DNA of 64,000 bases, taken from Amycolatopsis sp. WQ 127309. Its GTDB lineage: Bacteria; Actinomycetota; Actinomycetes; Mycobacteriales; Pseudonocardiaceae. The stretch lies in the NCBI RefSeq assembly GCF_023023025.1, contig NZ_CP095481.1, positions 5,593,001 to 5,657,000 of the forward strand. Reading direction: 5' to 3'. Under the pieces are notes generated by a model. That model worked only from the letters and a program-made list of their open reading frames with translations, did no database searches and had not been told where the DNA came from. This document shows positions 1 through 64,000 of this stretch, piece by piece (the first letter of the stretch is position 1; each line of letters opens with the position of its first letter). The translations under genes were made by a program, and so were the position numbers.

Positions 1-1
1 C

Positions 2-160
2 GGCTGGGAGGCGACCGCGACGGCGCTGGGCGTGCACCGCAACAGCGTCCGGCACCGGATCGCCCAGGTGGAACGCGCGCTCGACGTGGACCTGGCGGAC
101 CCGGAGACCCGGATGCGGCTGTGGTTCGCCCTGCGCTGGGCCACACATGACGTGACCTAG
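2..160 (+). CDS. C-terminal fragment of a PucR-family transcriptional regulator (cut by window start)
   Basis: Only the last 52 residues are present. They form the helix-turn-helix that ends PucR/CdaR regulators: 'ALGVHRNSVRHRIAQVERAL' is the recognition helix pattern, followed by a short tail rich in Leu, Trp and Arg. Proteins of this family sense a metabolite through an upstream domain and usually control a neighbouring catabolic gene set, but the ligand-binding part and most of the gene lie outside the window. The gene ends in TAG and the following 237 bases hold no convincing gene. The full PucR at 36421-37983 is a different family member with the same 'NVHPNTVRYRVRR' type of helix. Confidence 0.8.
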   Translation, partial: GWEATATALGVHRNSVRHRIAQVERALDVDLADPETRMRLWFALRWATHDVT

Positions 161-397
161 CCGGTCGACGCCTGCCGTAACACGTGCCGGTCCGGCGACG
201 ACTCGGCCGCCGCCGGTCAGGTGGCCGGCGGGAATGACCGGCGCCACCATCGAAGACGGCAACGGCACGACGATCGACCGGACCTTCAACTCCGCGGCGG
301 ACTTCCTGAGCTCGGGCCGACCTCCTCCCGGCCGAGCCACACCCGACGCACACGGTCCTTAAAGGGCACTCTCAGGAAAATATGGGATTGTGGTCCG

Positions 398-1075
398 GTG
401 CGAGTTTTGGTAGTCGAGGACGAAGAACCCCTGGCCGACGCGATCGCCCGTGGCTTGCGCCGCGAAGGCATGGCGGTGGACGTCGCGCTCACGGGTGACG
501 ACGGTCACGAGAAGGCCGCCGTCACGCGGTACGACGTCGTGTTGCTGGACCGGGACCTGCCCGGGATGTCCGGTGACGAGCTGTGCCGCGAGATCGTCGC
601 GTCCGGCGAGCTGACGCGGGTGCTGATGCTGACCGCGAGCAGTTCGGTGTCGGACCGGGTCGAGGGGCTGTCGCTCGGGGCCGACGACTACCTCGCGAAA
701 CCGTTCGCCTTCCCCGAGCTGGTCGCGCGGGTGCGGGCGCTGGGCCGCCGCGCCACGCCGGCCGCGCCGCCGTTGCTGACGGCCGGGGACGTCGAGCTGG
801 ACCCGGCGAAGCGCACCGTGCGCCGCGCCAGCGGGCCGGTCGAGCTGACCCGCAAGGAGTTCGGCGTCCTCGAGGTGCTGCTCTCGGCCGCCGGTTCGGT
901 GGTCAGCAGCGAAGAGCTGCTCGAACGGGTCTGGGACGAGAACGCCGACCCGTTCACCACGACCGTCCGGGTCACCGTCATGACGCTGCGCAAGAAGCTC
1001 GGCGAGCCGGGGATCATCGAGACGGTCGTCGGCTCCGGGTACCGGGTGCCGGAGCCCGGCACGCCGCGCGCGTGA
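398..1075 (+). CDS. OmpR/PhoB-family response regulator
   Basis: A 225-aa two-component regulator. The receiver domain (about 1-115) has the acidic pair E7/D8, phospho-acceptor D51 in 'VVLLDRDLPG' and the conserved Lys in 'YLAKPF'. The winged-helix DNA-binding domain (about 130-220) shows 'LTRKEFGVLEVLL' and 'TVRVTVMTLRKKLG'. I chose GTG at 398 because the receiver begins there ('VRVLVVEDEE'); the open frame extends upstream to 221 but that stretch is Arg-rich and unlike any receiver. The stop overlaps the start of the histidine kinase by 4 nt, so the two are translationally coupled and form one signalling pair. The signal is unknown. Confidence 0.93.
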   Translation: MRVLVVEDEEPLADAIARGLRREGMAVDVALTGDDGHEKAAVTRYDVVLLDRDLPGMSGDELCREIVASGELTRVLMLTASSSVSDRVEGLSLGADDYLAKPFAFPELVARVRALGRRATPAAPPLLTAGDVELDPAKRTVRRASGPVELTRKEFGVLEVLLSAAGSVVSSEELLERVWDENADPFTTTVRVTVMTLRKKLGEPGIIETVVGSGYRVPEPGTPRA

Positions 1076-2196
1076 ACCTGCCGGGCACCCGCAGCCTCCG
1101 CGCCCGGATCACCCTGCTGGCGACCGTGCTGGTCGCCGCCGTCAGCCTGCTGCTGCTCTGGCTGGCCTGGACGCTGGTACGGGACTCGCTCGACGCGGTC
1201 CCGCAGATGCCGCCGGGCAGCACCGTGGTCGTCGACGGCTTCCAGGTGGACGCCTCGACGCTCGCGGAGCACCTGCGCGTGCACGCCCGCAACCGGATGC
1301 TGCTGTTCGGGTCGCTGGCGTTCCTGCTGGTGGTCGCGGCCGCGGCGATCCTCGCCTGGACGTTCACCTCGCGCGTGCTGCTGCCGCTGCGCGAGATCAC
1401 CGGCACGGCGCGGCGGCTGTCGGTCGAGTCGATGGGGGAGCGGATCGGCGAGGTCCGCCCGCGCGACGAGCTGGCCGAGCTGGCCGGCACGTTCGACGAC
1501 ATGCTCGACCGGCTGCAGGCCGCGTTCGACGCGCAACGCCACTTCGTCGCGAACGCGAGCCACGAGCTGCGGACGCCGTTGTCGGTGATCCGCACGGAAC
1601 TGGACGTCACGCTCGCCGACGAGGAAGCCGACGTCGCCGAGCTGCGCCGGATGGGCGGCGTGGTCCGCGACGCGACCGAACGCGCCGGCCAGCTCGTCAA
1701 CTCGCTGCTGCTGCTGGCCCGCACGGACGGCGCGGGCCTCGGCGTCCGCGAGCCGGTGGACCTGGTGGTGGTCGTCGACCGCGCCTGGCGCTCGGCCCGC
1801 GTCGAGGCCGAGCAGCGCGGGATCCGGGCGTCGTTCACGATGGCGCCGGCGCCCACGTTCGGCGATCCCGCGCTGCTGGAACGGATCGCGGGCAACCTGC
1901 TGGAGAACGCCGTGCGCCACAACGTCGAGCACGGCTGGCTGGACGTCACGACCCAGCCGGGCCCGCAGTGGTCGGTGCTGCGGGTCCGCTCGTCGGGTGG
2001 CCTCGTGGACCCGGCCGCGGTGCCGGAGCTGTTCGAGCCGTTCCGCCGCGCGGGCGTGGCCCGCACGGCCCGGTTCGGCGCGGGACTGGGGTTGTCGATC
2101 GTCCGCGCGGCGGTCGCGGCGCACGGCGGGAGCGTGGCGGCGGAGCCGATCGTCGGCGGCGGGCTGGCGGTGACGGTGCACCTGCCCGTCGGCTAG
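1072..2196 (+). CDS. Two-component sensor histidine kinase
   Basis: A 374-aa membrane kinase that partners the preceding regulator. Transmembrane segment 1 is about residues 13-36 and segment 2 about 78-97, enclosing a short extracytoplasmic loop of about 40 residues. HAMP follows (about 98-150), then the dimerisation/phosphotransfer domain with H164 in 'NASHELRTPLS', and an HATPase domain with the N box 'NLLENAVRHN' and G box 'GAGLGLSIV'. The GTG start at 1072 is set by the GTGA overlap with the regulator. The short sensor loop suggests detection at or within the membrane rather than binding of a large ligand; this is inference. Confidence 0.92.
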   Translation: MNLPGTRSLRARITLLATVLVAAVSLLLLWLAWTLVRDSLDAVPQMPPGSTVVVDGFQVDASTLAEHLRVHARNRMLLFGSLAFLLVVAAAAILAWTFTSRVLLPLREITGTARRLSVESMGERIGEVRPRDELAELAGTFDDMLDRLQAAFDAQRHFVANASHELRTPLSVIRTELDVTLADEEADVAELRRMGGVVRDATERAGQLVNSLLLLARTDGAGLGVREPVDLVVVVDRAWRSARVEAEQRGIRASFTMAPAPTFGDPALLERIAGNLLENAVRHNVEHGWLDVTTQPGPQWSVLRVRSSGGLVDPAAVPELFEPFRRAGVARTARFGAGLGLSIVRAAVAAHGGSVAAEPIVGGGLAVTVHLPVG

Positions 2197-2224
2197 CGGT
2201 CGCGCGCGAAGAGCCGGGTGTGCT

Positions 2225-2755
2225 GTGATTCCTGGCGTGGACGCGAAACCGCGGTCGTTGCCCCGGATCCTGGTGCCGGTCGTCGCGGTGGCCCTGGCCG
2301 CCGGGGTCGGGCTGGCGTTCTTCGTCGCGGCGCTGCTGCGGCCGCCCGATCTGCCGGTGGACACGAACCCCGGGCCGCTGGCCGGGCACAACCTCTGCGC
2401 GTCGGTCGCGGTGTACTTCCGGACCGACGAGGAGATGCGGGACGCCGCGGGAAGGTTCCGCGACGACCCGAAGGCGCGGCGGGTGTTCGTCCAGACCAAA
2501 GCGGAGGCGTTCGCCCGGTTCAAGGACGTCTTCAAGGACCAGCCCGAATTGCTGCAGCTGACCACGCCGGACGCGTTGCCCGCGTCGGTGTCGCTGCTCG
2601 CGGTGCCCGGCACGGACCTGGACGCCTGGGCGCGGGAGCTGCACGCCCGCTTCCCGAACGCCGACCAGGTGCAGGTCAACGACCTGAACGCGGCGGCGAC
2701 GCGGCTGAAGGTCACCGCACCGCCGCCGAAGTGCCCCCGGGAGGGCGAGTACTGA
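2225..2755 (+). CDS. Single-pass membrane protein with FtsX-extracellular-like domain
   Basis: A 176-aa protein with an N-terminal anchor (about residues 17-39, 'VPVVAVALAAGVGLAFFVAAL') and an exported domain. The exported part reads 'VYFRTDEEMRDAAGRF', then 'FKDVFKDQPELLQ', then 'ALPASVSL', which resembles the extracellular domain of FtsX. There is no four-helix permease core, so it is not FtsX itself. Such stand-alone domains are found in actinobacteria; their role is not established. GTG 2225 or GTG 2237 could be the start. It is 28 bases after the kinase gene and may be read with it. A strong hairpin at 2758-2813 closes the transcript. Confidence 0.6.
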   Translation: MIPGVDAKPRSLPRILVPVVAVALAAGVGLAFFVAALLRPPDLPVDTNPGPLAGHNLCASVAVYFRTDEEMRDAAGRFRDDPKARRVFVQTKAEAFARFKDVFKDQPELLQLTTPDALPASVSLLAVPGTDLDAWARELHARFPNADQVQVNDLNAAATRLKVTAPPPKCPREGEY

Positions 2756-2757
2756 AA

Positions 2758-2813
2758 GCCGTGAAGGCCTCCTTACCGGCCATAAGAGCCGGTAAGGAGG
2801 CCTTCACGGCTTT
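2758..2813. terminator. Perfect 23-bp inverted repeat, bidirectional terminator-like hairpin (copy 1)
   Basis: Arms 2758-2780 and 2788-2810 are perfect reverse complements starting GCCGTGAAGGCCTCC; the 7-base loop is CATAAGA, followed by TTT on the plus strand and preceded by AAA, so T-runs follow in both directions. It lies between the convergent genes ending at 2755 and 2817. The same two arms occur at 40684-40736. Confidence 0.85.
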
Positions 2814-2816
2814 ACC

Positions 2817-4928
2817 TCAGGAAGCCGGGACCGACGCGACGCCGGGGGCGAGGAACGGCTTGCCGTTCATCCGCTCGGACACACCCGAGCGGTCCAGGTA
2901 CGGCGTGATGCCGCCGTTCCAGAACGGCCAGCCGGCGCCGAGGACCAGGCACAGGTCGATGTCCTGCGCCTCGGCGACGACGCCCTCGTCGAGCATGATC
3001 CGGATCTCCTCGGCGATGGCGGAAAGGGCGCGCTCACGCACCTGCTCCGCCGTCGACGGCTTGTCGCCCTGCGTCCACAGCTCGACGACCTCGGGGTCCG
3101 GCGACTGGTTGCCCTGGGCATCCCAGACCCAGACGCCCTTCTTGCCCGCCTTGACGAACTTGGCGAGGTTGTCGCTGACCGTGAACCGGTCCGGGTACGC
3201 CTCGTGCAGCGTCTCGCCGACGTGCAGCGCGATGGCCGGGCCGACGAGCTGCATCAGCGTCAGCGGCGACATCGGCAGGCCGAGCGGCTCGAGCGCGCTG
3301 TCGGCGACCTCGAACGGCGTGCCCTCGTCGACCGCCACCAGCACCTCGCCGAGGAAGCGCAGCAGGAGCCGGTTGACCACGAACGCCGAAGCGTCCTTCA
3401 CCAGCACGCTGGACTTCTTCAGCTGCTTGCCGACCGAGAACGCCGTCGCGAGCGACGCGTCGTCGGTCTGCTCGCCGCGGACGATCTCCAGCAGCGGCAG
3501 CACGGCCACCGGGTTGAAGAAGTGGAAGCCGACCACGCGCTCGGGGTGCTGCAGCTTCGACGCCATCGCGGTGATCGACAGCGACGACGTGTTGGTCGCC
3601 AGGATCGCTTCGGCGGAGACGTGCTGCTCCAGCTCGGCGAACACCTGCTGCTTGACGCCCAGCTCCTCGAACACGGCCTCGATGACGAAGTCGGCGTCGG
3701 CGAACGCGGCCTTGTCGAGCGAACCGGAGACCAGCGCCTTGAGCCGGTTGGCGCCGTCCGGGGAGACGCGCTTCTTGGCCAGCAGCTTGTCGATCTCGTC
3801 GTGGACGTACCCGACACCCTTGTCGACGCGCGCCTGGTCGACGTCGGTCAGCACGACCGGCACCTTGAGGCGGCGCACGAACAGCAGCGCGAGCTGGCTG
3901 GCCATCAGGCCGGCGCCGACGATGCCGACCTTGTTCACCTTGCGCGCCAGGTTCCTGTCCGGCGCGCCGGCCGGGCGCTTGGCGCGCTTGTTGACCAGGT
4001 TGAACGAGTACAGCCCGGCGCGCAGGACGTCGGACATGAGCAGCTCGGCCAAGCCGTCGGTCTCCGCCGCGTAGCCCCGGTCGAGGTCGTTCTCGCGGGC
4101 CAGCTCCAGCAGCTCGACGGCCTTGGTCGCGCCCGGCGACGCGCCGTGCGTGCGACCGTCCACAAGGGACTTGGCCCGCGCGATGGCGTTGTCCCACTCC
4201 GCGCCGCGGTCGATCTCGCGACGGGCCGGGGTGATCTCGCCGTTGACCACGCGAGCCAGCCACAGCAGCGACTGCTCGAGGTAGTCCGCCGAGCCGAAGA
4301 CGGCGTCGACGATGCCCAGCTCGGCCGTCTTCTTGACGGTGAGCATCTTGTTCTGCGCCAAGGCGTTCTCGATGATCACCGTGACGGCGGCGTCCGGCCC
4401 GATGAGGTTCGGCAGCAGCTGCGTGCCGCCCCAGCCCGGGAACAGGCCGAGGAAGACCTCGGGGAACGCGATCGCGGCGGTGTTCTCCGAGAGCGTCCGG
4501 TAGTGGCATGACAGCGCCAGCTCGAGGCCGCCGCCCATGACCGCGCCGTTGACGAACCCGAACGTCGGGATCTTCGTCTCGGTGAGGCGGCGGAAGACGT
4601 CGTGCCCGGTCTGGGCGATCTCGCGCGCCAGCTTCGGGTCGCTCACGGACTCGACACCCGAGAGGTCCGCGCCGACGGCGAAGATGAACGGCTTGCCGGT
4701 GACGGCGATCGCGGCCGGCTCGGCCTCGAACGCCTTGTCCAGTGCGGTGTTGAGCGACACGAGCCCCTGCGGGCCGAAGGTGTTCGGCCGGGTGTGGTCG
4801 TGGCCGTTGTCGAGGGTGATCAGGGCGACCGGTTTGGTGAGCCCGGGCACCTTGACCAGCCGCGTGACGGCATTGGTGACGACCTCGTCGGGGAACGCGG
4901 CCTTCGCTTCTTCAGCGGTGAAAGTCAT
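2817..4928 (-). CDS. Multifunctional fatty-acid oxidation protein, enoyl-CoA hydratase / 3-hydroxyacyl-CoA dehydrogenase (FadB/FadJ type)
   Basis: A 703-aa enzyme for two steps of beta-oxidation. The N-terminal crotonase domain (about 1-230) has the oxyanion-hole region 'GFVNGAVMGGGLELALSC' and 'FPEVFLGLFPGWGGTQ'. The NAD-binding dehydrogenase domain begins at about 325 with 'KVGIVGAGLMASQLALLF' and includes 'ANTSSLSIT' type and 'GFHFFNPV' motifs; C-terminal dehydrogenase helices follow. Start ATG 4928 overlaps the TAA of the upstream thiolase gene (TAATG), which implies coupled translation and fits the usual alpha/beta subunit pair of the trifunctional complex. The longer open frame to 5846 is antisense-like shadow of the thiolase. 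Confidence 0.94.
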   Translation of the reverse strand: MTFTAEEAKAAFPDEVVTNAVTRLVKVPGLTKPVALITLDNGHDHTRPNTFGPQGLVSLNTALDKAFEAEPAAIAVTGKPFIFAVGADLSGVESVSDPKLAREIAQTGHDVFRRLTETKIPTFGFVNGAVMGGGLELALSCHYRTLSENTAAIAFPEVFLGLFPGWGGTQLLPNLIGPDAAVTVIIENALAQNKMLTVKKTAELGIVDAVFGSADYLEQSLLWLARVVNGEITPARREIDRGAEWDNAIARAKSLVDGRTHGASPGATKAVELLELARENDLDRGYAAETDGLAELLMSDVLRAGLYSFNLVNKRAKRPAGAPDRNLARKVNKVGIVGAGLMASQLALLFVRRLKVPVVLTDVDQARVDKGVGYVHDEIDKLLAKKRVSPDGANRLKALVSGSLDKAAFADADFVIEAVFEELGVKQQVFAELEQHVSAEAILATNTSSLSITAMASKLQHPERVVGFHFFNPVAVLPLLEIVRGEQTDDASLATAFSVGKQLKKSSVLVKDASAFVVNRLLLRFLGEVLVAVDEGTPFEVADSALEPLGLPMSPLTLMQLVGPAIALHVGETLHEAYPDRFTVSDNLAKFVKAGKKGVWVWDAQGNQSPDPEVVELWTQGDKPSTAEQVRERALSAIAEEIRIMLDEGVVAEAQDIDLCLVLGAGWPFWNGGITPYLDRSGVSERMNGKPFLAPGVASVPAS

Positions 4929-6160
4929 TACTTCGCCCCCTCGAACGCCGGGTTCTCCCAGATCACGGTGCCGCCCATGCCGATGCCGATGCACATGGTG
5001 GTGATGCCGTACTGCACGTCGGGCCGCTCGGCGAACTGGCGCGCGAGCTGCGTCATCAGCCGGACGCCGGAGGAGGCCAGCGGGTGGCCGCAGGCGATCG
5101 CGCCGCCCCACTGGTTGACGCGCGGGTCGTCGTCGGCGATGCCGAAGTGGTCGAGGAAGGCCAGCACCTGCACGGCAAAGGCCTCGTTGATCTCGAACAG
5201 GCCGATGTCGTCGATGGAGAGGCCCGTGCGCTTGAACAGCTTCTCGGTGGCCGGTACCGGGCCGATGCCCATGACCTCGGGCTCGACGCCGGCGAAGGAG
5301 TAGCCGACCAGCCGCATCGCGACAGGCAGGCCCAGCTCGCGGGCGGTGTCCTCGTCGGCCAGCAGCGACGCGGTCGCGCCGTCGTTGAGGCCCGCGGCGT
5401 TGCCGGCGGTGATCCGGCCGTGCGGGCGGAACGGCGTCTTCAGCCCGGCGAGGGTCTCGAGGGTGGTGCCGGGCCGCGGCGGCTCGTCCTCGGTGGCCAG
5501 GCCCCAGCCCAGTTCCTTCGAACGCGTGGCGACCGGAACCAGTTCGGGGCCGATCTTGCCGGTCTTGACGGCTTCGGCGTAGCGCTCCTGGCTGCGCGCG
5601 GCGAACGTGTCGGTGCGCAGCTTGGTGATGTCCGGGAACCGGTCGTGCAGGTTCTCGGCGGTCTGGCCCATGACGAGCGCGGTCGGGTCGACCAGCTTGT
5701 CGGCGATGATCCGCGGGTTCGGGTCGACGCCTTCGCCCATCGGGTGGCGGCCCATGTGCTCGACGCCGCCGGCGATCGCGATGTCGTAGGCGCCGAAGCC
5801 GATGCCGGACGCGGTGGTCGTGACGGCCGTCATGGCGCCGGCGCACATCCGGTCGAGGGCGAAACCGGGCACCGACTTCGGCAGCCCGGCGAGCAGCGCG
5901 GCGGTGCGGCCGATGGTCAGGCCCTGGTCGCCGATCTGCGTGGTGGCGGCGATGGCCACCTCGTCGACGCGCTCGGGCGGCAGCTCCGGGTGCCGCCGCA
6001 GCAGCTCCCGGATGGCGTTGACGACCAGGTCGTCGGCGCGGGTCCCGGCGTAGATGCCCTTGTCGCCGGCCTTGCCGAAGGGGGTCCGTACCCCCTCGAC
6101 GAAGGCGACGTTGCGTACCCCTCGCGCGTTCGGCGCAAGCGGCGTTGCTGGTGCGGCCAC
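4928..6160 (-). CDS. Acetyl-CoA C-acyltransferase (thiolase), FadA/FadI type
   Basis: A 410-aa thiolase that cleaves 3-ketoacyl-CoA. The acyl-accepting C106 sits in 'LDRMCAGAMTAV', H359 in 'ACGHPLASSGVR' and the second catalytic C390 in the C-terminal 'CIGIGMGG'; 'NEAFAVQ' is at about 325. Length and residue positions match the family. GTG at 6160 is the start. It is the first gene of a two-gene operon with the FadB-like protein, so together they give hydratase, dehydrogenase and thiolase activities. No regulator is adjacent. Confidence 0.95.
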   Translation of the reverse strand: MAAPATPLAPNARGVRNVAFVEGVRTPFGKAGDKGIYAGTRADDLVVNAIRELLRRHPELPPERVDEVAIAATTQIGDQGLTIGRTAALLAGLPKSVPGFALDRMCAGAMTAVTTTASGIGFGAYDIAIAGGVEHMGRHPMGEGVDPNPRIIADKLVDPTALVMGQTAENLHDRFPDITKLRTDTFAARSQERYAEAVKTGKIGPELVPVATRSKELGWGLATEDEPPRPGTTLETLAGLKTPFRPHGRITAGNAAGLNDGATASLLADEDTARELGLPVAMRLVGYSFAGVEPEVMGIGPVPATEKLFKRTGLSIDDIGLFEINEAFAVQVLAFLDHFGIADDDPRVNQWGGAIACGHPLASSGVRLMTQLARQFAERPDVQYGITTMCIGIGMGGTVIWENPAFEGAK

Positions 6161-6267
6161 GAATACTCCATCAAGTCGACAGGGTTGACAGCCGCAGAGT
6201 AGCCCTTGTTACCCGTGGGTAACCAGTGGTGTGGCCCGGTCGAGTGGGGTAAGGCACACTCACGGGG

Positions 6268-6480
6268 TCATCGTCTGTCCCTTGACGAGCCAGGCGAGCC
6301 CGAACGCCCGCACCAGAAAGCGCCTCGCTGTTCGGAGTGCTCGCCGTCGCGGGGAACCAGCCGCAGGCAGAAGCAGGCCAGGCTCAGGAAGAACACCGTG
6401 GCGAACGCGAGGTGCAGGACGCCGGCGGTCCGGTCCCAGCCCGAGACGTCGCCGCCCGGGGGTGTGGTCGCCGTCGTCAT
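6268..6480 (-). CDS. Possible small membrane protein, 70 aa
   Basis: ATG 6480 is preceded by a GGAAG at a workable distance. The product has one hydrophobic segment ('TAGVLHLAFATVFFLSLACFCL', written as about residues 16-37) and a polar, Arg/Ser/Gly-rich tail. I do not recognise a family. The tail looks like low-quality coding sequence, so the gene may be real, degraded, or end earlier in evolution than it does now. It fills most of the gap between the thiolase and the next minus-strand gene. Confidence 0.35.
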   Translation of the reverse strand: MTTATTPPGGDVSGWDRTAGVLHLAFATVFFLSLACFCLRLVPRDGEHSEQRGAFWCGRSGSPGSSRDRR

Positions 6481-6540
6481 GGCCGCTTCCGGGAGTCGTC
6501 CGTGATTCATCGGCACACCCGCGGCGAAGTCTGAGGGTCG

Positions 6541-7773
6541 TTACCGAGCGGACGACCAGATCCGCAGCCGATCGTTACCCAGCTCGGCGAAGGTGCCGTC
6601 ACGGTGCGCGGTGGGCCGGAAGTCTTCGGCGAACCCGATCCGGGCGCCGGTGATGGGATCCCAGACCTCGAACCCGGCCTCGGCGGTGACGTGCAGCAGG
6701 CCGCGATGGGCCCACATCGCGCCGGCGGGCCCGGCGAACATCCCGATCCGGCGGTCGGCCCCGGCGTCGCGGAGCTCGACGCCGTCGAGCATCGGCTCGT
6801 CCTCGCCGATGCCTTGCAGCGCAACGGTGTTCTCGTCGACCCAGGCCATCGGCCGGTTCCAGCAGTAGCCGCGGTCGGCGAGCATGCGCCCGTGTTCGGG
6901 CGCGTGCCGCTCACCCGCGAGCCACGCCTCGCAGTCGATCGCCAGCGGCACCCCCACCGGGTGCCAGGCCCAGCCGTCGACGAGCAGGACGCGCCCGGAC
7001 GGGCTCGGCCGCAGCGCGCCGAAGAAGTAGTCGAGGTAGTGCTCGGGGTTCTCTTCACGGGTCGTGACGCGGTCGGTGAGCAGGCGGCCGGTGGCGGCGT
7101 CGAAGACGTCGAGCCGGTTCCAGTCGGTGGCCGCGACGACCAGCGGGCCGGTGCCGCCGTCGAGGAACGCGACGGGGAACCGGGTCGTGTCGGCGTGGTA
7201 GTCCTGCCGGTCCAGCGCCAGGGTCACCGCGCCCGAGGCGAGGTCGACGACCGCGCCGTGGCTGCCGTAGTCGGTGACCACGGCGGCGAACCGGCCGTCT
7301 CCGCTCGTGTACAGCGCCGGTCCGCGGACGTGGCCCGCCCACTCGCGCGGGGGTTCCGGCGGCACGTCGACCGGCCCGATGAGCCGGGGTTCGCCGTCGA
7401 TCTCGACCAGGCCTTCCGTGGTGAGCGCGAGCCAGCCGTCCGGCAGGGGCGCGAGGCACTGGTCGTTCAGCGGGGTGACCGGGCAGGACGTCGTCGTCCA
7501 GGCGCCGCGGAGGTCCCGGTCGTGCCGGAGGATCCCGGGGGTGCCGCGCCAGCCGAGGTCCGCATCGGCCTCGGCCCGGTCGAAGCAGCCGACGCACGCG
7601 TCGAGCAGTTCGGGGGCGTCGAGGTCGGCGCACGCCTTGCAGAGCAGGTCGTACCGGGTCGCGACGCCGGTGAGCACGCGGAAGCAGTCAGGTCCGTTGT
7701 CGGTGGTCAGATGGGCGCAGACACGCGCCCCGGCGGCCGGTGCGAGATGGCCGCACGATAGAGCTTTCACCAC
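6541..7773 (-). CDS. Uncharacterised protein with N-terminal Cys/His cluster and beta-propeller-like repeats
   Basis: A 410-aa soluble protein. The first 70 residues hold 'CGH', 'VCAHL', 'CKAC' and 'CVGCF', which could bind zinc. The rest reads as repeated strands with motifs such as 'GDGRFAAVVTDYG', 'DVFDAATGRLL', 'EVWDPITGARIGF' that recall WD40-like propeller blades. No enzyme motif is visible. It stands alone between the fatty-acid operon and the allophanate hydrolase and is separated from the latter by 27 bases, so it could be transcribed with the urea/guanidine operon, but nothing in it suggests a role there. Confidence 0.7.
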   Translation of the reverse strand: MVKALSCGHLAPAAGARVCAHLTTDNGPDCFRVLTGVATRYDLLCKACADLDAPELLDACVGCFDRAEADADLGWRGTPGILRHDRDLRGAWTTTSCPVTPLNDQCLAPLPDGWLALTTEGLVEIDGEPRLIGPVDVPPEPPREWAGHVRGPALYTSGDGRFAAVVTDYGSHGAVVDLASGAVTLALDRQDYHADTTRFPVAFLDGGTGPLVVAATDWNRLDVFDAATGRLLTDRVTTREENPEHYLDYFFGALRPSPSGRVLLVDGWAWHPVGVPLAIDCEAWLAGERHAPEHGRMLADRGYCWNRPMAWVDENTVALQGIGEDEPMLDGVELRDAGADRRIGMFAGPAGAMWAHRGLLHVTAEAGFEVWDPITGARIGFAEDFRPTAHRDGTFAELGNDRLRIWSSAR

Positions 7774-7800
7774 TCCAGTGTGCCCCGGCGCGCACCTGAT

Positions 7801-9392
7801 TTATCGCGCCGCCAGGTACGCCGGCCAGCCGCCGGTGGCGGAGATGTCCTTCGCGCTTTCGGTAGCCGACGGTTCGCACAGGAAGCCCGGCACCTCGCGG
7901 CCGTCCGTCAGTTCGACCTTGCCGATGGCCAGCGGCGACGGGATCCGCGAGACGAACTCGCCGAAGCCCCGCACGGGAAGCGACCAGACCTCCGCCGCCA
8001 CCGGCACGCCGTCCGCGGGGACGCGCACCAGGCCCGGCTTCGGTGGCACAGTGTCCAACGCGTACAGCCGGTACGAAGCCGCTGTGTCCACTTCGGACAC
8101 GAACCGGCCGCCGCGAGACGTCAGCTCGTGGTTCAGCGGCTGCCCGCGAAGGTGCGCGCCGACCACGACGATCGGGACACGCGCGCCCGGCAGCGAGGCC
8201 AGCGCCGTCAGCTTCAGGTCGTCGTGCGGAGCGCCGACCAGCATGACGCCGAACGGCCGCCCGGCCACCGTCCCCGCCGGGACCGCCAAGGCCGACAGCC
8301 CGAACAGGTTGGTGGAGTTGCTGAACCGGCCGAGGCGCGCGTTGACCGCGACCGGATCGGCGGCGACCTCGGCGAGGGTGGGGTGCTCGGTGGTCGTCGG
8401 GAGCAGGAGCGCGTCGACGCCGGCCAGCGTGGCCAGGGCTTCGGTGCGCAGCCCGGCCAGGGTGTCCTGGTCGGCGAACAGCCGGTGCGCGCGGATGTCC
8501 CGGGCGCCGGTGATGATGCCGTGCACCACGGGGTCGCAGTCGTCCGGGTGGGACTCCAGGAACTCGCCGACCGCCGTGTAGCGCTCGGCGACGAACGCGC
8601 CGCCGTACAAGAGGTGCGCCGCGTCCAGGAACGCCGAGATGTCCACAGTGGTCACTTCGGCGCCCGCCGCCGCGTAGTCCTCGACCGTCGCCGCGAACGC
8701 GTCCGCCCAGCCGGGCGCGAGCGGGCCGAGTTCCGCGGGCACGCCGATGCGGAACCGTCCCGTGTGGACCTGCGCGGGCTCGGCCAGGCACGTCAGCGCG
8801 AACGCCGCTTCCTCGACCGTCCGCGCGAAGAGCGAGACGCAGTCGATGCTGCGGCACGCGGGCACGACACCCTCGGTCGGCAGCAGGCCCGGCGTCGGCT
8901 TGAGCCCGACGATCCCGTTGAACGCCGCCGGTACCCGTCCGGAACCCGCGGTGTCGGTGCCCAAGGCCAGGTCGGCGATCCCGAGAGCCACCGCCACCGC
9001 CGATCCCGAGCTGGACCCGCCCGAGACGTACGCCGGGTCGACGGCGTTGCGGACCGCGCCGTACGGGCTGCGCGTGCCGACCAGCCCGGTCGCGAACTGG
9101 TCCAGGTTCGTCGTGCCGAGCACCAGCGCGCCGGCCGCCCGCAGCCGCGCCACGACCGGTGCGTCCGCGGCCGGCCGGTACGCGTACGCCGGGCAGCCCG
9201 CCGTCGTCGGCAGCCCGGCGACGTCGATGTTGCCCTTCACCGCGACGAGCGTCCCGTAGAGCGGCAGCCCGCGCTCTTCCAGCGTGGCCGCCTCGGCCAG
9301 CACGTCGGCTTCCGGCCGCAGGTCGATCCAGATCTCCGGCCGGTCGACCTGCTCGATCCGCCGGTAAGCCGCGCGCACCCGCTCCAGAAGGC

Positions 9393-9396
<4 letters not shown>
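7801..9396 (-). CDS. atzF: Allophanate hydrolase (AtzF-like amidase-signature enzyme)
   Basis: A 531-aa enzyme that hydrolyses allophanate to ammonia and CO2, the last step of the pathway in this operon. The amidase-signature catalytic triad is visible: Lys in 'VAVKGNID', cis-Ser in 'SGGSSSGSAV' and nucleophile Ser in 'GTDTAGSGRVP'. After about residue 430 a separate C-terminal domain typical of allophanate hydrolases follows ('GQPLNHELTSRGGRFV', 'PADGVPVAAEVW'). Its ATG overlaps the stop of the carboxylase by 4 nt (ATGA), giving tight coupling. Full length for the family. Confidence 0.92.
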
Positions 9397-12916
<3,520 letters not shown>

Positions 12917-12920
<4 letters not shown>

Positions 12921-13552
12921 ACCCCGCCTCCGGCAGCCGTCACGACCAGCCGGACCGGCGTCGGGTCGAACCCGTTGCACGGGTTGTTGATCTGCGGGCA
13001 GTTCGACACCAGCACCAGGACGTCGGTCTCGGCGCGCAGCCGGACCTCCAGGCCGGGCGCGGAGATCCCGTCGACGATGCCGAGGGTGCCGTCCGCCTCG
13101 ACCGGCACGTTCATGTACCAGTTGACGTTGCTGACGAGGTCGCGCTTGCCGAGCCCCCACTTCGCGCCTTCGCCGAGGAAGTTCTCGACGCAGGCGTGCT
13201 GGAACCGGGTGTGCTGGCCGTAGCGGAGGCTGTTGGACTCCTTGCTGCACGCGCCGCCGAGCGTGTCGTGGCGCCCGCAGGTGTCGGCGACGACGGTCAG
13301 CAGCGGCGCGCCCTCCTGGGTGCGCAGCACGCTGCCGGTGGTCAGGAAGATGTTGCGCTGCGCGGCGATCGTCGCCGCGGCGCTGTAGCGCTTCGCCGTG
13401 TCGTTCGCGTCGTAGCAGAGGAAGTCGACGGCCTGGTTGCCGCCGAGGTCGACGATCGACAGTTCCTGCCCCTGCTTCAGCACGAGGGAGAACGGCGCCC
13501 GTGCGGGGACGTCGAAGGTGAGCTCCAGCTGGGACTCGTACGCGGTGCTCAC
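12917..13552 (-). CDS. DUF1989 urea carboxylase-associated protein (carboxyguanidine deiminase subunit-like), copy 2
   Basis: A 211-aa DUF1989 protein. Conserved Cys/His patterns include 'FLCYDANDTAKRYS', 'DTCGRHDTLGGACS', 'RFQHACVENF' and 'SNCPQINNPCNGFDPTP', consistent with a metal-binding hydrolase. In characterised guanidine-degrading systems two such proteins (CgdA/CgdB) together deiminate carboxyguanidine to allophanate. It overlaps both neighbours by 4 nt. The pairing with another DUF1989 gene just upstream supports a heteromeric enzyme. Which of the two subunits it corresponds to I cannot tell by eye. Confidence 0.88.
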
Positions 13553-14382
13553 GCGATCCCCCTCGCGGCCAGGTAGTCGGCGGTGTTCTCGAAAGCGCGC
13601 TGCGATTCGGGCGTGTGCGTCCATTCGGGACTGTCCGGAGTGGACGGCTGATCGCGCCAGGCGAGCACTTCGAGCTTGGTCGCCGTGTAGCCCGGCCGCG
13701 GGTCGACCGGGTGCGGCACGTTCACGAGCAGCGCGATCGACGGGATCTCGATCCGCAGGTCGACGGACTTCCCGGCGCCCGCGGAGCCGGTGAACTCCAG
13801 CTCGCCCGCGGCACCCACGCGCACGCCCTGGAAGAACGAGAGACTCGGCGGCAGATCGCGCGGGCCGAGCCCGTTCTTCGCCGCGGCCAACGTGAACAGC
13901 GGGAGCCCGGCGGGGGAGGGGCCCTGCGGGGCGCCGTCGCCGTAGTGTTCGGTGTTGCCGTCCACAGTGGACGTCCCGCACAGCGCGTCGTGCCGGCCGC
14001 TCGAGTCCGCGACGATCGTCGCGAGCACCCGGGCCTGGTCCGACAGCAGCGCCACGGACCCGCCGAGGTAGGCGTTCCACTGCACCTTCACCGTGTCGGC
14101 GACGTTGAGCCGCTCCCAGGGCTGATCGGCGTTGAACAGCAGCAGGTGCGCGCACGCGTCGCCCTCGACGTCGGTGAGCCGCAGCCGGGTGCCCCGGGCC
14201 AGCACCTTGTGCGTGTACCCGCCACCGGCGACCGTCTCGGCCCAGGTCAGCGCCTCGGGTGCGACCCCCGGTGGCGGTGACGGCCACGTGCTCGCCGGGA
14301 TCGACGGCATCGTGTCGACGACGGTGCCCGCCTGGGCGCGGGCGTGGTCACGCGCGCCGTAGGTGGTCGCGGTCGTGCTCAT
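13549..14382 (-). CDS. DUF1989 urea carboxylase-associated protein (carboxyguanidine deiminase subunit-like), copy 1
   Basis: A 277-aa DUF1989 protein, first intact gene of the operon. It has 'VEGDACAHLLLFNADQPWERLN', the 'DSSGRHDALCG' motif and 'SLSFFQGVRV'. ATG 14382 is chosen because a GAGAGGACG ribosome site precedes it and the protein begins with a plausible flexible head; the open frame runs on to 14535 without good coding character. A TGA in another frame overlaps this ATG exactly as intact operon neighbours do, which suggests a former upstream gene. With the second DUF1989 protein it likely forms carboxyguanidine deiminase. Confidence 0.88.
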   Translation of the reverse strand: MSTTATTYGARDHARAQAGTVVDTMPSIPASTWPSPPPGVAPEALTWAETVAGGGYTHKVLARGTRLRLTDVEGDACAHLLLFNADQPWERLNVADTVKVQWNAYLGGSVALLSDQARVLATIVADSSGRHDALCGTSTVDGNTEHYGDGAPQGPSPAGLPLFTLAAAKNGLGPRDLPPSLSFFQGVRVGAAGELEFTGSAGAGKSVDLRIEIPSIALLVNVPHPVDPRPGYTATKLEVLAWRDQPSTPDSPEWTHTPESQRAFENTADYLAARGIA

Positions 14383-14637
14383 CGGACGTCCTCTCGGGTA
14401 GCGGGTTCGAGGGCGGGAGCGGGGCGTGGCCGCAGCCGGCGGACCGCGCCGATCACGAGCGCGCCGCCGACGAACTCTAGCGGGAACAAGGGCGTCCGAG
14501 GACGCCCGAACCGGACAGATCGGAGATCTCCGCACGTCGCCGGCCGATGTTCACGACCATCGTCGGGCCGCGGGCGACGGCTGCCGCGGCCGGCTGAAGC
14601 CGGCCGGCTCGTCGATCATGGACGCTCCCCGTGTCAT
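14379..14637 (-). pseudogene. Possible collapsed transporter gene at the head of the urea/guanidine operon
   Basis: On the minus strand a frame ending in TGA at 14379-14381, overlapping the next ATG, encodes 'PLFPLEFVGGALVIGAVRRL' and then a Pro/Ala/Arg tail, which looks like the last membrane helix and cytoplasmic end of a permease. An ATG at 14637 (or 14619) opens a different frame that stops after under 30 codons. A start-like and an end-like piece with almost nothing between them fits a large internal deletion. Operons of this type usually carry an amino-acid/urea-like permease here. The call is inference from context and one hydrophobic segment; the stretch could be plain leader DNA. Confidence 0.3.
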
Positions 14638-14702
14638 GGTTTCGATCGTACGACAGAAATTAAGCCGACGGCAGGGCGTGACGATCTCCACGGTGTTGCC
14701 AC

Positions 14703-14714
14703 TCGGTTAACCGA
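14703..14714. promoter_or_regulatory. 12-bp palindrome TCGGTTAACCGA, candidate TetR operator
   Basis: A perfect palindrome lies in the intergenic region between the divergent TetR gene (start 14803) and the urea/guanidine operon. Its place fits the autoregulatory operator of the adjacent TetR protein. It is short, so the assignment is tentative. Confidence 0.4.
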
Positions 14715-14802
14715 TCCGCCGACCGGCCGTCAACGATGACACCCCGGCGTAACGCCACCTCGGTGATCAGGTGCGGGAAGGGGACCTGGCAGGATCAACG
14801 CC

Positions 14803-15462
14803 GTGGTCAAAGGGGCGGGGGTCGGCAGACCCAGGGCGAGTGGCGCGGCGGCGAACCGCCCGGACGCGCGGCAGGCCGTGCTCGACGCGGCGGGGGAGCT
14901 GTTCACCGGAGCCGGTTACGCGGCGACGACGACCCGCGCGATCGCCGAGCGGGCCGGGCTGCGCCAGGCGTCGCTCTACTACCACTTCCCGGCGAAGGAG
15001 GACATCCTCGCCGCGCTGCTGGCCGGGACGGTCCGCCCGTCGCTGGTCCTGGCCGCGCAGCTGGTCGCCGGGGACGCGCCGGTGGCCGTCCGGCTGTGGG
15101 CCCTGGCCTACGCGGACATCGGCCTGCTCGGCGGCGCCCGGCACAACCTGGGCGCGCTGTACCTGCTGCCCGAGGTCAGCTCACCCAACCTGGCCCGCTT
15201 CCGCGCCGAGCGCGCGGAGCTGAAGGCGGCCTACGGCGACCTGCTCGCGGCGGCGGGCATCGTCCCGGCGGCCGTCCGCACGGACCTCGTTTTCGGCCTG
15301 GTGGAGAGCATCGCGGTGATCCGCCGCGACGACCCGGAGCTGGACGTCGAGGCCCACACGCGCGAAGGCGCCGACGGCGTCGTCCGGCTGGCCGGGCTGC
15401 CGGAGCCGACCGAAGAACTGCGAGCGCGGGGCCACGCCCTCCTGGCGACGCCGACCGAATAG
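14803..15462 (+). CDS. TetR/AcrR-family regulator, divergent from the urea/guanidine operon
   Basis: A 219-aa repressor-type protein. The N-terminal helix-turn-helix (about 18-65) reads 'VLDAAGELFTGAGYAATTTRAIAERAGLRQASLYYHFPAKEDIL', given here as positions 23-66 of the protein. The rest is a helical ligand domain. GTG 14803 precedes the basic head 'GVGRPRA' typical of the family. Position and orientation suggest it controls the DUF1989/carboxylase operon in place of the guanidine riboswitch used by other bacteria; the ligand is not known. Confidence 0.88.
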   Translation: MVKGAGVGRPRASGAAANRPDARQAVLDAAGELFTGAGYAATTTRAIAERAGLRQASLYYHFPAKEDILAALLAGTVRPSLVLAAQLVAGDAPVAVRLWALAYADIGLLGGARHNLGALYLLPEVSSPNLARFRAERAELKAAYGDLLAAAGIVPAAVRTDLVFGLVESIAVIRRDDPELDVEAHTREGADGVVRLAGLPEPTEELRARGHALLATPTE

Positions 15463-16007
15463 TGGACGTCCAGCGGCTCCGCGGCAAGATCACGTAGCTG
15501 CACGCGAAACTGGACCGCAAACGCAAGCGTGACAGCACCGAGGCGCTGGAACTGCGCGGCGGCAGATCGCGAAGGGCTGCTCGACCTCCACGACTCGGCC
15601 ACCGAGGCGTGGCTGCGTGAGCTGGTCGCGGACCAGAGCCGGGTACTCGGCGCGCGGCACCAGAGCACGCTGATGTCCTGGTCCGGCATCGCCCACCGCT
15701 GTGCGGAGACCGGTCGTGTCGACGAAGCGCCGGCGCGGTTGTCCCGGCTGGAGGGGACCGCCTCGCCGACGCGGACCACTACGTGCGGGCTATCCTGGCC
15801 GCAGGCCCGTTCCCGCCAGGCCACCCGGTGCTGTTGTGGGCCCAGGGCACGGTGGCGCGAGTGCACTTCCGCCGCGCGGAGTGGGCCGGCGCCGTCATCG
15901 CCTACGAGTACGCGGTCGAAGGCTTCGAGCTGGTGCTGGGAGCCGGCCACCCGTAGACGCTCCGAATGACCGACGCTCTGGCCACGGCCCGCGAAGCGGT
16001 CGGCTGA
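15463..16007 (+). pseudogene. Decayed tetratricopeptide-repeat gene
   Basis: The stretch encodes recognisable TPR pieces in changing frames: 'LVADQSRVLGARHQSTLMSW' followed by 'HRCAETGRVDEA' in one frame, then after a frameshift near 15760 'HFRRAEWAGAVIAYEYAVEG' in another. The last repeat 'VLGAGHP' is cut by TAG at 15954-15956 and then continues in frame as 'TLRMTDALATAREAVG' to TGA at 16005. The 'VLG..HP.TL' pattern is typical of large TPR/NB-ARC proteins of actinomycetes. At least one frameshift and two stops show it is not functional. It follows the TetR gene directly. Confidence 0.7.
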
Positions 16008-16010
16008 GAG

Positions 16011-16093
16011 CGCCCCAATGTGGCGTTGGGTGCGTTGGACGCACCGAACGCCACATTGGGTGCGTTGGACGCACCCAACGCCACATTGGGGCG
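16011..16093. repeat. Compound palindrome: 24-bp outer arms with an internal third copy
   Basis: Outer arms 16011-16034 and 16070-16093 are perfect reverse complements (start CGCCCCAATGTGGCG). Between them lies a further near-copy of the unit (ACGCCACATTGGGTGCG at about 16048-16064), so alternative hairpins can form; GGTGCGTTGGACGCACC occurs twice. It separates the dead TPR gene from the convergent RNase D gene and probably works as a terminator. Confidence 0.85.
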
Positions 16094-16109
16094 TTTGGGG
16101 CGCTGGGCG

Positions 16110-17360
16110 TCAGGCCGCCGCGGCGTGGAGGGCCTTGCTCAGCGCCGACGCCGTCAGCTCGACCTGCCAGGGGCGGGCTCCGCCCGCGCGCAGGACGTCG
16201 GCGACGGTGTCCTCGTCCAGCTGGGCCGGGGGCCGCCAGCAGGTGCGGCGGACCAGGTCCGGCAGCAGCAGGTTCTCCACCGGCAGCCGGCGGTCCTCCG
16301 CGATCGCCGACAGGGCCGCGCGGGCCGCCGACAGCCGGGCCGCGGCGTCCGGGTCCTTGTCCGCCCAGCGGTTCACCGGCGGCGGGCCGTCGGTGGCCTG
16401 CGACGGCGACGGCAGCTCGCTCGCCGGCAGCGCCTTGGCCGCCTGCAGGTGCCGCAGCCAGCTCGCGGTGTACTTGCGCTGGACGCGGCCGCTGAACACC
16501 GGCAGCGCCTGCAGCTCTTCGACCGTCTTCGGGTCGGCCGTGACGGCGTTGATGATCGCGCTGTCCGGCAGGATCCGGCTCGGCGCGCGGTCGCGCTTGC
16601 GGGCCAGCTCGTCACGCGCCTGCCACAGCTCGCGCACCACGGCGAGACCGCGCGGGTTGCGGATCTTGTGCACCCCGGACGTCCGGCGCCACGGCTCGGC
16701 CCGCGGTGCGGGCGGCGGCGCGGTGCGGACGGCGTCGAACTCCTGCTGCGCCCACTCCAGCTTGCCCTGGGCGCCCAGCTCCGCTTCCAGCTTTTCGCGC
16801 AGCTGGATGAGCAGCTCGACGTCGAGGGCGGCGTAGTTCAGCCAGTCGACCGGCAGAGGCCGCTTCGACCAGTCGGCCGCGCTGTGCCCCTTTTCGAGGG
16901 TGTAACCGAGCAGCAGCTCGACGAGCGTCCCGAGCGCGACACGCTCGTAGCCCGCGAGGCGGCCGGCGAGTTCGGTGTCGAACAGCGCCGCCGGGTGCAG
17001 GTCCAGCTCGGCGAGACAGGGAAGGTCCTGGGAGGCCGCGTGCAGCACCCACTCCAGGGAGTTGAGGACGTTCTTCAGCGGGGTGAGGTCGTCGAGCTCG
17101 GTCGGGTCGATCAGGACCGTGCCGGAACCCTCACGTCGCAGCTGGACGAGATAGGCCTTGGGCCAGTACCGGTAGCCGGACGCGCGTTCGGTGTCGACGG
17201 CGACGGCTCCGGTGCCCGCGGCGAGCCGCGCACAGGCTTCGAGCAGTGCGGCCCGGTCGGTGACCACCGGAGGTGTGCCCTCGGCGGGCTCGCGTAGCAG
17301 CACGGGTCCGCCTGCGGACTCGATCTCCATCCCGGCGTCCTCGGCTTCTGCGCTTTCCAT
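16110..17360 (-). CDS. rnd: Ribonuclease D (DEDD exonuclease with HRDC domain)
   Basis: A 416-aa 3'-5' exonuclease that trims structured RNA such as tRNA precursors. Exo I is 'AVAVDTERASGYRY' (D/E pair), Exo II includes 'LHAASQDLPCL', and Exo III 'NYAALDVELLIQLR' holds the Tyr and Asp. After about residue 230 comes an HRDC-type helical region ('VVRELWQARDELARKRDRAPSRIL') and a second C-terminal helical domain. This arrangement is normal in actinobacteria. It is convergent with the TPR remnant and is separated from the upstream response regulator by 70 bases. Confidence 0.92.
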   Translation of the reverse strand: MESAEAEDAGMEIESAGGPVLLREPAEGTPPVVTDRAALLEACARLAAGTGAVAVDTERASGYRYWPKAYLVQLRREGSGTVLIDPTELDDLTPLKNVLNSLEWVLHAASQDLPCLAELDLHPAALFDTELAGRLAGYERVALGTLVELLLGYTLEKGHSAADWSKRPLPVDWLNYAALDVELLIQLREKLEAELGAQGKLEWAQQEFDAVRTAPPPAPRAEPWRRTSGVHKIRNPRGLAVVRELWQARDELARKRDRAPSRILPDSAIINAVTADPKTVEELQALPVFSGRVQRKYTASWLRHLQAAKALPASELPSPSQATDGPPPVNRWADKDPDAAARLSAARAALSAIAEDRRLPVENLLLPDLVRRTCWRPPAQLDEDTVADVLRAGGARPWQVELTASALSKALHAAAA

Positions 17361-17430
17361 GGTTGACGACCCTACGGGACGGGCGTACCGCGCCTGGTGC
17401 GCCCGCCCCGTGGGGAGGTTCGTCTATCCG

Positions 17431-18147
17431 TCAGCGGATGACGCCGGCTCGCATGGCCAGCGCAACCATCTGAGCCCGGTCGCCCGTGCCGAGCTTGCGC
17501 CCGATCCGAGACAGGTGGGACTTGACGGTGAGGGCGGAGAGGGAAAGTTCCTCGCCGATCTCCTTGTTGGACTGTCCGTCGGCGACCAGCTGGAGCACCT
17601 CCACCTCACGAGCGGAAAGCTCGCGCGGGGTGTTGTCGGTGCCGGCGACGCGGGTCCCGGTGGCGAGCACCGGAGCCACGCTCGGGTCGGCGTAAACGCC
17701 GCCTTCGAGCACACGCCGCACGCCATCGGTCACTACGACCGGCGACGCGGACTTCAGCAGGTACGCCTGGGCCCCGGCCTGGAAGGCCGAGCGGACCGCG
17801 TACGGGTCGTCCGAAGATGCGAGAACCACCACGCGCGGCCACCCGTGGCTACGAAGTTCCGTAACCAGTTCGATGCCGCTGCCGTCCGGCAGTCCGAGAT
17901 CGAGGATCGCCAGGTCACAGGGCCCTGTGGCCTGTGCTCGCGCCCTCGCTTCGGCCACCGTGGCGGCTTCGTGAACGGTACCCGCACCCATCTGTGCGAG
18001 TCTTGCTGCGATTGCCTCCCTCAACAGCGGGTGGTCATCGACCACCAACACGGAAAAAAGCTCTTCCCGCGGGTGCGGAACCATGCTCGCCGGCAAAGCA
18101 CCGGCTGGCGTGGATCGGACGGCCTGAGAAATGCCGACGGTAGCCAC
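17431..18147 (-). CDS. LuxR/NarL-family response regulator without a cognate kinase nearby
   Basis: A 238-aa regulator. An N-terminal extension of about 32 residues precedes the receiver ('SVLVVDDHPLLREAIAARL', phospho-acceptor D83 in 'LAILDLGLPDG', Lys in 'YLLKSASP'). The C-terminal LuxR helix-turn-helix (about 172-235) reads 'LSAREVEVLQLVADGQSNKEIG' in part. GTG 18147 is preceded by GGGAGG at a good distance, which decides it over the upstream frame extension to 18189. No histidine kinase is adjacent, so it is an orphan here. About 760 gene-free bases lie upstream. Confidence 0.88.
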   Translation of the reverse strand: MATVGISQAVRSTPAGALPASMVPHPREELFSVLVVDDHPLLREAIAARLAQMGAGTVHEAATVAEARARAQATGPCDLAILDLGLPDGSGIELVTELRSHGWPRVVVLASSDDPYAVRSAFQAGAQAYLLKSASPVVVTDGVRRVLEGGVYADPSVAPVLATGTRVAGTDNTPRELSAREVEVLQLVADGQSNKEIGEELSLSALTVKSHLSRIGRKLGTGDRAQMVALAMRAGVIR

Positions 18148-18910
18148 GTCACTACCTCCCTGGAGTCGGTCGTGCCCCCCGACCGGCACCGGGACCTTCG
18201 GCCGTTCAGCCGCGCCAGCTTTAGACCGAAAGTGGTGTCGTCGAAGGCACTGTAGCCGCCCTGAGGCCGCTGCGGGGGGATCGAATGGGTATCTATCTCA
18301 AACGAACAGTCACTCAGGGGGTTCGTGGTAACACGATCGGGCTAGTACACGGCCGGTTGCTAACGGATAGCCCAGCGAACACGATGCAAAGAAGTTACCG
18401 GCGCCCAAATGGCCGTGCAGATGGGCCGTGCACCTTCCGGTGCGTCCGCCGACCGGGGGCTCCGCGGGGGTCCGACTGCTCCGGAAAGCGGTCTCGGCCG
18501 GGGCATGATCAACTTCGTGAAACGGCTTCAGAAGAGCTTTCGCAGCCGCCCGTGGTGACTGTCCGTATCCCGTGAAGGGTGTTCACCGGTTCCGGCGGCG
18601 ACCGCGGGGCAAGTTGATCTTGTCGCACTGCGTGACGGCGTTGTCTCACGAACGGGGGCATCCGCGCGAGACGTGAAATGACCTCGGGAACGCTCCGGGT
18701 GGTCCGCCGGGGTCTGGTGTTGTATGGACCACTCCGGGCGCGTGACGGCCCGCTCAGCGGCCGCCGGACGAGCCGCCCGGGGTTGGACGTCGTTCGGCGG
18801 ACGCGAATTTTGCTCACATTCGTACAAGGCGCGGCCCGGCGGACGCTCGCGGAGGACCTGTCGTCGCGGTCCCGCCGGTGACTATCGCCCGGACGGCCGC
18901 AGGGCGCGGC
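18148..18910. other. 760-bp stretch without a recognisable gene
   Basis: No frame shows coding character with a convincing start on either strand. It must contain the promoter of the response regulator. Visible structure: GATCAACTT at 18507-18515 and its inverse AAGTTGATC at 18612-18620; GGTGGTCC near 18699 facing GGACCACT at 18726-18733; and a patch of lower GC near 18285-18400. It could hold an untranslated RNA or the remains of a lost gene. Confidence 0.5.
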
Positions 18911-19474
18911 TCAGGAGTTCTGACGCTGCCCGAAGAGCGTCACGCCGACCGGCGGCAGGCCGACGACGCTCGCCATCACCTGGCAGAACGCCTGCCCGTG
19001 GGGCAGCAGCGCGCCGTCGATGGGCGTCCAGGACGCCCGCAGCTCGAGGTCGTCGGTGCGGGCCGGGCCGGAGATGTCGCCGAAGCGGGCCGACGACGTC
19101 TCGGTGACCGTGCCGCCCAGCGCCTTCCAGCTCGCGCCGGACACCTCGAGGGCGTCGGTCAGCCACGACCAGCCGACGCCGGGGAGGAAGGGATCGGTCG
19201 CCAGTTCGCGGTCCAGCTCCGCGCGCACGTACATGACGAGGCGCAGGACACCGTCCCAGCCTTCCTGGCCGTCCGGGTCGTGCAGCAGGACCAGCCGGCC
19301 CGAGGCCAGCACGTCGGCGGGACCGGCGACCTCGCAGCTCACCGCGTAGGAGAACGGTGCGAGCCGCTGCGGCGCCCGCATCCGCTCGAGCAGCACCTCC
19401 CGGCGGGGCCGGACGGACTGCAGCGACGCGACGGCTTCGCGGAAGAGTTCGGGCACTGGAGTCGTCGCGGTCAC
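18911..19474 (-). CDS. DUF3000 domain protein
   Basis: A 187-aa protein that matches the DUF3000 family of actinobacteria along its whole length. Recognisable stretches are 'PRREVLLERMRAPQRLAPFS', 'GRLVLLHDPDGQEGWDG' and 'FLPGVGWSWLTDAL'. The family has no known function. It is soluble, without signal or membrane segments. It is transcribed divergently from hemE, 88 bases away, an arrangement that keeps it next to haem synthesis genes; a functional link is inference. Confidence 0.85.
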   Translation of the reverse strand: MTATTPVPELFREAVASLQSVRPRREVLLERMRAPQRLAPFSYAVSCEVAGPADVLASGRLVLLHDPDGQEGWDGVLRLVMYVRAELDRELATDPFLPGVGWSWLTDALEVSGASWKALGGTVTETSSARFGDISGPARTDDLELRASWTPIDGALLPHGQAFCQVMASVVGLPPVGVTLFGQRQNS

Positions 19475-19562
19475 GCATCGACTTTAGGGCGGGCACGCCC
19501 TGTTGCGGGCGGAGGCGCGCCGAGAGAAGGGCCCCACCGGGCTCGTGGCACGATTGAAGACG

Positions 19563-20633
19563 ATGTCTCCCACCACGCCTCTGCCGCAGCGGACCCCCGC
19601 GTCCGCCCGCCGCGAGCTGCCCGAAGCCCCGTTCCTGGCCGCCGCGCGCGGCGAACGCCCGGCGCGCACGCCGGTCTGGTTCATGCGCCAGGCCGGGCGG
19701 TCGCTGCCCGAGTACCGCGCGCTGCGCGAGGGCGTGGCGATGCTCGACGCCTGTTTCGACCCCGAGATGCTCGCCGAGATCACGCTGCAGCCGGTCCGGC
19801 GGCACGAGGTCGACGCCGCGGTCCTGTTCAGCGACATCGTCGTGCCGCTCAAGGCCGCCGGGGTCGACATCGACATCGTCCCGGGCACCGGTCCCGTGGT
19901 CGCGACGCCGGTGCGCGACCTGGCCGCCGTGAAGGCGCTGCCGGAGCTGGTCCCCGACCAGGTCGGCAAGGTCGCCGACGGCATCGCGCTGCTGGTCGAG
20001 CGGCTCGGCGAGACGCCGTTGATCGGCTTCGCCGGCGCGCCGTTCACCCTGGCCAGCTACCTCATCGAGGGCGGCCCGAGCCGCAACCACGAGCACACCA
20101 AGGCGCTCATGCACTCCGAGCCGGCGGTGTGGCACGAGCTGGCCGGGCGGCTGGCCGACATCGCGCTCACCTTCCTGCGCGCGCAGCTCGACGCCGGCGT
20201 CGACGCGATCCAGCTGTTCGACTCCTGGGCCGGCGCGCTGTCCGAGCGGGACTACCGCGAGTTCGTGCTGCCGCACTCGGCGAAGGTCCTCGACGGCGTC
20301 GCCGCCTACGGCGTCCCCCGGATCCACTTCGGCGTCGGCACCGGCGAGCTGCTGCCCGCGATGCGCGACGCGGGCGCGGACGTCGTCGGCGTCGACTGGC
20401 GGATCCCGCTCGACGAGGCCGTCCGGCGGCTCGGTGGCAAGGCCGTGGTGCAGGGCAACCTGGACCCGGCGCTGCTGTACGCGTCCTGGCCGGTGCTCGA
20501 GGCCCAGGTGCGCCGCATCGTCGCCGAGGGACGAGCCGCCGACGGCCACATCTTCAACCTGGGCCACGGCGTGCTCCCCAGCGTCGACCCCGAGGTCCTG
20601 ACCCGCGTGGCCGGGCTGGTGCACGAGCTGTGA
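19563..20633 (+). CDS. hemE: Uroporphyrinogen decarboxylase
   Basis: A 356-aa cytoplasmic enzyme converting uroporphyrinogen III to coproporphyrinogen III. The family signature '[14 protein letters not shown]' is near residue 38 and '[17 protein letters not shown]' near 160; the substrate-binding Asp is in 'LFSDIVVPL'. ATG 19563 is chosen as start; in-frame upstream codons to 19503 look non-coding. The stop overlaps the start of the oxidase gene (GTGA), so hemE, cgoX and hemQ form one haem operon. Confidence 0.95.
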
Positions 20634-22030
20634 CGCGGGTCGCCGTCGTCGGGGCGGGCATCTCCGGCCTGACCGCGGCGTACCGGCTGCGGCAGCTGCT
20701 CGGCGCCGGCGCCGAGATCGTCGTCTTCGAGAAGACCCGGACCCCGGGCGGCAAGCTGCGCACGGCCGAGCTGGCCGGCGTGCCCTACGACGTCGGCGCC
20801 GAGGCGTTCCTCGCCCGCCGGCCCGAGATGCTCGCGCTGGTCCGCGAGCTGGGCCTCGACCTCGTCCACCCGACCGGCGCCCGCGCGAAGATCCACGCCG
20901 GCGGCACCGTGACCGGGCTGCCGCCGGGCACCGTGATGGGTGTCCCGGCGTCGGCGGAGTCGGTCGCCGGGGTGCTGTCGGAGGCGGGGCGCCGCGCGGT
21001 CGAGGCCGAGACGTCACTGCCGGAGCTGCGGCTGCCGGGCGGGGACGTGCCGCTGGGGCCGCTGCTGCGCGAGCGGTTCGGCGACGAACTGGTCGACCGG
21101 CTGGTCGACCCGCTGCTGGGCGGCGTCTACGCGGGCGGGGCCGACGGTCTCGGCCTGCGCGCGACCATGCCGGGCCTGGCCGCGGCGGTGGCCGCCGGCG
21201 CGGGGTCGCTGACCGCGGCGGCCGCGTCCCAGCTGCCCGCGTCACCCAGCTCGGCCCCGGTGTTCGGCACGGTCCCCGGCGGCCTGGGCACGGTCGTCGA
21301 CCGGCTGACCGAGCTGTCCGGCGCCGACCTGCGGACCGGGCTGCCGGTGTGCGACATCGAGCGGAACGGCACGAGCTGGCGGCTGCGGATCGGCGCGGCG
21401 CCGACCGCGCACGCGCCCGCGGAGAACACGATCGACGCCGACGCGGTGGTCCTCGCGGTGCCCGCGCCGTCGGCCCGCCGCCTGCTCGCGGACCTGGTGC
21501 CCGCGGCGTCGGCGGCGTTCGGCGAGGTCGAGCTGGCGTCGATGGCGGTGGTCGCGCTGGCCCTGCCACCCGGCACGGAGCTGCCCGCGGCGTCGGGAAT
21601 CCTGATCGGCCAAGGCGAGCGTGACGCGGCGGGCGTGCCGTACGCGGCGAAGGCGTTCACGTTCTCTTCGCGCAAGTGGGCGCACTTCGGCACGGGCCCG
21701 GTCCTGGTCCGCGGCTCGGTGGGGCGCTTCGGCGAGCTGGGCGCGTTGCAGGCGGACGACGTCGAGCTGGTCCGGGTGGTCCGCGACGACCTCGCGCGTC
21801 TCACGGGCATCACGGCGGAACCGGTGGAAACGCTGGTGACCCGCTGGGGTGGCGGCCTGCCGCAGTACGGCACCGGCCACCTGGAGCGGGTGGAGCGCAT
21901 CGAGAAGGCGATCGCCGGGATCCCGGGCCTGGCCGTGGCGGGCGCGACCCTGCACGGTGTCGGGCTGCCGGCGTGCGTGGCGACGGCCGAAGCGGCCGCA
22001 CAGCGGGTGGCCGCGCACCTTTCCGCGTGA
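20630..22030 (+). CDS. hemY: Coproporphyrinogen III / protoporphyrinogen oxidase, FAD-dependent (HemY/CgoX type)
   Basis: A 466-aa flavoenzyme. The FAD-binding GxGxxG motif is at the N-terminus ('[17 protein letters not shown]'), followed by '[14 protein letters not shown]' and the C-terminal FAD contact '[20 protein letters not shown]'. Because hemQ follows, the likely in vivo substrate is coproporphyrinogen III, giving coproporphyrin III in the haem branch used by Gram-positive bacteria; this is inference from context. GTG 20630 is fixed by the overlap with hemE. Confidence 0.93.
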
Positions 22031-22087
22031 GTGCTCTCACGGCTACCCGTGGGGGCGCCCTGCGGGCCTCGGTGACAGGATGGACGT

Positions 22088-22780
22088 ATGGCGCGGGTCA
22101 ACTTCAGCGAGCTCAACGACACCATCCGGTACACCACCTGGTCGGTCTTCCGGATCGAGCCCGGCAGGCTGGGTGAGGACCGCGGGACCGCCGGTCGCGA
22201 GACCACCGAGTACCTCGACGGGCTCGAGGCCAAGGGCGTCGTCGTCCGCGGCGTCTACGACCTTTCCGCGCTGCGGGCCGACGCCGACTACATGATCTGG
22301 TGGCACGCCGAGGAGATCGAGCAGGTCCAGGCCGCCTACGCCGGGTTCCGGCGGACGCCGCTCGGGCGCGCGTCGACGCCGGTCTGGAGCCAGACCGCGC
22401 TGCACCGGCCCGCCGAGTTCAACAAGAGCCACATCCCCGCGTTCCTCGCCGGGGAAGAGGCCCGCAAGTTCATCTGCGTCTACCCGTTCGTCCGCTCCTA
22501 CGAGTGGTACCTGCTGCCGGAGAACGAGCGCCGCAAGATGCTCGCCGACCACGGCAAGGAAGCCCGCGACTACCCGGACGTGCGCGCCAACACCGTCGCG
22601 TCGTTCGCGCTGGGCGACTACGAGTGGATCCTCGCGTTCGAGGCCGACGAGCTGCACCGGATCGTCGACCTCATGCGCCACCTGCGCGGCACCGAGGCGC
22701 GCCTGCACGTGCGCGAAGAGATCCCGTTCTACACCGGCACCCGCGTGCCGCCCGCCGAGCTCGTCGCGGCGCTGCCGTAG
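22088..22780 (+). CDS. hemQ: Coproheme decarboxylase
   Basis: A 230-aa member of the chlorite-dismutase-like fold that turns coproheme into haem b. Motifs: 'WSVFRIEPG' near the start, '[22 protein letters not shown]' region around residues 128-150 with the catalytic Tyr, the proximal His in '[11 protein letters not shown]', and '[13 protein letters not shown]'. ATG 22088 starts the typical '[16 protein letters not shown]'. It sits 57 bases after cgoX and its TAG shares one base with the GTG of the next gene. Confidence 0.94.
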
Positions 22781-24117
22781 TGACCGAGATCCTGGACGGC
22801 GTCTGGCACACCCTCACCGGGGAGACGCCGGGGCCGGTCGAGCTGACCGGGACCGAAGACGTGCTGCCCGGGCCGTACCGGGTGGCGGCGGCCGCGACCA
22901 CGACCATCGCGGCGGCGACCCTGGCCGCCGGCGAACTGCTGAAGCTGCGCGAGATCGACCCCGGCGTCGTCACGGCGGACACCCGCCACGCGGCGGCGGC
23001 CTTCGCGAGCGAAGCCTTCTCGCGGGTCGAAGGCATCGAGCCCGAGGTCGTGTGGGCGCCGCTGTCGGGCAACTACCGCACGACCGACGGCTGGGTCCGC
23101 CTGCACTGCAACTACCCGCGTCACGAAGCCGCGGTGTGCTGGGGACTCGGCGTCCCCGGCAGCCGCGACGTCGTGACGAAGACGGTCGCCGGGCGCATCG
23201 CGCGCGAGGTCGAGCACGCCGTCGTCAGCGCCGGGGGAGCGGCCGCGGAGCTGCGCTCGCCCGAGGACTGGGCGGCGCACCCGCAGGGCGAAGCGGTGGC
23301 TTCGCTGCCGCTGGTGGACCTCGCGCCGATCGGCGAAGCGCCGAAGCGGACGTTGTTCTACTCGGACCGCCCGCTCGGCGGCGTCCGCGTGCTGGAGCTG
23401 ACGCACGTCCTCGCCGGCCCGGTGGCCGGCCGGGTGCTCGCCGCGCACGGCGCCGACGTCCTGCACGTCGGGGCCGCGCACCTGCCGCGCGTCGAGGCGC
23501 TCGTGCGGGACACCGGGCAGGGCAAGAAATCCGCGTTCGTCGCCCTCGACACCGAAGGCGGCCGCGCGCGGCTCAAGAAGCTGATCAGCCGGGCCGACGT
23601 GCTCGTGCAGTCGTTCCGCCCGGGCGCGCTCGAGCGGATCGGCTTCGGTCCCGCGGATCTGGCCGAGCTGCGGCCGGGCCTGGTGATCGCGGACCTGAGC
23701 GCCTACGGCTGGGAAGGCCCCTGGGCCCGGCGGCGCGGGTTCGACAGCCTGGTCCAGATGTCGAACGGCATCGCGTGGGGAGACGAGCCGTCGCCGCTCC
23801 CGGTCCAGGCCCTCGACCACGGCACGGGCTGGCTCGCCGCGGCGGCGATCATGACGGCCCTGCGCCGCCAGGTCACCGACGGCGGCACCTGGCGAGTGCG
23901 GCTGTCCCTCGCGGGCACCGGCCGCTGGCTGGATTCCCTGGGCCGCAAGGATCCTGCGTCGTCCGAAGTGGACTTCAGCGACCTGCTGGAAGAGGCCGAC
24001 AGCGGCTACGGCCGGCTGACCCGGGTCCGGATGGCGGGCGGCCTGCCGGGCGCGGAACCGCACTGGGACTTCGGGACCCGCCTGCCCGGTGTCGACAAGC
24101 CGACCTGGACGCCGTGA
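22780..24117 (+). CDS. CaiB/BaiF-family CoA-transferase
   Basis: A 445-aa protein. The C-terminal 260 residues form a family III CoA-transferase: 'GVRVLELTHVLAGPVAGRVL', 'ADVLHVG', 'ADVLVQSFRPGALERIGFG' and the candidate catalytic Asp in 'VQALDHGTGWLAAAAIM'. The first 190 residues resemble a shortened second half of the same fold ('ATTTIAAATLAAGELLKL', 'NYRTTDGWVRLHCNYPRHEA'). The GTG start shares a base with the stop of hemQ, so it is the last gene of the haem operon by position, though no haem role for this family is known. Substrate unknown. Confidence 0.85.
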   Translation: MTEILDGVWHTLTGETPGPVELTGTEDVLPGPYRVAAAATTTIAAATLAAGELLKLREIDPGVVTADTRHAAAAFASEAFSRVEGIEPEVVWAPLSGNYRTTDGWVRLHCNYPRHEAAVCWGLGVPGSRDVVTKTVAGRIAREVEHAVVSAGGAAAELRSPEDWAAHPQGEAVASLPLVDLAPIGEAPKRTLFYSDRPLGGVRVLELTHVLAGPVAGRVLAAHGADVLHVGAAHLPRVEALVRDTGQGKKSAFVALDTEGGRARLKKLISRADVLVQSFRPGALERIGFGPADLAELRPGLVIADLSAYGWEGPWARRRGFDSLVQMSNGIAWGDEPSPLPVQALDHGTGWLAAAAIMTALRRQVTDGGTWRVRLSLAGTGRWLDSLGRKDPASSEVDFSDLLEEADSGYGRLTRVRMAGGLPGAEPHWDFGTRLPGVDKPTWTP

Positions 24118-24118
24118 C

Positions 24119-25051
24119 CTAGAGGTCGATGACGACCTTGCCGTGCACGTGCCGGCCGGCCTGCAGCTCGGCCGCGCGGCGGATCTGCTCGATCGGGAAG
24201 CTCGCCGCGACAGGCACCCGGAGCCGGCCCGCCGCGACGAGGCGGGCGAGCTCTTCCAGGGCACCGGGAGCGGCGTTCGCGCCGTTGGCCGCCGACACGC
24301 CGTCGACCTGCGCGGCGACGGTGCAGATGCGGCCGTCCGGGACGCCGAGATCCCGTGCGACGTGCACGGTCTCCGTCCCGTGCAGGTCCATGGCGGCGGT
24401 GACGCCGCCGGGGGCGAGGGCCCGGACCCGGTCGGCCAGGCCGTCGCCGTAGACGACCGGCTCGGCGCCGAGGTCGCGCAGGAAACCGGCCGACGCCGCC
24501 GATCCCGTCCCGATCACGCGCGCTCCGGCGATCCGGGCCAGCTGGACGGCGAACACCCCGACCCCGCCCGCCGCGCCGCCGATCAGCACGGTGTCGTCCG
24601 GGCCCGGGGCGACCACGGCGAGGGCGGCGGATGCCGTGCGGCCGGCGATCGCGAGGGTGGCGGCGGTGCGGTCGTCGACGCCGTCGGGGGTGTGGTGCGC
24701 CTCGTTCGCCGCGATCGCCCCGGCCGGCTCGATCACCACGAAGTCGGCGACGGCGCGGGACAACGCGCCCCCGAACACCCGATCGCCGGGGGCGAAGCCG
24801 GTCACCTCGGCGCCGACCTGGTCGACCACGCCCGCGTAGTCGGTGCCGAACCCGGCCGGGAGGCTCAAGCCGAACCGGGCGGCGGTGTCCGCGTCGGCGG
24901 TCATGATCCAGTCCATCGGGTTCAGCCCGGCCGCGGTGACCCGCACGCGGACCTGTCCCGGGCCGGCCTGCGGAGCGGAAACCGCGCGGACCTCGAGGAC
25001 TTCGGGGCCGCCGAAGGCGTCGAGCCGGACCGCCCTGCTCTGTTCTTGCAT
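24119..25051 (-). CDS. NADP-dependent quinone oxidoreductase (MDR superfamily)
   Basis: A 310-aa zinc-independent medium-chain reductase. 'GLNPMDWIM' and 'GFGTDYAGVVDQVGAEVTGF' mark the catalytic domain; the Rossmann part has 'VLIGGAAGGVGVFAVQLARIAGARVIGTGSA', here at about residues 148-178. It ends in 'GRHVHGKVVIDL' as usual. It is divergent from a TetR regulator whose putative operators lie between them, so it is probably induced by a reactive electrophile or quinone sensed by that regulator. Confidence 0.9.
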   Translation of the reverse strand: MQEQSRAVRLDAFGGPEVLEVRAVSAPQAGPGQVRVRVTAAGLNPMDWIMTADADTAARFGLSLPAGFGTDYAGVVDQVGAEVTGFAPGDRVFGGALSRAVADFVVIEPAGAIAANEAHHTPDGVDDRTAATLAIAGRTASAALAVVAPGPDDTVLIGGAAGGVGVFAVQLARIAGARVIGTGSAASAGFLRDLGAEPVVYGDGLADRVRALAPGGVTAAMDLHGTETVHVARDLGVPDGRICTVAAQVDGVSAANGANAAPGALEELARLVAAGRLRVPVAASFPIEQIRRAAELQAGRHVHGKVVIDL

Positions 25052-25085
25052 GGACGTCTGTCTCCTTGGTCGAGAGAACGCGGCG

Positions 25086-25105
25086 AAACGGACTATGCTC
25101 CGTTT
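25086..25105. promoter_or_regulatory. Inverted repeat AAACGGA-N6-TCCGTTT, candidate TetR operator
   Basis: A 7-bp perfect inverted repeat with a 6-base spacer sits between the divergent quinone reductase and TetR genes. A second, imperfect copy (CCGGAGCGTGATCCGTTTT, about 25128-25145) overlaps the TetR start. Placement and symmetry fit autoregulation together with control of the reductase. Confidence 0.6.
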
Positions 25106-25143
25106 CCATGGACGACCCTAACACAACCGGAGCGTGATCCGTT

Positions 25144-25719
25144 TTGGCTGAGGCAGAGACACGCGTGCCGCGGGCGGACGCGGCCCGCAACCGTGACCAG
25201 CTGCTCGCGGTGGCGACCCGGGTGTTCGTGGCGGCGGACGCCGAGCCGTCGATGCGGGCGATCGCCCGTGAGGCCGGTGTCGGCATCGCCACGCTCTACC
25301 GGCACTTCCCGACCCGTGAGTCGCTGGTCGACGCGGTCTACCGCGACCAGGTCGGCCGGCTCACGACCGGCGCCCGCGAGCTGACCGCGACGCTGCCGCC
25401 GGCCGCCGCGATGCGGCGCTGGATGGACCTGTTCGGGGACTGGATCGCGACCAAGAACGGCATGCTCGACACGCTGCTCGCGATGATCGACGCCGGCGAG
25501 ATCGCCCACGCGCAGACCCGGACCGAGCTGCTGACGGCCATCACCACGATCCTCGACGCCGGCGGCGTGGCGGGCGACCTCCGCGCCGACGTCACCGCCG
25601 AGGACATCGCCGCTTCCCTCATCGGCATCTTCACCGTGGCGCCCCGGCCAGGGCAGGAAGCCAAGGCCGGTCGCCTGCTTGACCTGTTGATGGACGGCCT
25701 CCGGCCACCGCCCGGCTGA
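25144..25719 (+). CDS. TetR/AcrR-family regulator
   Basis: A 191-aa regulator. The helix-turn-helix (about 13-58) includes 'VATRVFVAADAEPSMRAIAR' and 'GVGIATLYRHFPTRESLVDA'. The C-terminal ligand domain is that of the family using 'ETMRRWMDLFGDWIATK'-like helices. The start is TTG at 25144, which also lies inside the second operator half, so repressor binding would block its own start. It likely represses the divergent quinone reductase. Confidence 0.88.
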   Translation: MAEAETRVPRADAARNRDQLLAVATRVFVAADAEPSMRAIAREAGVGIATLYRHFPTRESLVDAVYRDQVGRLTTGARELTATLPPAAAMRRWMDLFGDWIATKNGMLDTLLAMIDAGEIAHAQTRTELLTAITTILDAGGVAGDLRADVTAEDIAASLIGIFTVAPRPGQEAKAGRLLDLLMDGLRPPPG

Positions 25720-25747
25720 GCCGCTTCGACGGCGGCCGGCGTGCCGG

Positions 25748-26086
25748 CTAGCGGCGCCGGAGCCGGGAAACCAGGCCCCGCTTGGGTTTCGGCAGGTGGC
25801 CCGCCGCGATCAGCCACGTGACGAACTCGTCCGCGTACGCGTGCGAATGCTCCGTGGCCTTCTTCGGGCGGCCCGCCGCGAACTGGGCGAACAACGGCCC
25901 GTACCGCTCGCCCAGCGTCTCCGCCAGCTCCGGGCGCTGGTAGGCCAGCACCTTGCCGTGCTTGCGGCGCAACACGTTCGCCTCCACTTTCAACCGTGAA
26001 GGGTCGAAACCCGGCGGGGGCTCGCCGCCGGCCAAGAGGGCGTGCAGCAGCTCCGCCTGCCGCGCCGCCAGCTCCTCGCGGCTCAC
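25748..26086 (-). CDS. SCO6045-like protein, partner gene of the DUF692 enzyme
   Basis: A 112-aa soluble protein: 'ELAARQAELLHALLAGGEPP', 'FDPSRLKVEANVLRRKHGKV' and 'YADEFVTWLIAAGHLPKPKR'. I recognise it as the short protein that accompanies DUF692 in actinobacteria (SCO6045-like). Its GTG overlaps the stop of DUF692 by 4 nt. In characterised DUF692 systems (MbnC, TglI, BufC) a small partner protein recruits the peptide substrate; by position this protein may do the same, which is inference because its sequence is unlike those partners. The basic tail ends in 'RLRRR'. Confidence 0.8.
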   Translation of the reverse strand: MSREELAARQAELLHALLAGGEPPPGFDPSRLKVEANVLRRKHGKVLAYQRPELAETLGERYGPLFAQFAAGRPKKATEHSHAYADEFVTWLIAAGHLPKPKRGLVSRLRRR

Positions 26087-26883
26087 ACCGTCACCGCCCC
26101 CCGGAGCGCGGCCAGCTCCGCCGCCAGCTCGGCGTCGCTCGGGTAGTCGTCGTCGCGTTCCAGCAGGACTCCCGGCGGGTCCGTCCGGCGGCGGAGTTCT
26201 TCCAGCAGCGCGAGGACTTCCGGCAGCACCGGGTGCGCGTGCGTGTCGTGGTAGACGCCGTCGCGCTCGATGCCGCCCGCCATGTGGACGTACGCCAGGC
26301 GCTCCCACGGGATGCCGTCGAGGAACGCCTCCGGGTCGGTGCCGATGTTGCGCGCGTTGGCGTACAGATTGGCGACGTCGATGATCAGCCGGCAGTCCGT
26401 CCGCTCGGTGAGCTCGGTGAGGAACTGCTCCTCGGTGAGCTCGGCGTGCGGCCATTCCAGTACCGCGGCGATGTTCTCCAGCGCGAACGGGACGTCCACA
26501 ATGGACTGCGCGAGGCGCACGTTCGCGACCAGCACGTCCAGCGCCTCCCGGGTGCGGGGGAGCGGCATCAGGTGCCCGGAGTCGAGCCCGCCCGCGCGCA
26601 CGAAGCAGACGTGGTCGCTGACCAGCGGCGCGTCCAGCGCCCGCGCGATCTCCGCGAGGTGCTGGACGCGGCCGGTGTCGAGCGGCTCGGCTCCGCCGAG
26701 CGAGAGCGAGACGGCGTGCGGCAGCACCGGCAGACCGCGCTCCCGCAGCGCGACGAGCGTCTCCGGGAGGTTGTCGTGGTGCAGGTTCTCGGCCACGACC
26801 TCGACCCAGTCCACGCCCGGGAGCCGGGCGATGGACAGGTCGAGCTCGTGCCGCCAGCCGATCCCGATGCCGAGCTCACCCAC
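26083..26883 (-). CDS. DUF692 (MbnB/TglH-like) multinuclear-iron TIM-barrel enzyme
   Basis: A 266-aa TIM-barrel protein of the family whose studied members use two or three irons and O2 to modify cysteine in peptides. Candidate metal ligands are in place: H56 ('LPHAVSLSLGG'), H91 ('VSDHVCFV'), E136/N137 ('FALENIAA'), D169/N172 ('IIDVANLYANARN'), H200 ('YVHMAGG'), D213 and H215 ('YHDTHAHPVLP') and E242 ('LLERDDDYP'). GTG 26883 overlaps the 3' end of the TIGR04222 gene by 8 nt, so it is translated with that Cys-tailed protein. The most economical reading is that it acts on the Cys-rich tails encoded upstream. Confidence 0.87.
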   Translation of the reverse strand: MGELGIGIGWRHELDLSIARLPGVDWVEVVAENLHHDNLPETLVALRERGLPVLPHAVSLSLGGAEPLDTGRVQHLAEIARALDAPLVSDHVCFVRAGGLDSGHLMPLPRTREALDVLVANVRLAQSIVDVPFALENIAAVLEWPHAELTEEQFLTELTERTDCRLIIDVANLYANARNIGTDPEAFLDGIPWERLAYVHMAGGIERDGVYHDTHAHPVLPEVLALLEELRRRTDPPGVLLERDDDYPSDAELAAELAALRGAVTV

Positions 26884-27796
26884 CGCAGCCCCCGCCTCCG
26901 CAGCCACCGCCGCCACCGCACGAAGAACCGCTGCTGCACGACGACGAACTCGAACACGACGACCCGCTGCTGCACGACGACCCCGACGACCCACCGCCGC
27001 CGACCGCGCCCGCGGGCGGCATCAGGGCCGCGCTCAGCTCTTCGTCCGGGTACATCGCCAGGCCGCCGAGGGCGACCGCGGCGACGGCGCCGCCGAGCAG
27101 CACGCCGCCGGCGAGCGCCCCGGCCGGCACCGGCCCGGACGCCGCCGCGCGCGCCTGGCCGAGCAGGCGGTGCCCCGCGGCCGACGGCTGCCGCACGCCG
27201 GTCTTGTTCCGCCGGACCGCGGCCACGATCGTCAGCACGGCCGCGATCAGCACCAGGAACACCAGGACCCCGACCGGCCGGCCCAGTGAGATGCCGTTGA
27301 GCAGCCGGATCACGCCGAGCGCGAGCACGGCCAGCTGCAGGACCAGGCCGAACGTCCGGGCCTGGCGCCGCGCCGCGGCGGACGTCAGCAGTCCCCGCTG
27401 GTCGAGGCCGTCCTCCAGCGCCCGCATGGCCGCGGAGCCGCGGACCTTCGCCCGGATCGTCGCGGTCGTCTTCAGCTGCGCGACGTCGGCGACCGCCTGC
27501 TCCAGCGGCTCCACCGGGCGTGCGCCGGCCTGGCTGATCTGCCGGTAGCTGTTGACCCGCAGCTGGCCGCGTTCGACCAGCGCCGCGATCGCCGCGTCGG
27601 TCGCCCGGTCCGGGCCGCCGGCCAGGAACGCGAGCTGGTAGACACTCGGCGTCGGGCCGGGCTGGGCGTGGTCGGCGCGCATCGCGCGGCTGGCCATGAC
27701 GCCGGACACGACGAGCCGGATCAGCAGGACCGCGCCCAGCAGCGCGATGTAGAGGACCACGAAATCGGGTCCCGAGATGCCCCACGGGTCGTCCAT
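26876..27796 (-). CDS. TIGR04222-domain membrane protein with Cys-Ser-Gly tail (copy B)
   Basis: A 306-aa protein. It opens with 'MDDPWGISGPDFVVLYIALL', the WGI.GP.F signature, and a first membrane segment. A cytoplasmic helical region follows ('LAFLAGGPDRATDAAIAALV'), then two further hydrophobic segments at about 150-195. From about residue 266 the tail is only Gly, Ser and Cys: cysteines at 275, 281, 287, 293 and 299 are exactly six apart, then 304. This regular array in a 41-residue low-complexity end suggests a scaffold for metal binding or a modified peptide. It is followed, with overlap, by the DUF692 gene. Confidence 0.85.
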   Translation of the reverse strand: MDDPWGISGPDFVVLYIALLGAVLLIRLVVSGVMASRAMRADHAQPGPTPSVYQLAFLAGGPDRATDAAIAALVERGQLRVNSYRQISQAGARPVEPLEQAVADVAQLKTTATIRAKVRGSAAMRALEDGLDQRGLLTSAAARRQARTFGLVLQLAVLALGVIRLLNGISLGRPVGVLVFLVLIAAVLTIVAAVRRNKTGVRQPSAAGHRLLGQARAAASGPVPAGALAGGVLLGGAVAAVALGGLAMYPDEELSAALMPPAGAVGGGGSSGSSCSSGSSCSSSSSCSSGSSCGGGGGCGGGGCGG

Positions 27797-27862
27797 CGCC
27801 CGTCTCCCCTCAGTTGATGCCGGTTACCGTAGCTGTGAGACGCAGCAGGTCGCGTCGGCGTT

Positions 27863-28783
27863 TCAACCGCCGCAGCCCCCGCCGCCACCGCCGCCGCAGG
27901 AGCTGCCGCCACCCCCACCGCCGCCGCAGGAGCTGCCGCCCCCACCGCAGGAACTGCCGCCGTAGTAGCCGACGGCCGCGCCGCCCCCGGCGCTCGCCCA
28001 GCGCGAGCGGCGCGCCCGGCGGTCGTAGGTCTTGGCGGCGGCGTGCGTGGCCCGGCTGACGGCCACGCGGATGTCCTTGTCCGGGTAGGTGACGAGCCCG
28101 CCGCTCGCGACGGTGCCGGTCGCGCCGGACGTCAGCGTCCCGGTCCGGCGGGCCTCCTCGGCGTCCGCGCGCCCGGCGCCGGTGGCCTTCGCCTCCGGCG
28201 CGTTCGCGGCCCGCACGGTGACGACGACCGCCGCGACCAGGTTCAGCACGAGCAGTCCGAGCAGGTAGCCGACGGCGTGGCCGGCGCTCGCCCCGGCGAC
28301 CAGCCGCGCGATGCCGAGCGCGAACAGCACCCAGTACGCGATCGACGTGGCGGTCCAGGTCAGCCGCAGTTTCCGGGTGTCGGCGAGCAGGCCGCGGCCG
28401 ACCAGCCCGGCCGCCAGCTCGGTCACCGACCGGTGCTGGGAGACGGCCGCGCGCACCCGGTCGACCGAGCTGCCGGTCTTGCCGACGCGGTCGACCGCGA
28501 CGCGGCCCAGTTCGTCCGCCGGCCGGCCCGTGACGCGGTGCAGCCGGCCGGTGCCGTCCATCCGGACGAACTGGCGCTCCAGCAGCCCCGCGACGACGAC
28601 TTCGCCGACGCGGCCGGGCCCGCCCGTCAGCAGGGCCAGCTCTTCGACGCTCCGGGGTGCCCCGCCCGCGTGGCCGCGCGCCAGCAGGCTGGTGCGCACC
28701 ACCGCGTAGAGCAGGGGAATGAGAAGCAGGCCCAGGTAGAGGCCCGTGAACAGCGGTCCGGGAATGCCCCACGTGTCGGTCAT
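27863..28783 (-). CDS. TIGR04222-domain membrane protein with Cys-Gly tail (copy A)
   Basis: A 306-aa tandem paralogue of copy B and the first gene of the operon. The head 'MTDTWGIPGPLFTGLYLGLL' shows the same WGI.GP.F signature and first membrane segment; two hydrophobic segments lie at about 145-190. The tail from about 271 is nearly pure Gly/Ser with cysteines at 279, 286, 296 and 304 in SSC and GC contexts. Copies A and B have the same length but different tails, so tail composition, not sequence, seems conserved. Copy B begins 66 bases later. Confidence 0.85.
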   Translation of the reverse strand: MTDTWGIPGPLFTGLYLGLLLIPLLYAVVRTSLLARGHAGGAPRSVEELALLTGGPGRVGEVVVAGLLERQFVRMDGTGRLHRVTGRPADELGRVAVDRVGKTGSSVDRVRAAVSQHRSVTELAAGLVGRGLLADTRKLRLTWTATSIAYWVLFALGIARLVAGASAGHAVGYLLGLLVLNLVAAVVVTVRAANAPEAKATGAGRADAEEARRTGTLTSGATGTVASGGLVTYPDKDIRVAVSRATHAAAKTYDRRARRSRWASAGGGAAVGYYGGSSCGGGGSSCGGGGGGGSSCGGGGGGGCGG

Positions 28784-28870
28784 GACTCCGCCCTCCCTCG
28801 TCCGTGTGCGGAGACTACGTTCGAGGAAGGGCGGAGGGTTGCCGGCTTAAGGAGGATTTAGGACTGCGGT

Positions 28871-29293
28871 TTAGGACTGCGGTTCCAGTTTCAGTGAGAT
28901 CGAGTTGATGCAGTAGCGCTGGTCGGTCGGGGTCGCGTACCCCTCGCCTTCGAAGACGTGCCCGAGGTGGCTGTGGCAGGAGCCGCAGAGCACCTCGATC
29001 CGCTTCATGCCCATGGCCCGGTCTTCCCGGAGCAGGACGGCGTCGGAGTCGGCCGGGTCGTAGAACGACGGCCAGCCGCAGTGGCTCTCGAACTTCGTGT
29101 CGCTGCGGAACAGCTCGGCACCACAGGCGCGGCAGGCGTAGACGCCGGTCGTCTTGGTGTCGGTGTACTCGCCGGTGAACGGCCGTTCGGTGCCGGCCTG
29201 GCGGAGTACGGCGTACTCCTCCGGGCCCAGCTCCGCCCGCCATTCCTGCTCGGACTTCACGACGCGAGGGGTGGCGCCGACAACGGGTTTCAT
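28871..29293 (-). CDS. msrB: Peptide-methionine (R)-S-oxide reductase
   Basis: A 140-aa enzyme that repairs methionine-R-sulfoxide. Zinc-binding CxxC pairs are in 'YACRACGAELF' and 'VLCGSCHSHLGHVF'; the catalytic Cys is in 'QRYCINSISL'. 'HCGWPSFYDP' is the family signature. I place the start at ATG 29293 ('MKPVVGATPRV'); in-frame GTGs at 29302 and 29311 are alternatives. It is separated from the TIGR04222 operon by 87 bases and transcribed in the same direction, so co-expression with the Cys-rich proteins is possible. Confidence 0.93.
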   Translation of the reverse strand: MKPVVGATPRVVKSEQEWRAELGPEEYAVLRQAGTERPFTGEYTDTKTTGVYACRACGAELFRSDTKFESHCGWPSFYDPADSDAVLLREDRAMGMKRIEVLCGSCHSHLGHVFEGEGYATPTDQRYCINSISLKLEPQS

Positions 29294-29312
29294 ACCTTTC
29301 ACCCGATCCACG

Positions 29313-29618
29313 TTACGCCGCGAGCCACGCGAGGGCGTGCACCACGATGTCCCATGCGGCGACTATCACTCCCAGGACGATGAGCACGACGATCAGGGCG
29401 GACACCCAGTAGCGCAGGCCACCGAGGCGGTTGCTGGAATCGGCGAAGTCGGCGACGCCGTCGAGCGCGGCTTCGATCGTGAAGTTCGGACCGGATCGTT
29501 CGATCCGGTCGAGGTGCTCGGCGAACGCGCGCGCCTCCGGGTCAAACGGGTCCAGCCCGACCAGGTCCTCGTGGAAGCGAGGGTTCCCGCCCGGCGGCGA
29601 AGCTCCGCTCTCGGCCAT
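29313..29618 (-). CDS. Small C-terminally anchored membrane protein
   Basis: A 101-aa protein from ATG 29618 (an in-frame ATG at 29636 is the alternative). The first 70 residues are soluble and acidic ('DPFDPEARAFAEHLDRIERS'), followed by one membrane segment of about 25 residues near the end ('ALIVVLIVLGVIVAAWDIVV') and a very short tail. I do not recognise a named family. It lies 20 bases upstream of msrB in the same direction. Confidence 0.7.
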   Translation of the reverse strand: MAESGASPPGGNPRFHEDLVGLDPFDPEARAFAEHLDRIERSGPNFTIEAALDGVADFADSSNRLGGLRYWVSALIVVLIVLGVIVAAWDIVVHALAWLAA

Positions 29619-29671
29619 ACCACCACGGTAGGCCATCGGGACCGCTCAGCCCACCAGCGGCGCGTTAAGTC

Positions 29672-31354
29672 TCAGTAGCCGGAGGTCGAGGCGCCGATCT
29701 TCGTGTCGGCGTCGATCAGGATCTGGCCACCGACGATGACCAGCCGGTAACCGTGCCTGCCGCCCGCGACGTTCACGTTCATCACGAGCGCGCCGTCGGC
29801 CTCGTTGCCGCCCGAGTCGGCGCGCGCGGTGTTGACCAGGCCGAGGTTCTTCTTGTTGTCGGCCCAGTAGTCCTGGTACTTCTGCTCGTCGCCGTAGACC
29901 GCCTGAGCGGCCGGGGTGAGCTGGTTCCAGTGGCTCGCCGGGTCGCCGAAGTAGTCGATGATCAGGTTGCCCGCCGAACCGTAGTTCGTGAGCCGGCTCT
30001 CGGTCGGGGTCTTGCCCAGCGCCGCGGAGACGTTCGAGTTGCTGCTCGGGGCACCGGTGCTCTTCGGCGCGGTGCCGGGTGCGCTGGTCTGGGCGCCCGG
30101 TGACTGGGCGGTCTGGTCGCCGCCCGTGCCGCCGCCACTGGAGTTGACCATCACGAAGATGATCACCGCGACCACGATCACCGCGGCGCCGGCGCCCGCG
30201 AAGATCGCGTACTTGCGCTTGTTGTCCGGCTTGGCCGTGCCCGACGAGTACTGGGGCGCCCTGGCCGACGGCGCCGAAGCCGCGGGAACCGGCCTGGGCG
30301 GGGTGTTCGGCGGCGCGGCCGCGGACCGCATCGGCATGAACGCGGCGGTCGGGCGCGGCGGGTTCGACGGCGCCTTGCCCGCGGGCACCGGCGTGCCGAC
30401 CGGCGGTGACGGCGGTGCCTGCTGCTGATCGGAGCGCTGCCACGGCGGACGGTCGCCGCTGTCCGCCGGGGGAGCGGCGGGCCTGCGGCCCCCGCCACCC
30501 GAGAGCAGCGGCGGTGACGCCGACATGCCGCCCGGCTCGGTCCGGGCCAGCGCGGCCAGCCGCTCGCGGGCCTCGGCCATGGACGGGCGCTCGCCCGGTT
30601 CGCTGCGCAGCAGGCTCATCAGCAGCGCGGTGGCCCCGCCCGCCTGCACCGGCGGGTTGATCTGGCCGTTGGCGGCCGCGTAGAGCAGCGCGAGCTGGTT
30701 GGTCGTGTTGCCGTAGGGCGTGGTGCCCTCGATGGCCTGGTAGAGGGTCGCGCCGAGGGCGAAGACGTCGGAGCTGGGCACCGGGTCGGCGCCGCGCGCC
30801 AGCTCGGGCGCGAGGTAGGCGGGCGTGCCGCCGATCAGGCCGGTCGCCGTCAGCGTCATGTCGCCGGCCGCGCGCGAGATGCCGAAGTCGGTGATCTTCG
30901 CGGTGCCGGTCTCGTCGATGAGGATGTTGCCGGGCTTGACGTCGCGGTGGACGATCCCGGCGCGGTGCGCGGCGACCAGCGCCGACGCCACCTGCTCGCC
31001 GATCCGCGCGATCCGGCCGAGGGGCAGCGTGCCCTCCTCGGAGAGGATGGTGGAGAGGCTCGGCCCGTTGAGGTACTCCATCACCAGGCACGGGTCGCCG
31101 TTGTGCTCGGCGATGTCGAACACCACGATGGCGTTCGGGTGCTGGAACCGGGCGGCGTTCTTCGCCTCGCGCATGGCGCGCTGGCGCATGTTGTCGCGCT
31201 CGGTCTCGGAGACGCCCGGCTGGGGCAGGATCTGCTTGATCGCCACGGTGCGCTCGAGGCGCACGTCGGTCGCGCGCCACACGACTCCCATGGCACCGCT
31301 TCCGATGTGCTCGACGAGGCGGTAGTGCCCCGCGATCAGCTGACCGGTGTCGAT
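29672..31354 (-). CDS. Serine/threonine protein kinase with transmembrane segment; apparent non-canonical start
   Basis: A PknB-type kinase of about 560 aa. Kinase domain: glycine loop 'HIGSGAMGVVW', ATP Lys in 'TVAIKQIL', catalytic 'IVHRDVKPGNIL', 'DFGISRAAG', 'GTPAYLAPE'. A Pro/Ala-rich juxtamembrane linker leads to a membrane segment (about 382-403) and an exported C-terminal domain ('NYGSAGNLIIDYFG', 'YRLVIVGGQILID'). The glycine loop lies upstream of the first ATG (31291), and no ATG, GTG or TTG exists in frame between the preceding stop and it. AGGAG at 31363-31367 sits 8 bases before ATC at 31352-31354, the best-placed start; GTC at 31358-31360 aligns with the expected 'VAIDTGQLIAGHY'. 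Confidence 0.85.
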   Translation of the reverse strand: MDTGQLIAGHYRLVEHIGSGAMGVVWRATDVRLERTVAIKQILPQPGVSETERDNMRQRAMREAKNAARFQHPNAIVVFDIAEHNGDPCLVMEYLNGPSLSTILSEEGTLPLGRIARIGEQVASALVAAHRAGIVHRDVKPGNILIDETGTAKITDFGISRAAGDMTLTATGLIGGTPAYLAPELARGADPVPSSDVFALGATLYQAIEGTTPYGNTTNQLALLYAAANGQINPPVQAGGATALLMSLLRSEPGERPSMAEARERLAALARTEPGGMSASPPLLSGGGGRRPAAPPADSGDRPPWQRSDQQQAPPSPPVGTPVPAGKAPSNPPRPTAAFMPMRSAAAPPNTPPRPVPAASAPSARAPQYSSGTAKPDNKRKYAIFAGAGAAVIVVAVIIFVMVNSSGGGTGGDQTAQSPGAQTSAPGTAPKSTGAPSSNSNVSAALGKTPTESRLTNYGSAGNLIIDYFGDPASHWNQLTPAAQAVYGDEQKYQDYWADNKKNLGLVNTARADSGGNEADGALVMNVNVAGGRHGYRLVIVGGQILIDADTKIGASTSGY

Positions 31355-31457
31355 GGCGACTGCTCCTGACGAAATTCCCGGTGATGGTGACCCTGCTCAG
31401 CGCGTACCCGCTTCGCGCACCCGATCGAGTGTAGCGGGCGGCCGTGTGCTGTTCGCG

Positions 31458-32132
31458 TCAGCCAGCCGGACCGGCGGGCTCCGGTTCGGGTACCGGTGCC
31501 ACCGGCGCCCGTTTCCGGAACACCCTGACCAGCCCGATCGCCCCGGCCAGCGCGAAGACGCCGTAACAGGCGAGCAGCGCGGGCGGCGTGTCGCCGGTCA
31601 AGACGTCCCCGAGCACGACCACCGCGACGGTGCCGGGCACGCTTCCCAGCAGCGTACCCGCCAGATACGGGGTCAGCCGTACGGACGACACCCCGCAGAG
31701 GTAACTGAAGGGCGCGAAGGGCACTACGGGTATGAGTCGCAGCGACGTGATGGCCAGGACGCCACCGTCGGAGAGCCGGTCGTTGACCGCCCGCACCGAC
31801 GTGCGGTGCAGGTGCCGCGTGACGAGGTCGCGGCCGAGCAGCCGGGCCAGCCCGAACGACAGGCCGGCCGCGATGGTCGTGGCGACGAGCCCGATCGCGA
31901 TCCCGGCCGCGGTGCCGACCAGCAGGCCGGCCGCCAGGTTGAACACCGTCCGCGGGATCGGGATCACGGTGAGCAGCGAGTACGCGACGAACAGGATGAG
32001 CGGGGTGGCCGGGCCGGTGGCCGCCGCCCAGGCGCGCAGCTCGGCCGGCCCCGGGATCGGCACCAGCACCGCGGTCGCCGCGAACAGGGCGAGCACGGCG
32101 AGCGCGACGATCATCTTGGTGCGGCCGGACAC
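31458..32132 (-). CDS. TVP38/TMEM64 (DedA-like) family membrane protein
   Basis: A 224-aa integral membrane protein. About five hydrophobic segments are visible, e.g. 'MIVALAVLALFAATAVLVPI', 'PLILFVAYSLLTVIPIPRTV' and 'LLVGTAAGIAIGLVATTIAA'. The family motif region 'RLIPVVPFAPFSYLCG' followed by 'YLAGTLLGSVPGTVAVV' marks the VTT domain with a re-entrant loop. Studied relatives take part in lipid scrambling or membrane homeostasis; no substrate can be assigned. It is divergent from the LigD-like gene with a perfect 24-bp palindrome between them. Confidence 0.88.
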   Translation of the reverse strand: MSGRTKMIVALAVLALFAATAVLVPIPGPAELRAWAAATGPATPLILFVAYSLLTVIPIPRTVFNLAAGLLVGTAAGIAIGLVATTIAAGLSFGLARLLGRDLVTRHLHRTSVRAVNDRLSDGGVLAITSLRLIPVVPFAPFSYLCGVSSVRLTPYLAGTLLGSVPGTVAVVVLGDVLTGDTPPALLACYGVFALAGAIGLVRVFRKRAPVAPVPEPEPAGPAG

Positions 32133-32148
32133 CCGTTCGAGGTTACAG

Positions 32149-32172
32149 CGTCACTTTCACGTGAAAGTGACG
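32149..32172. promoter_or_regulatory. Perfect 24-bp loop-less palindrome in a divergent promoter region
   Basis: CGTCACTTTCAC is followed directly by its reverse complement. It lies 17 bases upstream of the TVP38 start (32132) and 48 bases upstream of the LigD-like start (32220). A loop-less palindrome in a divergent region is more like an operator than a terminator, but no regulator gene is adjacent. Confidence 0.5.
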
Positions 32173-32219
32173 GCGTTCTCGCGGGAGCCGGGCGGCGCGA
32201 TCACCGCTAGCGTGGCCGC

Positions 32220-33245
32220 ATGCCCAAGCACGGTGACCCGGTGACCTACGAGGTGGGCGGGCGCAGCGTCCGCGTCTCCAGCCCGGACAAGGTGTACTTC
32301 CCGCAGCGCGGCATCACCAAGCGGCAGGTCGTCGAGTACTACCTGGCGGTCGGCGAGCCGCTGCTGCGCGCGATCGGCGAGCGGCCCACGACGCTGAAGC
32401 GCTACGTCGACGGCGTCGAGGGCGACTGGTTCTACGCCAAGCGCCTGCCGAAGGGCGCGCCGGACTGGGTGGAGACCGCCGAGATCACGTTCCCCTCGGG
32501 CCGCAAGGCCGCCGAGGTGTGCCCGACCGAGCCGGCCGTGTTCGCGTGGGCGGCCAACCTCGGGACGTTCGACTTCCACCCGTGGCCGGTCCGGCGCCCG
32601 GACGTCGATCACCCGGACGAGCTGCGGATCGACGTCGACCCGCCGGACCGCGCCGGGTTCGCCGACGCCGTCGAGGTCGCGCAGGTCGTCCGCGAGGTGC
32701 TGGAGGCCGCCGGGCTGACGGGCTACCCGAAGACGTCCGGCGGGCGCGGCGTGCACGTGCTGGTCCGGATCCGCCCGGAGTGGGACTTCGTCCAGGTGCG
32801 CCACGCGGTGATCGCGCTGGGCCGCGAGGTCGAGCGCCGGATCCCGGACAAGGCGACGATCTCCTGGTGGAAGGAGGAACGCGGCGGCCGCGTCTTCCTC
32901 GACTACAACCAGGCGGCCCGCGACCGCACGGTCGCCTCCAGCTGGTCGGTCCGCGGCACCCCACGAGCGACGGTCTCCACCCCGCTGACGTGGGACATGC
33001 TGCCGGAGGTCGATGCGGACGACTTCGACGTCCTGACGGTCCCGGACTTCCTGGCCGAACACGGCGACCTGCACGCGCACCTGGACGACAAGGCGTTCGG
33101 CCTGGAGACGGCACTGGAGTGGTACGACCGCGACCTGCGCGACCACGGGCTCGGCGACCTGCCTTATCCGCCGGACTACCCGAAGATGCCGGGGGAGCCG
33201 AAGCGGGTCCAGCCGAGCAAGGCCCGCCCGGAGCCGGAGGCCTGA
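32220..33245 (+). CDS. LigD-type polymerase/primase domain protein (NHEJ)
   Basis: A 341-aa stand-alone polymerase of the archaeo-eukaryotic primase fold used in non-homologous end joining. Motifs: 'LSSPDKVYFPQRGITKRQVV' type head, 'RYVDGVEGDWFYAKR', the catalytic Asp pair in 'ELRIDVDPP', 'KTSGGRGVHVLVRI' and 'FLDYNQAARDRTVASSWSVR'. It lacks ligase and nuclease domains, so the LigD functions are split; a LigC-type ligase lies at 43175-44254. ATG 32220 follows a short GC-rich leader. Confidence 0.92.
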   Translation: MPKHGDPVTYEVGGRSVRVSSPDKVYFPQRGITKRQVVEYYLAVGEPLLRAIGERPTTLKRYVDGVEGDWFYAKRLPKGAPDWVETAEITFPSGRKAAEVCPTEPAVFAWAANLGTFDFHPWPVRRPDVDHPDELRIDVDPPDRAGFADAVEVAQVVREVLEAAGLTGYPKTSGGRGVHVLVRIRPEWDFVQVRHAVIALGREVERRIPDKATISWWKEERGGRVFLDYNQAARDRTVASSWSVRGTPRATVSTPLTWDMLPEVDADDFDVLTVPDFLAEHGDLHAHLDDKAFGLETALEWYDRDLRDHGLGDLPYPPDYPKMPGEPKRVQPSKARPEPEA

Positions 33246-33246
33246 C

Positions 33247-33870
33247 TCAGGGTTTCCGGCAGCTGACGCCGGTCACGGTCGCCGTGGGCGCGACCTTGGT
33301 GCTCTTGGTGGACATGACGGTGCGGTCGACGCGGTAGGAGGAACCGCCCTGGGAGTAGGCGGTCTCGATCAGCTCGCCGGAGTCGTCCCCCGAGATGCTG
33401 TAGGTGATGTCGCAGTCCCACAGCAGGGTGCTCGCGCCGAGCATGCTGAGCTTCGGCTCGACGACGACGTTGCAGCCCGCGGAGCCGAAGCACTGCTTGG
33501 ACACGACGGTGAGGGCGACGGAGTAGTCCTTCGCCGCCGGCTCCGGCAGCAGGGGCTCGGTGCTGGTCGGCGCGACCAGCTCGGGAATGGACGGGCTGGT
33601 GGTGGCGGGGGCGACGGCGTCGCGCGGGCGCACCTGGCCGTCGGCCGACACCCACGTCCCGCCGGGGCCGGCGCACGGGGCATGCTGCGCCTTGTCCAGG
33701 CACGGGCCGGAGGCGGCCTTGCCGACCACGACCACCACGGCGATGCCGGCCACCAGCAGCGGCAGGGCGACCAACGCGGCGACGGCCCACGGCCACTTCT
33801 TGCGCGGCGGCTTGGGGGCGGGCGGTGCGTAGTACGGCAGCGGCGGGCCGGTCGGAGTCGGAACGGACAT
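33247..33870 (-). CDS. Secreted/anchored protein of unknown function
   Basis: A 207-aa protein. The head is Pro-rich ('PTPTGPPLPYYAPPAPKPPR'), followed by a basic stretch and one membrane segment at about 31-50 ('WAVAALVALPLLVAGIAVVV'). The exported domain has five cysteines ('GPCLDKAQHAPCAG', 'SKQCFGSAGCNVVV', 'LLWDCDITYS') and ends 'TGVSCRKP', so disulfides are likely. ATG 33870 has a clear GGAGGAAACC ribosome site; the frame extension to 33996 is discarded. No family recognised. It converges on the LigD-like gene with one base between stops. Confidence 0.75.
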   Translation of the reverse strand: MSVPTPTGPPLPYYAPPAPKPPRKKWPWAVAALVALPLLVAGIAVVVVVGKAASGPCLDKAQHAPCAGPGGTWVSADGQVRPRDAVAPATTSPSIPELVAPTSTEPLLPEPAAKDYSVALTVVSKQCFGSAGCNVVVEPKLSMLGASTLLWDCDITYSISGDDSGELIETAYSQGGSSYRVDRTVMSTKSTKVAPTATVTGVSCRKP

Positions 33871-34214
33871 GGTTTCCTCCCGTGACGGTGTGCGAGGACA
33901 GACGCCACGACCAATCGCGTTGTTACTCAGCGAGACCAGTCCGTGCCGAAAACCGGCACGGACTGTAACCATCGCCACAGGGGTGCCGGGCGCCACTCGC
34001 GCTCGGCGAAAGTGGTCAAAACCTTTATCGGTTTCCCGCCCGAAAAGAACGCGGAGTGATCACCCAAGCGCGCGGTGTCGCCTATAGGGTCACAAATGTT
34101 GCACGGCCGAGTTCGGCGTCACGATCATGGACTCGAACGGCGTAACGTGCGGTCCCGAATCGACGACTCCCCGGGACAATGCCGGGGGCGGGCTCGACCA
34201 GAGGGAGGCCCTTC
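33871..34214. other. 344-bp intergenic region between divergent genes
   Basis: It separates the minus-strand secreted protein and the plus-strand DUF6221 gene and must contain both promoters. GC is lower around 34020-34100. I see no gene, no strong hairpin and no repeat here. Confidence 0.6.
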
Positions 34215-34607
34215 GTGGACGACCTGATCGCATTCCTCGCCGCGCGCGTGGGCGCGCGGCAGGCGTTGATCATGCAGGCCGTCAACAAGGCCAAGGGCGG
34301 CGACACGATGAACCGCGGCGAGACGAAGGTCGCCGTGGAGCAGCGGATCCGCGGGCTGACCGACCTGGACCTCGACGCCGTCAACCAGATGATCAACGAG
34401 ATCGAGGCGACCCGGCGGATCCTGCTCGCCCACCGCACGACGGTGTCCGAGAAGGTCCCCGGCTTTCCGCTCTACGGCAGCGAATACTGGTGTGAGACCT
34501 GCCACGTGCCCGCCGACGAGGCCGGCTCGAACTGGTGCCTCACGCTGCGCCTGCTGGCGCTGCCCTACGCCGACCACGCGGACTACAGCGAGCGCTGGCG
34601 CCCCTGA
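34215..34607 (+). CDS. DUF6221-family protein
   Basis: A 130-aa protein starting at GTG 34215, preceded by GAGGGAGG at a good distance. It reads 'VDDLIAFLAARVGARQALIM', a helix 'AVNQMINEIEATRRILLAHR', a Cys/His group 'YWCETCHVPADEAGSNWC', and the hallmark end 'LRLLALPYADHADYSERW'. I recognise this as DUF6221, a family common in actinomycetes and of unknown function; the Cys/His group may bind zinc. Confidence 0.8.
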   Translation: MDDLIAFLAARVGARQALIMQAVNKAKGGDTMNRGETKVAVEQRIRGLTDLDLDAVNQMINEIEATRRILLAHRTTVSEKVPGFPLYGSEYWCETCHVPADEAGSNWCLTLRLLALPYADHADYSERWRP

Positions 34608-34643
34608 CGGGAATCCCGTCGCGCGCCGGGCGTTGCACCCGGT

Positions 34644-35636
34644 GTGAAGCTTTCCGTGCTCGACCGTTCGCCCGTGCGGCGCGGCAGCACCCCGGCGCGG
34701 GCGCTGCGCGACACCGTCGCCTTCGCCGCCGGCGTCGAACGGCTGGGCTACCACCGCTTCTGGGTGTCCGAGCACCACAGCGTGCCCGGGGTCGCCGGGT
34801 CCGCGCCGACCGTGCTGGCCGCGGCCGTCGCCGGGGCGACGTCGCGGATCCGCGTCGGCTCCGGCGGCGTGATGCTGCCGAACCACCGCCCGCTGGTCGT
34901 CGCCGAGCAGTTCGGCGTCCTCGAAGCGCTGCACCCGGGCCGGATCGACATGGGGCTGGGCCGTTCGGTCGGGTTCACCGGCGGGGTCCGGGAGGCGCTC
35001 GGCCACGGCAAGGACGCCGCCGACGACTTCGGCGCGCAGGTGCGGGAGCTGCTCGGGTTCTTCACCGGCGAGCACGGCTATCCCGGCGTGCACGCCTACC
35101 CGGCCGAGGGCGCCCGCGTCGCGCCGTTCCTGCTGGCCACCGGCTCCGGCGCGGACCTCGCCGCCGAGCTGGGGCTGCCGCTGGTGATCGCGCCGGTCCG
35201 CGGCGAACAGGCCCTGAAGGAAGCCGTGACGCGTTATCGCGACGGGTTCCGGCCGTCGGCGTGGGCGGGGGAGCCGTACGTCGTGGTCTCGACGGCCATC
35301 GCCGTCGCGGAGACGGCGGCCGACGCCCGGCACCTGCTCGTCTCGGAGGCCTGGGCCACGGTCTATTCGCGCTCCCACGGCGTCTTCCCGCCGCTGTCCC
35401 CGCCCGCGGAGGTCCTGGCCCTGCCGATGACCGACCGCGAACGCCGGCGCCTGGAGGAGACCCTGGACGGCCAGATCTCCGGCACCCCGGCCGAAGCCGG
35501 CGACCGGCTGGGCGAACTGCTCGAGACCACCGCGGCCGACGAAGTCCTCGCCACGACGGCGGCCTACGACCAATCCGCGCGGCTGGATTCTTTCGCGGCC
35601 CTGGCCGAGTTGGCCGATCTTCGCGTTCCTGCCTGA
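34644..35636 (+). CDS. LLM-class flavin-dependent oxidoreductase (MsnO8 type)
   Basis: A 330-aa bacterial-luciferase-like monooxygenase. 'LGYHRFWVSEHHSVPGVAGS' and 'RIRVGSGGVMLPNHRPLVVAEQF' are the typical motifs of the MsnO8 branch, followed by 'LHPGRIDMGLGRS'. It probably uses FMNH2 supplied by a separate reductase. The start is GTG 34644, 36 bases after the DUF6221 gene. Substrate unknown; it stands alone. Confidence 0.9.
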   Translation: MKLSVLDRSPVRRGSTPARALRDTVAFAAGVERLGYHRFWVSEHHSVPGVAGSAPTVLAAAVAGATSRIRVGSGGVMLPNHRPLVVAEQFGVLEALHPGRIDMGLGRSVGFTGGVREALGHGKDAADDFGAQVRELLGFFTGEHGYPGVHAYPAEGARVAPFLLATGSGADLAAELGLPLVIAPVRGEQALKEAVTRYRDGFRPSAWAGEPYVVVSTAIAVAETAADARHLLVSEAWATVYSRSHGVFPPLSPPAEVLALPMTDRERRRLEETLDGQISGTPAEAGDRLGELLETTAADEVLATTAAYDQSARLDSFAALAELADLRVPA

Positions 35637-35748
35637 ATTCCGTGAGCCGTCGACGAATTCGAGTGATACCGCGTCGGTGAATCAATATCCGGATGAATGG
35701 CCAACGTGTCGTCAATTGTCCGTGGATTCGAGGACGGCGTTCTCGCGA

Positions 35749-36411
35749 TCACCCGAGCACGAGGGGCAGCCGGGCGGTGAGAGTGCCCAGCGCCGCCTTC
35801 TCGGCCTCGGTCGGGGCGCGGCGGCCCGTGACCACCCGCAGCGCGTCCGTGTCGTCCAGCCGGTCGCTGATCGTCGTGCCGGCGAACTCCTCCAGCACCT
35901 GCCGGGTGTACGCCAGCCCCTCCGCGGGCGGCTCGGCCACCTCCGGCAGGTGCGCGACCAGGTCCAGGTGGTGCAGCGTCCACTCCACGACGTAGACGCC
36001 GAGGTAGTCGGCGACGGTGATCACGCGGTCGCACGTCTCCACGCGCTGCGCCGGATCCGCCGCGGCGGCCGCGCGGCCGGCGGCGGCAGCCAGGTCGTCG
36101 AAGTGGTGGCGGAGGCCGCCGGGGTCGCGGTAGGCGGCGGCGCCGCGGCGGACGAACGCCGTTTCCGCGTCGACGCCCGTCGGGAGGTCCGCGGGCCGCC
36201 AGTACGTCACCGCGTCCATGTCCGGCGCGGCGTCGGTCGGGGTCACCAGGGTGATCAGCACGTCCTGCGCGTCGATGACCAGGTGGAACACCAGGTCCTG
36301 CACCAGCCAGCCGGTGCAGCCCGACGGCCGGGCCCACTGGCCGCCCTCGAGACCGTCCACCGCCGCGCGCAACGCCGTCCACGACCGCGAGAAGAGATCC
36401 ACGTCGGCCAA
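35749..36411 (-). CDS. DinB-like / mycothiol-dependent maleylpyruvate isomerase-type protein
   Basis: A 220-aa four-helix-bundle protein of the TIGR03083 type. Motifs: 'QWARPSGCTGWLVQDLVFHL' near the start, 'VVEWTLHHLDLVAHL' with the second His pair, and a C-terminal helical part. The His residues normally bind a metal used with mycothiol, the actinobacterial thiol. The start is TTG 36411; GTG 36402 is the alternative. It precedes nothing obvious and lies downstream of the PucR gene, same strand, 9 bases apart, so it may be in its transcript. Confidence 0.82.
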   Translation of the reverse strand: MADVDLFSRSWTALRAAVDGLEGGQWARPSGCTGWLVQDLVFHLVIDAQDVLITLVTPTDAAPDMDAVTYWRPADLPTGVDAETAFVRRGAAAYRDPGGLRHHFDDLAAAAGRAAAAADPAQRVETCDRVITVADYLGVYVVEWTLHHLDLVAHLPEVAEPPAEGLAYTRQVLEEFAGTTISDRLDDTDALRVVTGRRAPTEAEKAALGTLTARLPLVLG

Positions 36412-36420
36412 GGTAGCGAC

Positions 36421-37983
36421 TCAGAGCCGCAGCTGCAGCTGGGTGAGGATGCGCTGCGCGGGGTCGCCGAAGTCCACACCGGACACTTCGGCCGCTCGCC
36501 GGACGCGGTACCGGACGGTGTTGGGGTGCACGTTCAGCGCCGCGGCGGCGGCGCGGACGTCGCCGAACGCGTCGAGCCAGCTCAGCACGGCGGGGACGAG
36601 GATGCCGCCGTGCTCGGCGTCGTGCGCCACCAGCGCCGTCAGCCGCGGGTCGCGGATCCGCGGCTGGTCGCCGAGGTGGGCCAGCACCTCCGACAGCAGC
36701 ACCTCGGCGCGGACGTCGGCCAGCGACGCGACGTCGGACGGCCAGTGCCCGCGCGCCATCGTGGCCAGGACGCGGTCGGCGTCCCCGCGCGAGGCGACGG
36801 CGTCGGACAGCCGCGGCACGACGCCGCCGAGCGCCGCCCGGACCGGGACGTCCAGGTGCCGGCGGGCCGCGCCGGCGATCTCGCGGGCCAGCGCCAGGAC
36901 GGCGGCGTCCGAGTGCTCGGGCAGGTCCGGCAGCAGCGCGTAGACGCGGCCGCCGATCACGCTCACCAGCGCGCTGCGCCGGTACGCGGCGGTGTGCACG
37001 GCGATCAGGTGCACCAGCTCGGCGCGCCGCAGCTGCCGGTTGTCCGATCGCTCCAGGGAGAACGCCAGCACCTGCGCCGGCCGCGACGGGTCGGCGCCGA
37101 TGTCGTCGGCGACGGACTCGGCGTCCAGCTTGCCTTCCAGCAAGCTCGCCAGGAGGTCCTCGCGCAGCCGCAGCTCGGGGCTGGGCAGGGTGCGGGCGCG
37201 GATCAGCTGCGGGGCGAGCGCGCGGCTCGCGCCGAGCAGCGCCAGCTCGGCCTGCTCGGTCAACGGCTGGGCGCCTTCCTGGACCCAGATCGTGCCGAGC
37301 GGCTGGGTGCCGGCGTGGATGCCCGCCGCGATCCGCCGCCGGATGCCGAGCTCCGGGCGCTCGTCGATCCGCACGATCCCCTCACCGGCGCGAAGCCGCT
37401 GGTAGACGCCCCATTCGCGGAGCAGCGCGAGGTAGCGTTCCGGGCCTTCGCGGCCGAGGATCGACAGCCGCCGCAGCTCGTCGACCTCGTCGCCGGCGCG
37501 GGAGTAGGCGAGCACGCGGCTGGCCGTGTCCTCGATGCTGACGAGCCCGCCGGTGAGGGTCGCAATCGTCTGCGCCAGGGCGAACAGGTCGCCGAGCACC
37601 TCGCCGCTCGCCGCCTCGCCGCCCGCGCGGGCGGCCTCGACGACGCCACGGGCGAGTGACTCCACTTGCTCCCAGCGGGCTTCGGCGCCGACGGTGAGGA
37701 GGGCGACGCCGGCGTCCGCGGCGACCTCGGAGCCGCCGGTGCCTTTGACCGCGACGGCCGCCGCGCCACCGCGGCCGGCCGCGCGGATCGCGGGTGCCGC
37801 GGCCCGCCCGCGCGCGCCGATGACCAGCACCAGGTCGCCGGGGCTCGCTTCCAAGGGGTCTTCGGGGTCGAGGATGACGACGTCCGAGATCGGCACGCCG
37901 AGGCCGTGCGGCGCTACGACGACCTCGACCAGCGGTTCGCCGAGGGTGGCGAGCACGTGCCGCAGCGACGTCCCGGCCGTCAC
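36421..37983 (-). CDS. PucR-family regulator, probable activator of proline catabolism
   Basis: A 520-aa regulator. The N-terminal PucR domain (about 1-130) holds 'PISDVVILDPEDPLEASPGD'; a GGDEF-like middle domain follows, and the C-terminal helix-turn-helix is 'DVRAAAAALNVHPNTVRYRV'. It is divergent from pruA-putA with 125 bases between the starts, and PucR proteins of this type control proline use in other actinobacteria (PruR). Target assignment is from position. GTG 37983 is the start. Confidence 0.88.
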   Translation of the reverse strand: MTAGTSLRHVLATLGEPLVEVVVAPHGLGVPISDVVILDPEDPLEASPGDLVLVIGARGRAAAPAIRAAGRGGAAAVAVKGTGGSEVAADAGVALLTVGAEARWEQVESLARGVVEAARAGGEAASGEVLGDLFALAQTIATLTGGLVSIEDTASRVLAYSRAGDEVDELRRLSILGREGPERYLALLREWGVYQRLRAGEGIVRIDERPELGIRRRIAAGIHAGTQPLGTIWVQEGAQPLTEQAELALLGASRALAPQLIRARTLPSPELRLREDLLASLLEGKLDAESVADDIGADPSRPAQVLAFSLERSDNRQLRRAELVHLIAVHTAAYRRSALVSVIGGRVYALLPDLPEHSDAAVLALAREIAGAARRHLDVPVRAALGGVVPRLSDAVASRGDADRVLATMARGHWPSDVASLADVRAEVLLSEVLAHLGDQPRIRDPRLTALVAHDAEHGGILVPAVLSWLDAFGDVRAAAAALNVHPNTVRYRVRRAAEVSGVDFGDPAQRILTQLQLRL

Positions 37984-38108
37984 CTGCGGGTCAGCCGATC
38001 GGACAAGCTCATGTCGGTGATTTTAGCCGTTCGGACAAACCCAGAACACGTGTCCGGGGTTACCGTTCGGGGCATCAGGACTTGGAAGAGCGCTGCAGAG
38101 GAGCCGCC

Positions 38109-39737
38109 GTGGACGCCGTGACCCAGACCCCCGCCCCGAAGAACGAGACGGTGCTGACGTACGCGCCGGGTAGCGCGGAGCGCGCGGAACTCGAGGGTGC
38201 GCTCAAGCGGCTGGGCCAGGCGGAACCCGTCGACCTCACGGTCACCGTCGGGGGCGAGCAGCGTCCCGGCGGCGGCGAGAAGATCGACGTCGTGCAGCCG
38301 CACAACCACCGTCACGTGCTGGGCACCATCCACAGCGCCACCCAGCAGGACACCACCGACGCCATCACCGCGGCCGCGACGGTCGCGCCGGAGTGGCGCG
38401 CGCTGTCCTACGACGACCGCGCCGCCATCCTGCTGCGCGCGGCCGACCTGCTGACCGGCCCGTGGCGCGCCACGATCAACGCCGCCACCATGCTCGGCCA
38501 GTCCAAGACCGCGACCCAGGCCGAGATCGACTCCGCCTGCGAGCTCGCCGACTTCTGGCGCTTCAACGTCGAGTTCGGCCGCCGCGTGCTCACCGAGCAG
38601 CCGATCAGCTCGCCGGGTGTGTGGAACCGGCTGGAGCACCGCCCGCTCGAAGGCTTCGTCTACGCGATCACGCCGTTCAACTTCACCGCGATCGCCGGCA
38701 ACCTGCCGACCGCGCCCGCGCTGATGGGCAACACCGTGCTGTGGAAGCCGTCGCCGACGCAGTCGTTCGCCGCCCACCTGACCATGCGGCTGCTCGAAGA
38801 GGCCGGCCTGCCGGCGGGCGTCGTCAACCTGCTGCCGGGTGACGGCCAGGCCGTCTCCGAGGTCGCCCTGACCCACCGCGACCTGGCCGGCGTCCACTTC
38901 ACCGGCTCGACCGCGACGTTCCAGCACCTCTGGGGCACGATCGGCGCGAACATCGCCGGGTACCGCTCCTACCCGCGGCTGGTCGGCGAGACCGGCGGCA
39001 AGGACTTCATCGTCGCGCACCCGTCGGCCGACGTCGACGTCCTGCGCACCGCGATGGTCCGCGGCGCTTTCGAGTACCAGGGCCAGAAGTGCTCCGCGGC
39101 GTCGCGGGCCTACATCCCGCGCAGCGTCTGGAACCGGGTGAAGGACGGTCTCGTCGCGGAGACCGAAGCCCTGTCCTACGGCGACGTCACCGACCTGTCG
39201 CACTTCGGCGGCGCGGTGATCGACCGGCGCGCGTTCGACAAGCACGCTTCGCTGTTCGACCGCGTCAAGGGCGACGCCTCGGTGGAGATCCTCACCGGCG
39301 CCGTGGCCGACGACACCGACGGCTTCTTCGTCCAGCCGACGATCCTCGTCTCGGACAACCCGAAGCACGAGATCTTCTCGACCGAGTACTTCGGCCCGAT
39401 CCTCTCGGTGCACGTCTACGAGGACGGCGACTTCGACGCCGTGCTCAAGCTCGTCGACGAGACGGCGTCGTACGCGCTGACCGGCGCGATCATCGCGAAC
39501 GACCGCACGGCCGTGGCGAAGGCGTCGGAGGCGCTGCGGTTCGCCGCCGGCAACTTCTACGTCAACGACAAGCCGACCGGTGCCGTCGTCGGCCAGCAGC
39601 CGTTCGGCGGCGCGCGGGCCTCGGGCACCAACGACAAGGCCGGCTCGATCTTCAACCTGCAGCGCTGGACGAGCCCGCGCTCCATCAAGGAAACCTTCGT
39701 CCCGCCGACTTCCGTGCGCTACCCGCACCAGGGCTGA
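38109..39737 (+). CDS. pruA: L-glutamate gamma-semialdehyde dehydrogenase (delta-1-pyrroline-5-carboxylate dehydrogenase)
   Basis: A 542-aa NAD-dependent enzyme converting the product of proline dehydrogenase to glutamate. Motifs: 'ITPFNFTAIAGNLPTAPALM', the general-base Glu in 'LVGETGGKDFIV' and the catalytic Cys in 'EYQGQKCSAASRAY'. GTG 38109 is chosen because AGAGGAGCC precedes it; the upstream frame to 38082 is ignored. putA follows after 13 bases, and rocD at 52990 makes the same semialdehyde from ornithine. Confidence 0.95.
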   Translation: MDAVTQTPAPKNETVLTYAPGSAERAELEGALKRLGQAEPVDLTVTVGGEQRPGGGEKIDVVQPHNHRHVLGTIHSATQQDTTDAITAAATVAPEWRALSYDDRAAILLRAADLLTGPWRATINAATMLGQSKTATQAEIDSACELADFWRFNVEFGRRVLTEQPISSPGVWNRLEHRPLEGFVYAITPFNFTAIAGNLPTAPALMGNTVLWKPSPTQSFAAHLTMRLLEEAGLPAGVVNLLPGDGQAVSEVALTHRDLAGVHFTGSTATFQHLWGTIGANIAGYRSYPRLVGETGGKDFIVAHPSADVDVLRTAMVRGAFEYQGQKCSAASRAYIPRSVWNRVKDGLVAETEALSYGDVTDLSHFGGAVIDRRAFDKHASLFDRVKGDASVEILTGAVADDTDGFFVQPTILVSDNPKHEIFSTEYFGPILSVHVYEDGDFDAVLKLVDETASYALTGAIIANDRTAVAKASEALRFAAGNFYVNDKPTGAVVGQQPFGGARASGTNDKAGSIFNLQRWTSPRSIKETFVPPTSVRYPHQG

Positions 39738-39750
39738 GAGGGAGACCGTC

Positions 39751-40680
39751 ATGCTGCGTGCCCCGTTGCTCGCCGCCGCCCGCTCGAAGGGCATCCGGCG
39801 GCTCGTCGAAGCGGTGCCCGCCACGCGATCCGTGGTGCGCCGCTTCGTGGCCGGGTCCGAGACCGCCGACGCCGTCCGCGTGGCCAGGGAACTGGCCGCG
39901 GACGGCCGGCGGATCACCCTCGACCACCTGGGTGAGGACACCACCGACGCCGCGCAGGCGACGGCGACGGTCGCGGCCTACGAAGCCGTGCTGTCGGCGC
40001 TGGCCTCGGAAGGGCTCGCCTCCGGCGCCGACGTCTCGGTGAAGCTGTCGGCGGTGGGCCAGTTCCTGCCGTCGAACGGCGAGGACGTCGCGCTGGAGAA
40101 CGCCCGGAAGATCTGTGCGGCGGCGGACGCGGTCGGCGCGACGGTGACGCTCGACATGGAGGACCACACCACCACGGACTCGACGCTCGGCATCCTGCGG
40201 GAGCTGCGCGGCGAGTACCCGTGGGTGGGCGCGGTGCTCCAGGCGTACCTGCGGCGCACCGAGCAGGACTGCCGCGAGCTGTCCGGCCCGGGGTCGCGGG
40301 TGCGGCTGTGCAAGGGCGCCTACGCGGAGCCGGAGTCGGCCGCGTTCCAGGACAAGGGCGACGTCGACAAGTCGTACGTGCGCTGCCTGCGCGTCCTGAT
40401 GGCCGGTTCCGGGTACCCGATGGTGGCTTCACACGACCCGCGGATGATCGAGATCGCCGCGGCGCTGGCGATCGAGAACACCCGGTCGTCCGACGACCAC
40501 GAGTTCCAGATGCTCTACGGCATCCGGCCGGAGGAGCAGGCGCGGATCGCGGCGTCGGGCTCGCGGATGCGCGTCTACGTGCCCTACGGCGACGAGTGGT
40601 ACGGCTACTTCATGCGCCGTCTCGCGGAGCGCCCGGCCAACCTGGGCTTCTTCCTGCGCGGCCTGGCCACCCGGTCCTGA
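39751..40680 (+). CDS. putA: Proline dehydrogenase
   Basis: A 309-aa monofunctional FAD-dependent proline dehydrogenase with the TIM-barrel motifs 'DVSVKLSAVGQ', 'VTLDMEDHTTTDSTL', 'RVRLCKGAYAEPE', 'MVASHDPRMI', 'HEFQMLYGI' and 'VYVPYGDEWYGYFMRRLAER'. ATG 39751 has an AGGGAGA site. It forms an operon with pruA and is closed by the hairpin at 40684-40740. Together the two enzymes oxidise proline to glutamate. Confidence 0.95.
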   Translation: MLRAPLLAAARSKGIRRLVEAVPATRSVVRRFVAGSETADAVRVARELAADGRRITLDHLGEDTTDAAQATATVAAYEAVLSALASEGLASGADVSVKLSAVGQFLPSNGEDVALENARKICAAADAVGATVTLDMEDHTTTDSTLGILRELRGEYPWVGAVLQAYLRRTEQDCRELSGPGSRVRLCKGAYAEPESAAFQDKGDVDKSYVRCLRVLMAGSGYPMVASHDPRMIEIAAALAIENTRSSDDHEFQMLYGIRPEEQARIAASGSRMRVYVPYGDEWYGYFMRRLAERPANLGFFLRGLATRS

Positions 40681-40683
40681 AAT

Positions 40684-40740
40684 GCCGTGAAGGCCTCCTT
40701 ACCGGCTCTTACGGCCGGTAAGGAGGCCTTCACGGCTTTT
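40684..40740. terminator. Perfect 23-bp inverted repeat, bidirectional terminator-like hairpin (copy 2)
   Basis: Arms 40684-40706 and 40714-40736 are identical to those of the hairpin at 2758-2810; only the 7-base loop differs (TCTTACG). TTTT follows. It lies between convergent putA and trxA, so it can end both transcripts. Confidence 0.85.
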
Positions 40741-40746
40741 CGGGCG

Positions 40747-41121
40747 CTACGCCTGCTCGGCCGTCTCGGCTTCGGCGGCCTTGCGCTTGACCTCGGCCAT
40801 GTCGATGTCGCGCGCCTGCTTGATCAGCTCTTCCAGGGCGGGCTCGGGGAGCGCGCCGGGCTGGGCGTAGATCAGGGTCTTGTCGCGGATGATCGCGAGC
40901 GTCGGGATCGAACGGACGTCGAAGGCGGCCGCGAGCTGCTGCTGCGCCTCCGTGTCGACGCTCGCGAACACGATGTCCTCGTGCTTCTCCGACGCCTTCT
41001 CGTACACCGGCGCGAACTGACGGCACGGGCCGCACCAGCTCGCCCAGAAGTCGATGAGGACGAACTCGTGGTCATTGAGGGTCTGGTCGAAGTTCTCGGC
41101 GGTCAGCTCAACGGTGCTCAT
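40747..41121 (-). CDS. trxA: Thioredoxin
   Basis: A 124-aa thioredoxin with active site 'DFWASWCGPCRQFAPV', the cis-Pro in 'VRSIPTLAIIRD' and 'ASVDTEAQQQLAAAF'. The C-terminus is extended by a charged helix ('DMAEVKRKAAEAETAEQA') that classic thioredoxins lack. It stands alone, convergent with putA and divergent from the DUF2630 gene. Confidence 0.92.
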   Translation of the reverse strand: MSTVELTAENFDQTLNDHEFVLIDFWASWCGPCRQFAPVYEKASEKHEDIVFASVDTEAQQQLAAAFDVRSIPTLAIIRDKTLIYAQPGALPEPALEELIKQARDIDMAEVKRKAAEAETAEQA

Positions 41122-41210
41122 GACCTGGTCAACGACGTGGGCGCGGCGGGAATTCCCGGGCGCGCGGTAGCGTCTGCACGAGCGAAACCCGCGTGACCCG
41201 AGGAGGAGAC

Positions 41211-41453
41211 ATGGCCGACAGCGAGATCCTGGGCCGGATCGACGAACTGATCGCGGAGGAGCACGAGCTCCGGTCGCGCTCGGTGGGCGTGGGCCTGGCC
41301 GGCACCGACAAGGACCGGCTCACCTCGGTCGAGCAGCAGCTCGACCAGTGCTGGGACCTGCTGCGGCAGCGCCGCGCGAAAACCGAGTTCCACGAGAACC
41401 CGGAAGACGCCCAGGCCCGCCCGGTCTCCGAGGTCGAGTCCTACCGCCAGTAA
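41211..41453 (+). CDS. DUF2630 family protein
   Basis: An 80-aa helical protein matching DUF2630: 'ILGRIDELIAEEHELRSRSV' and 'RLTSVEQQLDQCWDLLRQRR', ending in a short acidic tail 'PVSEVESYRQ'. ATG 41211 has a strong GAGGAGAC site. The family is widespread in actinobacteria and has no known function. Confidence 0.88.
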   Translation: MADSEILGRIDELIAEEHELRSRSVGVGLAGTDKDRLTSVEQQLDQCWDLLRQRRAKTEFHENPEDAQARPVSEVESYRQ

Positions 41454-41460
41454 CCCGTCA

Positions 41461-41552
41461 CTCGCGTGATCCCAGCCGGATCCCGCGTGATTGAAGCCGG
41501 AACTCGCGAGTTCCGGCTTCAATCACGCGAGTCACGTGCCGGATCACGCGAG
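41461..41552. terminator. Nested palindromes between convergent genes
   Basis: A perfect 46-bp loop-less palindrome (41484-41529, centred on CTCGCGAG) is flanked by a further 12-bp inverted repeat (41461-41472 with 41541-41552). It lies between the convergent DUF2630 gene and the lipoprotein hydrolase, and CGCGTGAT units recur in it. Probably a bidirectional terminator. Confidence 0.8.
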
Positions 41553-41560
41553 TCACGGGG

Positions 41561-43120
41561 TCAGGCAGGGCAGAGGGTGCCGTCGGCGGGGATCTTGCCG
41601 TCGATGAGGAAGCCGCGGGCCGCGTCCGTGACGCAGGGGGACGCGCCGAGCGCGCCGTGGCCCGCGCCCTGCCAGGTCAGCGTCACCGCGGACGGCATCT
41701 GGTCGGCCGCGCGGGTGGTGCCGACCTGCGGGGTGACCGGGTCGGCCGCGGTGGCCGTGACCAGGATCGGCGGCGCGCCCGGGGCGCCCGCCGGGGGCAG
41801 CGGCTCGGTCCGCACCGGCCACGGACCGCACCACGCCAGCTCCTGGGCGACGACCGCGCCGAACTGCGGGTACTTGGCGCGCATCCCGCCGACGACCTGG
41901 TCGAGCTGGTCGGCCGACAGGCGCGTCTGGCTGTCGTTGCAGTGCGTCGCGATCGTGGAGTCGAGCCGCGACGGCTGGGCCCGCGAGTCGTGCAGCGCCG
42001 GCGCGGCGAACGCGGCCAGCGGCGCGATGGTCCCGCCCTTGGCCGCCGTGATCGCGTCGGCCAGCTCGGGCCAGCGCGAGCGCTGCGTCAGTCCGGAGTA
42101 GACGGCGAACATCGCGACGCCCGGGCCGAACGCGCTCCCGTCGTCGTTCGACGGCGGCGAAGCGCGCAGCTGGTCGGTCAGGGTGGCGAGGGCGGCCTTC
42201 GGGTCGCCGAGCGAGCACCCGCGGGCCGCGCAGTCGGCCGCGAAAGCGTCCAAAGTGGACTGGGCGCCGGCCGCGACGGCGTCGAGCACCGCGGCCGAGT
42301 CCGGGCCCGGGTCGGGCACGCCGTCGAGCACCATCCGGCCGACCTGGCCGGGGAAGCGCACGGCGTACTCCGCAAGCACCTTCGAGCCGTCGCCGCGGCC
42401 GAGCGCGTCGAGCCGCTCCATGCCCAGCTGCTTGCGCAGCTCGTCGAGGTCGCCCGCCGCGCGCCAGCTGTCCAGCGCGGTCTGCGTGTCGTCCAGCTCG
42501 ATGGCGCACTGCTGACCGGCCTTGCGCGCGGCGTCCAGGACGTCGGCGAGGCCGCCCTGCGCCGGGTCGGCGTCGATCAGGTCGTGCCGGATCTCGGCCG
42601 GCACGCACTGCACGGCGCCCGACATCCCGGTGCCGCGCCGGTCCAGGCCGATCAGCGAGAACTTCTCCAGGAACGCCGGCGGCAGCGTGGTGGCGAGGCG
42701 GGCGGCGTAGATCGTGCCCGGTTCGCCGCCGACGTCGTTGACGACGACGAGCGGCACCGGCCCGGCGCCGACCTTGAGCGCCAGCAGCCGCATGACCGAG
42801 CGGCGCGGCTCGCCCGGCGCGTCGACCGGGGTCGACACGCGGGCGCAGGTGAAGTGCAGGCTGTCCGGGACCGGCGGGGTGCCGATGCGCTGGCGGGTGT
42901 CGTCGTCGCAGTCGGACCACTTCAGCGTCGACGACTGCGGCTCGCCCAGCGGCGGCAGCGGGACCGGCGGCGTGGCGCTGGGCGCCGCCGACTTCGCCGG
43001 GCCGTCGTTCTCGACCAGCGCGGGGCGCACCGACGGCCCCGCGGCGCAGCCCGCGGCGGAGGCCAGGGCGAGCAGCGCGACCAGCAGACGGGAACGGCGG
43101 CGCACGGGCGAAGTCCTCAC
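41561..43120 (-). CDS. Lipoprotein of the TAP-like alpha/beta hydrolase family, apparent loss of nucleophile
   Basis: About 519 aa. The N-terminus is a lipoprotein signal: basic 'RRRSRLLVALLALASAAGC' with the lipobox Cys. The fold follows actinomycete tripeptidyl aminopeptidase relatives: 'FSLIGLDRRGTGMSG', 'YAVRFPGQVGRMVLDGVPDP', and the C-terminal 'ADPVTPQVGTTRAADQMPSA' and 'GAGHGALGASPC' with Asp and His. Where the nucleophile motif GxSxG is expected it reads 'ALGRGDGSKVLAEYA', so no Ser is at the elbow. It may use a shifted residue or be a non-enzymatic receptor. GTG 43120 is taken; TTG 43129 is the other option. Confidence 0.82.
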   Translation of the reverse strand: MRTSPVRRRSRLLVALLALASAAGCAAGPSVRPALVENDGPAKSAAPSATPPVPLPPLGEPQSSTLKWSDCDDDTRQRIGTPPVPDSLHFTCARVSTPVDAPGEPRRSVMRLLALKVGAGPVPLVVVNDVGGEPGTIYAARLATTLPPAFLEKFSLIGLDRRGTGMSGAVQCVPAEIRHDLIDADPAQGGLADVLDAARKAGQQCAIELDDTQTALDSWRAAGDLDELRKQLGMERLDALGRGDGSKVLAEYAVRFPGQVGRMVLDGVPDPGPDSAAVLDAVAAGAQSTLDAFAADCAARGCSLGDPKAALATLTDQLRASPPSNDDGSAFGPGVAMFAVYSGLTQRSRWPELADAITAAKGGTIAPLAAFAAPALHDSRAQPSRLDSTIATHCNDSQTRLSADQLDQVVGGMRAKYPQFGAVVAQELAWCGPWPVRTEPLPPAGAPGAPPILVTATAADPVTPQVGTTRAADQMPSAVTLTWQGAGHGALGASPCVTDAARGFLIDGKIPADGTLCPA

Positions 43121-43174
43121 GTAGATCAAGGCCGGAACACCTGTGAGCTTTCCACGTCGTGTGTGGGACGCGGG

Positions 43175-44254
43175 TTAGCGGGTGCGCACCACCTGGCCGC
43201 GGAACACGGCGTCGAGGTCGTAGCGGGCCGGCTCGTCGAGCTGGCCGTAGCCGCACGACGCGGGTTCGCGGTCCGGGCGCCACCGCACGAACCGCGCGTT
43301 GTGCCGGAACCGCGACGGCATGCCGCCCTCGGTGTTCTCGTAGGCCACCTCGACGACGCGCTCGGGCCGCAGCGGCACCCATTCGTGCTCGGTGGCGCGC
43401 CAGCGGGTGATCCCGCCGGGGATCCGCTGCGCCTCGCCGGTGGCCTGGCCGCCCCACGGGTGGTCCTCGCCGTCGGTGATCAGCGGCGCCAGCTCCTCGG
43501 CCAGCTCGCGACGGCGGTCCTTCGGGAACGACCCGATCGTGCCGACGTGGTGCAGCACGCCCGCGTCGTCGTGCAGGCCGAGCAGGAACGAGCCGACGAG
43601 GTCGCCCGGGCCGCCGTCGACGTGCCAGCGCAGCCCGGCCAGCACGCAGTCGGCGGTGCGCAGGTGCTTGTACTTGAGCAGCACGCGCTTGCCGGGGGCG
43701 TACGGCTCGTCGAGCGGCTTGCCGATGACGCCGTCGAGGCCGGCGCCCTCGAACAGCTGGAACCAGTGCCGCGCCGTGTCCGGGTCGGTGGTGGCCGGGG
43801 TGAGCGAGATGCGGCCGTCGGCCAGCTTCTCGAGCCGTTCGCGGCGGGCCGACGTCGGTTCGTCGAGGAAGGACTCGTCGCCGAGGGCGAGCAGGTCGAA
43901 CGCGACGAACTCGGCGGGCTGCTCGTCCGCCAGCAGCGTGATGCGGCTTTCGGCGGGGTGGATCCGCTGGGTGAGCGCGTCGAAGTCGAGCCGCCCGTCC
44001 CGCGCGACGACGAGCTCGCCGTCCAGCACGACCTTCGGCGGCAGGATCTCGAGCAGCCGCGCGACCGCCTCCGGGAAGTACCGGTTGAGCGGCTTCTCGG
44101 CGCGGGACTGGAGGTACAGCTCGTCGCCGTCGCGGAACACGATGCAGCGGAAGCCGTCCCACTTGGGCTCGAACAGCAGCCCGCCGGAGTCCGGGATGGC
44201 CTTGGCGGGCTTGGCGAGCATCGGCTTCAGCGGCGGCTGCAGCGGTAGGGGCAT
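43175..44254 (-). CDS. ligC: ATP-dependent DNA ligase (LigC type)
   Basis: A 359-aa ligase. The nucleotidyl-transfer Lys is in 'FEPKWDGFRCIVF'; other motifs are 'VVLDGELVV', 'FVAFDLLAL', 'DGVIGKPLDEPY' and 'VLLKYKHLRTADCVL' followed by the oligonucleotide-binding domain with 'VEVAYENTEGGMPSRFRHN'. It lacks polymerase and nuclease domains. With the stand-alone LigD-type polymerase at 32220 it may serve repair. It is 26 bases downstream of AmaP and in the same direction. Confidence 0.92.
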   Translation of the reverse strand: MPLPLQPPLKPMLAKPAKAIPDSGGLLFEPKWDGFRCIVFRDGDELYLQSRAEKPLNRYFPEAVARLLEILPPKVVLDGELVVARDGRLDFDALTQRIHPAESRITLLADEQPAEFVAFDLLALGDESFLDEPTSARRERLEKLADGRISLTPATTDPDTARHWFQLFEGAGLDGVIGKPLDEPYAPGKRVLLKYKHLRTADCVLAGLRWHVDGGPGDLVGSFLLGLHDDAGVLHHVGTIGSFPKDRRRELAEELAPLITDGEDHPWGGQATGEAQRIPGGITRWRATEHEWVPLRPERVVEVAYENTEGGMPSRFRHNARFVRWRPDREPASCGYGQLDEPARYDLDAVFRGQVVRTR

Positions 44255-44280
44255 GACGGCATTCTGCGGAACAACGCCGC

Positions 44281-44880
44281 TCAGCGCACGCGTTTGGCCT
44301 GGCCCGTGTCGAGCTCGAGGCGCACGGCCGTCGGCAGGACGTCGAGGCCGAGGGACTCGCGCGCCCTGGTCAGCACGCGCAGGTCGAGGTCCTCCCAGAC
44401 GCGCTTGAGGTCGGTGCCCTCGTGCAGGTACAGGGTGATGCGCAACGCGGGAGAAGTCCGGGAGCCGACCGCGCGGACCCGGGCGCGGCTGACACCGTCG
44501 AGCTGCTCCGCGTCGGCTTGGACCGCGTCGGAGATCGCGCCCGCCGTGACGACCAGTTCAGCGCCTTCGGTGTCGTCGAGGGCCAGGTCGGGCCGCGGCT
44601 CCGGGCGCAGCGACCGCAGCGCCCAGCGCAGGCCCAGCACGAACAGGAGCACCCCGAGCACGATCGCGGCGATGCGAGCGGGCGTGGCGTGCCCGCCCAG
44701 CCACTCGACGGCCATCGGGTCGAGCAGCGGCCGCCGGCCGCGGAACTCGCCCAGCCAGCCCGCGCCGACGACCAGCGCCAGCGCGCCGCCGAGCAGGGCC
44801 AGCAGCCCGACGAGGAACGTCAGCACGCGTTCGCCCGCGTACGACCGGGAAAGCGCCTTCGTGGCGACTGACTTGCTCAT
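44281..44880 (-). CDS. amaP: Alkaline shock response membrane anchor protein AmaP-like
   Basis: A 199-aa protein with two membrane segments (about 19-42 and 70-90) and a cytoplasmic C-terminal domain ('ISDAVQADAEQLDGVSRARV', 'ALRITLYLHEGTDLKRVWED'). In Gram-positive bacteria AmaP anchors Asp23 to the membrane. It overlaps the DUF6286 gene by 4 nt (ATGA) and belongs to the envelope-stress operon that also carries Asp23/Gls24 proteins. Confidence 0.85.
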   Translation of the reverse strand: MSKSVATKALSRSYAGERVLTFLVGLLALLGGALALVVGAGWLGEFRGRRPLLDPMAVEWLGGHATPARIAAIVLGVLLFVLGLRWALRSLRPEPRPDLALDDTEGAELVVTAGAISDAVQADAEQLDGVSRARVRAVGSRTSPALRITLYLHEGTDLKRVWEDLDLRVLTRARESLGLDVLPTAVRLELDTGQAKRVR

Positions 44881-45413
44881 CGGCGGTCCTTCGGCGAGTC
44901 GACGACGACGCTGACCTTCGGCCGCCGGGCCAGCGGGACGTCGTCGAGCAGCGTGGCCACGGTCTCCAGCAGGCGCGGCCGCAGCTCGCCCTCGGTTTCG
45001 AGCCGGCTGGTCGCGCGGACCCGGACCCGGCGGGCGCTGGCGGTGACCGTCGCGCCCGCGACGTTGTCCTGCGCCCGCACGACGAGCCCGACGAGCCGGG
45101 CCAGCGACCGCGGGGACGTCGAGACGCTGACCTCGTCCGCCGGGTCGGTCAGCCGGACCGCGCGGTTGCCGGCGGCCAGCGCGCACAGCAGCAGCACCAG
45201 GCCCGCGACGGCGAGCACGACGGCGCCGGCGCGCACGGTGTAGGCGTCCCAGCCCAGGGCCGCGAGCCCGGCCTGCCAGCGCGGCCACGGCACCAGCAGC
45301 GGCCCGGACCCCGGGCGCCACCAGTGCCAGCCGACCTCGAGCGCGAGCAGGATCCCGGCGCCGGCGAAGGCCAGGCCGAGCAGGGTGGACACGAGCCGGA
45401 CGAGCAGGCGCAC
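44877..45413 (-). CDS. DUF6286 domain membrane protein
   Basis: A 178-aa protein starting at GTG 45413, 2 bases after the stop of the Asp23 gene. Two membrane segments (about 7-27 and 62-82) are followed by a cytoplasmic domain 'SVSTSPRSLARLVGLVVRAQ' and 'LETVATLLDDVPLARRPKVS' that resembles the AmaP tail. I recognise it as the DUF6286 type found in actinobacterial Asp23 operons. Role likely structural in the same membrane complex. Confidence 0.8.
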   Translation of the reverse strand: MRLLVRLVSTLLGLAFAGAGILLALEVGWHWWRPGSGPLLVPWPRWQAGLAALGWDAYTVRAGAVVLAVAGLVLLLCALAAGNRAVRLTDPADEVSVSTSPRSLARLVGLVVRAQDNVAGATVTASARRVRVRATSRLETEGELRPRLLETVATLLDDVPLARRPKVSVVVDSPKDRR

Positions 45414-45415
45414 GG

Positions 45416-45766
45416 TTACCGCACCCTCGGGGGCGAGTCGGGCAGCAGCGCCGACACCGTCACGGCCAGGGTCCGCACCTGGTAGGAGGTGATCCGCTCG
45501 ACCTCGTCGACGACCCGCTCGCGCACGACGCCGACGACGGCGCGCACCGCCGCCGGGTAGTGCAGGGCCAAGTCCAGCGCCAGGTCGACGTCGTTGTCGT
45601 GGCCGCCGACCCGCGCGTTCGCGCCCTTCTTGCCGGCCCGCGCGGTACCGGGCACCTGGTCGGCCGCGTGCTGCGCGACCTTGCGCACCACCGCGTGGCC
45701 GATGGTGAGGGTGCCGCGCTCGTCCGGTTCGGCGAGCTCGCGCGGCACGTCGAGGAGCCGGCTCAC
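45416..45766 (-). CDS. Asp23/Gls24-family envelope stress protein (second copy)
   Basis: A 116-aa member of the alkaline-shock family: 'GTLTIGHAVVRKVAQHAADQ', 'VDLALDLALHYPAAVRAVVG' and 'RERVVDEVERITSYQVRTLAV'. It lacks the acidic tail of the other copy. It overlaps the 58-aa membrane peptide gene by 4 nt and is followed by DUF6286 after 2 bases. Confidence 0.88.
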   Translation of the reverse strand: MSRLLDVPRELAEPDERGTLTIGHAVVRKVAQHAADQVPGTARAGKKGANARVGGHDNDVDLALDLALHYPAAVRAVVGVVRERVVDEVERITSYQVRTLAVTVSALLPDSPPRVR

Positions 45767-45939
45767 TTGTCGCGGCCCTTCCCGAACAGCTCGCCGAGGT
45801 CGAGTTCACCGTCGAGCACCCGGCCGGCGACCAGCCCGATGATCCCGACGGCCAGGGTCACCAGGAACGCGGTGAACCCCTGGGTCGCGGCCAGGCCGAG
45901 GATGAGCCCGGCCAGGAGCCCGGTCTGCGTTGCGTTCAC
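45763..45939 (-). CDS. 58-aa membrane peptide (DUF2273-like)
   Basis: GTG 45939 is preceded by a perfect AGGAGGAC site and the stop overlaps the next start, so this short gene is real. The product is mostly two hydrophobic helices ('TGLLAGLILGLAATQGFTAF' and 'LVTLAVGIIGLVAGRVLDGE', consecutive) with a charged end 'LGELFGKGRDK'. Such peptides accompany Asp23 genes and may help anchor the complex. Confidence 0.85.
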   Translation of the reverse strand: MNATQTGLLAGLILGLAATQGFTAFLVTLAVGIIGLVAGRVLDGELDLGELFGKGRDK

Positions 45940-45978
45940 GTTGTCCTCCTAGGACGGGGAGAAGTTCTTGCGGGGAGG

Positions 45979-46239
45979 TCATTTCACGCGGGGCGGGCGT
46001 CGTCGCCGGCGGAGCTTCGCGAGCACGGCGGCGACCCCGCGGCGGTTCACCACGAAGCGGATCGGCGCGTCGTACCGGGGATCGTCCACTTCGGACCGCC
46101 CGGCCCGGAACCGCGCCAGCCCTTCGGCGAACTCGGCCGGGTCGCCGCCGACGTCGGGGTGGTGGGTGCGCACGAACTCCCGGAAGGCCGCGCGGGCCTC
46201 CGGGTCGTCCCGTGCCCCCCGAGCACCCCGCGCGGTCAC
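45979..46239 (-). CDS. Small J-domain-like protein
   Basis: An 86-aa basic protein. 'AFREFVRTHHPDVGGDPAEF' contains HPD followed by VGGD, the hallmark of J-domains, and the next helix 'AEGLARFRAGRSEV' fits helix III. Helices I and II are too short for a complete J-domain, so it may be a relic or a minimal form. The C-terminus is strongly basic ('LAKLRRRRRPPRVK'). It overlaps the Asp23 gene by 4 nt. Confidence 0.65.
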   Translation of the reverse strand: MTARGARGARDDPEARAAFREFVRTHHPDVGGDPAEFAEGLARFRAGRSEVDDPRYDAPIRFVVNRRGVAAVLAKLRRRRRPPRVK

Positions 46240-46673
46240 TCCACCCGCGACGGGAGTTCGGGCTCGTCCTCGCCCGGCAGGTGGATGTCGTTGACGGCGA
46301 TGTTGACCTCGATCACCTCGAGGCCGGTGATCTGCTCGACGGCGGTGATCACGTTGCGCCGCACCGCGCGGGCGACGTCGGCGATGCGCGCGCCGTACTC
46401 GACGACGACGTCGAGGTCGATCGCGGTCTGCTTCTCGCCGACCTCGACCGACACGCCGGACGTGGTGACCGTGCCGGAGCCGGGGATGCGCTCGCGCAGG
46501 GCGCTGAACGCCCGCGACATGCCACCGCCCAGCGCGTGCACCCCGGTGACCTCGCGGGTGGCCATCCCGGCGACCTTCTGCACCACCAGCGACGAGATCG
46601 TGGTGCGGCCGGCGGCGCCCTCCTCGTTGAGCGGGGTCACCAGGCCGGGGCTTTCGGTCCGTTCCGGATGCAT
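46236..46673 (-). CDS. Asp23/Gls24-family envelope stress protein (first copy)
   Basis: A 145-aa protein with the complete family pattern: 'GRTTISSLVVQKVAGMATRE', 'VHALGGGMSRAFSALRERIP', 'QTAIDLDVVVEYGARIADVA' and 'AVEQITGLEVIEVNIAVNDI'. The tail is acidic ('GEDEPELPSRVE'). It is the founding Asp23 of the operon and is overlapped by the J-like gene. Confidence 0.92.
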   Translation of the reverse strand: MHPERTESPGLVTPLNEEGAAGRTTISSLVVQKVAGMATREVTGVHALGGGMSRAFSALRERIPGSGTVTTSGVSVEVGEKQTAIDLDVVVEYGARIADVARAVRRNVITAVEQITGLEVIEVNIAVNDIHLPGEDEPELPSRVE

Positions 46674-46764
46674 GCCTGCAGGCTCCTTTCGAGCGGTCTT
46701 GTCGTCCCTACGATGCCCGCGACCACGGGGCTCTCACGCAAGGTCACCCATTCGGGGGAATGTT

Positions 46765-47169
46765 TCAGTCGGGGTGGACGTCGACGACGTGCACGTTGAC
46801 CACGGTGGCCACGCCCAGCTGCCGCGCGAGCTCCGCGGTGATCTCCCGCCGGAGCGTCTCGGCGGCTTCGTCGGCGGTGAGGCCGAAGCGGACCGACACC
46901 AGCACCTGGACCACGTCGTCCTCGACCGCGACGGCCGAGATCCGCACGCCGGCCGGCGCCCGCGCGGCGGCGATCGCCGAGGCCAGGCGGCCGACGACCC
47001 GCTCGGTCACGCGCAGGCTGCCTTCCTCGCCGGGCACGTCCACCGCCGTCCGGCGGCCGCGGGCCACCGTGCGCAGCACGCGTTCGACCAGGCCGGGCGG
47101 GGTCGGCACCCGGCGGCGGGCGGCCGCGCGCACGGCGTCCCAGCGGGGGTCCTGTTCCGGGTCCATCAC
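46765..47169 (-). CDS. Asp23-like protein directly after the ECF sigma gene
   Basis: A 134-aa protein. An N-terminal helical part ('DPRWDAVRAAARRRVPTPPG' and 'LVERVLRTVARGRR') precedes an Asp23-like domain ('LRVTERVVGRLASAIAAARA', 'EAAETLRREITAELARQLGV', 'ATVVNVHVVDVHPD'). Its start overlaps the stop of the sigma factor gene. The place normally taken by an anti-sigma factor is taken by this protein, so it could regulate the sigma factor; this is inference. GTG 47169 and ATG 47166 are both possible starts. Confidence 0.7.
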   Translation of the reverse strand: MMDPEQDPRWDAVRAAARRRVPTPPGLVERVLRTVARGRRTAVDVPGEEGSLRVTERVVGRLASAIAAARAPAGVRISAVAVEDDVVQVLVSVRFGLTADEAAETLRREITAELARQLGVATVVNVHVVDVHPD

Positions 47170-47726
47170 CGCTCCCTCAGCTCGGCGAGCAGCGCCACCC
47201 TGGCCCGGTGCAGGCGGGAGCGCAAGGCGCCGACGTTCACGTCGAGCACTTCGGCGACCTCTTCGTAGCTCAGCCCTTCCAGTTCGCGCAGCACCAGCGG
47301 CACCCGCTGGGACAGCTCGAGCCGGCCGATCGCGCGCAGCACGGCGTCGACCTCCTCGGCGCGCACGACGCGCCCCTCCGGCCCGGGCTCGGCCGCCGCG
47401 AGCAGCGCGCTGTCCACGGTGGACTTACCGGCGGGCTCGGGTGAATCCAGGGAGATCGTCGGCTTCCGGCGGCGCAGCATCGCGAGCGCGCCGTTGGTGA
47501 CGACGCGGTAGAGCCACGTCGACACGGCCGACTCGTGCCGGAAGGCGCCCAGCGAGCGCCAGGCGGCCAGCCACGCCTCCTGCACGACGTCCTCGGCCTC
47601 GGCGGCGCTGCCGGTGATCCGCAGCGCGACCCGGTACATCCGGGGCGTGTGCCGGCGCACCAGCACGCCGAACGCGGCTTCGTCGCCGCCGGCGGCCCGT
47701 TCGACCAGCGCGGCGTCGTCGGTCAT
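47166..47726 (-). CDS. RNA polymerase ECF-type sigma factor
   Basis: A 186-aa sigma-70 family protein. Region 2 is 'FGVLVRRHTPRMYRVALRIT' followed by 'DVVQEAWLAAWRSLGAFRHE' and 'TWLYRVVTNGALAMLRRRKP'; region 4 is 'LSQRVPLVLRELEGLSYEEV' followed by 'AEVLDVNVGALRSRLHRARV'. ATG 47726 overlaps the stop of the upstream reductase gene (ATGA). No classical zinc anti-sigma factor follows; Asp23-like genes do, which suggests it drives the envelope-stress operon it sits in. Confidence 0.92.
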   Translation of the reverse strand: MTDDAALVERAAGGDEAAFGVLVRRHTPRMYRVALRITGSAAEAEDVVQEAWLAAWRSLGAFRHESAVSTWLYRVVTNGALAMLRRRKPTISLDSPEPAGKSTVDSALLAAAEPGPEGRVVRAEEVDAVLRAIGRLELSQRVPLVLRELEGLSYEEVAEVLDVNVGALRSRLHRARVALLAELRER

Positions 47727-48457
47727 CCGCCACCCCGGCGGTAGCGCAGGAGCGTGAAGCCGTCCTCGACCAGGACCGACGCCAGGGCGAGCGCGCGCGG
47801 CGCGGCGAGGGCCGGACCCGCGGCGATGCGCCCGGCGCCGCCCGCCACGAGCAGCGGCGCGACGGTGAGGCACAGCTGGTCGACGAGGTCGGCGGCGATC
47901 AGCCCGGCGAACAGGCGCGGCCCGCCTTCGCAGTCGACGCGGCGCAGGCCGCGCCCGGCCAGCAGGTCCAGCGCGAGCGCGAGATCGACGTCTTCGTCCC
48001 CGGCGCGCAGGACCTCGGCGCCGGCCAGGTGCGCGGTGTCGGCGCCGGTGGTCGTGACCACGATCGGGGCCACGATCGTGTCGGTGAACAACGGAGAGTG
48101 CGGGTCGAGGTCCGCGGTGCGCGTCACGACGGCGATCGGCGGGACGTCCGCCAGCCCGAGACGGCGCCGGCGTTCGAGCCGCTTCGCGCTCGCCCGGACC
48201 CCGCGGTAGTCCTCGGCGCGCGCGGTGCCGGCGCCGACCAGGACGACGTCGCAGAGGTCGCGCCCGAGCAGGAAGACCTCGCGGTCGGCGGCGTGCGAGA
48301 GGCCCGCGGACGTCGTGTCGACCTCGACCGCGCCGTCGGCGGAGGCGACGAAGTTGACCTGGACCCACGACCGGTCGAGGGCCGCCGGGTAGGCGTAGAT
48401 CGCCTCCAGGTCGGCCCCGGTCAGCTCGCCCGGTGATGGTGGCCACACGCTCCGCAC
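47723..48457 (-). CDS. Pyrimidine reductase, RibD C-terminal domain family
   Basis: A 244-aa NADPH-dependent reductase fold of riboflavin synthesis type: 'RSWVQVNFVASADGAVEVDT', 'DVVLVGAGTARAEDYRG', 'RVDCEGGPRLFAGLIAADLV' and 'GFTLLRYRRG'. It lacks a deaminase domain. GTG 48457 is the start because the family begins just after it. It is the first gene of the sigma/Asp23 operon, an odd partner, and may act on another substrate than the riboflavin precursor. Confidence 0.85.
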   Translation of the reverse strand: MRSVWPPSPGELTGADLEAIYAYPAALDRSWVQVNFVASADGAVEVDTTSAGLSHAADREVFLLGRDLCDVVLVGAGTARAEDYRGVRASAKRLERRRRLGLADVPPIAVVTRTADLDPHSPLFTDTIVAPIVVTTTGADTAHLAGAEVLRAGDEDVDLALALDLLAGRGLRRVDCEGGPRLFAGLIAADLVDQLCLTVAPLLVAGGAGRIAAGPALAAPRALALASVLVEDGFTLLRYRRGGG

Positions 48458-48557
48458 CCGACCATCCCAGCACGCCCGGAAACCCGTTCTCCACCGGGGG
48501 ATGTGGCTACTCACCGGTGATCCGGGGCCGCCGCGGCGGCGGATAGGCTCTGCGACC

Positions 48558-49577
48558 ATGCCCGCGCACCTGACCGACCGCCGTCCCGTGCTCGGCGCCG
48601 ACGAGCTGATCACGGCGCTGGTGCCGCCGCCGCGTTTCGACGCGGTGCGGTTCGACACCTACATCCCGAACCCGGACGAGCCCAGCCAGGCTGCCGCGGT
48701 CGAGGCCTGCTCGGCGTTCGCCGGCCGCATCGGCGCGCGACCGGAGAAGAAGAAGTTCCGGCTCTTCGGCGGCTCCTCGGCGCCGTCCGGCCCGATGGGG
48801 CTCTACCTCGACGGCGGCTTCGGCGTCGGCAAGACCCACCTGCTGGCTTCGGCGTGGCACGCGGCGCCGTCCCCGAAGGCGTACGGCACGTTCGTGGAGC
48901 TGACCCACCTCGTCGGCGCGCTGGGCTTCCCCGAGGCCGTGCGGCGGCTGTCGGAGCACCGGATCCTGGCCATCGACGAGTTCGAGCTGGACGACCCGGG
49001 CGACACCACGCTGGTCACGCGGCTGCTGCAGGAGCTGATGGACGCCGGGGTGTACATCGCGGCGACGTCGAACACGCTGCCGGAGAAGCTCGGCGAGGGG
49101 CGCTTCGCCGCCGAGGACTTCCTGCGTGAGATCCAGTCGCTGTCGGCCCGGTTCGGCGTCGTGCGCGTCGACGGCCCCGACTACCGGCACCGCGGCCTGC
49201 CGGACGCGCCCCCGCCGGTCTCCGCCGACGAGCTGGAAGCGTCCGTCGCGGCCCACGAAGGGTCCACTGTGGACGACTTCGACGCGCTGTGCGCCCACCT
49301 GGGCGAGCTGCACCCGTCGCGGTACGGGCGGCTGCTGGACGGCGTCACCCGCGTGCACCTGCGCGGCATCCACCCGGCGCCGGACCAGAACGTCGCGCTG
49401 CGGCTGGTGGCGCTGGCCGACCGCCTCTACGACCGCGCGATCCCGGTCGTCGTCTCGGGCGACCCGCTGCCGGCGCTGTTCACCGAGGAGATGATCGAGG
49501 GCGGCTACCGCAAGAAGTACCTGCGCGCCATCAGCCGGTTGACGGCGCTGGCACGCGACGCGGCACAGACCACGTGA
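48558..49577 (+). CDS. zapE: Cell division protein ZapE-like AFG1 ATPase
   Basis: A 339-aa P-loop ATPase. Walker A is 'LYLDGGFGVGKTHLL', Walker B 'HRILAIDEFELDDPGDTTL' and the sensor region 'GVYIAATSNTLPEKLGEGRF'. ZapE/AFG1 proteins act on the division ring or on membrane protein quality control. ATG 48558 is chosen over an earlier in-frame codon at 48501. Its last 47 bases overlap the 3' end of the convergent PAP2 gene. Confidence 0.92.
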   Translation: MPAHLTDRRPVLGADELITALVPPPRFDAVRFDTYIPNPDEPSQAAAVEACSAFAGRIGARPEKKKFRLFGGSSAPSGPMGLYLDGGFGVGKTHLLASAWHAAPSPKAYGTFVELTHLVGALGFPEAVRRLSEHRILAIDEFELDDPGDTTLVTRLLQELMDAGVYIAATSNTLPEKLGEGRFAAEDFLREIQSLSARFGVVRVDGPDYRHRGLPDAPPPVSADELEASVAAHEGSTVDDFDALCAHLGELHPSRYGRLLDGVTRVHLRGIHPAPDQNVALRLVALADRLYDRAIPVVVSGDPLPALFTEEMIEGGYRKKYLRAISRLTALARDAAQTT

Positions 49578-50097
49578 CGAGCACGACGGCGACCGCGAAC
49601 AGCGTGCCGCCGACGACGTCCGTGAGGTAGTGGTAGCCCATGCCGATCAGCCCGGCGGTGGCCGCGAGCAGGGCCACGGCGCTCAGCACGACGACGTAGG
49701 TCTTGCGCGTGAGCAGCACCAGCACGGTCAGCACCGCGACCAGGCTGACGGTGTGGCCGCTCGGGTAGACGAGCGTGCCGTTCTTCCACCGGTCGTACAG
49801 CGGCTTGAGCAGCCAGGTGTTGAGCAGGATCGCCAGCAGCGGCCCGCCCAGCGCGAGCGCGGCTTCCTGCCGCCGCCCGGCGCGCAGGCACAGGAACACG
49901 GCGACGGCGGCCAGCGCGAACACGACGTACGGCTCGGTCGGCAGCACCAGGATCCGCGCCGCCACCGGCCCCAGGTGCGCGACGGCGCCCGCGGCGGCCG
50001 AGTCGAGCGCACCGGGCGTGTCACCGCCGGCGAACGGAAGCCCCAGCAGCAGGGCCAGCAGACCGCACCCGGCGGCGAGCACCCAGATCGTCCTCAC
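49531..50097 (-). CDS. PAP2-family membrane phosphatase
   Basis: A 188-aa integral membrane protein with an N-terminal hydrophobic segment and several more. The three phosphatase motifs are 'KPLYDRWKNG', 'YPSGHTVSLVAVL' and 'GMGYHYLTDVVGG', with the catalytic His residues in the second and third. The substrate is probably a lipid or undecaprenyl phosphate. Its end overlaps zapE by 47 bases in convergent orientation. Confidence 0.88.
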   Translation of the reverse strand: MRTIWVLAAGCGLLALLLGLPFAGGDTPGALDSAAAGAVAHLGPVAARILVLPTEPYVVFALAAVAVFLCLRAGRRQEAALALGGPLLAILLNTWLLKPLYDRWKNGTLVYPSGHTVSLVAVLTVLVLLTRKTYVVVLSAVALLAATAGLIGMGYHYLTDVVGGTLFAVAVVLVTWSVPRRVPAPSTG

Positions 50098-50145
50098 TCC
50101 CGCGAGGGTAGTCGCCGGCCAGTCCCGAGGCTGTCCACGGCCTGG

Positions 50146-51444
50146 TCAGGGCTGTACCAGCGCCGTGATGCCCCGCTGCGCCAGGTAGCTCGCGTCGCCG
50201 GCTCGGCTCTGCAGCACGAACGCCACCCGCGTCCCGGCGTCGGCCAGTGCGAAGAAGCGGTCCGAGCCCCGGGTCGGGTCCGCGTCCGGGATGACGATCG
50301 CCGTCGTCCGCGGCGCCGGTTTCGGCGGGGTGCGGTCGAACTCCGCCACCAGCGTCTTCAACGCCCGGCCGGCGGGCTTGAGGCGGCGGTCGTTCGTGTA
50401 CAGCCCCAGGTCGTACTCCAGCGGGTTCAGGCTCGGGACCAAACCAGGGTTGACGTCGTGGGAGCACCACCACGTGAAGCCCAGCGTGTGCGCGCACGAC
50501 GCCGCGTTGCGGATCGAGCGGGACAGCCACTCGGCGTACTGCGGGCGGGTCGCGTCGCTGAAGTGGATCGACGGGGCCGCGCCGTCCTCCTGGATCCAGC
50601 ACGGCCTCGCCGGGTCCGTCGCGTACGCCTGCGCCACCTGGATCAGGCGCTCCGCGTTGTGCGTCTCGAACGCGCCGAGCGGCGTCGTCTTGAGCGTGCC
50701 GAAGAACGACGTCCACGGGTGGATCGCCACGACGTTCCCCGCGTCGGCCAGGCCTGCCCGGGTGAAGTAGCGGCCGTTGTCCCACGGCGCGCGGTCGCAG
50801 CCGACCGTGTGCGCCTTTCCCGGCGCGACGCTCTCCGCCGTCTCGCACAGGGTGTGCGCCCACGCGTCGGCCTGCTCCGGCGTCACCGCCAGGCCGGCGA
50901 AGGAGTCCCAGTAGTAGTACGGCTCGTTCGACAGGTCGAACCCGAGGAACCGCGGGTGCTTCCCGATCCGCGCGGCCAGCGCCGTGAGCAGCGCGCGCTG
51001 GGCGTCGAGGGCCGCCGGGTCGGTGAACCAGTTCACCGGCTCCGGCGTGGTCTGCAGCCAGTTCGGCGTCCAGTAGCGGGCCGAGATGTGGCCGTTGAAG
51101 ACCGTCACCTCGACGTCGAGGCCGGCCGCGCCCGCGAGGTCGAGGAACCGGTGCAGCCGGTCGAGCTTCTCGCCGCTGACCAGGTGCGGCTCGGGCTGGA
51201 ACGCCGGCCACAGCAGCATCATCCGGATGTGGTCGAGCCCGAGCGCGGCGATGTCGTCGAAGTCGCGGCGCAGGTCGGCTTCGCGCCAGTCCTCCCACAT
51301 GTGGAACCAGCGCGTCGAGGGCGTGTAGTTGACGCCCAGCCGGAACGGCCGCCGCTTGGGGGCGGCCAGTGCGGGCGCGGCGGTGGCCGCCAACGCCGTC
51401 GCGACCGCTCCCGTGAGCACCGACCGCCGTTTGAGATCCGCCAC
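50146..51444 (-). CDS. Secreted GH5-like glycoside hydrolase (cellulase-fold)
   Basis: A 432-aa exported protein with a Tat-type signal ('LKRRSVLTGAVATALAATAA', then 'PALA'). The TIM-barrel has 'LGVNYTPSTRWFHMWEDWRE', the acid/base Glu in 'GFDLSNEPYYYWDSFAG' and the likely nucleophile Glu in 'CWIQEDGAAPS', with 'TWWCSHDVNPGL' near the end of the barrel. It probably cleaves a beta-linked glycan outside the cell; the sugar is unknown. It stands alone. Confidence 0.85.
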   Translation of the reverse strand: MADLKRRSVLTGAVATALAATAAPALAAPKRRPFRLGVNYTPSTRWFHMWEDWREADLRRDFDDIAALGLDHIRMMLLWPAFQPEPHLVSGEKLDRLHRFLDLAGAAGLDVEVTVFNGHISARYWTPNWLQTTPEPVNWFTDPAALDAQRALLTALAARIGKHPRFLGFDLSNEPYYYWDSFAGLAVTPEQADAWAHTLCETAESVAPGKAHTVGCDRAPWDNGRYFTRAGLADAGNVVAIHPWTSFFGTLKTTPLGAFETHNAERLIQVAQAYATDPARPCWIQEDGAAPSIHFSDATRPQYAEWLSRSIRNAASCAHTLGFTWWCSHDVNPGLVPSLNPLEYDLGLYTNDRRLKPAGRALKTLVAEFDRTPPKPAPRTTAIVIPDADPTRGSDRFFALADAGTRVAFVLQSRAGDASYLAQRGITALVQP

Positions 51445-51528
51445 GCCGCCTCCCTCGCCGTCACCCGTTCACGAAGATCTAGCACGGCGGGGAATTCGTT
51501 CTCCAGCGTTGACCGGCTTCCTGTCCGG

Positions 51529-52887
51529 TCAGGTCCCCGAGAAGGCGGCGTGGTCGGCCTCCGTCCGGTCGGCGTAGCGCACGGCGTACGCGCCGATCGC
51601 CTCGTCCAGCTCGGAGTCGTCGGCGAAGTAGCCGGACAGCAGCTGCGGGTGCAGCGACCGCGTGTGGGCGCGGGCGAGCAGCGCCCCGGCGAGCCGGCCG
51701 TAGTCGTCGAGGTGGTCCTTCTCCAGCTCCGCCGGGTCGATGTCACCCTTGAGGTTCCGGAACTGGCGGACGATGTACGGAACGCCGTCGATCGTGGTCC
51801 AGCCGAGCAGGATGTCGGTCTCGGCCTGCACGAGCCGGGCGCCGTCGACGATCCGGCGGCCTTCGTGCTCGGCGGCGGGCAGGTCCAGGTACGGCCCGAG
51901 CGCCGGCGACGCCGCCTGTTTCACCTGCAGGACAAGGTCTTCGTCGTCGTTGCCGTGCAGCAGCGCGACGTAGCTGCGGAGCCCGACGCTGCCGGTGCCG
52001 ACGACGCGGAAGGCGACGTCGGCGAGGCGGTAGCGCGAGATCAGCGTCCGCCGTGACTCACGCAGGGTGTCCACATAGGACGCCAGTCCGGCGGCGACGG
52101 CCTCCGCGGTCTGCTCGTCGACGTGCGTCAGCACCGGCGGGTCCTCGACGAACCGGTGGCGCGCGAGGCCCGTCCGGTGGTCGTCGACGCGCTCGGTCCA
52201 CTTCGCGGCGACCTTGGCGCTGTCGTTCTTGCGGGCCTTCTCGGCGGCGTCGGCGAAGTCGTCGATCAGCTCGTCCGCGCGGGCCTTCGACAGCACCGAC
52301 GAGTCCGGCAGCGCGTTCCAGCTGCGCAGGAACGGCAGCTCGGCCAGGGCGCGGATGGTCCGCCGGTACGACCTCGCCGCGTCCTCGGCGGCTTCGCGGC
52401 AGCCCGACTCGCCGATGCCGCCCTCACGGCCGGCGAGCACCAGGCTCGCGGCGAGCCGCTTGAGGTCCCACTCCCACGGGCCGGGGACGGTCTCGTCGAA
52501 GTCGTTGATGTCCATCACGATCTTGCCCTCGGGCGTGCCGTAGAGCCCGAAGTTCGCCGCGTGCGCGTCGCCGCAGAGCTGGGCGTCGAGGCCGGAGACG
52601 GGCGTGCGCGCGAGGTCGGCGCCCATCAGCCCGGCGGCACCGCGGAAGAAGGTGAACGGAGACGCGAGCATCCGCTCACGCCGGAGTTCCGCCAGTTCGG
52701 GCAGCCGTCCTTTGCCGCTGGCCTCGAAGTACTGCGCGGGTGTCGGCCGGTCCTTCGCGGCGGCCTCGTGGTCGTGCGCGGTGACCGGCGTCTTCTCCCG
52801 GAGCCGCTTCCCCTGCTCGTACAGCTCGGCCGGCGTGACGCTGTCCGCACCGGCCAGCGGCCGCTCCACCCATTCCCCTGATCCCAT
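51529..52887 (-). CDS. DUF2252 family protein
   Basis: A 452-aa protein matching DUF2252: 'RMLASPFTFFRGAAGLMGAD', 'LCGDAHAANFGLYGTPEG', 'MDINDFDETVPGPWEWDLKR' and 'FRVVGTGSVGLRSYVALLHG', then 'DDYGRLAGALLARAHTRSLH'. The DAH..NFG and D.NDFD motifs recall kinase-like folds, but the function is unknown. The gene is separated from rocD by a long palindrome. Confidence 0.88.
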   Translation of the reverse strand: MGSGEWVERPLAGADSVTPAELYEQGKRLREKTPVTAHDHEAAAKDRPTPAQYFEASGKGRLPELAELRRERMLASPFTFFRGAAGLMGADLARTPVSGLDAQLCGDAHAANFGLYGTPEGKIVMDINDFDETVPGPWEWDLKRLAASLVLAGREGGIGESGCREAAEDAARSYRRTIRALAELPFLRSWNALPDSSVLSKARADELIDDFADAAEKARKNDSAKVAAKWTERVDDHRTGLARHRFVEDPPVLTHVDEQTAEAVAAGLASYVDTLRESRRTLISRYRLADVAFRVVGTGSVGLRSYVALLHGNDDEDLVLQVKQAASPALGPYLDLPAAEHEGRRIVDGARLVQAETDILLGWTTIDGVPYIVRQFRNLKGDIDPAELEKDHLDDYGRLAGALLARAHTRSLHPQLLSGYFADDSELDEAIGAYAVRYADRTEADHAAFSGT

Positions 52888-52925
52888 ACCCGCCCAACGC
52901 CCGATCCGCCCGGTTCGCTCCCGAA

Positions 52926-52980
52926 GTCCGTGAATGCCACATCGAGGGACACTATGTCCCTCGATGTGGCATTCACGGAC
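52926..52980. terminator. Perfect 26-bp inverted repeat with 3-base loop, terminator-like
   Basis: Arms 52926-52951 and 52955-52980 (starting GTCCGTGAATGCCACATC) enclose CTA. It lies just after the rocD stop and upstream of DUF2252 on the same strand, so it could end rocD transcription, or affect DUF2252 expression. There is no strong T-run. Confidence 0.75.
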
Positions 52981-52989
52981 AACCGGGGT

Positions 52990-54222
52990 TCAGGGGCGGA
53001 TGACCTCGGCGACGGCGTCGATGCCACGGTCCAGCTCTTCGCGGGTGATCACCAGCGGCGGGGCGACGCGCAGCGTGCGGTCGTGCGTCTCCTTGCACAG
53101 CACGCCGCGGGCGGCCAGGGCCTCGGACGCCGCCCGGCCCTCGGGGCCGCCCGGCGCGATGTCGATGCCCGCCCACAGGCCGCGGCCGCGGACCTCGGAC
53201 AGGCCGCTCCCGACCAGCTCGGTCAGGCGCGTGTGCAGGTGGGCGCCCAGTTCGGCGGAGCGCTGCTGGAACTCGCCCGTCTGCAGCAGCTTGACCACCG
53301 CGCGGCCGATCGCGCAGGCCAGGGGGTTGCCGCCGAACGTCGAGCCGTGCTCGCCCGGCTTCAGCACGCCCAGCACGTCGCGGCTGCCGACCACCGCGGA
53401 CACCGGCAGGATGCCGCCGCCGAGGGCCTTGCCCAGCGTGTAGACGTCGGCGCGGACGCCCTCGTGGTCCAGCGCCAGCACGGTGCCGGTGCGGGCCAGG
53501 CCGGACTGGATCTCGTCGGCGATCAGCAGCACGTTGTGGTCGTCGCACGCCGCGCGGACGTCGGCGAAGTAGCCCGCCGGCGGCACGATGACGCCGGCCT
53601 CGCCCTGGACCGGCTCGAGCAGGACGGCGGCCGTGCGCGGGGTGATCGCGTCGCGCAGGGCGGCGGCGTCGCCGTACTTCACCGTGACGAAGCCCGGGGT
53701 GAACGGGCCGAAGTCGGCCCGCGCGGTCTCGTCGGTCGAGAACGACACGATCGTGGTGGTCCGGCCGTGGAAGTTCGAGTCGGCGACGATGATCTCGGCG
53801 GTGCCGTCCGGCACGCCCTTGACCGTGTGGGCCCACTTGCGGGCGAGCTTGACCGCGGACTCGACGGCCTCGGCGCCCGAGTTCATCGGCAGCACCATCT
53901 CGGTGCCGGTCAGCTCGGCCAGCTCGCGGCAGAACAGGCCGAGCTGGTCGTGGTGGAAGGCCCGCGACGTGAGCGTGACGCGGCCGAGCTGCTCGACGGC
54001 GGCGCCGATCAGGTCCGGGTGGCGGTGGCCGAAGTTCAGCGCTGAATAGCCGGAGAGGAAGTCCAGGTAGGACCGGCCTTCGACGTCGGTCACCGTCGCC
54101 CCGGAGGCTTCGGCGATCACGACGGGCAGCGGGTGGTAGTTGTGCGTGCTCCATTGCTCGTCGAGCGCGATGAAGCTCGCGGCGGTGGGGGCGGCGGTTT
54201 CCCGGCCGGCGAACGTCGTCAT
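52990..54222 (-). CDS. rocD: Ornithine aminotransferase
   Basis: A 410-aa PLP enzyme of class III. Key motifs: '[20 protein letters not shown]', '[18 protein letters not shown]', '[15 protein letters not shown]' with the PLP Asp, and the Schiff-base Lys in '[16 protein letters not shown]'. It makes glutamate semialdehyde from ornithine, which pruA at 38109 can oxidise to glutamate. ATG 54222 is the start. Confidence 0.92.
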
Positions 54223-54384
54223 GCGTTCAGGTTAGAGTCCGCAGACGCAGAGTTCAGCCGGGAATCATTGCTTTCACCCGTTGTTCGTTGCGCAATCCGC
54301 GGATCGGACCCCCGAATCGCTGCGGCGCCACCCGGCCGGGTGCGTCGACAGGAAAGCCGCCGCCCGACTGGCTATCGTCGCGGG

Positions 54385-55239
54385 ATGGCCAAGAAGAACG
54401 ACGAGGGAAGCCGGGTCCGGGACGCGCTGCGGATCACCGGGGAGCTGCCGGACCCGGGGTCGGCGCCGGTCGGGCCCGGCAAGAAGCCGAAGGCCCTCGC
54501 CAAGCTCGGCACCGCGGGCGAGCGGCTGTCCGCGCTGCAGGAGGCGCTCTACGCCGAGGGCGTCGGCGGCGGCGAACGCAACGTCCTGCTGGTGCTGCAG
54601 GGCATGGACACCTCGGGCAAGGGCGGCACGGTCTCGCACGTGCTCGGCCTGGTCAACCCGATGGGCGTGCGCTACTCGGGGTTCAAGGCGCCGACGGCGG
54701 CCGAGCGGCGCCACCACTACCTCTGGCGGATCCGCAAGCAGCTGCCGGTGCCCGGCCAGATCGGCGTGTTCGACCGCTCGCACTACGAGGACATCCTGGT
54801 CCCGCGGGTGTCCGGACTGCTCAGCGCGGAGGAGCGGCGCCGCCGCTACAGCGAGATCAACGCGTTCGAGAAGGAGCTGACCGACGGCGGCACCACCGTC
54901 GTCAAGGTCTTCCTGCACATCTCGCCCGAGGAGCAGCTCAAGCGGCTGCAGGCCCGGCTGGAGACGCCCGAGAAGCACTGGAAGTACAACCCGGGCGACC
55001 TCGAGGCGCGCTCGCACTGGCCCGCCTACCAGAAGGCCTACGCCGACATCTTCAAGAAGACGTCGACGGACTACGCGCCGTGGCACGTCGTGCCGGCCGA
55101 CCACAAGTGGTACCGGAACTGGGCCGTCGCGGAGCTGCTCATCGAGACGCTCGCCGAGCTGGACCCGAAGTTCCCGCAGCCGGACTACGACGTCGACGCC
55201 GAGCTGGCGAAGCTGAAGGGTGTTGGCGCACCGGCCTGA
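54385..55239 (+). CDS. ppk2: PPK2-family polyphosphate kinase
   Basis: A 284-aa kinase that moves phosphate between polyphosphate and nucleotides. Walker A is 'VLQGMDTSGKGGTVSHVL', Walker B 'GVFDRSHYEDILVPRV', and the lid is 'RLETPEKHWKYNPGDLEARS'. ATG 54385 is preceded by CGGGA; earlier in-frame codons to 54133 are unlikely. The peptidase gene starts 20 bases later, so the two may share a transcript. Confidence 0.92.
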   Translation: MAKKNDEGSRVRDALRITGELPDPGSAPVGPGKKPKALAKLGTAGERLSALQEALYAEGVGGGERNVLLVLQGMDTSGKGGTVSHVLGLVNPMGVRYSGFKAPTAAERRHHYLWRIRKQLPVPGQIGVFDRSHYEDILVPRVSGLLSAEERRRRYSEINAFEKELTDGGTTVVKVFLHISPEEQLKRLQARLETPEKHWKYNPGDLEARSHWPAYQKAYADIFKKTSTDYAPWHVVPADHKWYRNWAVAELLIETLAELDPKFPQPDYDVDAELAKLKGVGAPA

Positions 55240-55259
55240 GCGTCTGGAAGAGTGCGGGC

Positions 55260-57371
55260 GTGACCGATGTCGACGATCTCCCGTTCCTCCGCAAACAGGC
55301 CCGTACCCAGCGCTTCACCCTCGGCGCGCCGAAGGCGTTCCGGGTCGCCCCGGACGGTTCGCGCGTGCTGTTCCTGCGGTCGGAGTCGGGTACCGACCCG
55401 CGGCACAGCCTCTGGTCGGCCGACCTCGCGACCGGCGCCGAGACGAAGGTCGTCGACGCCGCCGAGCTGCTGCCCGGCGAGGAGGAGCTGCCGGCCGAGG
55501 AGCGGGCGCGGCGTGAACGGGCCCGCGAGACCGGCGGCGGGGTCGTCCACTACGGCGTCGACGCGGGCTTCACGGTCGCGGCCTTCACACTCTCGGGCAA
55601 GCTCTACACCCTGGATCTCGCGTCCGGCGAGGTGACGCTGCGGGTCGACGGCGCGGTCATCGACCCGCGGCCGAGCCCGACGGGCACGCACGTCGCGTAC
55701 GTGCAGGACCGCCGGCTGCACGTCATGGAGCTGGCCACCGGCGACGACCGGGTGCTGGCCGGCGAGGACGACGAAGACGTCTCGTGGGGTCTCGCCGAGT
55801 TCATCGCCGCCGAGGAGATGGACCGCACCCGCGGCTACTGGTGGGCCCCGGACGGCGCCGCGCTGCTGGCCGAGCGCGCCGACCGCGGCCCGGTGCCGCG
55901 CTGGACCATCGCCGACCCGGCCAACCCGCAGCACCCGGCCAACGTCGTCGCCTACCCGGCCGCGGGCACCACGAACGCCCTGGTCACGCTGGCTGTCCTC
56001 GGCTTGGACGGCTCGCGCGTCGACGTCGCGCCGGGGGAGTGGGAGTACCTCGCCTCGGTGCACTGGTCGGCGGGCGGCGCGCCGCTGCTGGCCGTCGAAC
56101 CGCGCGACCAGACGCGGCTGGACGTGCTCGCCCTCGACGTCACCGACGGCTCGACGTCGGTCGTGCACACCGCCACCGACCAGCACTGGATCGACATCGT
56201 CGGCGGCGTCCCGGCGTGGACGCCGGACGGGCGCCTGGTCACCGAGCGGATGGTCGACGGCGACCACCGGCTCTACGTCGGCGACGACGCCGTCACCCCG
56301 GCCGGCCTGCAGCTGCGCGCGGTCCTCGACGTCGGCGACGAGCTGCTCTTCAGCGCGTCCGACGAGGACTCGACGCAGATCCACGTCTACCGCACCGAAG
56401 GCGGTTCGATCCACCGGGTGTCCACTGTGGACGGCGTGCACCACGGTGCCGGATCCGTCGCGGTGACCGTGCTGTCGTCGTGGAGCCTGGAGCACAGCGG
56501 CCCGCGCGTCTCGGTGCTGCGCGACGGCGCCGAGGCCGTGGCGATCGCGTCGTCCACTGTGGACCCGGACATCGTGCCGAACCTGACCTGGCTGACGCTG
56601 GGGGAGCGCGGCCTGCGCGCCGCCCTGCTGCTGCCGCGCGGGTACGAGCCCAGCGAGGGCAAGCTGCCGGTGCTGCTCGACCCGTACGGCGGCCCGCACG
56701 CCCAGCGCGTGCTGCAGAGCCGCAACGCGTTCCTGACGTCGCAGTGGCTGGCCGACCAGGGGTTCGCGGTGCTCGTCGCCGACGGCCGCGGCACGCCCGG
56801 GCGCGGCGCGGTGTGGGAGCGCGAGATCCACGGCCGCCTCGCCGACGTCACCCTGCAGGACCAGGTCGACGCGCTGCAGGCGGCGGCCGCGCGGTTCCCC
56901 GAGCTGGACGTCGAGCGCGTCGCCATCCGCGGCTGGTCCTACGGCGGGTACCTGTCCGCGCTGGCCGTGCTGCGCCGCCCGGACGTCTTCCACGCGGCGG
57001 TCGCGGGCGCGCCCGTCACGGACTGGTCGTTGTACGACACGCACTACACCGAGCGCTACCTCGGGCAGCCGCAGGACGAGGTGGCGAGCTACGCGCACAA
57101 CTCGCTGATCGAGAGCGCCGGCGAGCTGAGCCGCGCGCTGCTGATCGTGCACGGGCTGGCCGACGACAACGTGTTCGTCGCCCACTCGCTGCGGCTGTCG
57201 TCGGCGCTGCTGGCGAAGGGCCGCTCGCACGTGTTCCTGCCGCTGGCCGGGGCCACCCACATGACGCCGCAGGCCGAAGAGGTCGCGGAGAACCTGATGC
57301 GCTCCCAGGTGGACTGGATCCTGCGTGAGCTGTCCGTCGTGGACAAATCCGTCGAGAAGGAGACCGCATGA
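55260..57371 (+). CDS. S9-family serine peptidase (dipeptidyl-peptidase IV type)
   Basis: A 703-aa prolyl-oligopeptidase-family enzyme without a visible signal peptide. The first 450 residues form a beta-propeller ('DVSWGLAEFIAAEEMDRTRG' is the DPP4 double-Glu motif). The catalytic domain has the nucleophile in 'IRGWSYGGYLSALAV', Asp in 'HGLADDNVFVAHS' and His in 'LAGATHMTPQAEEV'. GTG 55260 fits the first family residues. It overlaps the next gene by 4 nt. Confidence 0.92.
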   Translation: MTDVDDLPFLRKQARTQRFTLGAPKAFRVAPDGSRVLFLRSESGTDPRHSLWSADLATGAETKVVDAAELLPGEEELPAEERARRERARETGGGVVHYGVDAGFTVAAFTLSGKLYTLDLASGEVTLRVDGAVIDPRPSPTGTHVAYVQDRRLHVMELATGDDRVLAGEDDEDVSWGLAEFIAAEEMDRTRGYWWAPDGAALLAERADRGPVPRWTIADPANPQHPANVVAYPAAGTTNALVTLAVLGLDGSRVDVAPGEWEYLASVHWSAGGAPLLAVEPRDQTRLDVLALDVTDGSTSVVHTATDQHWIDIVGGVPAWTPDGRLVTERMVDGDHRLYVGDDAVTPAGLQLRAVLDVGDELLFSASDEDSTQIHVYRTEGGSIHRVSTVDGVHHGAGSVAVTVLSSWSLEHSGPRVSVLRDGAEAVAIASSTVDPDIVPNLTWLTLGERGLRAALLLPRGYEPSEGKLPVLLDPYGGPHAQRVLQSRNAFLTSQWLADQGFAVLVADGRGTPGRGAVWEREIHGRLADVTLQDQVDALQAAAARFPELDVERVAIRGWSYGGYLSALAVLRRPDVFHAAVAGAPVTDWSLYDTHYTERYLGQPQDEVASYAHNSLIESAGELSRALLIVHGLADDNVFVAHSLRLSSALLAKGRSHVFLPLAGATHMTPQAEEVAENLMRSQVDWILRELSVVDKSVEKETA

Positions 57372-58318
57372 GCCGCTGGGGCCTCACGATTCCGCTGACC
57401 GGGGTGCCGTTGACGGCGCACCGCGAGCTGGTCGAGCAGCTGCCGGACCTGGGTTACACCGACGCGTGGACGGCGGAGACGGCGGGCACGGACGCGTTCA
57501 CGCCGCTCGTGCTCGCGTCGCAATGGGCGCCGCAGCTGCGGCTCGGCACCGCGATCGTGCCGGTGTACACGCGTGGTCCGGGTCTGCTGGCGATGCAGGC
57601 GGCGACCGTGGCCGAGCTGGCGCCGGGCCGGTTCGTGCTCGGCATCGGCGCGTCGTCGCCGGTGATCGTCTCGAACTGGAACGCGGCGCCGTTCGAAGCG
57701 CCGTTCGCGCGGTCGCGGGACACGCTGCGGTTCCTGCGGTCGGCGCTGACGGGGGAGAAGGTCAGCGAGAAGTACGAGACGTTCGCCGTCTCGAAGTTCC
57801 GCCTGGAGCGCCCGGCCGACCCGCCGCCGTCGATCATGCTGGCCGCGTTGCGCCCGGGCATGCTCAAGCTCGCCGCGCGCGAGGCCGACGGCGCGATCAC
57901 GAACTGGCTGGCGCCGACGGACGTGCCGAAGGTGCGCTCGGTCGTCGGCCCGGACGTCGAGCTGGCGGCCCGGATCTTCGTCTGCCCCACCGAGGACGCC
58001 GCCGCGGCGCGGGGCCTCGGCCGGATGCTGATCTCGAGCTACCTCACGGTCCCGGTGTACGCGGCGTTCCACGAGTGGCTCGGCCGCGGCGAGGCCCTCG
58101 CCCCGATGCACGAGGCCTGGGCGGCGGGCGACCGCCAGAAGGCCAACCAGGTCATCCCGGACGCGGTGGTGGACGACCTGATCGTCCACGGCAGCCTCGA
58201 CTCGTGCCGGGAGCAGATCCAGTCCTATGTGGACAACGGCCTGACGACGCCGATCATCGCCCTGCTCCCCACGGGCGGCGACCCGTTCGAGCAGGTCCGG
58301 GCCCTGGCCCCGCGCTGA
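57368..58318 (+). CDS. LLM-class oxidoreductase, probably F420-dependent
   Basis: A 316-aa luciferase-like protein: 'WGLTIPLTGVPLTAHRELVE', 'LGYTDAWTAETAGTDAFTPL', 'LGTAIVPVYTRGPGLLAMQA' and 'GRFVLGIGASSPVIVSNWNA'. This branch typically uses coenzyme F420, an inference from family. ATG 57368 overlaps the peptidase stop. Substrate unknown. Confidence 0.88.
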   Translation: MSRWGLTIPLTGVPLTAHRELVEQLPDLGYTDAWTAETAGTDAFTPLVLASQWAPQLRLGTAIVPVYTRGPGLLAMQAATVAELAPGRFVLGIGASSPVIVSNWNAAPFEAPFARSRDTLRFLRSALTGEKVSEKYETFAVSKFRLERPADPPPSIMLAALRPGMLKLAAREADGAITNWLAPTDVPKVRSVVGPDVELAARIFVCPTEDAAAARGLGRMLISSYLTVPVYAAFHEWLGRGEALAPMHEAWAAGDRQKANQVIPDAVVDDLIVHGSLDSCREQIQSYVDNGLTTPIIALLPTGGDPFEQVRALAPR

Positions 58319-58380
58319 CCCTTCGCCGGCCACGGGAAACCCGGTTGCCGCGCGGCGGTGACCGGGTGTTCCCTGGGCGG

Positions 58381-58761
58381 ATGCGAAGGAAGACGCCGCA
58401 GGAGAAGAAGCGGCTCAGCTACCTGAAGGACCGGCGCGACGACTACGGCGAGAACGCCAAGTCCTCGCGCAAGAACCTGCCGCGCAGCAAGGCTTTCGCG
58501 CGCCGGTCCAACCGCGCGCACGAAAGCCTCACCCTGCGCGCGGCGACGGGCAACCCCGACGACGTCCGCGCGGAGGCGGCGGAACAACGGCTGCTTTCCC
58601 GGCGTCGCCGGGTGAAGCGCAAGTGGGGTGACACCGCGCTCGCCGACTACCTCGACTGGAAGCTCGACCGCCGCGCCGGCCGGGAAGACGGCCGGGCGAC
58701 CCGCCTGATCGAGGCCCGGGACCGCGTCCGCCGGCGCCTCGGCCGGCCCGATCGGGACTAG
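58381..58761 (+). CDS. Small basic protein of unknown function
   Basis: A 126-aa, very basic protein of predicted long helices ('TPQEKKRLSYLKDRRDDYGE', 'RSKAFARRSNRAHESLTLRA', 'LSRRRRVKRKWGDTALADYL'). It has no signal or membrane segment and suggests nucleic-acid binding. I do not recognise a named family. ATG 58381 follows 62 bases after the oxidoreductase; no strong ribosome site is seen, so the start is tentative. Confidence 0.7.
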   Translation: MRRKTPQEKKRLSYLKDRRDDYGENAKSSRKNLPRSKAFARRSNRAHESLTLRAATGNPDDVRAEAAEQRLLSRRRRVKRKWGDTALADYLDWKLDRRAGREDGRATRLIEARDRVRRRLGRPDRD

Positions 58762-58914
58762 CCGGGCGATCCGCGCTCGCAGCCCGTCGTCACCGCCGAT
58801 CACCTTCGGGGCCGAACCTACTCCCGATGGCCGACGCGTTCCCGCCGCTCGGTCGCGCATGCTGGAACGGGGCCGGGTGACAGACAGCCCTCGGTCGCCG
58901 TACTGTTGCTCAGC

Positions 58915-58933
58915 GTAGGCAAGGCAACCCTAA
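58915..58933. promoter_or_regulatory. Iron box (IdeR/DmdR operator) before the siderophore operon
   Basis: GTAGGCAAGGCAACCCTAA agrees at 14 of 19 positions with the actinobacterial iron-box consensus TTAGGTTAGGCTAACCTAA. It ends 15 bases before the ATG of the decarboxylase gene, the usual place for iron-dependent repression of siderophore genes. Confidence 0.75.
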
Positions 58934-58948
58934 GGAAGGCGGGGGTAC

Positions 58949-60394
58949 ATGCGGGCAGACGGGCTGGCCGGGGGCGAAGGCGGCGCGGACCGGCTCGGGG
59001 AGCTGATCCCGGCGGCACTGCGCGGCATGGCGGCCGGGGTCGCCGAACGCGGCGGGCCGGTGCCGGCCGGTGGACCCGCCGCGGTGGCCGCGGCGCTCGC
59101 CGGTGAGGGGGGCGCGCTGCCACGTCACGGCGTCGGCGCCGAAGCCGCGCTGGAGGAGCTCAGCCGGCTGCTCGCGGCGGGCTCGGCCGATCCCGCCGAC
59201 CCGGCCTGCGCGGCCCACCTGCACTGCCCGCCGCTCGCGGTGTCCGTCGCCGCCGACGTCGTGGCGAGCGCGCTCAACCCGTCGATGGACTCGTGGGACC
59301 AGGCGCCGGTGGCCAGCGAGCTGGAGCGCGAGTTCACCATCGGCATCGCCCGCCTCTGCTACCCGGACGCCGCCGCGCCGGACGCCGTCGTGACCACCGG
59401 CGGCACCGAATCCAACCTGCTCGGGCTGCTGCTGGCCCGCGAGCGGGACGCGCACGTCCGGCCCGTCTGCGGCGTCAACGCCCACCACAGCGTGGCCCGC
59501 GCGGCCTGGCTGCTCGGCCTGCCCGCGCCGGTCGTCGTAGCGTGCGAGGGCGATCGCCTGCTGCCGGCCGCGCTCGCCGAAACCCTCCGCGACCTGGGCA
59601 CGCCCGCCGTCGTCGTCGCGACCGCCGGCACCACCAACACCGGCACGATCGACCCGCTGCCCGAGATCGCCGGGATCTGCCGCCAGGCGGGCGCCCGGCT
59701 GCACGTCGACGCCGCGTACGGCGGGATGGCGCTGTGCAGCACCGCGCTCCGGACGCGGCTCGCCGGGCTGGAGCAGGCCGACTCCGTCGCGCTCGACCTG
59801 CACAAGTTCGGCTGGCAGCCGGTCGCGGCCGGGCTCTTCGCCGCCCGCGAGGCCGCCGATCTCGGCGCGCTGACCGTGCGGGCCGAGTACCTCAACGCCG
59901 ACGACGACACCGAGGCCGGCCTGCCGGACCTGCTCGGCCGCTCGATCCGGACGTCCCGGCGGCCGGACGCGTTCCGGATGGCCGTCACCGTGCGTGCCCT
60001 CGGTACCGACGGCCTCGGCGCGCTCGTCGAGCACTGCTGCGACACCGCCGGGGAGGTCGCGGCCGTCGTCGACGCCCACCCCGGCCTGCGCCTCTGGGGC
60101 GCGCCGGAGCTGTCCACCGTCGTCCTGCGCCCGGTCGTCGCCGAGAACCTCGCGGACGCCGAAGCCGACGAACTCGTCGCCCGGGTGCGCCGCGCGCTGC
60201 TGGAGGCGGGCACCGCCGTGATCGGCCGGGCCGCGCTGCCGACCGGCCCCGGCGGCGCGCCGCAGCTGTGGCTCAAGCTGACGCTGCTGCACCCCGGCAC
60301 CACCGTCGAGGACTACCGCCCGCTGCTGGACCGGATCGCCGCCACCGCGGGCGCCGAGCTCGTCGCGAACCGGGAAAGCCCGGTCGCTTCGTGA
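58949..60394 (+). CDS. PLP-dependent diamine-forming decarboxylase of a siderophore operon (DesA/DABA decarboxylase type)
   Basis: A 481-aa group II decarboxylase. Motifs: 'LHCPPLAVSVAADVVASALN', 'VTTGGTESNLLGLLLARER', 'LHVDAAYGGMALCST' with the PLP Asp, and the Schiff-base Lys in 'ALDLHKFGWQPVAAGLF'. It likely decarboxylates lysine, ornithine or diaminobutyrate to a diamine that the next enzyme hydroxylates. ATG 58949 follows GGAAGGCGGG. An iron box sits just upstream, and its stop overlaps the next start (GTGA). Confidence 0.9.
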   Translation: MRADGLAGGEGGADRLGELIPAALRGMAAGVAERGGPVPAGGPAAVAAALAGEGGALPRHGVGAEAALEELSRLLAAGSADPADPACAAHLHCPPLAVSVAADVVASALNPSMDSWDQAPVASELEREFTIGIARLCYPDAAAPDAVVTTGGTESNLLGLLLARERDAHVRPVCGVNAHHSVARAAWLLGLPAPVVVACEGDRLLPAALAETLRDLGTPAVVVATAGTTNTGTIDPLPEIAGICRQAGARLHVDAAYGGMALCSTALRTRLAGLEQADSVALDLHKFGWQPVAAGLFAAREAADLGALTVRAEYLNADDDTEAGLPDLLGRSIRTSRRPDAFRMAVTVRALGTDGLGALVEHCCDTAGEVAAVVDAHPGLRLWGAPELSTVVLRPVVAENLADAEADELVARVRRALLEAGTAVIGRAALPTGPGGAPQLWLKLTLLHPGTTVEDYRPLLDRIAATAGAELVANRESPVAS

Positions 60395-61677
60395 GGCGCC
60401 ACCACCTGGCGGGCATCGGGATCGGGCCGTTCAACCTCTCGCTCGCGGCGCTCGCCGCCCCGGTCGACGGCCTGGACGCGGTGTTCTTCGACGCCCGCCC
60501 GGAGTTCCGGTGGCACCCGGGCCTGCTGGTCGAGGGCGCGAGCCTGCAGGTGCCGTTCCTCGCCGACCTGGTGACGCTGGTCGACCCGACGAACCCGTTG
60601 TCGTTCCTCAACTACCTGCGCGACCGCGGCCGGCTGCTGCCGTTCTACTTCGCCGAGCGGTTCCATCTGCCGCGCGCCGAATACGACGACTACGGCCGCT
60701 GGGCCGCGGCGCGGCTGCCGTCGTGCCGGTTCGGCCACGAGGTCACCGGCGTCCGCTGGAACGAAGCCGAAGCGGCGTTCGAGCTGACGGTCGCCGGCGC
60801 CGAACCGGTGCTGGCCGACGCCGTCGTGCTCGGCGTCGGGTCGGTGCCGTCGGTGCCGGAACCGTTGCGGGACCTGGTGTCGGACCCGGACACGCTCGCC
60901 CTGCACTCCGCGGACTACCTCACCCACCGGGCCGCGCTGGTGGCCGCCGAGAGCGTCACGGTCGTCGGGTCCGGGCAGTCGGGGGCCGAGGTCGTCCTCG
61001 ACCTGCTGCGCGCACGGTCCACTGTGGACGGACTCCGCTGGCTTGCCCGCACCCCGGCGTTCGCGCCGATGGAGTACTCGAAACTGGGGCTGGAGCAGTT
61101 CACCCCGGACTACACCGCCTACTTCCACGGCCTGCCGAGCGCGGTCCGCGACCGCCTGCTGCCCACGCAGTGGCAGCTGTACAAGGGGATCGACGCCGAG
61201 ACGATCGCCGCGATCCACGACGAGCTCTACCGCCGCAGCATCGGCGGCGGCTGGCCCGCCGCGGTGCTGAGCCCGGGCGTCGAGGTCGTCTCGGCGTCCA
61301 TTGTGGATGGACAAGTCGACTTGGGCCTGCGGCACGCGCAGCAGGGCCGCAACGGGACCGTGCGCACCGCCGCCGTCGTCGCGGCCACCGGTTACACCGA
61401 AACGCCGACCGGGCCGCTGCTGGCCGGGCTCGGCGACGCCGTGCACCGCGACGACCGGGGCCGGCTGGTGGTCGGCGCCGACCACCGCGTCGCCCTCGAC
61501 GTGCCGGGGCCGCTGTTCGTGCAGAACGCCGAACGGCACACGCACGGGCCGGGCGCCCCCGACCTCGGCCTGGGGGCCTGGCGGGCGGCCGTGATCCTCA
61601 ACGCCGTGTGCGGCAAGACCGTGCACGAGCTGCCCGACCGCACCGCCTTCACCACGTTCGGCCTGGAGGACAAGTGA
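60391..61677 (+). CDS. Flavin-dependent lysine/ornithine/diamine N-monooxygenase (SidA/IucD/DesB family)
   Basis: A 428-aa N-hydroxylase that makes the N-hydroxy-amine of a hydroxamate siderophore. FAD motif 'LAGIGIGPFNLSLAALAA', 'EFRWHPGLLVEGASLQVPFL', NADPH motif 'VTVVGSGQSGAEVVLDLL', and the C-terminal 'VVAATGYTETPTGPLL'. The substrate is either the amino acid or the diamine made by the previous gene. It overlaps both neighbours by 4 nt. Confidence 0.92.
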   Translation: MRRHHLAGIGIGPFNLSLAALAAPVDGLDAVFFDARPEFRWHPGLLVEGASLQVPFLADLVTLVDPTNPLSFLNYLRDRGRLLPFYFAERFHLPRAEYDDYGRWAAARLPSCRFGHEVTGVRWNEAEAAFELTVAGAEPVLADAVVLGVGSVPSVPEPLRDLVSDPDTLALHSADYLTHRAALVAAESVTVVGSGQSGAEVVLDLLRARSTVDGLRWLARTPAFAPMEYSKLGLEQFTPDYTAYFHGLPSAVRDRLLPTQWQLYKGIDAETIAAIHDELYRRSIGGGWPAAVLSPGVEVVSASIVDGQVDLGLRHAQQGRNGTVRTAAVVAATGYTETPTGPLLAGLGDAVHRDDRGRLVVGADHRVALDVPGPLFVQNAERHTHGPGAPDLGLGAWRAAVILNAVCGKTVHELPDRTAFTTFGLEDK

Positions 61678-63413
61678 GATTCAGCGAGGTCGACGCCTGG
61701 CACGCGGCCGGTGCCCTGATCACGCACAAGATGCTCGGCGAGCTGTCGTACGAGCACATGCTGGAACCGGTCGCGGACGGAGACGCCTACCGCCTCGAAC
61801 TGCCGGACGGCGTCGTCTACACGTTCCGGGCCCGGCGCGGCGCCTTCGACGCGTGGACGGTGGGTCCGGGCAGCGCGCACCGGTCCGGCGAGCCGGCCAC
61901 CGACCCGCGCACGCTCGTCGTGGACGCCCGGAAGACGTTGGGACTCAGCGGGTTGCGCTTGGCCGACGTCCTGGCCGAGCTGACCGCGACGGTCGCCAAC
62001 GAGGCCGCCCGCCTGTGCCGTGCGCCGACCGCGGCCAATCTGTCCACAATGGACTACAACGTCGCCGACGGGCACCTGACCGGACACCCGCGGCTGGTGC
62101 TCAACAAGGGCCGCGTCGGCTTCTCGGCGCTCGACCGGGCTCGCTACGCGCCGGAGGCCGGGGCCGACGTCCGGCTGCGCTGGTTCGCCGTCCACCCCGA
62201 GCACGCCGAGTTCCGCTGCGTCGACGAGCTGAGCCGGGACGCCTTGCTGGCCGCCGAACTCGGCGACCTGCGCGCGGAGTTCGCCGGGCGGGCGCCCGAG
62301 GACTACGTGTGGGTGCCGGTGCACCCGTGGCAGGCTGACGAAATCCTCGGCACGCTCTACGCCGCCGAGCTCGCCACCGGTGTCATGATCGACCTCGGCG
62401 AGAGCGCCGACGGCTACCGCGCGCACCAGACGGTCCGGACGCTCGCGAACGTCAGCACGCCCGGCCGGCACGACGTCAAGACCGCGGTGTCGGTGCGCAA
62501 CACGCTCGTCTACCGGGGGCTCAACTCCGCGGCCACGCTCGCCGGGCCGTCGGTGACGTCGTGGCTGCGCCGGGTCAGCGCCGGTGATCCGTTGCTGGCC
62601 GAGAAGTACCGCTTCGGGCTGCTCGGCGAGGTCGCGAGCGTGTCGGTGAAGCACCCGCTGTTCGGGCACCTGGAGGAGCTGCCGTACCGGTTCCACGAGA
62701 CCCTGGGCGCGTTGTGGCGGGAACCCCTCACCGCGCACCTGGCGGACGGGGAGCGCGCGATCTCGTTCGCCGCACTGCCTTATCGCGGGCCCGACGGCGT
62801 CTCGGTGCTCGCCCACCTGATCGGCGACGGCGACCCGGCGGCGTGGCTGACGCGGCTGTTCGACCTGACGCTCACGCCGTTGCTGCAGTGGCTGCTGCGC
62901 CACGGCGTCGGGTTCTGCCCGCACGGCCAGAACCTGATCCTCGTCGCCGACGCCGCCGGTGTGCCGCAGCGGGTGCTGATCAAGGACTTCGCCCAGGGCG
63001 TCGACCTGCTCGACGAACAGCTCGAAAGCTACGAAAGCCTCCCGCCCGAGGCGGCCGCCGACATGCTGCGCTGGCCCGCGCACCTGCTCGCGCAGTCGCT
63101 GTTCAGCTCGGTGTTCTCCGGGCAGTTCCGGTTCTGGGCCGAGGTTCTCCTCGACGAGCTGGGCCTGCCGCGGGCGAGGTTCTGGGCGCCGGTGCGCGAG
63201 ATCGTCGGCCGCTACCGCGACGAGAACCCGGACGTCGCCGCGCGGTTCGACGCGTGCCGGCTGTTCGCGCCGGACGTCGAGCGCGTCACGCTCAACCGCG
63301 AGCACTTCGCCGGGCAGGGCTTCGACAAGGTGGAGCGCGACGACGAGTTCGACGTCCGCTTCGGCCGGGTGCCGAACCCGCTGCACCGCGCGGATCCCGG
63401 CGGCGCGTGGTGA
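61674..63413 (+). CDS. IucA/IucC-family NRPS-independent siderophore synthetase (DesD-like)
   Basis: A 579-aa NIS synthetase. 'LTGHPRLVLNKGRVGFSALD' is the substrate loop, 'WVPVHPWQADEIL' the HPWQ motif, 'TAVSVRNTLVYRGLNSAATL' the adenylate region, and 'GVGFCPHGQNLILVADAAGV' with 'LIKDFAQGVDLLDEQ' the C-terminal core, followed by a FhuF-like end. It joins acyl-hydroxyamines by amide bonds, using ATP. GTG 61674 overlaps the upstream stop; the next gene overlaps its own stop. Confidence 0.93.
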   Translation: MRFSEVDAWHAAGALITHKMLGELSYEHMLEPVADGDAYRLELPDGVVYTFRARRGAFDAWTVGPGSAHRSGEPATDPRTLVVDARKTLGLSGLRLADVLAELTATVANEAARLCRAPTAANLSTMDYNVADGHLTGHPRLVLNKGRVGFSALDRARYAPEAGADVRLRWFAVHPEHAEFRCVDELSRDALLAAELGDLRAEFAGRAPEDYVWVPVHPWQADEILGTLYAAELATGVMIDLGESADGYRAHQTVRTLANVSTPGRHDVKTAVSVRNTLVYRGLNSAATLAGPSVTSWLRRVSAGDPLLAEKYRFGLLGEVASVSVKHPLFGHLEELPYRFHETLGALWREPLTAHLADGERAISFAALPYRGPDGVSVLAHLIGDGDPAAWLTRLFDLTLTPLLQWLLRHGVGFCPHGQNLILVADAAGVPQRVLIKDFAQGVDLLDEQLESYESLPPEAAADMLRWPAHLLAQSLFSSVFSGQFRFWAEVLLDELGLPRARFWAPVREIVGRYRDENPDVAARFDACRLFAPDVERVTLNREHFAGQGFDKVERDDEFDVRFGRVPNPLHRADPGGAW

Positions 63414-64000
63414 CGCCGTTCGCGCGCCCGGCCGGCCCGCGGTCGCTGGCCGCCCGGCGCGCGGCGGCCGTGACCGGGGAAGGTGTGCTGCGCGGCGTAC
63501 TCGCCGAGGACGGCGCGCGGCTGCTCCTGCTGGTGCCCGACCCGCACGCCCGCTTCGCCGCCGTCGAGCTGGCCGCGCCGTTCGCCGCCGACGTCCTCAC
63601 CGACGGCTACGGCGTCTGCAGCTACGTCTTCGCGTGGACGCCCGAGCGCGCGGCGCTGCCGGAGTCCGGCGCGCTCGGTGGCTACCTGGAAGGCTACGGC
63701 GACCTGCGGATGCGGCCGGACGCGGCGAGCGCGATCCCGCTCGGCGACCGGACGTGGGCGGTGGTGTGCGACGCCGAGTGGCCGTCCGGGCCGGCCGCGG
63801 AGCTGGCCCCGCGCGAGGTGCTGCGCGGACAGCTCGAAGCGCTCGAAGGGCTCGGGCTGGTGCCGTCGGTCGGCATCGAGCACGAGGTGGTGTTCCGCGA
63901 CGCGGCCGGCGCGCCGCTCACCGCGCACGGCGTCGACTACGCGGTCGGCGGCACCGAACGCCTGGCGCCGCTGCTGCGCGACCTGCGGGTGGCGCTCGAC
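63410..64000 (+). CDS. Glutamine-synthetase-like protein in the siderophore operon (cut by window end)
   Basis: The first 197 codons of a gene that continues past the window. GTG 63410 overlaps the stop of the NIS synthetase (GTGA). The beta-grasp part has 'FAADVLTDGYGVCSYVFAWT' and 'MRPDAASAIPLGDRTWAVVC', and the catalytic part begins 'PREVLRGQLEALEGLGLVPS' followed by 'VGIEHEVVFRDAAG', where 'E.E' is the metal-binding pair of glutamine synthetases (read here as E-H-E). It is divergent from housekeeping GlnA. Likely a gamma-glutamyl ligase acting on an amine of the pathway; inference. Confidence 0.7.
   Translation, partial: MTPFARPAGPRSLAARRAAAVTGEGVLRGVLAEDGARLLLLVPDPHARFAAVELAAPFAADVLTDGYGVCSYVFAWTPERAALPESGALGGYLEGYGDLRMRPDAASAIPLGDRTWAVVCDAEWPSGPAAELAPREVLRGQLEALEGLGLVPSVGIEHEVVFRDAAGAPLTAHGVDYAVGGTERLAPLLRDLRVALD

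Follow-up and report, generated by a model that had tools for sequence, protein, structure and literature searches.

MNIOs (DUF692) are iron enzymes of the kind that chemically alters cysteines. The TglHI (3-thiaglutamate) and MbnBC (methanobactin) systems belong to the same enzyme superfamily as the MNIO studied here and need a partner protein, but their substrates are free peptides. In the bufferins and captophorins (Buf1, Buf2), repeated cysteine motifs with a small residue after the cysteine are found in EGKCG precursors, and the partner is of PME-type 1. The operon described here resembles them in both features of its cysteines and in having BufB as the top model for its MNIO, but its putative substrates are multipass membrane proteins, its partner is of PME-type 2, and no lysine stands beside the cysteines. 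The closest described system is that of Antoine et al. (2025, PMC12452194), where, in the part of the paper available to us, the authors propose that MNIOs act on TIGR04222 proteins together with partners of "PME-type 2"; their model A of that type comes from Saccharothrix sp. NRRL B-16314 and is 115 aa long.

The pairing of TIGR04222 with an MNIO is thus already in print there as a prediction, and our operon is of that kind: the families are the same, a TIGR04222 gene precedes the MNIO, the partner follows it, and the tails consist of serine, glycine and cysteine. The contig of NRRL B-16314 has in the partner position an ORF of 115 aa, which shares 42% identity with the partner in our operon across 102 residues. 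In the available part of PMC12452194, the words "spacing" and "sulfoxide" do not occur, and we met there neither a cysteine-spacing rule nor the MNIO-PME2 fusion or the msrB/hemQ neighbourhood. This work adds that fusion, the cysteine spacing, co-occurrence counts, a predicted topology and the msrB/hemQ setting to the published pairing, which sharpens the picture of a possible mechanism without proving it.

Gene layout and the enzyme-partner pair

The window (the whole 64,000-nucleotide stretch of DNA analysed) contains one overlapping minus-strand operon of two TIGR04222 membrane proteins, an MNIO and a 112-aa protein (Table 1). The organism is a soil actinobacterium, and its Amycolatopsis-like genome has no further MNIO or TIGR04222 gene besides the operon copies. 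Genes were taken as the longest ORFs, with approximate N-termini. The ORF coordinates agree with the initial annotation, which had described four tightly linked minus-strand genes, including two for 306-aa membrane proteins: the MNIO gene begins at a GTG and overlaps that of copy B by 8 nt, and the partner gene lies directly downstream of the MNIO with a 4-nt overlap. The translations likewise give tails built from Gly, Ser and Cys alone, with the cysteines at the positions it had claimed.

Table 1 Features of the operon and its conserved neighbours in the window
Feature	Position	Strand	Basis
Copy A, TIGR04222 membrane protein, 306 aa, three predicted TM helices	27863..28783	-	NCBIfam TIGR04222 99.1 bits (cut-off 43); hydropathy; AlphaFold2
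Gly/Ser/Cys tail of copy A, residues 275-306, Cys 279, 286, 296, 304	27866..27961	-	Translation
Copy B, TIGR04222 membrane protein, 306 aa, three TM helices and a fourth hydrophobic segment	26876..27796	-	NCBIfam TIGR04222 153 bits (cut-off 43); hydropathy; AlphaFold2
Gly/Ser/Cys tail of copy B, residues 266-306, Cys 275, 281, 287, 293, 299, 304	26879..27001	-	Translation
MNIO (DUF692) enzyme, 266 aa, GTG start at 26883	26083..26883	-	PF05114 281 bits (Pfam cut-off 25); match to 3bww and TglH 8hci in sequence comparison
PME-type 2 partner ("SCO6045-like"), 112 aa, GTG start at 26086	25748..26086	-	PF09836 in relatives; homology to the C-terminal domain of f5 MNIOs
msrB, peptide-methionine (R)-S-oxide reductase, just upstream; conserved neighbour, outside the operon proper	28871..29311	-	TIGR00357 158 bits
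hemQ-like gene, other side of the operon; conserved neighbour	22082..22774	+	68% identity to HemQ of locus L195, tblastn
Protoporphyrinogen-oxidase-like gene adjoining hemQ	20723..21970	+	44% identity, tblastn

Among NCBIfam models, the MNIO scores best with BufB (NF050167), reaching 204.4 bits against a cut-off of 310, and its similarity to the MbnB model TIGR04159 is distant (46 bits, cut-off 325). Across 119 TIGR04222-linked MNIOs, H56 is kept in 99% and H91, E136, D169, N172, H200, D213, H215, E242 and D244 in 100%, while position 90 holds Asp in 74% and Glu in 25%; matches below 300 bits were left out of these figures and of the count of downstream partners.

The 112-aa protein matches PF09836 (DUF2063) with an E-value of 0.026 and 15.2 bits, under the cut-off of 27.2, which together with the BufB score sets the operon apart from bufferin clusters with their PME-type 1. 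Among 59 aligned relatives of the protein, 30 match PF09836 at E <= 1, the best at 7.3e-7. It is thus DUF2063-like, falls under the DUF2063 signature and is encoded directly after the MNIO, as expected of PME-type 2. Judged from homology, it is the PME partner of the MNIO, because the Streptomyces-type (f5) MNIOs are natural MNIO-PME2 fusions whose C-terminal domain is homologous to it, in all ten of the ten examined. In 112 of 130 cases the MNIO is followed by a PME2-like ORF, and in 10 more the two form one fused protein. The small partner that the initial annotation expected to help the DUF692 enzyme is therefore found, as a DUF2063-related protein that Streptomyces-type genomes encode joined to the MNIO. 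Searching the PDB by sequence yielded no match to it. The fusion, as a single-polypeptide enzyme, should be easier to assay.

Co-occurrence and linkage of cysteine tails and MNIOs

Among 249 genomes of the window's family (Pseudonocardiaceae), 143 have both families, 7 TIGR04222 only and 3 MNIO only, and in the phylum sample PF05114 is matched in 15 of the 16 genomes that score above the TIGR04222 cut-off vs 20 of 396 overall, although all these counts are inflated by the relatedness of the genomes. The co-occurrence that had been suggested as a check is thus strong. Linkage, which we defined as a distance within 7 kb on the same strand and counted with MNIO matches below 150 bits left out, holds for most of the tails: 203 of 226 TIGR04222 ORFs with at least two Cys in the last 50 residues are linked to an MNIO, the opposite of what the initial annotation named as fatal to its idea, namely cysteine tails occurring mostly without DUF692. 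One locus (L129) was counted as linked although its MNIO is broken, and for two unlinked copies (in G566 and G522) the MNIO lies at a contig end, and linkage is possible in truth. Before counting, we dropped locus L112 (L122 entered a second time, short and mis-set), one protein whose last 100 residues were the same as another's, and TIGR04222 matches below 70 bits on our own profile, including the one-Cys second copies L208 and L209. A further set, of named loci, comprises the best 80 of 471 candidates; since at least 25 of its loci share an MNIO with the other loci, the two sets are not independent.

Cysteine spacing and the proposed modification

The tails vary in length and in cysteine number (0 to 12), are of low complexity and contain 12% Cys. 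Their spacing was analyzed in 90 tails, as delimited by our own definition, from proteins less than 50% identical. When each tail was shuffled, spacings 1 and 2 were expected 75 times and spacing 6 was expected 22 times; the observed numbers were 0 and 96, and either value was reached in 0 of 1000 shuffles, so the spacing is not due to chance. Tail cysteines are never less than three residues apart, and six is the commonest step. Conserved spacing, which had been proposed as a check, is thus seen across TIGR04222 tails, and the exact six-residue step noticed in copy B holds as the commonest spacing of the family but not as a fixed rule. Gly or Ser directly follows the cysteine in 397 of 401 instances in the thinned set; this and the lack of cysteine pairs within two residues fit one modification per cysteine, for which the spacing rule makes a precise prediction. 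A small residue after the cysteine is also preferred by a characterised 5TO-forming MNIO, according to the available part of PMC12668002.

On balance, we favor the explanation that MNIO-PME2 oxidatively modifies the tail cysteines. The operon would make membrane-anchored protein substrates with disordered Gly/Ser/Cys tails, and the MNIO and its DUF2063-like PME-type 2 partner would modify these cysteine by cysteine, probably at a stage when the tail can still be reached in the cytoplasm. At each spaced cysteine the likeliest product would be 5-thiooxazole or a related heterocycle/thiol pair. The result would be ligands for soft (copper-like) metals lined up and held at the membrane, related to bufferins and captophorins but unable to diffuse. 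The tail as DUF692 substrate, as the initial annotation had it, is the best-supported reading and is already predicted in the part of PMC12452194 available to us. Modification of the tails would mean that the substrate of the MNIO is the C-terminal segment of a full-size membrane protein and not a free peptide; the RiPP idea would then extend to membrane-bound proteins, and an operon found in 143 of the 249 family genomes sampled would gain a function. It counts against this explanation that the residues beside the tail cysteines do not match the EGKCG/Lys-Cys motifs known from characterised 5TO substrates and that the partner is of PME-type 2 and not type 1.

Alternative explanations

A variant that we regard as possible, though on the unlikely side, is a sub-case of the favored explanation: the MNIO-modified tails would carry a product other than 5-thiooxazole (oxazolone/thioamide, TglH-type or crosslink) and serve a redox or heme-stress role rather than copper. 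This variant is suggested by the position of the operon between msrB and hemQ. Among linked non-Streptomyces loci, msrB is present in 80 of 113, in 80 of 80 upstream on the same strand with a median gap of 187 nt. A gene numbered SCO6045, homology to our partner being assumed, is induced 3-fold by H2O2 in Streptomyces coelicolor (available part of PMC4991794). However, no particular alternative product seems to be directly supported. Our literature search found no paper joining at least two of hemQ, msrB and DUF692.

Slightly less probable, in our view, is that the tails stay unmodified, their plain thiols binding metal or forming disulfides, while the MNIO modifies some other, unrecognised substrate and TIGR04222 serves as a membrane platform or transporter. 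Cysteine tails and MNIOs do come apart: 48 of 270 TIGR04222 proteins have fewer than two tail Cys, 43 of these being MNIO-linked, and 23 of 28 unlinked copies have at least two, 25 of the 28 lying in genomes with an MNIO elsewhere. In the window's family, however, where the best-scoring matches listed were studied in detail (116 of 150 genomes above the cut-off), a tail with at least two Cys is present in 112 of 112 genomes whose PF05114 match was not seen broken, and four of the seven MNIO-less genomes have no tail Cys. One of the remaining three has a short protein with a single Cys near its end, and two, both fragmented assemblies, retain Cys tails, as does G576, with a broken MNIO and three tail Cys; these last cases argue against the favored explanation.

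So do the f5 loci. In the first sample, six of the eight TIGR04222 proteins linked to f5 MNIOs have no Cys tail, indicating that in these loci either the MNIO acts on something else or the membrane protein has a different role. Several f5 loci also contain, a few kb away from the MNIO, a small conserved ORF that encodes six Cys (two CxxC pairs) and has no match in Pfam or NCBIfam; its product may be a candidate alternative substrate. Yet this ORF does not adjoin the MNIO, and all loci in which it was found are f5 or named Streptomyces loci, the latter among the best 80 of 471 candidates. By eye, it looks zinc-ribbon-like. The initial idea of a cysteine-modified or metal-loaded tail therefore keeps the backing of co-occurrence, spacing and partner, and is weakened by the unlinked copies and the Cys-less f5-linked proteins.

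It is very improbable that the tails are low-complexity spacers in which cysteines drift in and out and regular spacing comes from DNA repeat slippage, since, although their variable length and Cys number and the repeated 18-nt units seen by eye in the DNA of the copy B tail would suit such an origin, the absence of spacings 1 and 2, the Cys content and the joint occurrence of tail Cys and MNIO in the detailed family sample speak against it.

Predicted membrane topology of the two copies

Hydropathy and AlphaFold2 both make copies A and B multipass proteins. The model of copy A (mean pLDDT 85.9) has helices at 9-36, 136-167 and 172-193 and continues confidently to residue 265; in that of copy B (mean pLDDT 78.0), the fourth hydrophobic segment (about 225-245) has low confidence and is not built as a TM helix. 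Both tails have a mean pLDDT <50. A K/R-rich segment precedes the tail in copy A and an acidic flank in copy B. From such charge patterns the main TIGR04222 domain is predicted to be cytoplasmic, and they suggest that tail A may lie inside and tail B outside. In the available part of PMC12452194, in contrast, the large domain and the tail are placed outside the cell, and here there are two tail classes. Among 222 relatives with at least two tail Cys, hydropathy of the fourth segment and charge before the tail correlate with r = -0.63, and by our own in/out thresholds both tail classes are present in 28 of 121 MNIO-linked loci. We speculate, as a doubtful extension of the favored explanation, that the tails oppose each other across the membrane, with the modified-Cys row of copy A (3 TM) in the cytoplasm and that of copy B (4 TM) outside, forming a fixed two-sided metal/redox buffer or relay served by one MNIO-PME2. 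The proposed two-sided pair adjoins genes for methionine-sulfoxide repair and heme synthesis.

Operon architecture and co-occurrence of its genes

The operon combines two membrane proteins with Gly/Ser/Cys tails (copies A and B), a DUF692 enzyme (MNIO) and a 112-aa protein, and its four-gene layout, both overlaps and the tail cysteine positions were all as the initial annotation gave them. Copies A and B both exceed the TIGR04222 cut-off and are the only such matches in the 11.13-Mb one-contig genome, where the window MNIO is the only PF05114 match. The closest four named MNIOs, among the best 80 of 471 candidates, are from Amycolatopsis (94-96% identity).

Coordinates of the operon, its neighbours and features of related loci (L) and genomes (G)
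Feature	Position	Strand	Remark
Copy A	window 27863-28783	minus	TIGR04222 membrane protein
Copy B	window 26876-27796	minus	TIGR04222 membrane protein; 8-nt overlap with MNIO
MNIO	window 26083-26883	minus	clear PF05114 member
112-aa protein (PME2)	window 25748-26086	minus	4-nt overlap with MNIO
Protoporphyrinogen-oxidase/hemQ-like genes	window 20723-22774		one side of operon
msrB	window 28871-29311		other side of operon
Small predicted membrane protein	window 29313-29636		upstream of msrB
Fused MNIO-PME2	L195:4119-5789		single ORF
Six-Cys small ORF	L198:631-822
Six-Cys small ORF	L197:11620-11835
PTH2-domain protein	L198:2478-3194		near fused MNIO
Broken MNIO	G445:C1:396224-396998
Broken MNIO	G576:C10:131838-132220

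The co-occurrence of TIGR04222 and DUF692 called for in the initial annotation proved strong: among 249 genomes of the family, 150 exceeded the TIGR04222 cut-off and 146 had a PF05114 match, with 143 carrying both, 7 TIGR04222 only and 3 the MNIO only, although any p-value from such counts is inflated by the shared ancestry of the genomes. Across 396 genomes of the phylum, 16 had TIGR04222, 20 had PF05114 and 15 had both, the exception (G028) being a fragmented assembly whose match lies at the end of a contig. Of the 271 TIGR04222 ORFs in the fetched loci, 243 were linked to an MNIO (within 7 kb, same strand), and 25 of the 28 unlinked ones had an MNIO elsewhere in the same genome. At least two cysteines in the last 50 residues were present in 203 of the 243 linked ORFs and in 23 of the 28 without linkage; Cys tails thus occur outside the operon too, yet they do not occur mostly without DUF692, the case that the initial annotation had named as refuting its proposal.

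We read 116 family genomes, the best-scoring of the 150 over the TIGR04222 cut-off, and all 112 whose PF05114 match was not seen broken had at least one tail with two or more cysteines. Of the seven MNIO-less family genomes, four (G413, G501, G556 and G581) had no tail cysteines and G543 had a 192-aa TIGR04222 ORF with one, while G491 and G499, both fragmented assemblies, retain Cys tails. Beside the broken MNIOs of G445 and G576, the adjoining TIGR04222 gene survives, with 1 and 3 tail cysteines, respectively. One of these two MNIOs is split over three frames; the other has an unmatched middle stretch.

The pairing is not new, because it had been described in the text available to us of Antoine et al. 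(2025, PMC12452194), which also reports that 490 of 1372 TIGR04222 genomes (a third) are without MNIO genes and that C-proximal cysteines are absent from more than a quarter of TIGR04222 proteins. The operon is a good example of a kind put forward recently as a prediction, and the present analysis sharpens what is predicted for it.

The small protein as enzyme partner

On sequence grounds, the 112-aa protein is the predicted partner of the MNIO. Its match with the DUF2063 model spans the full length, although the E-value is only 0.026; 30 of its 59 aligned relatives match at E ≤ 1 (best 7.3e-7). On a Saccharothrix sp. NRRL B-16314 contig (L263), an ORF of 115 aa occupies the corresponding place; it is 42% identical to the window protein over 102 residues and agrees in strain and length with the published PME-type 2 (PME2) model A (Antoine et al. 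2025, PMC12452194). Among 130 MNIO ORFs (fetched loci plus window), a PME2-like ORF lies directly 3' in 112, and in 10 more, all of the Streptomyces-type family f5 (L192, L194-L200, L211 and L212), the MNIO frame runs on into a PME2 domain; neither arrangement was seen in eight (L092, L177, L213-L217 and L221). When 30 short PME2 proteins encoded by genes of their own were made into a profile, it matched all 10 fused f5 MNIOs at 83-97 bits over almost its whole length. The gene content of f5 agrees with that of the named Streptomyces loci, 20 of 23 of which carry the fusion; L317 (S. eurocidicus) has two ORFs, and the PME2 match was absent from two cut-off loci. Fusion as one frame in Streptomyces-type loci is good evidence that MNIO and PME2 work together, and DUF2063 likeness, position and natural fusions support the small helper protein suggested initially.

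The tail cysteines as candidate substrate

At least two tail cysteines were present in 222 of 270 TIGR04222 proteins, and the check for conserved spacing that the initial annotation proposed gave a clear result. In these 222, spacings of 1 or 2 between successive cysteines never occurred (195 expected on shuffling) and a spacing of 6 occurred 223 times (56 expected). A thinned set of 90 proteins less than 50% identical gave 0 against 75 and 96 against 22, neither observed value being reached in 1000 shuffles. This spacing is as expected if every cysteine is a separate site. The residue after Cys was Gly/Ser in 397 of 401 cases in the thinned set, against a tail background already 93% Gly/Ser; the available text on FonB reports a preference for a small residue there (PMC12668002).

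The window MNIO retains the conserved His/Asp/Glu set and D244, which, judged by the ERD motif, should be the counterpart of Asp249, reported as the catalytic base of FonB (PMC12668002). Among 119 TIGR04222-linked MNIOs, this position is followed by Asp in 71% and by Gly in 23%. Captophorin MNIOs are described as converting Cys to 5-thiooxazole in copper-binding products (PMC12668002); by analogy, the tail cysteines would become 5-thiooxazoles and bind copper.

There is nevertheless evidence against the proposal (Antoine et al. 2025, PMC12452194) that MNIO and PME2 modify the tail cysteines; in Streptomyces-type loci the enzyme may have another substrate, or the membrane protein another role. 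The Cys tail is absent in six of eight linked f5 TIGR04222 proteins (L194, L195, L197-L200), though present in two (L192, L196); each of four unlinked second copies (L206, L208-L210) carries a single cysteine close to its C-terminus, and no TIGR04222 match was found for the f5 MNIOs L211 and L212. Fourteen of the 23 named Streptomyces loci have a TIGR04222 ORF near the MNIO with at least five cysteines in the last 50 residues; such an ORF is absent in seven, and two gave nothing. Arrays such as L261-L263 also include Cys-free paralogues. In 7 of 10 f5 loci and in 8 named loci, a further conserved small ORF (about 63 aa) lies some kb from the MNIO. It encodes six cysteines, two CxxC pairs among them, and matched nothing in Pfam or NCBIfam; by eye it resembles a zinc ribbon, but it could be an alternative substrate.

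Membrane topology

Around the three confident TM helices, Lys/Arg residues are scarce at the N-terminus and in the TM2-TM3 loop and abundant at both ends of the TM1-TM2 loop and just past TM3. By this charge pattern, 227 of the 231 proteins that could be scored, from a total of 270, are predicted to be N-out and to have a cytoplasmic large loop domain, whereas the available text of Antoine et al. (2025, PMC12452194) predicts extra-cytoplasmic large domains. Past TM3 the family splits: a hydrophobic fourth segment tends to go with an acidic pre-tail flank and its absence with a basic one (r = -0.63, n = 222). By our thresholds, 98 of these tails are predicted 'out', 80 'in' and 44 ambiguous; among 121 MNIO-linked loci, 28 combine the two classes, 41 have 'out' but no 'in' tails, 27 have 'in' but no 'out' tails, and the other 25 have tails of neither class. 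By hydropathy, copy B is of the fourth-segment/acidic kind and copy A of the basic kind. The AlphaFold2 model of copy A (mean pLDDT 85.9) has three TM helices, followed by a confidently modelled stretch that is not transmembrane; in copy B no fourth helix was built, so that the predicted outside placement of that tail comes from hydropathy and charge. Among unlinked Cys-tailed copies, 18 of 23 fall in the predicted 'tail outside' class. Very regular SSCSSG-type tails occur on TIGR04222 genes distant from the MNIO in L148, L153, L158, L173, L174, L178 and L191.

Genomic neighbourhood

The window carries msrB and hemQ, and this arrangement around the operon is kept in many relatives. We found msrB in 80 of 113 non-Streptomyces linked loci of the first set, 49 of 57 named non-Streptomyces loci and 0 of 33 Streptomyces-type loci, and hemQ in 28, 32 and 28 of these, respectively; the named and first sets overlap, and the counts are lower bounds because the fetched flanks are about 6 kb. 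In each of the 80 first-set loci with msrB, that gene lies upstream of the operon and shares its strand, at a median gap of 187 nt; hemQ is on the opposite strand in 34 of 36 first-set loci counted. The operon appears to occupy a conserved place in the chromosome and not to be a mobile cluster.

Upstream of msrB, the window encodes a small protein predicted to lie in the membrane, which recurs in 76 of 113 first-set non-Streptomyces linked loci and had no Pfam/NCBIfam match at E ≤ 0.01. By the initial label of the operon's small gene, SCO6045 would be its Streptomyces homologue. A gene of that number is reported as induced 3-fold by H2O2 in S. coelicolor (PMC4991794, available text). In 30 of 33 Streptomyces-type loci, the fused MNIO has a PTH2-domain protein encoded close by, an arrangement like 'adjamnio-II' in the accessible part of its published description.
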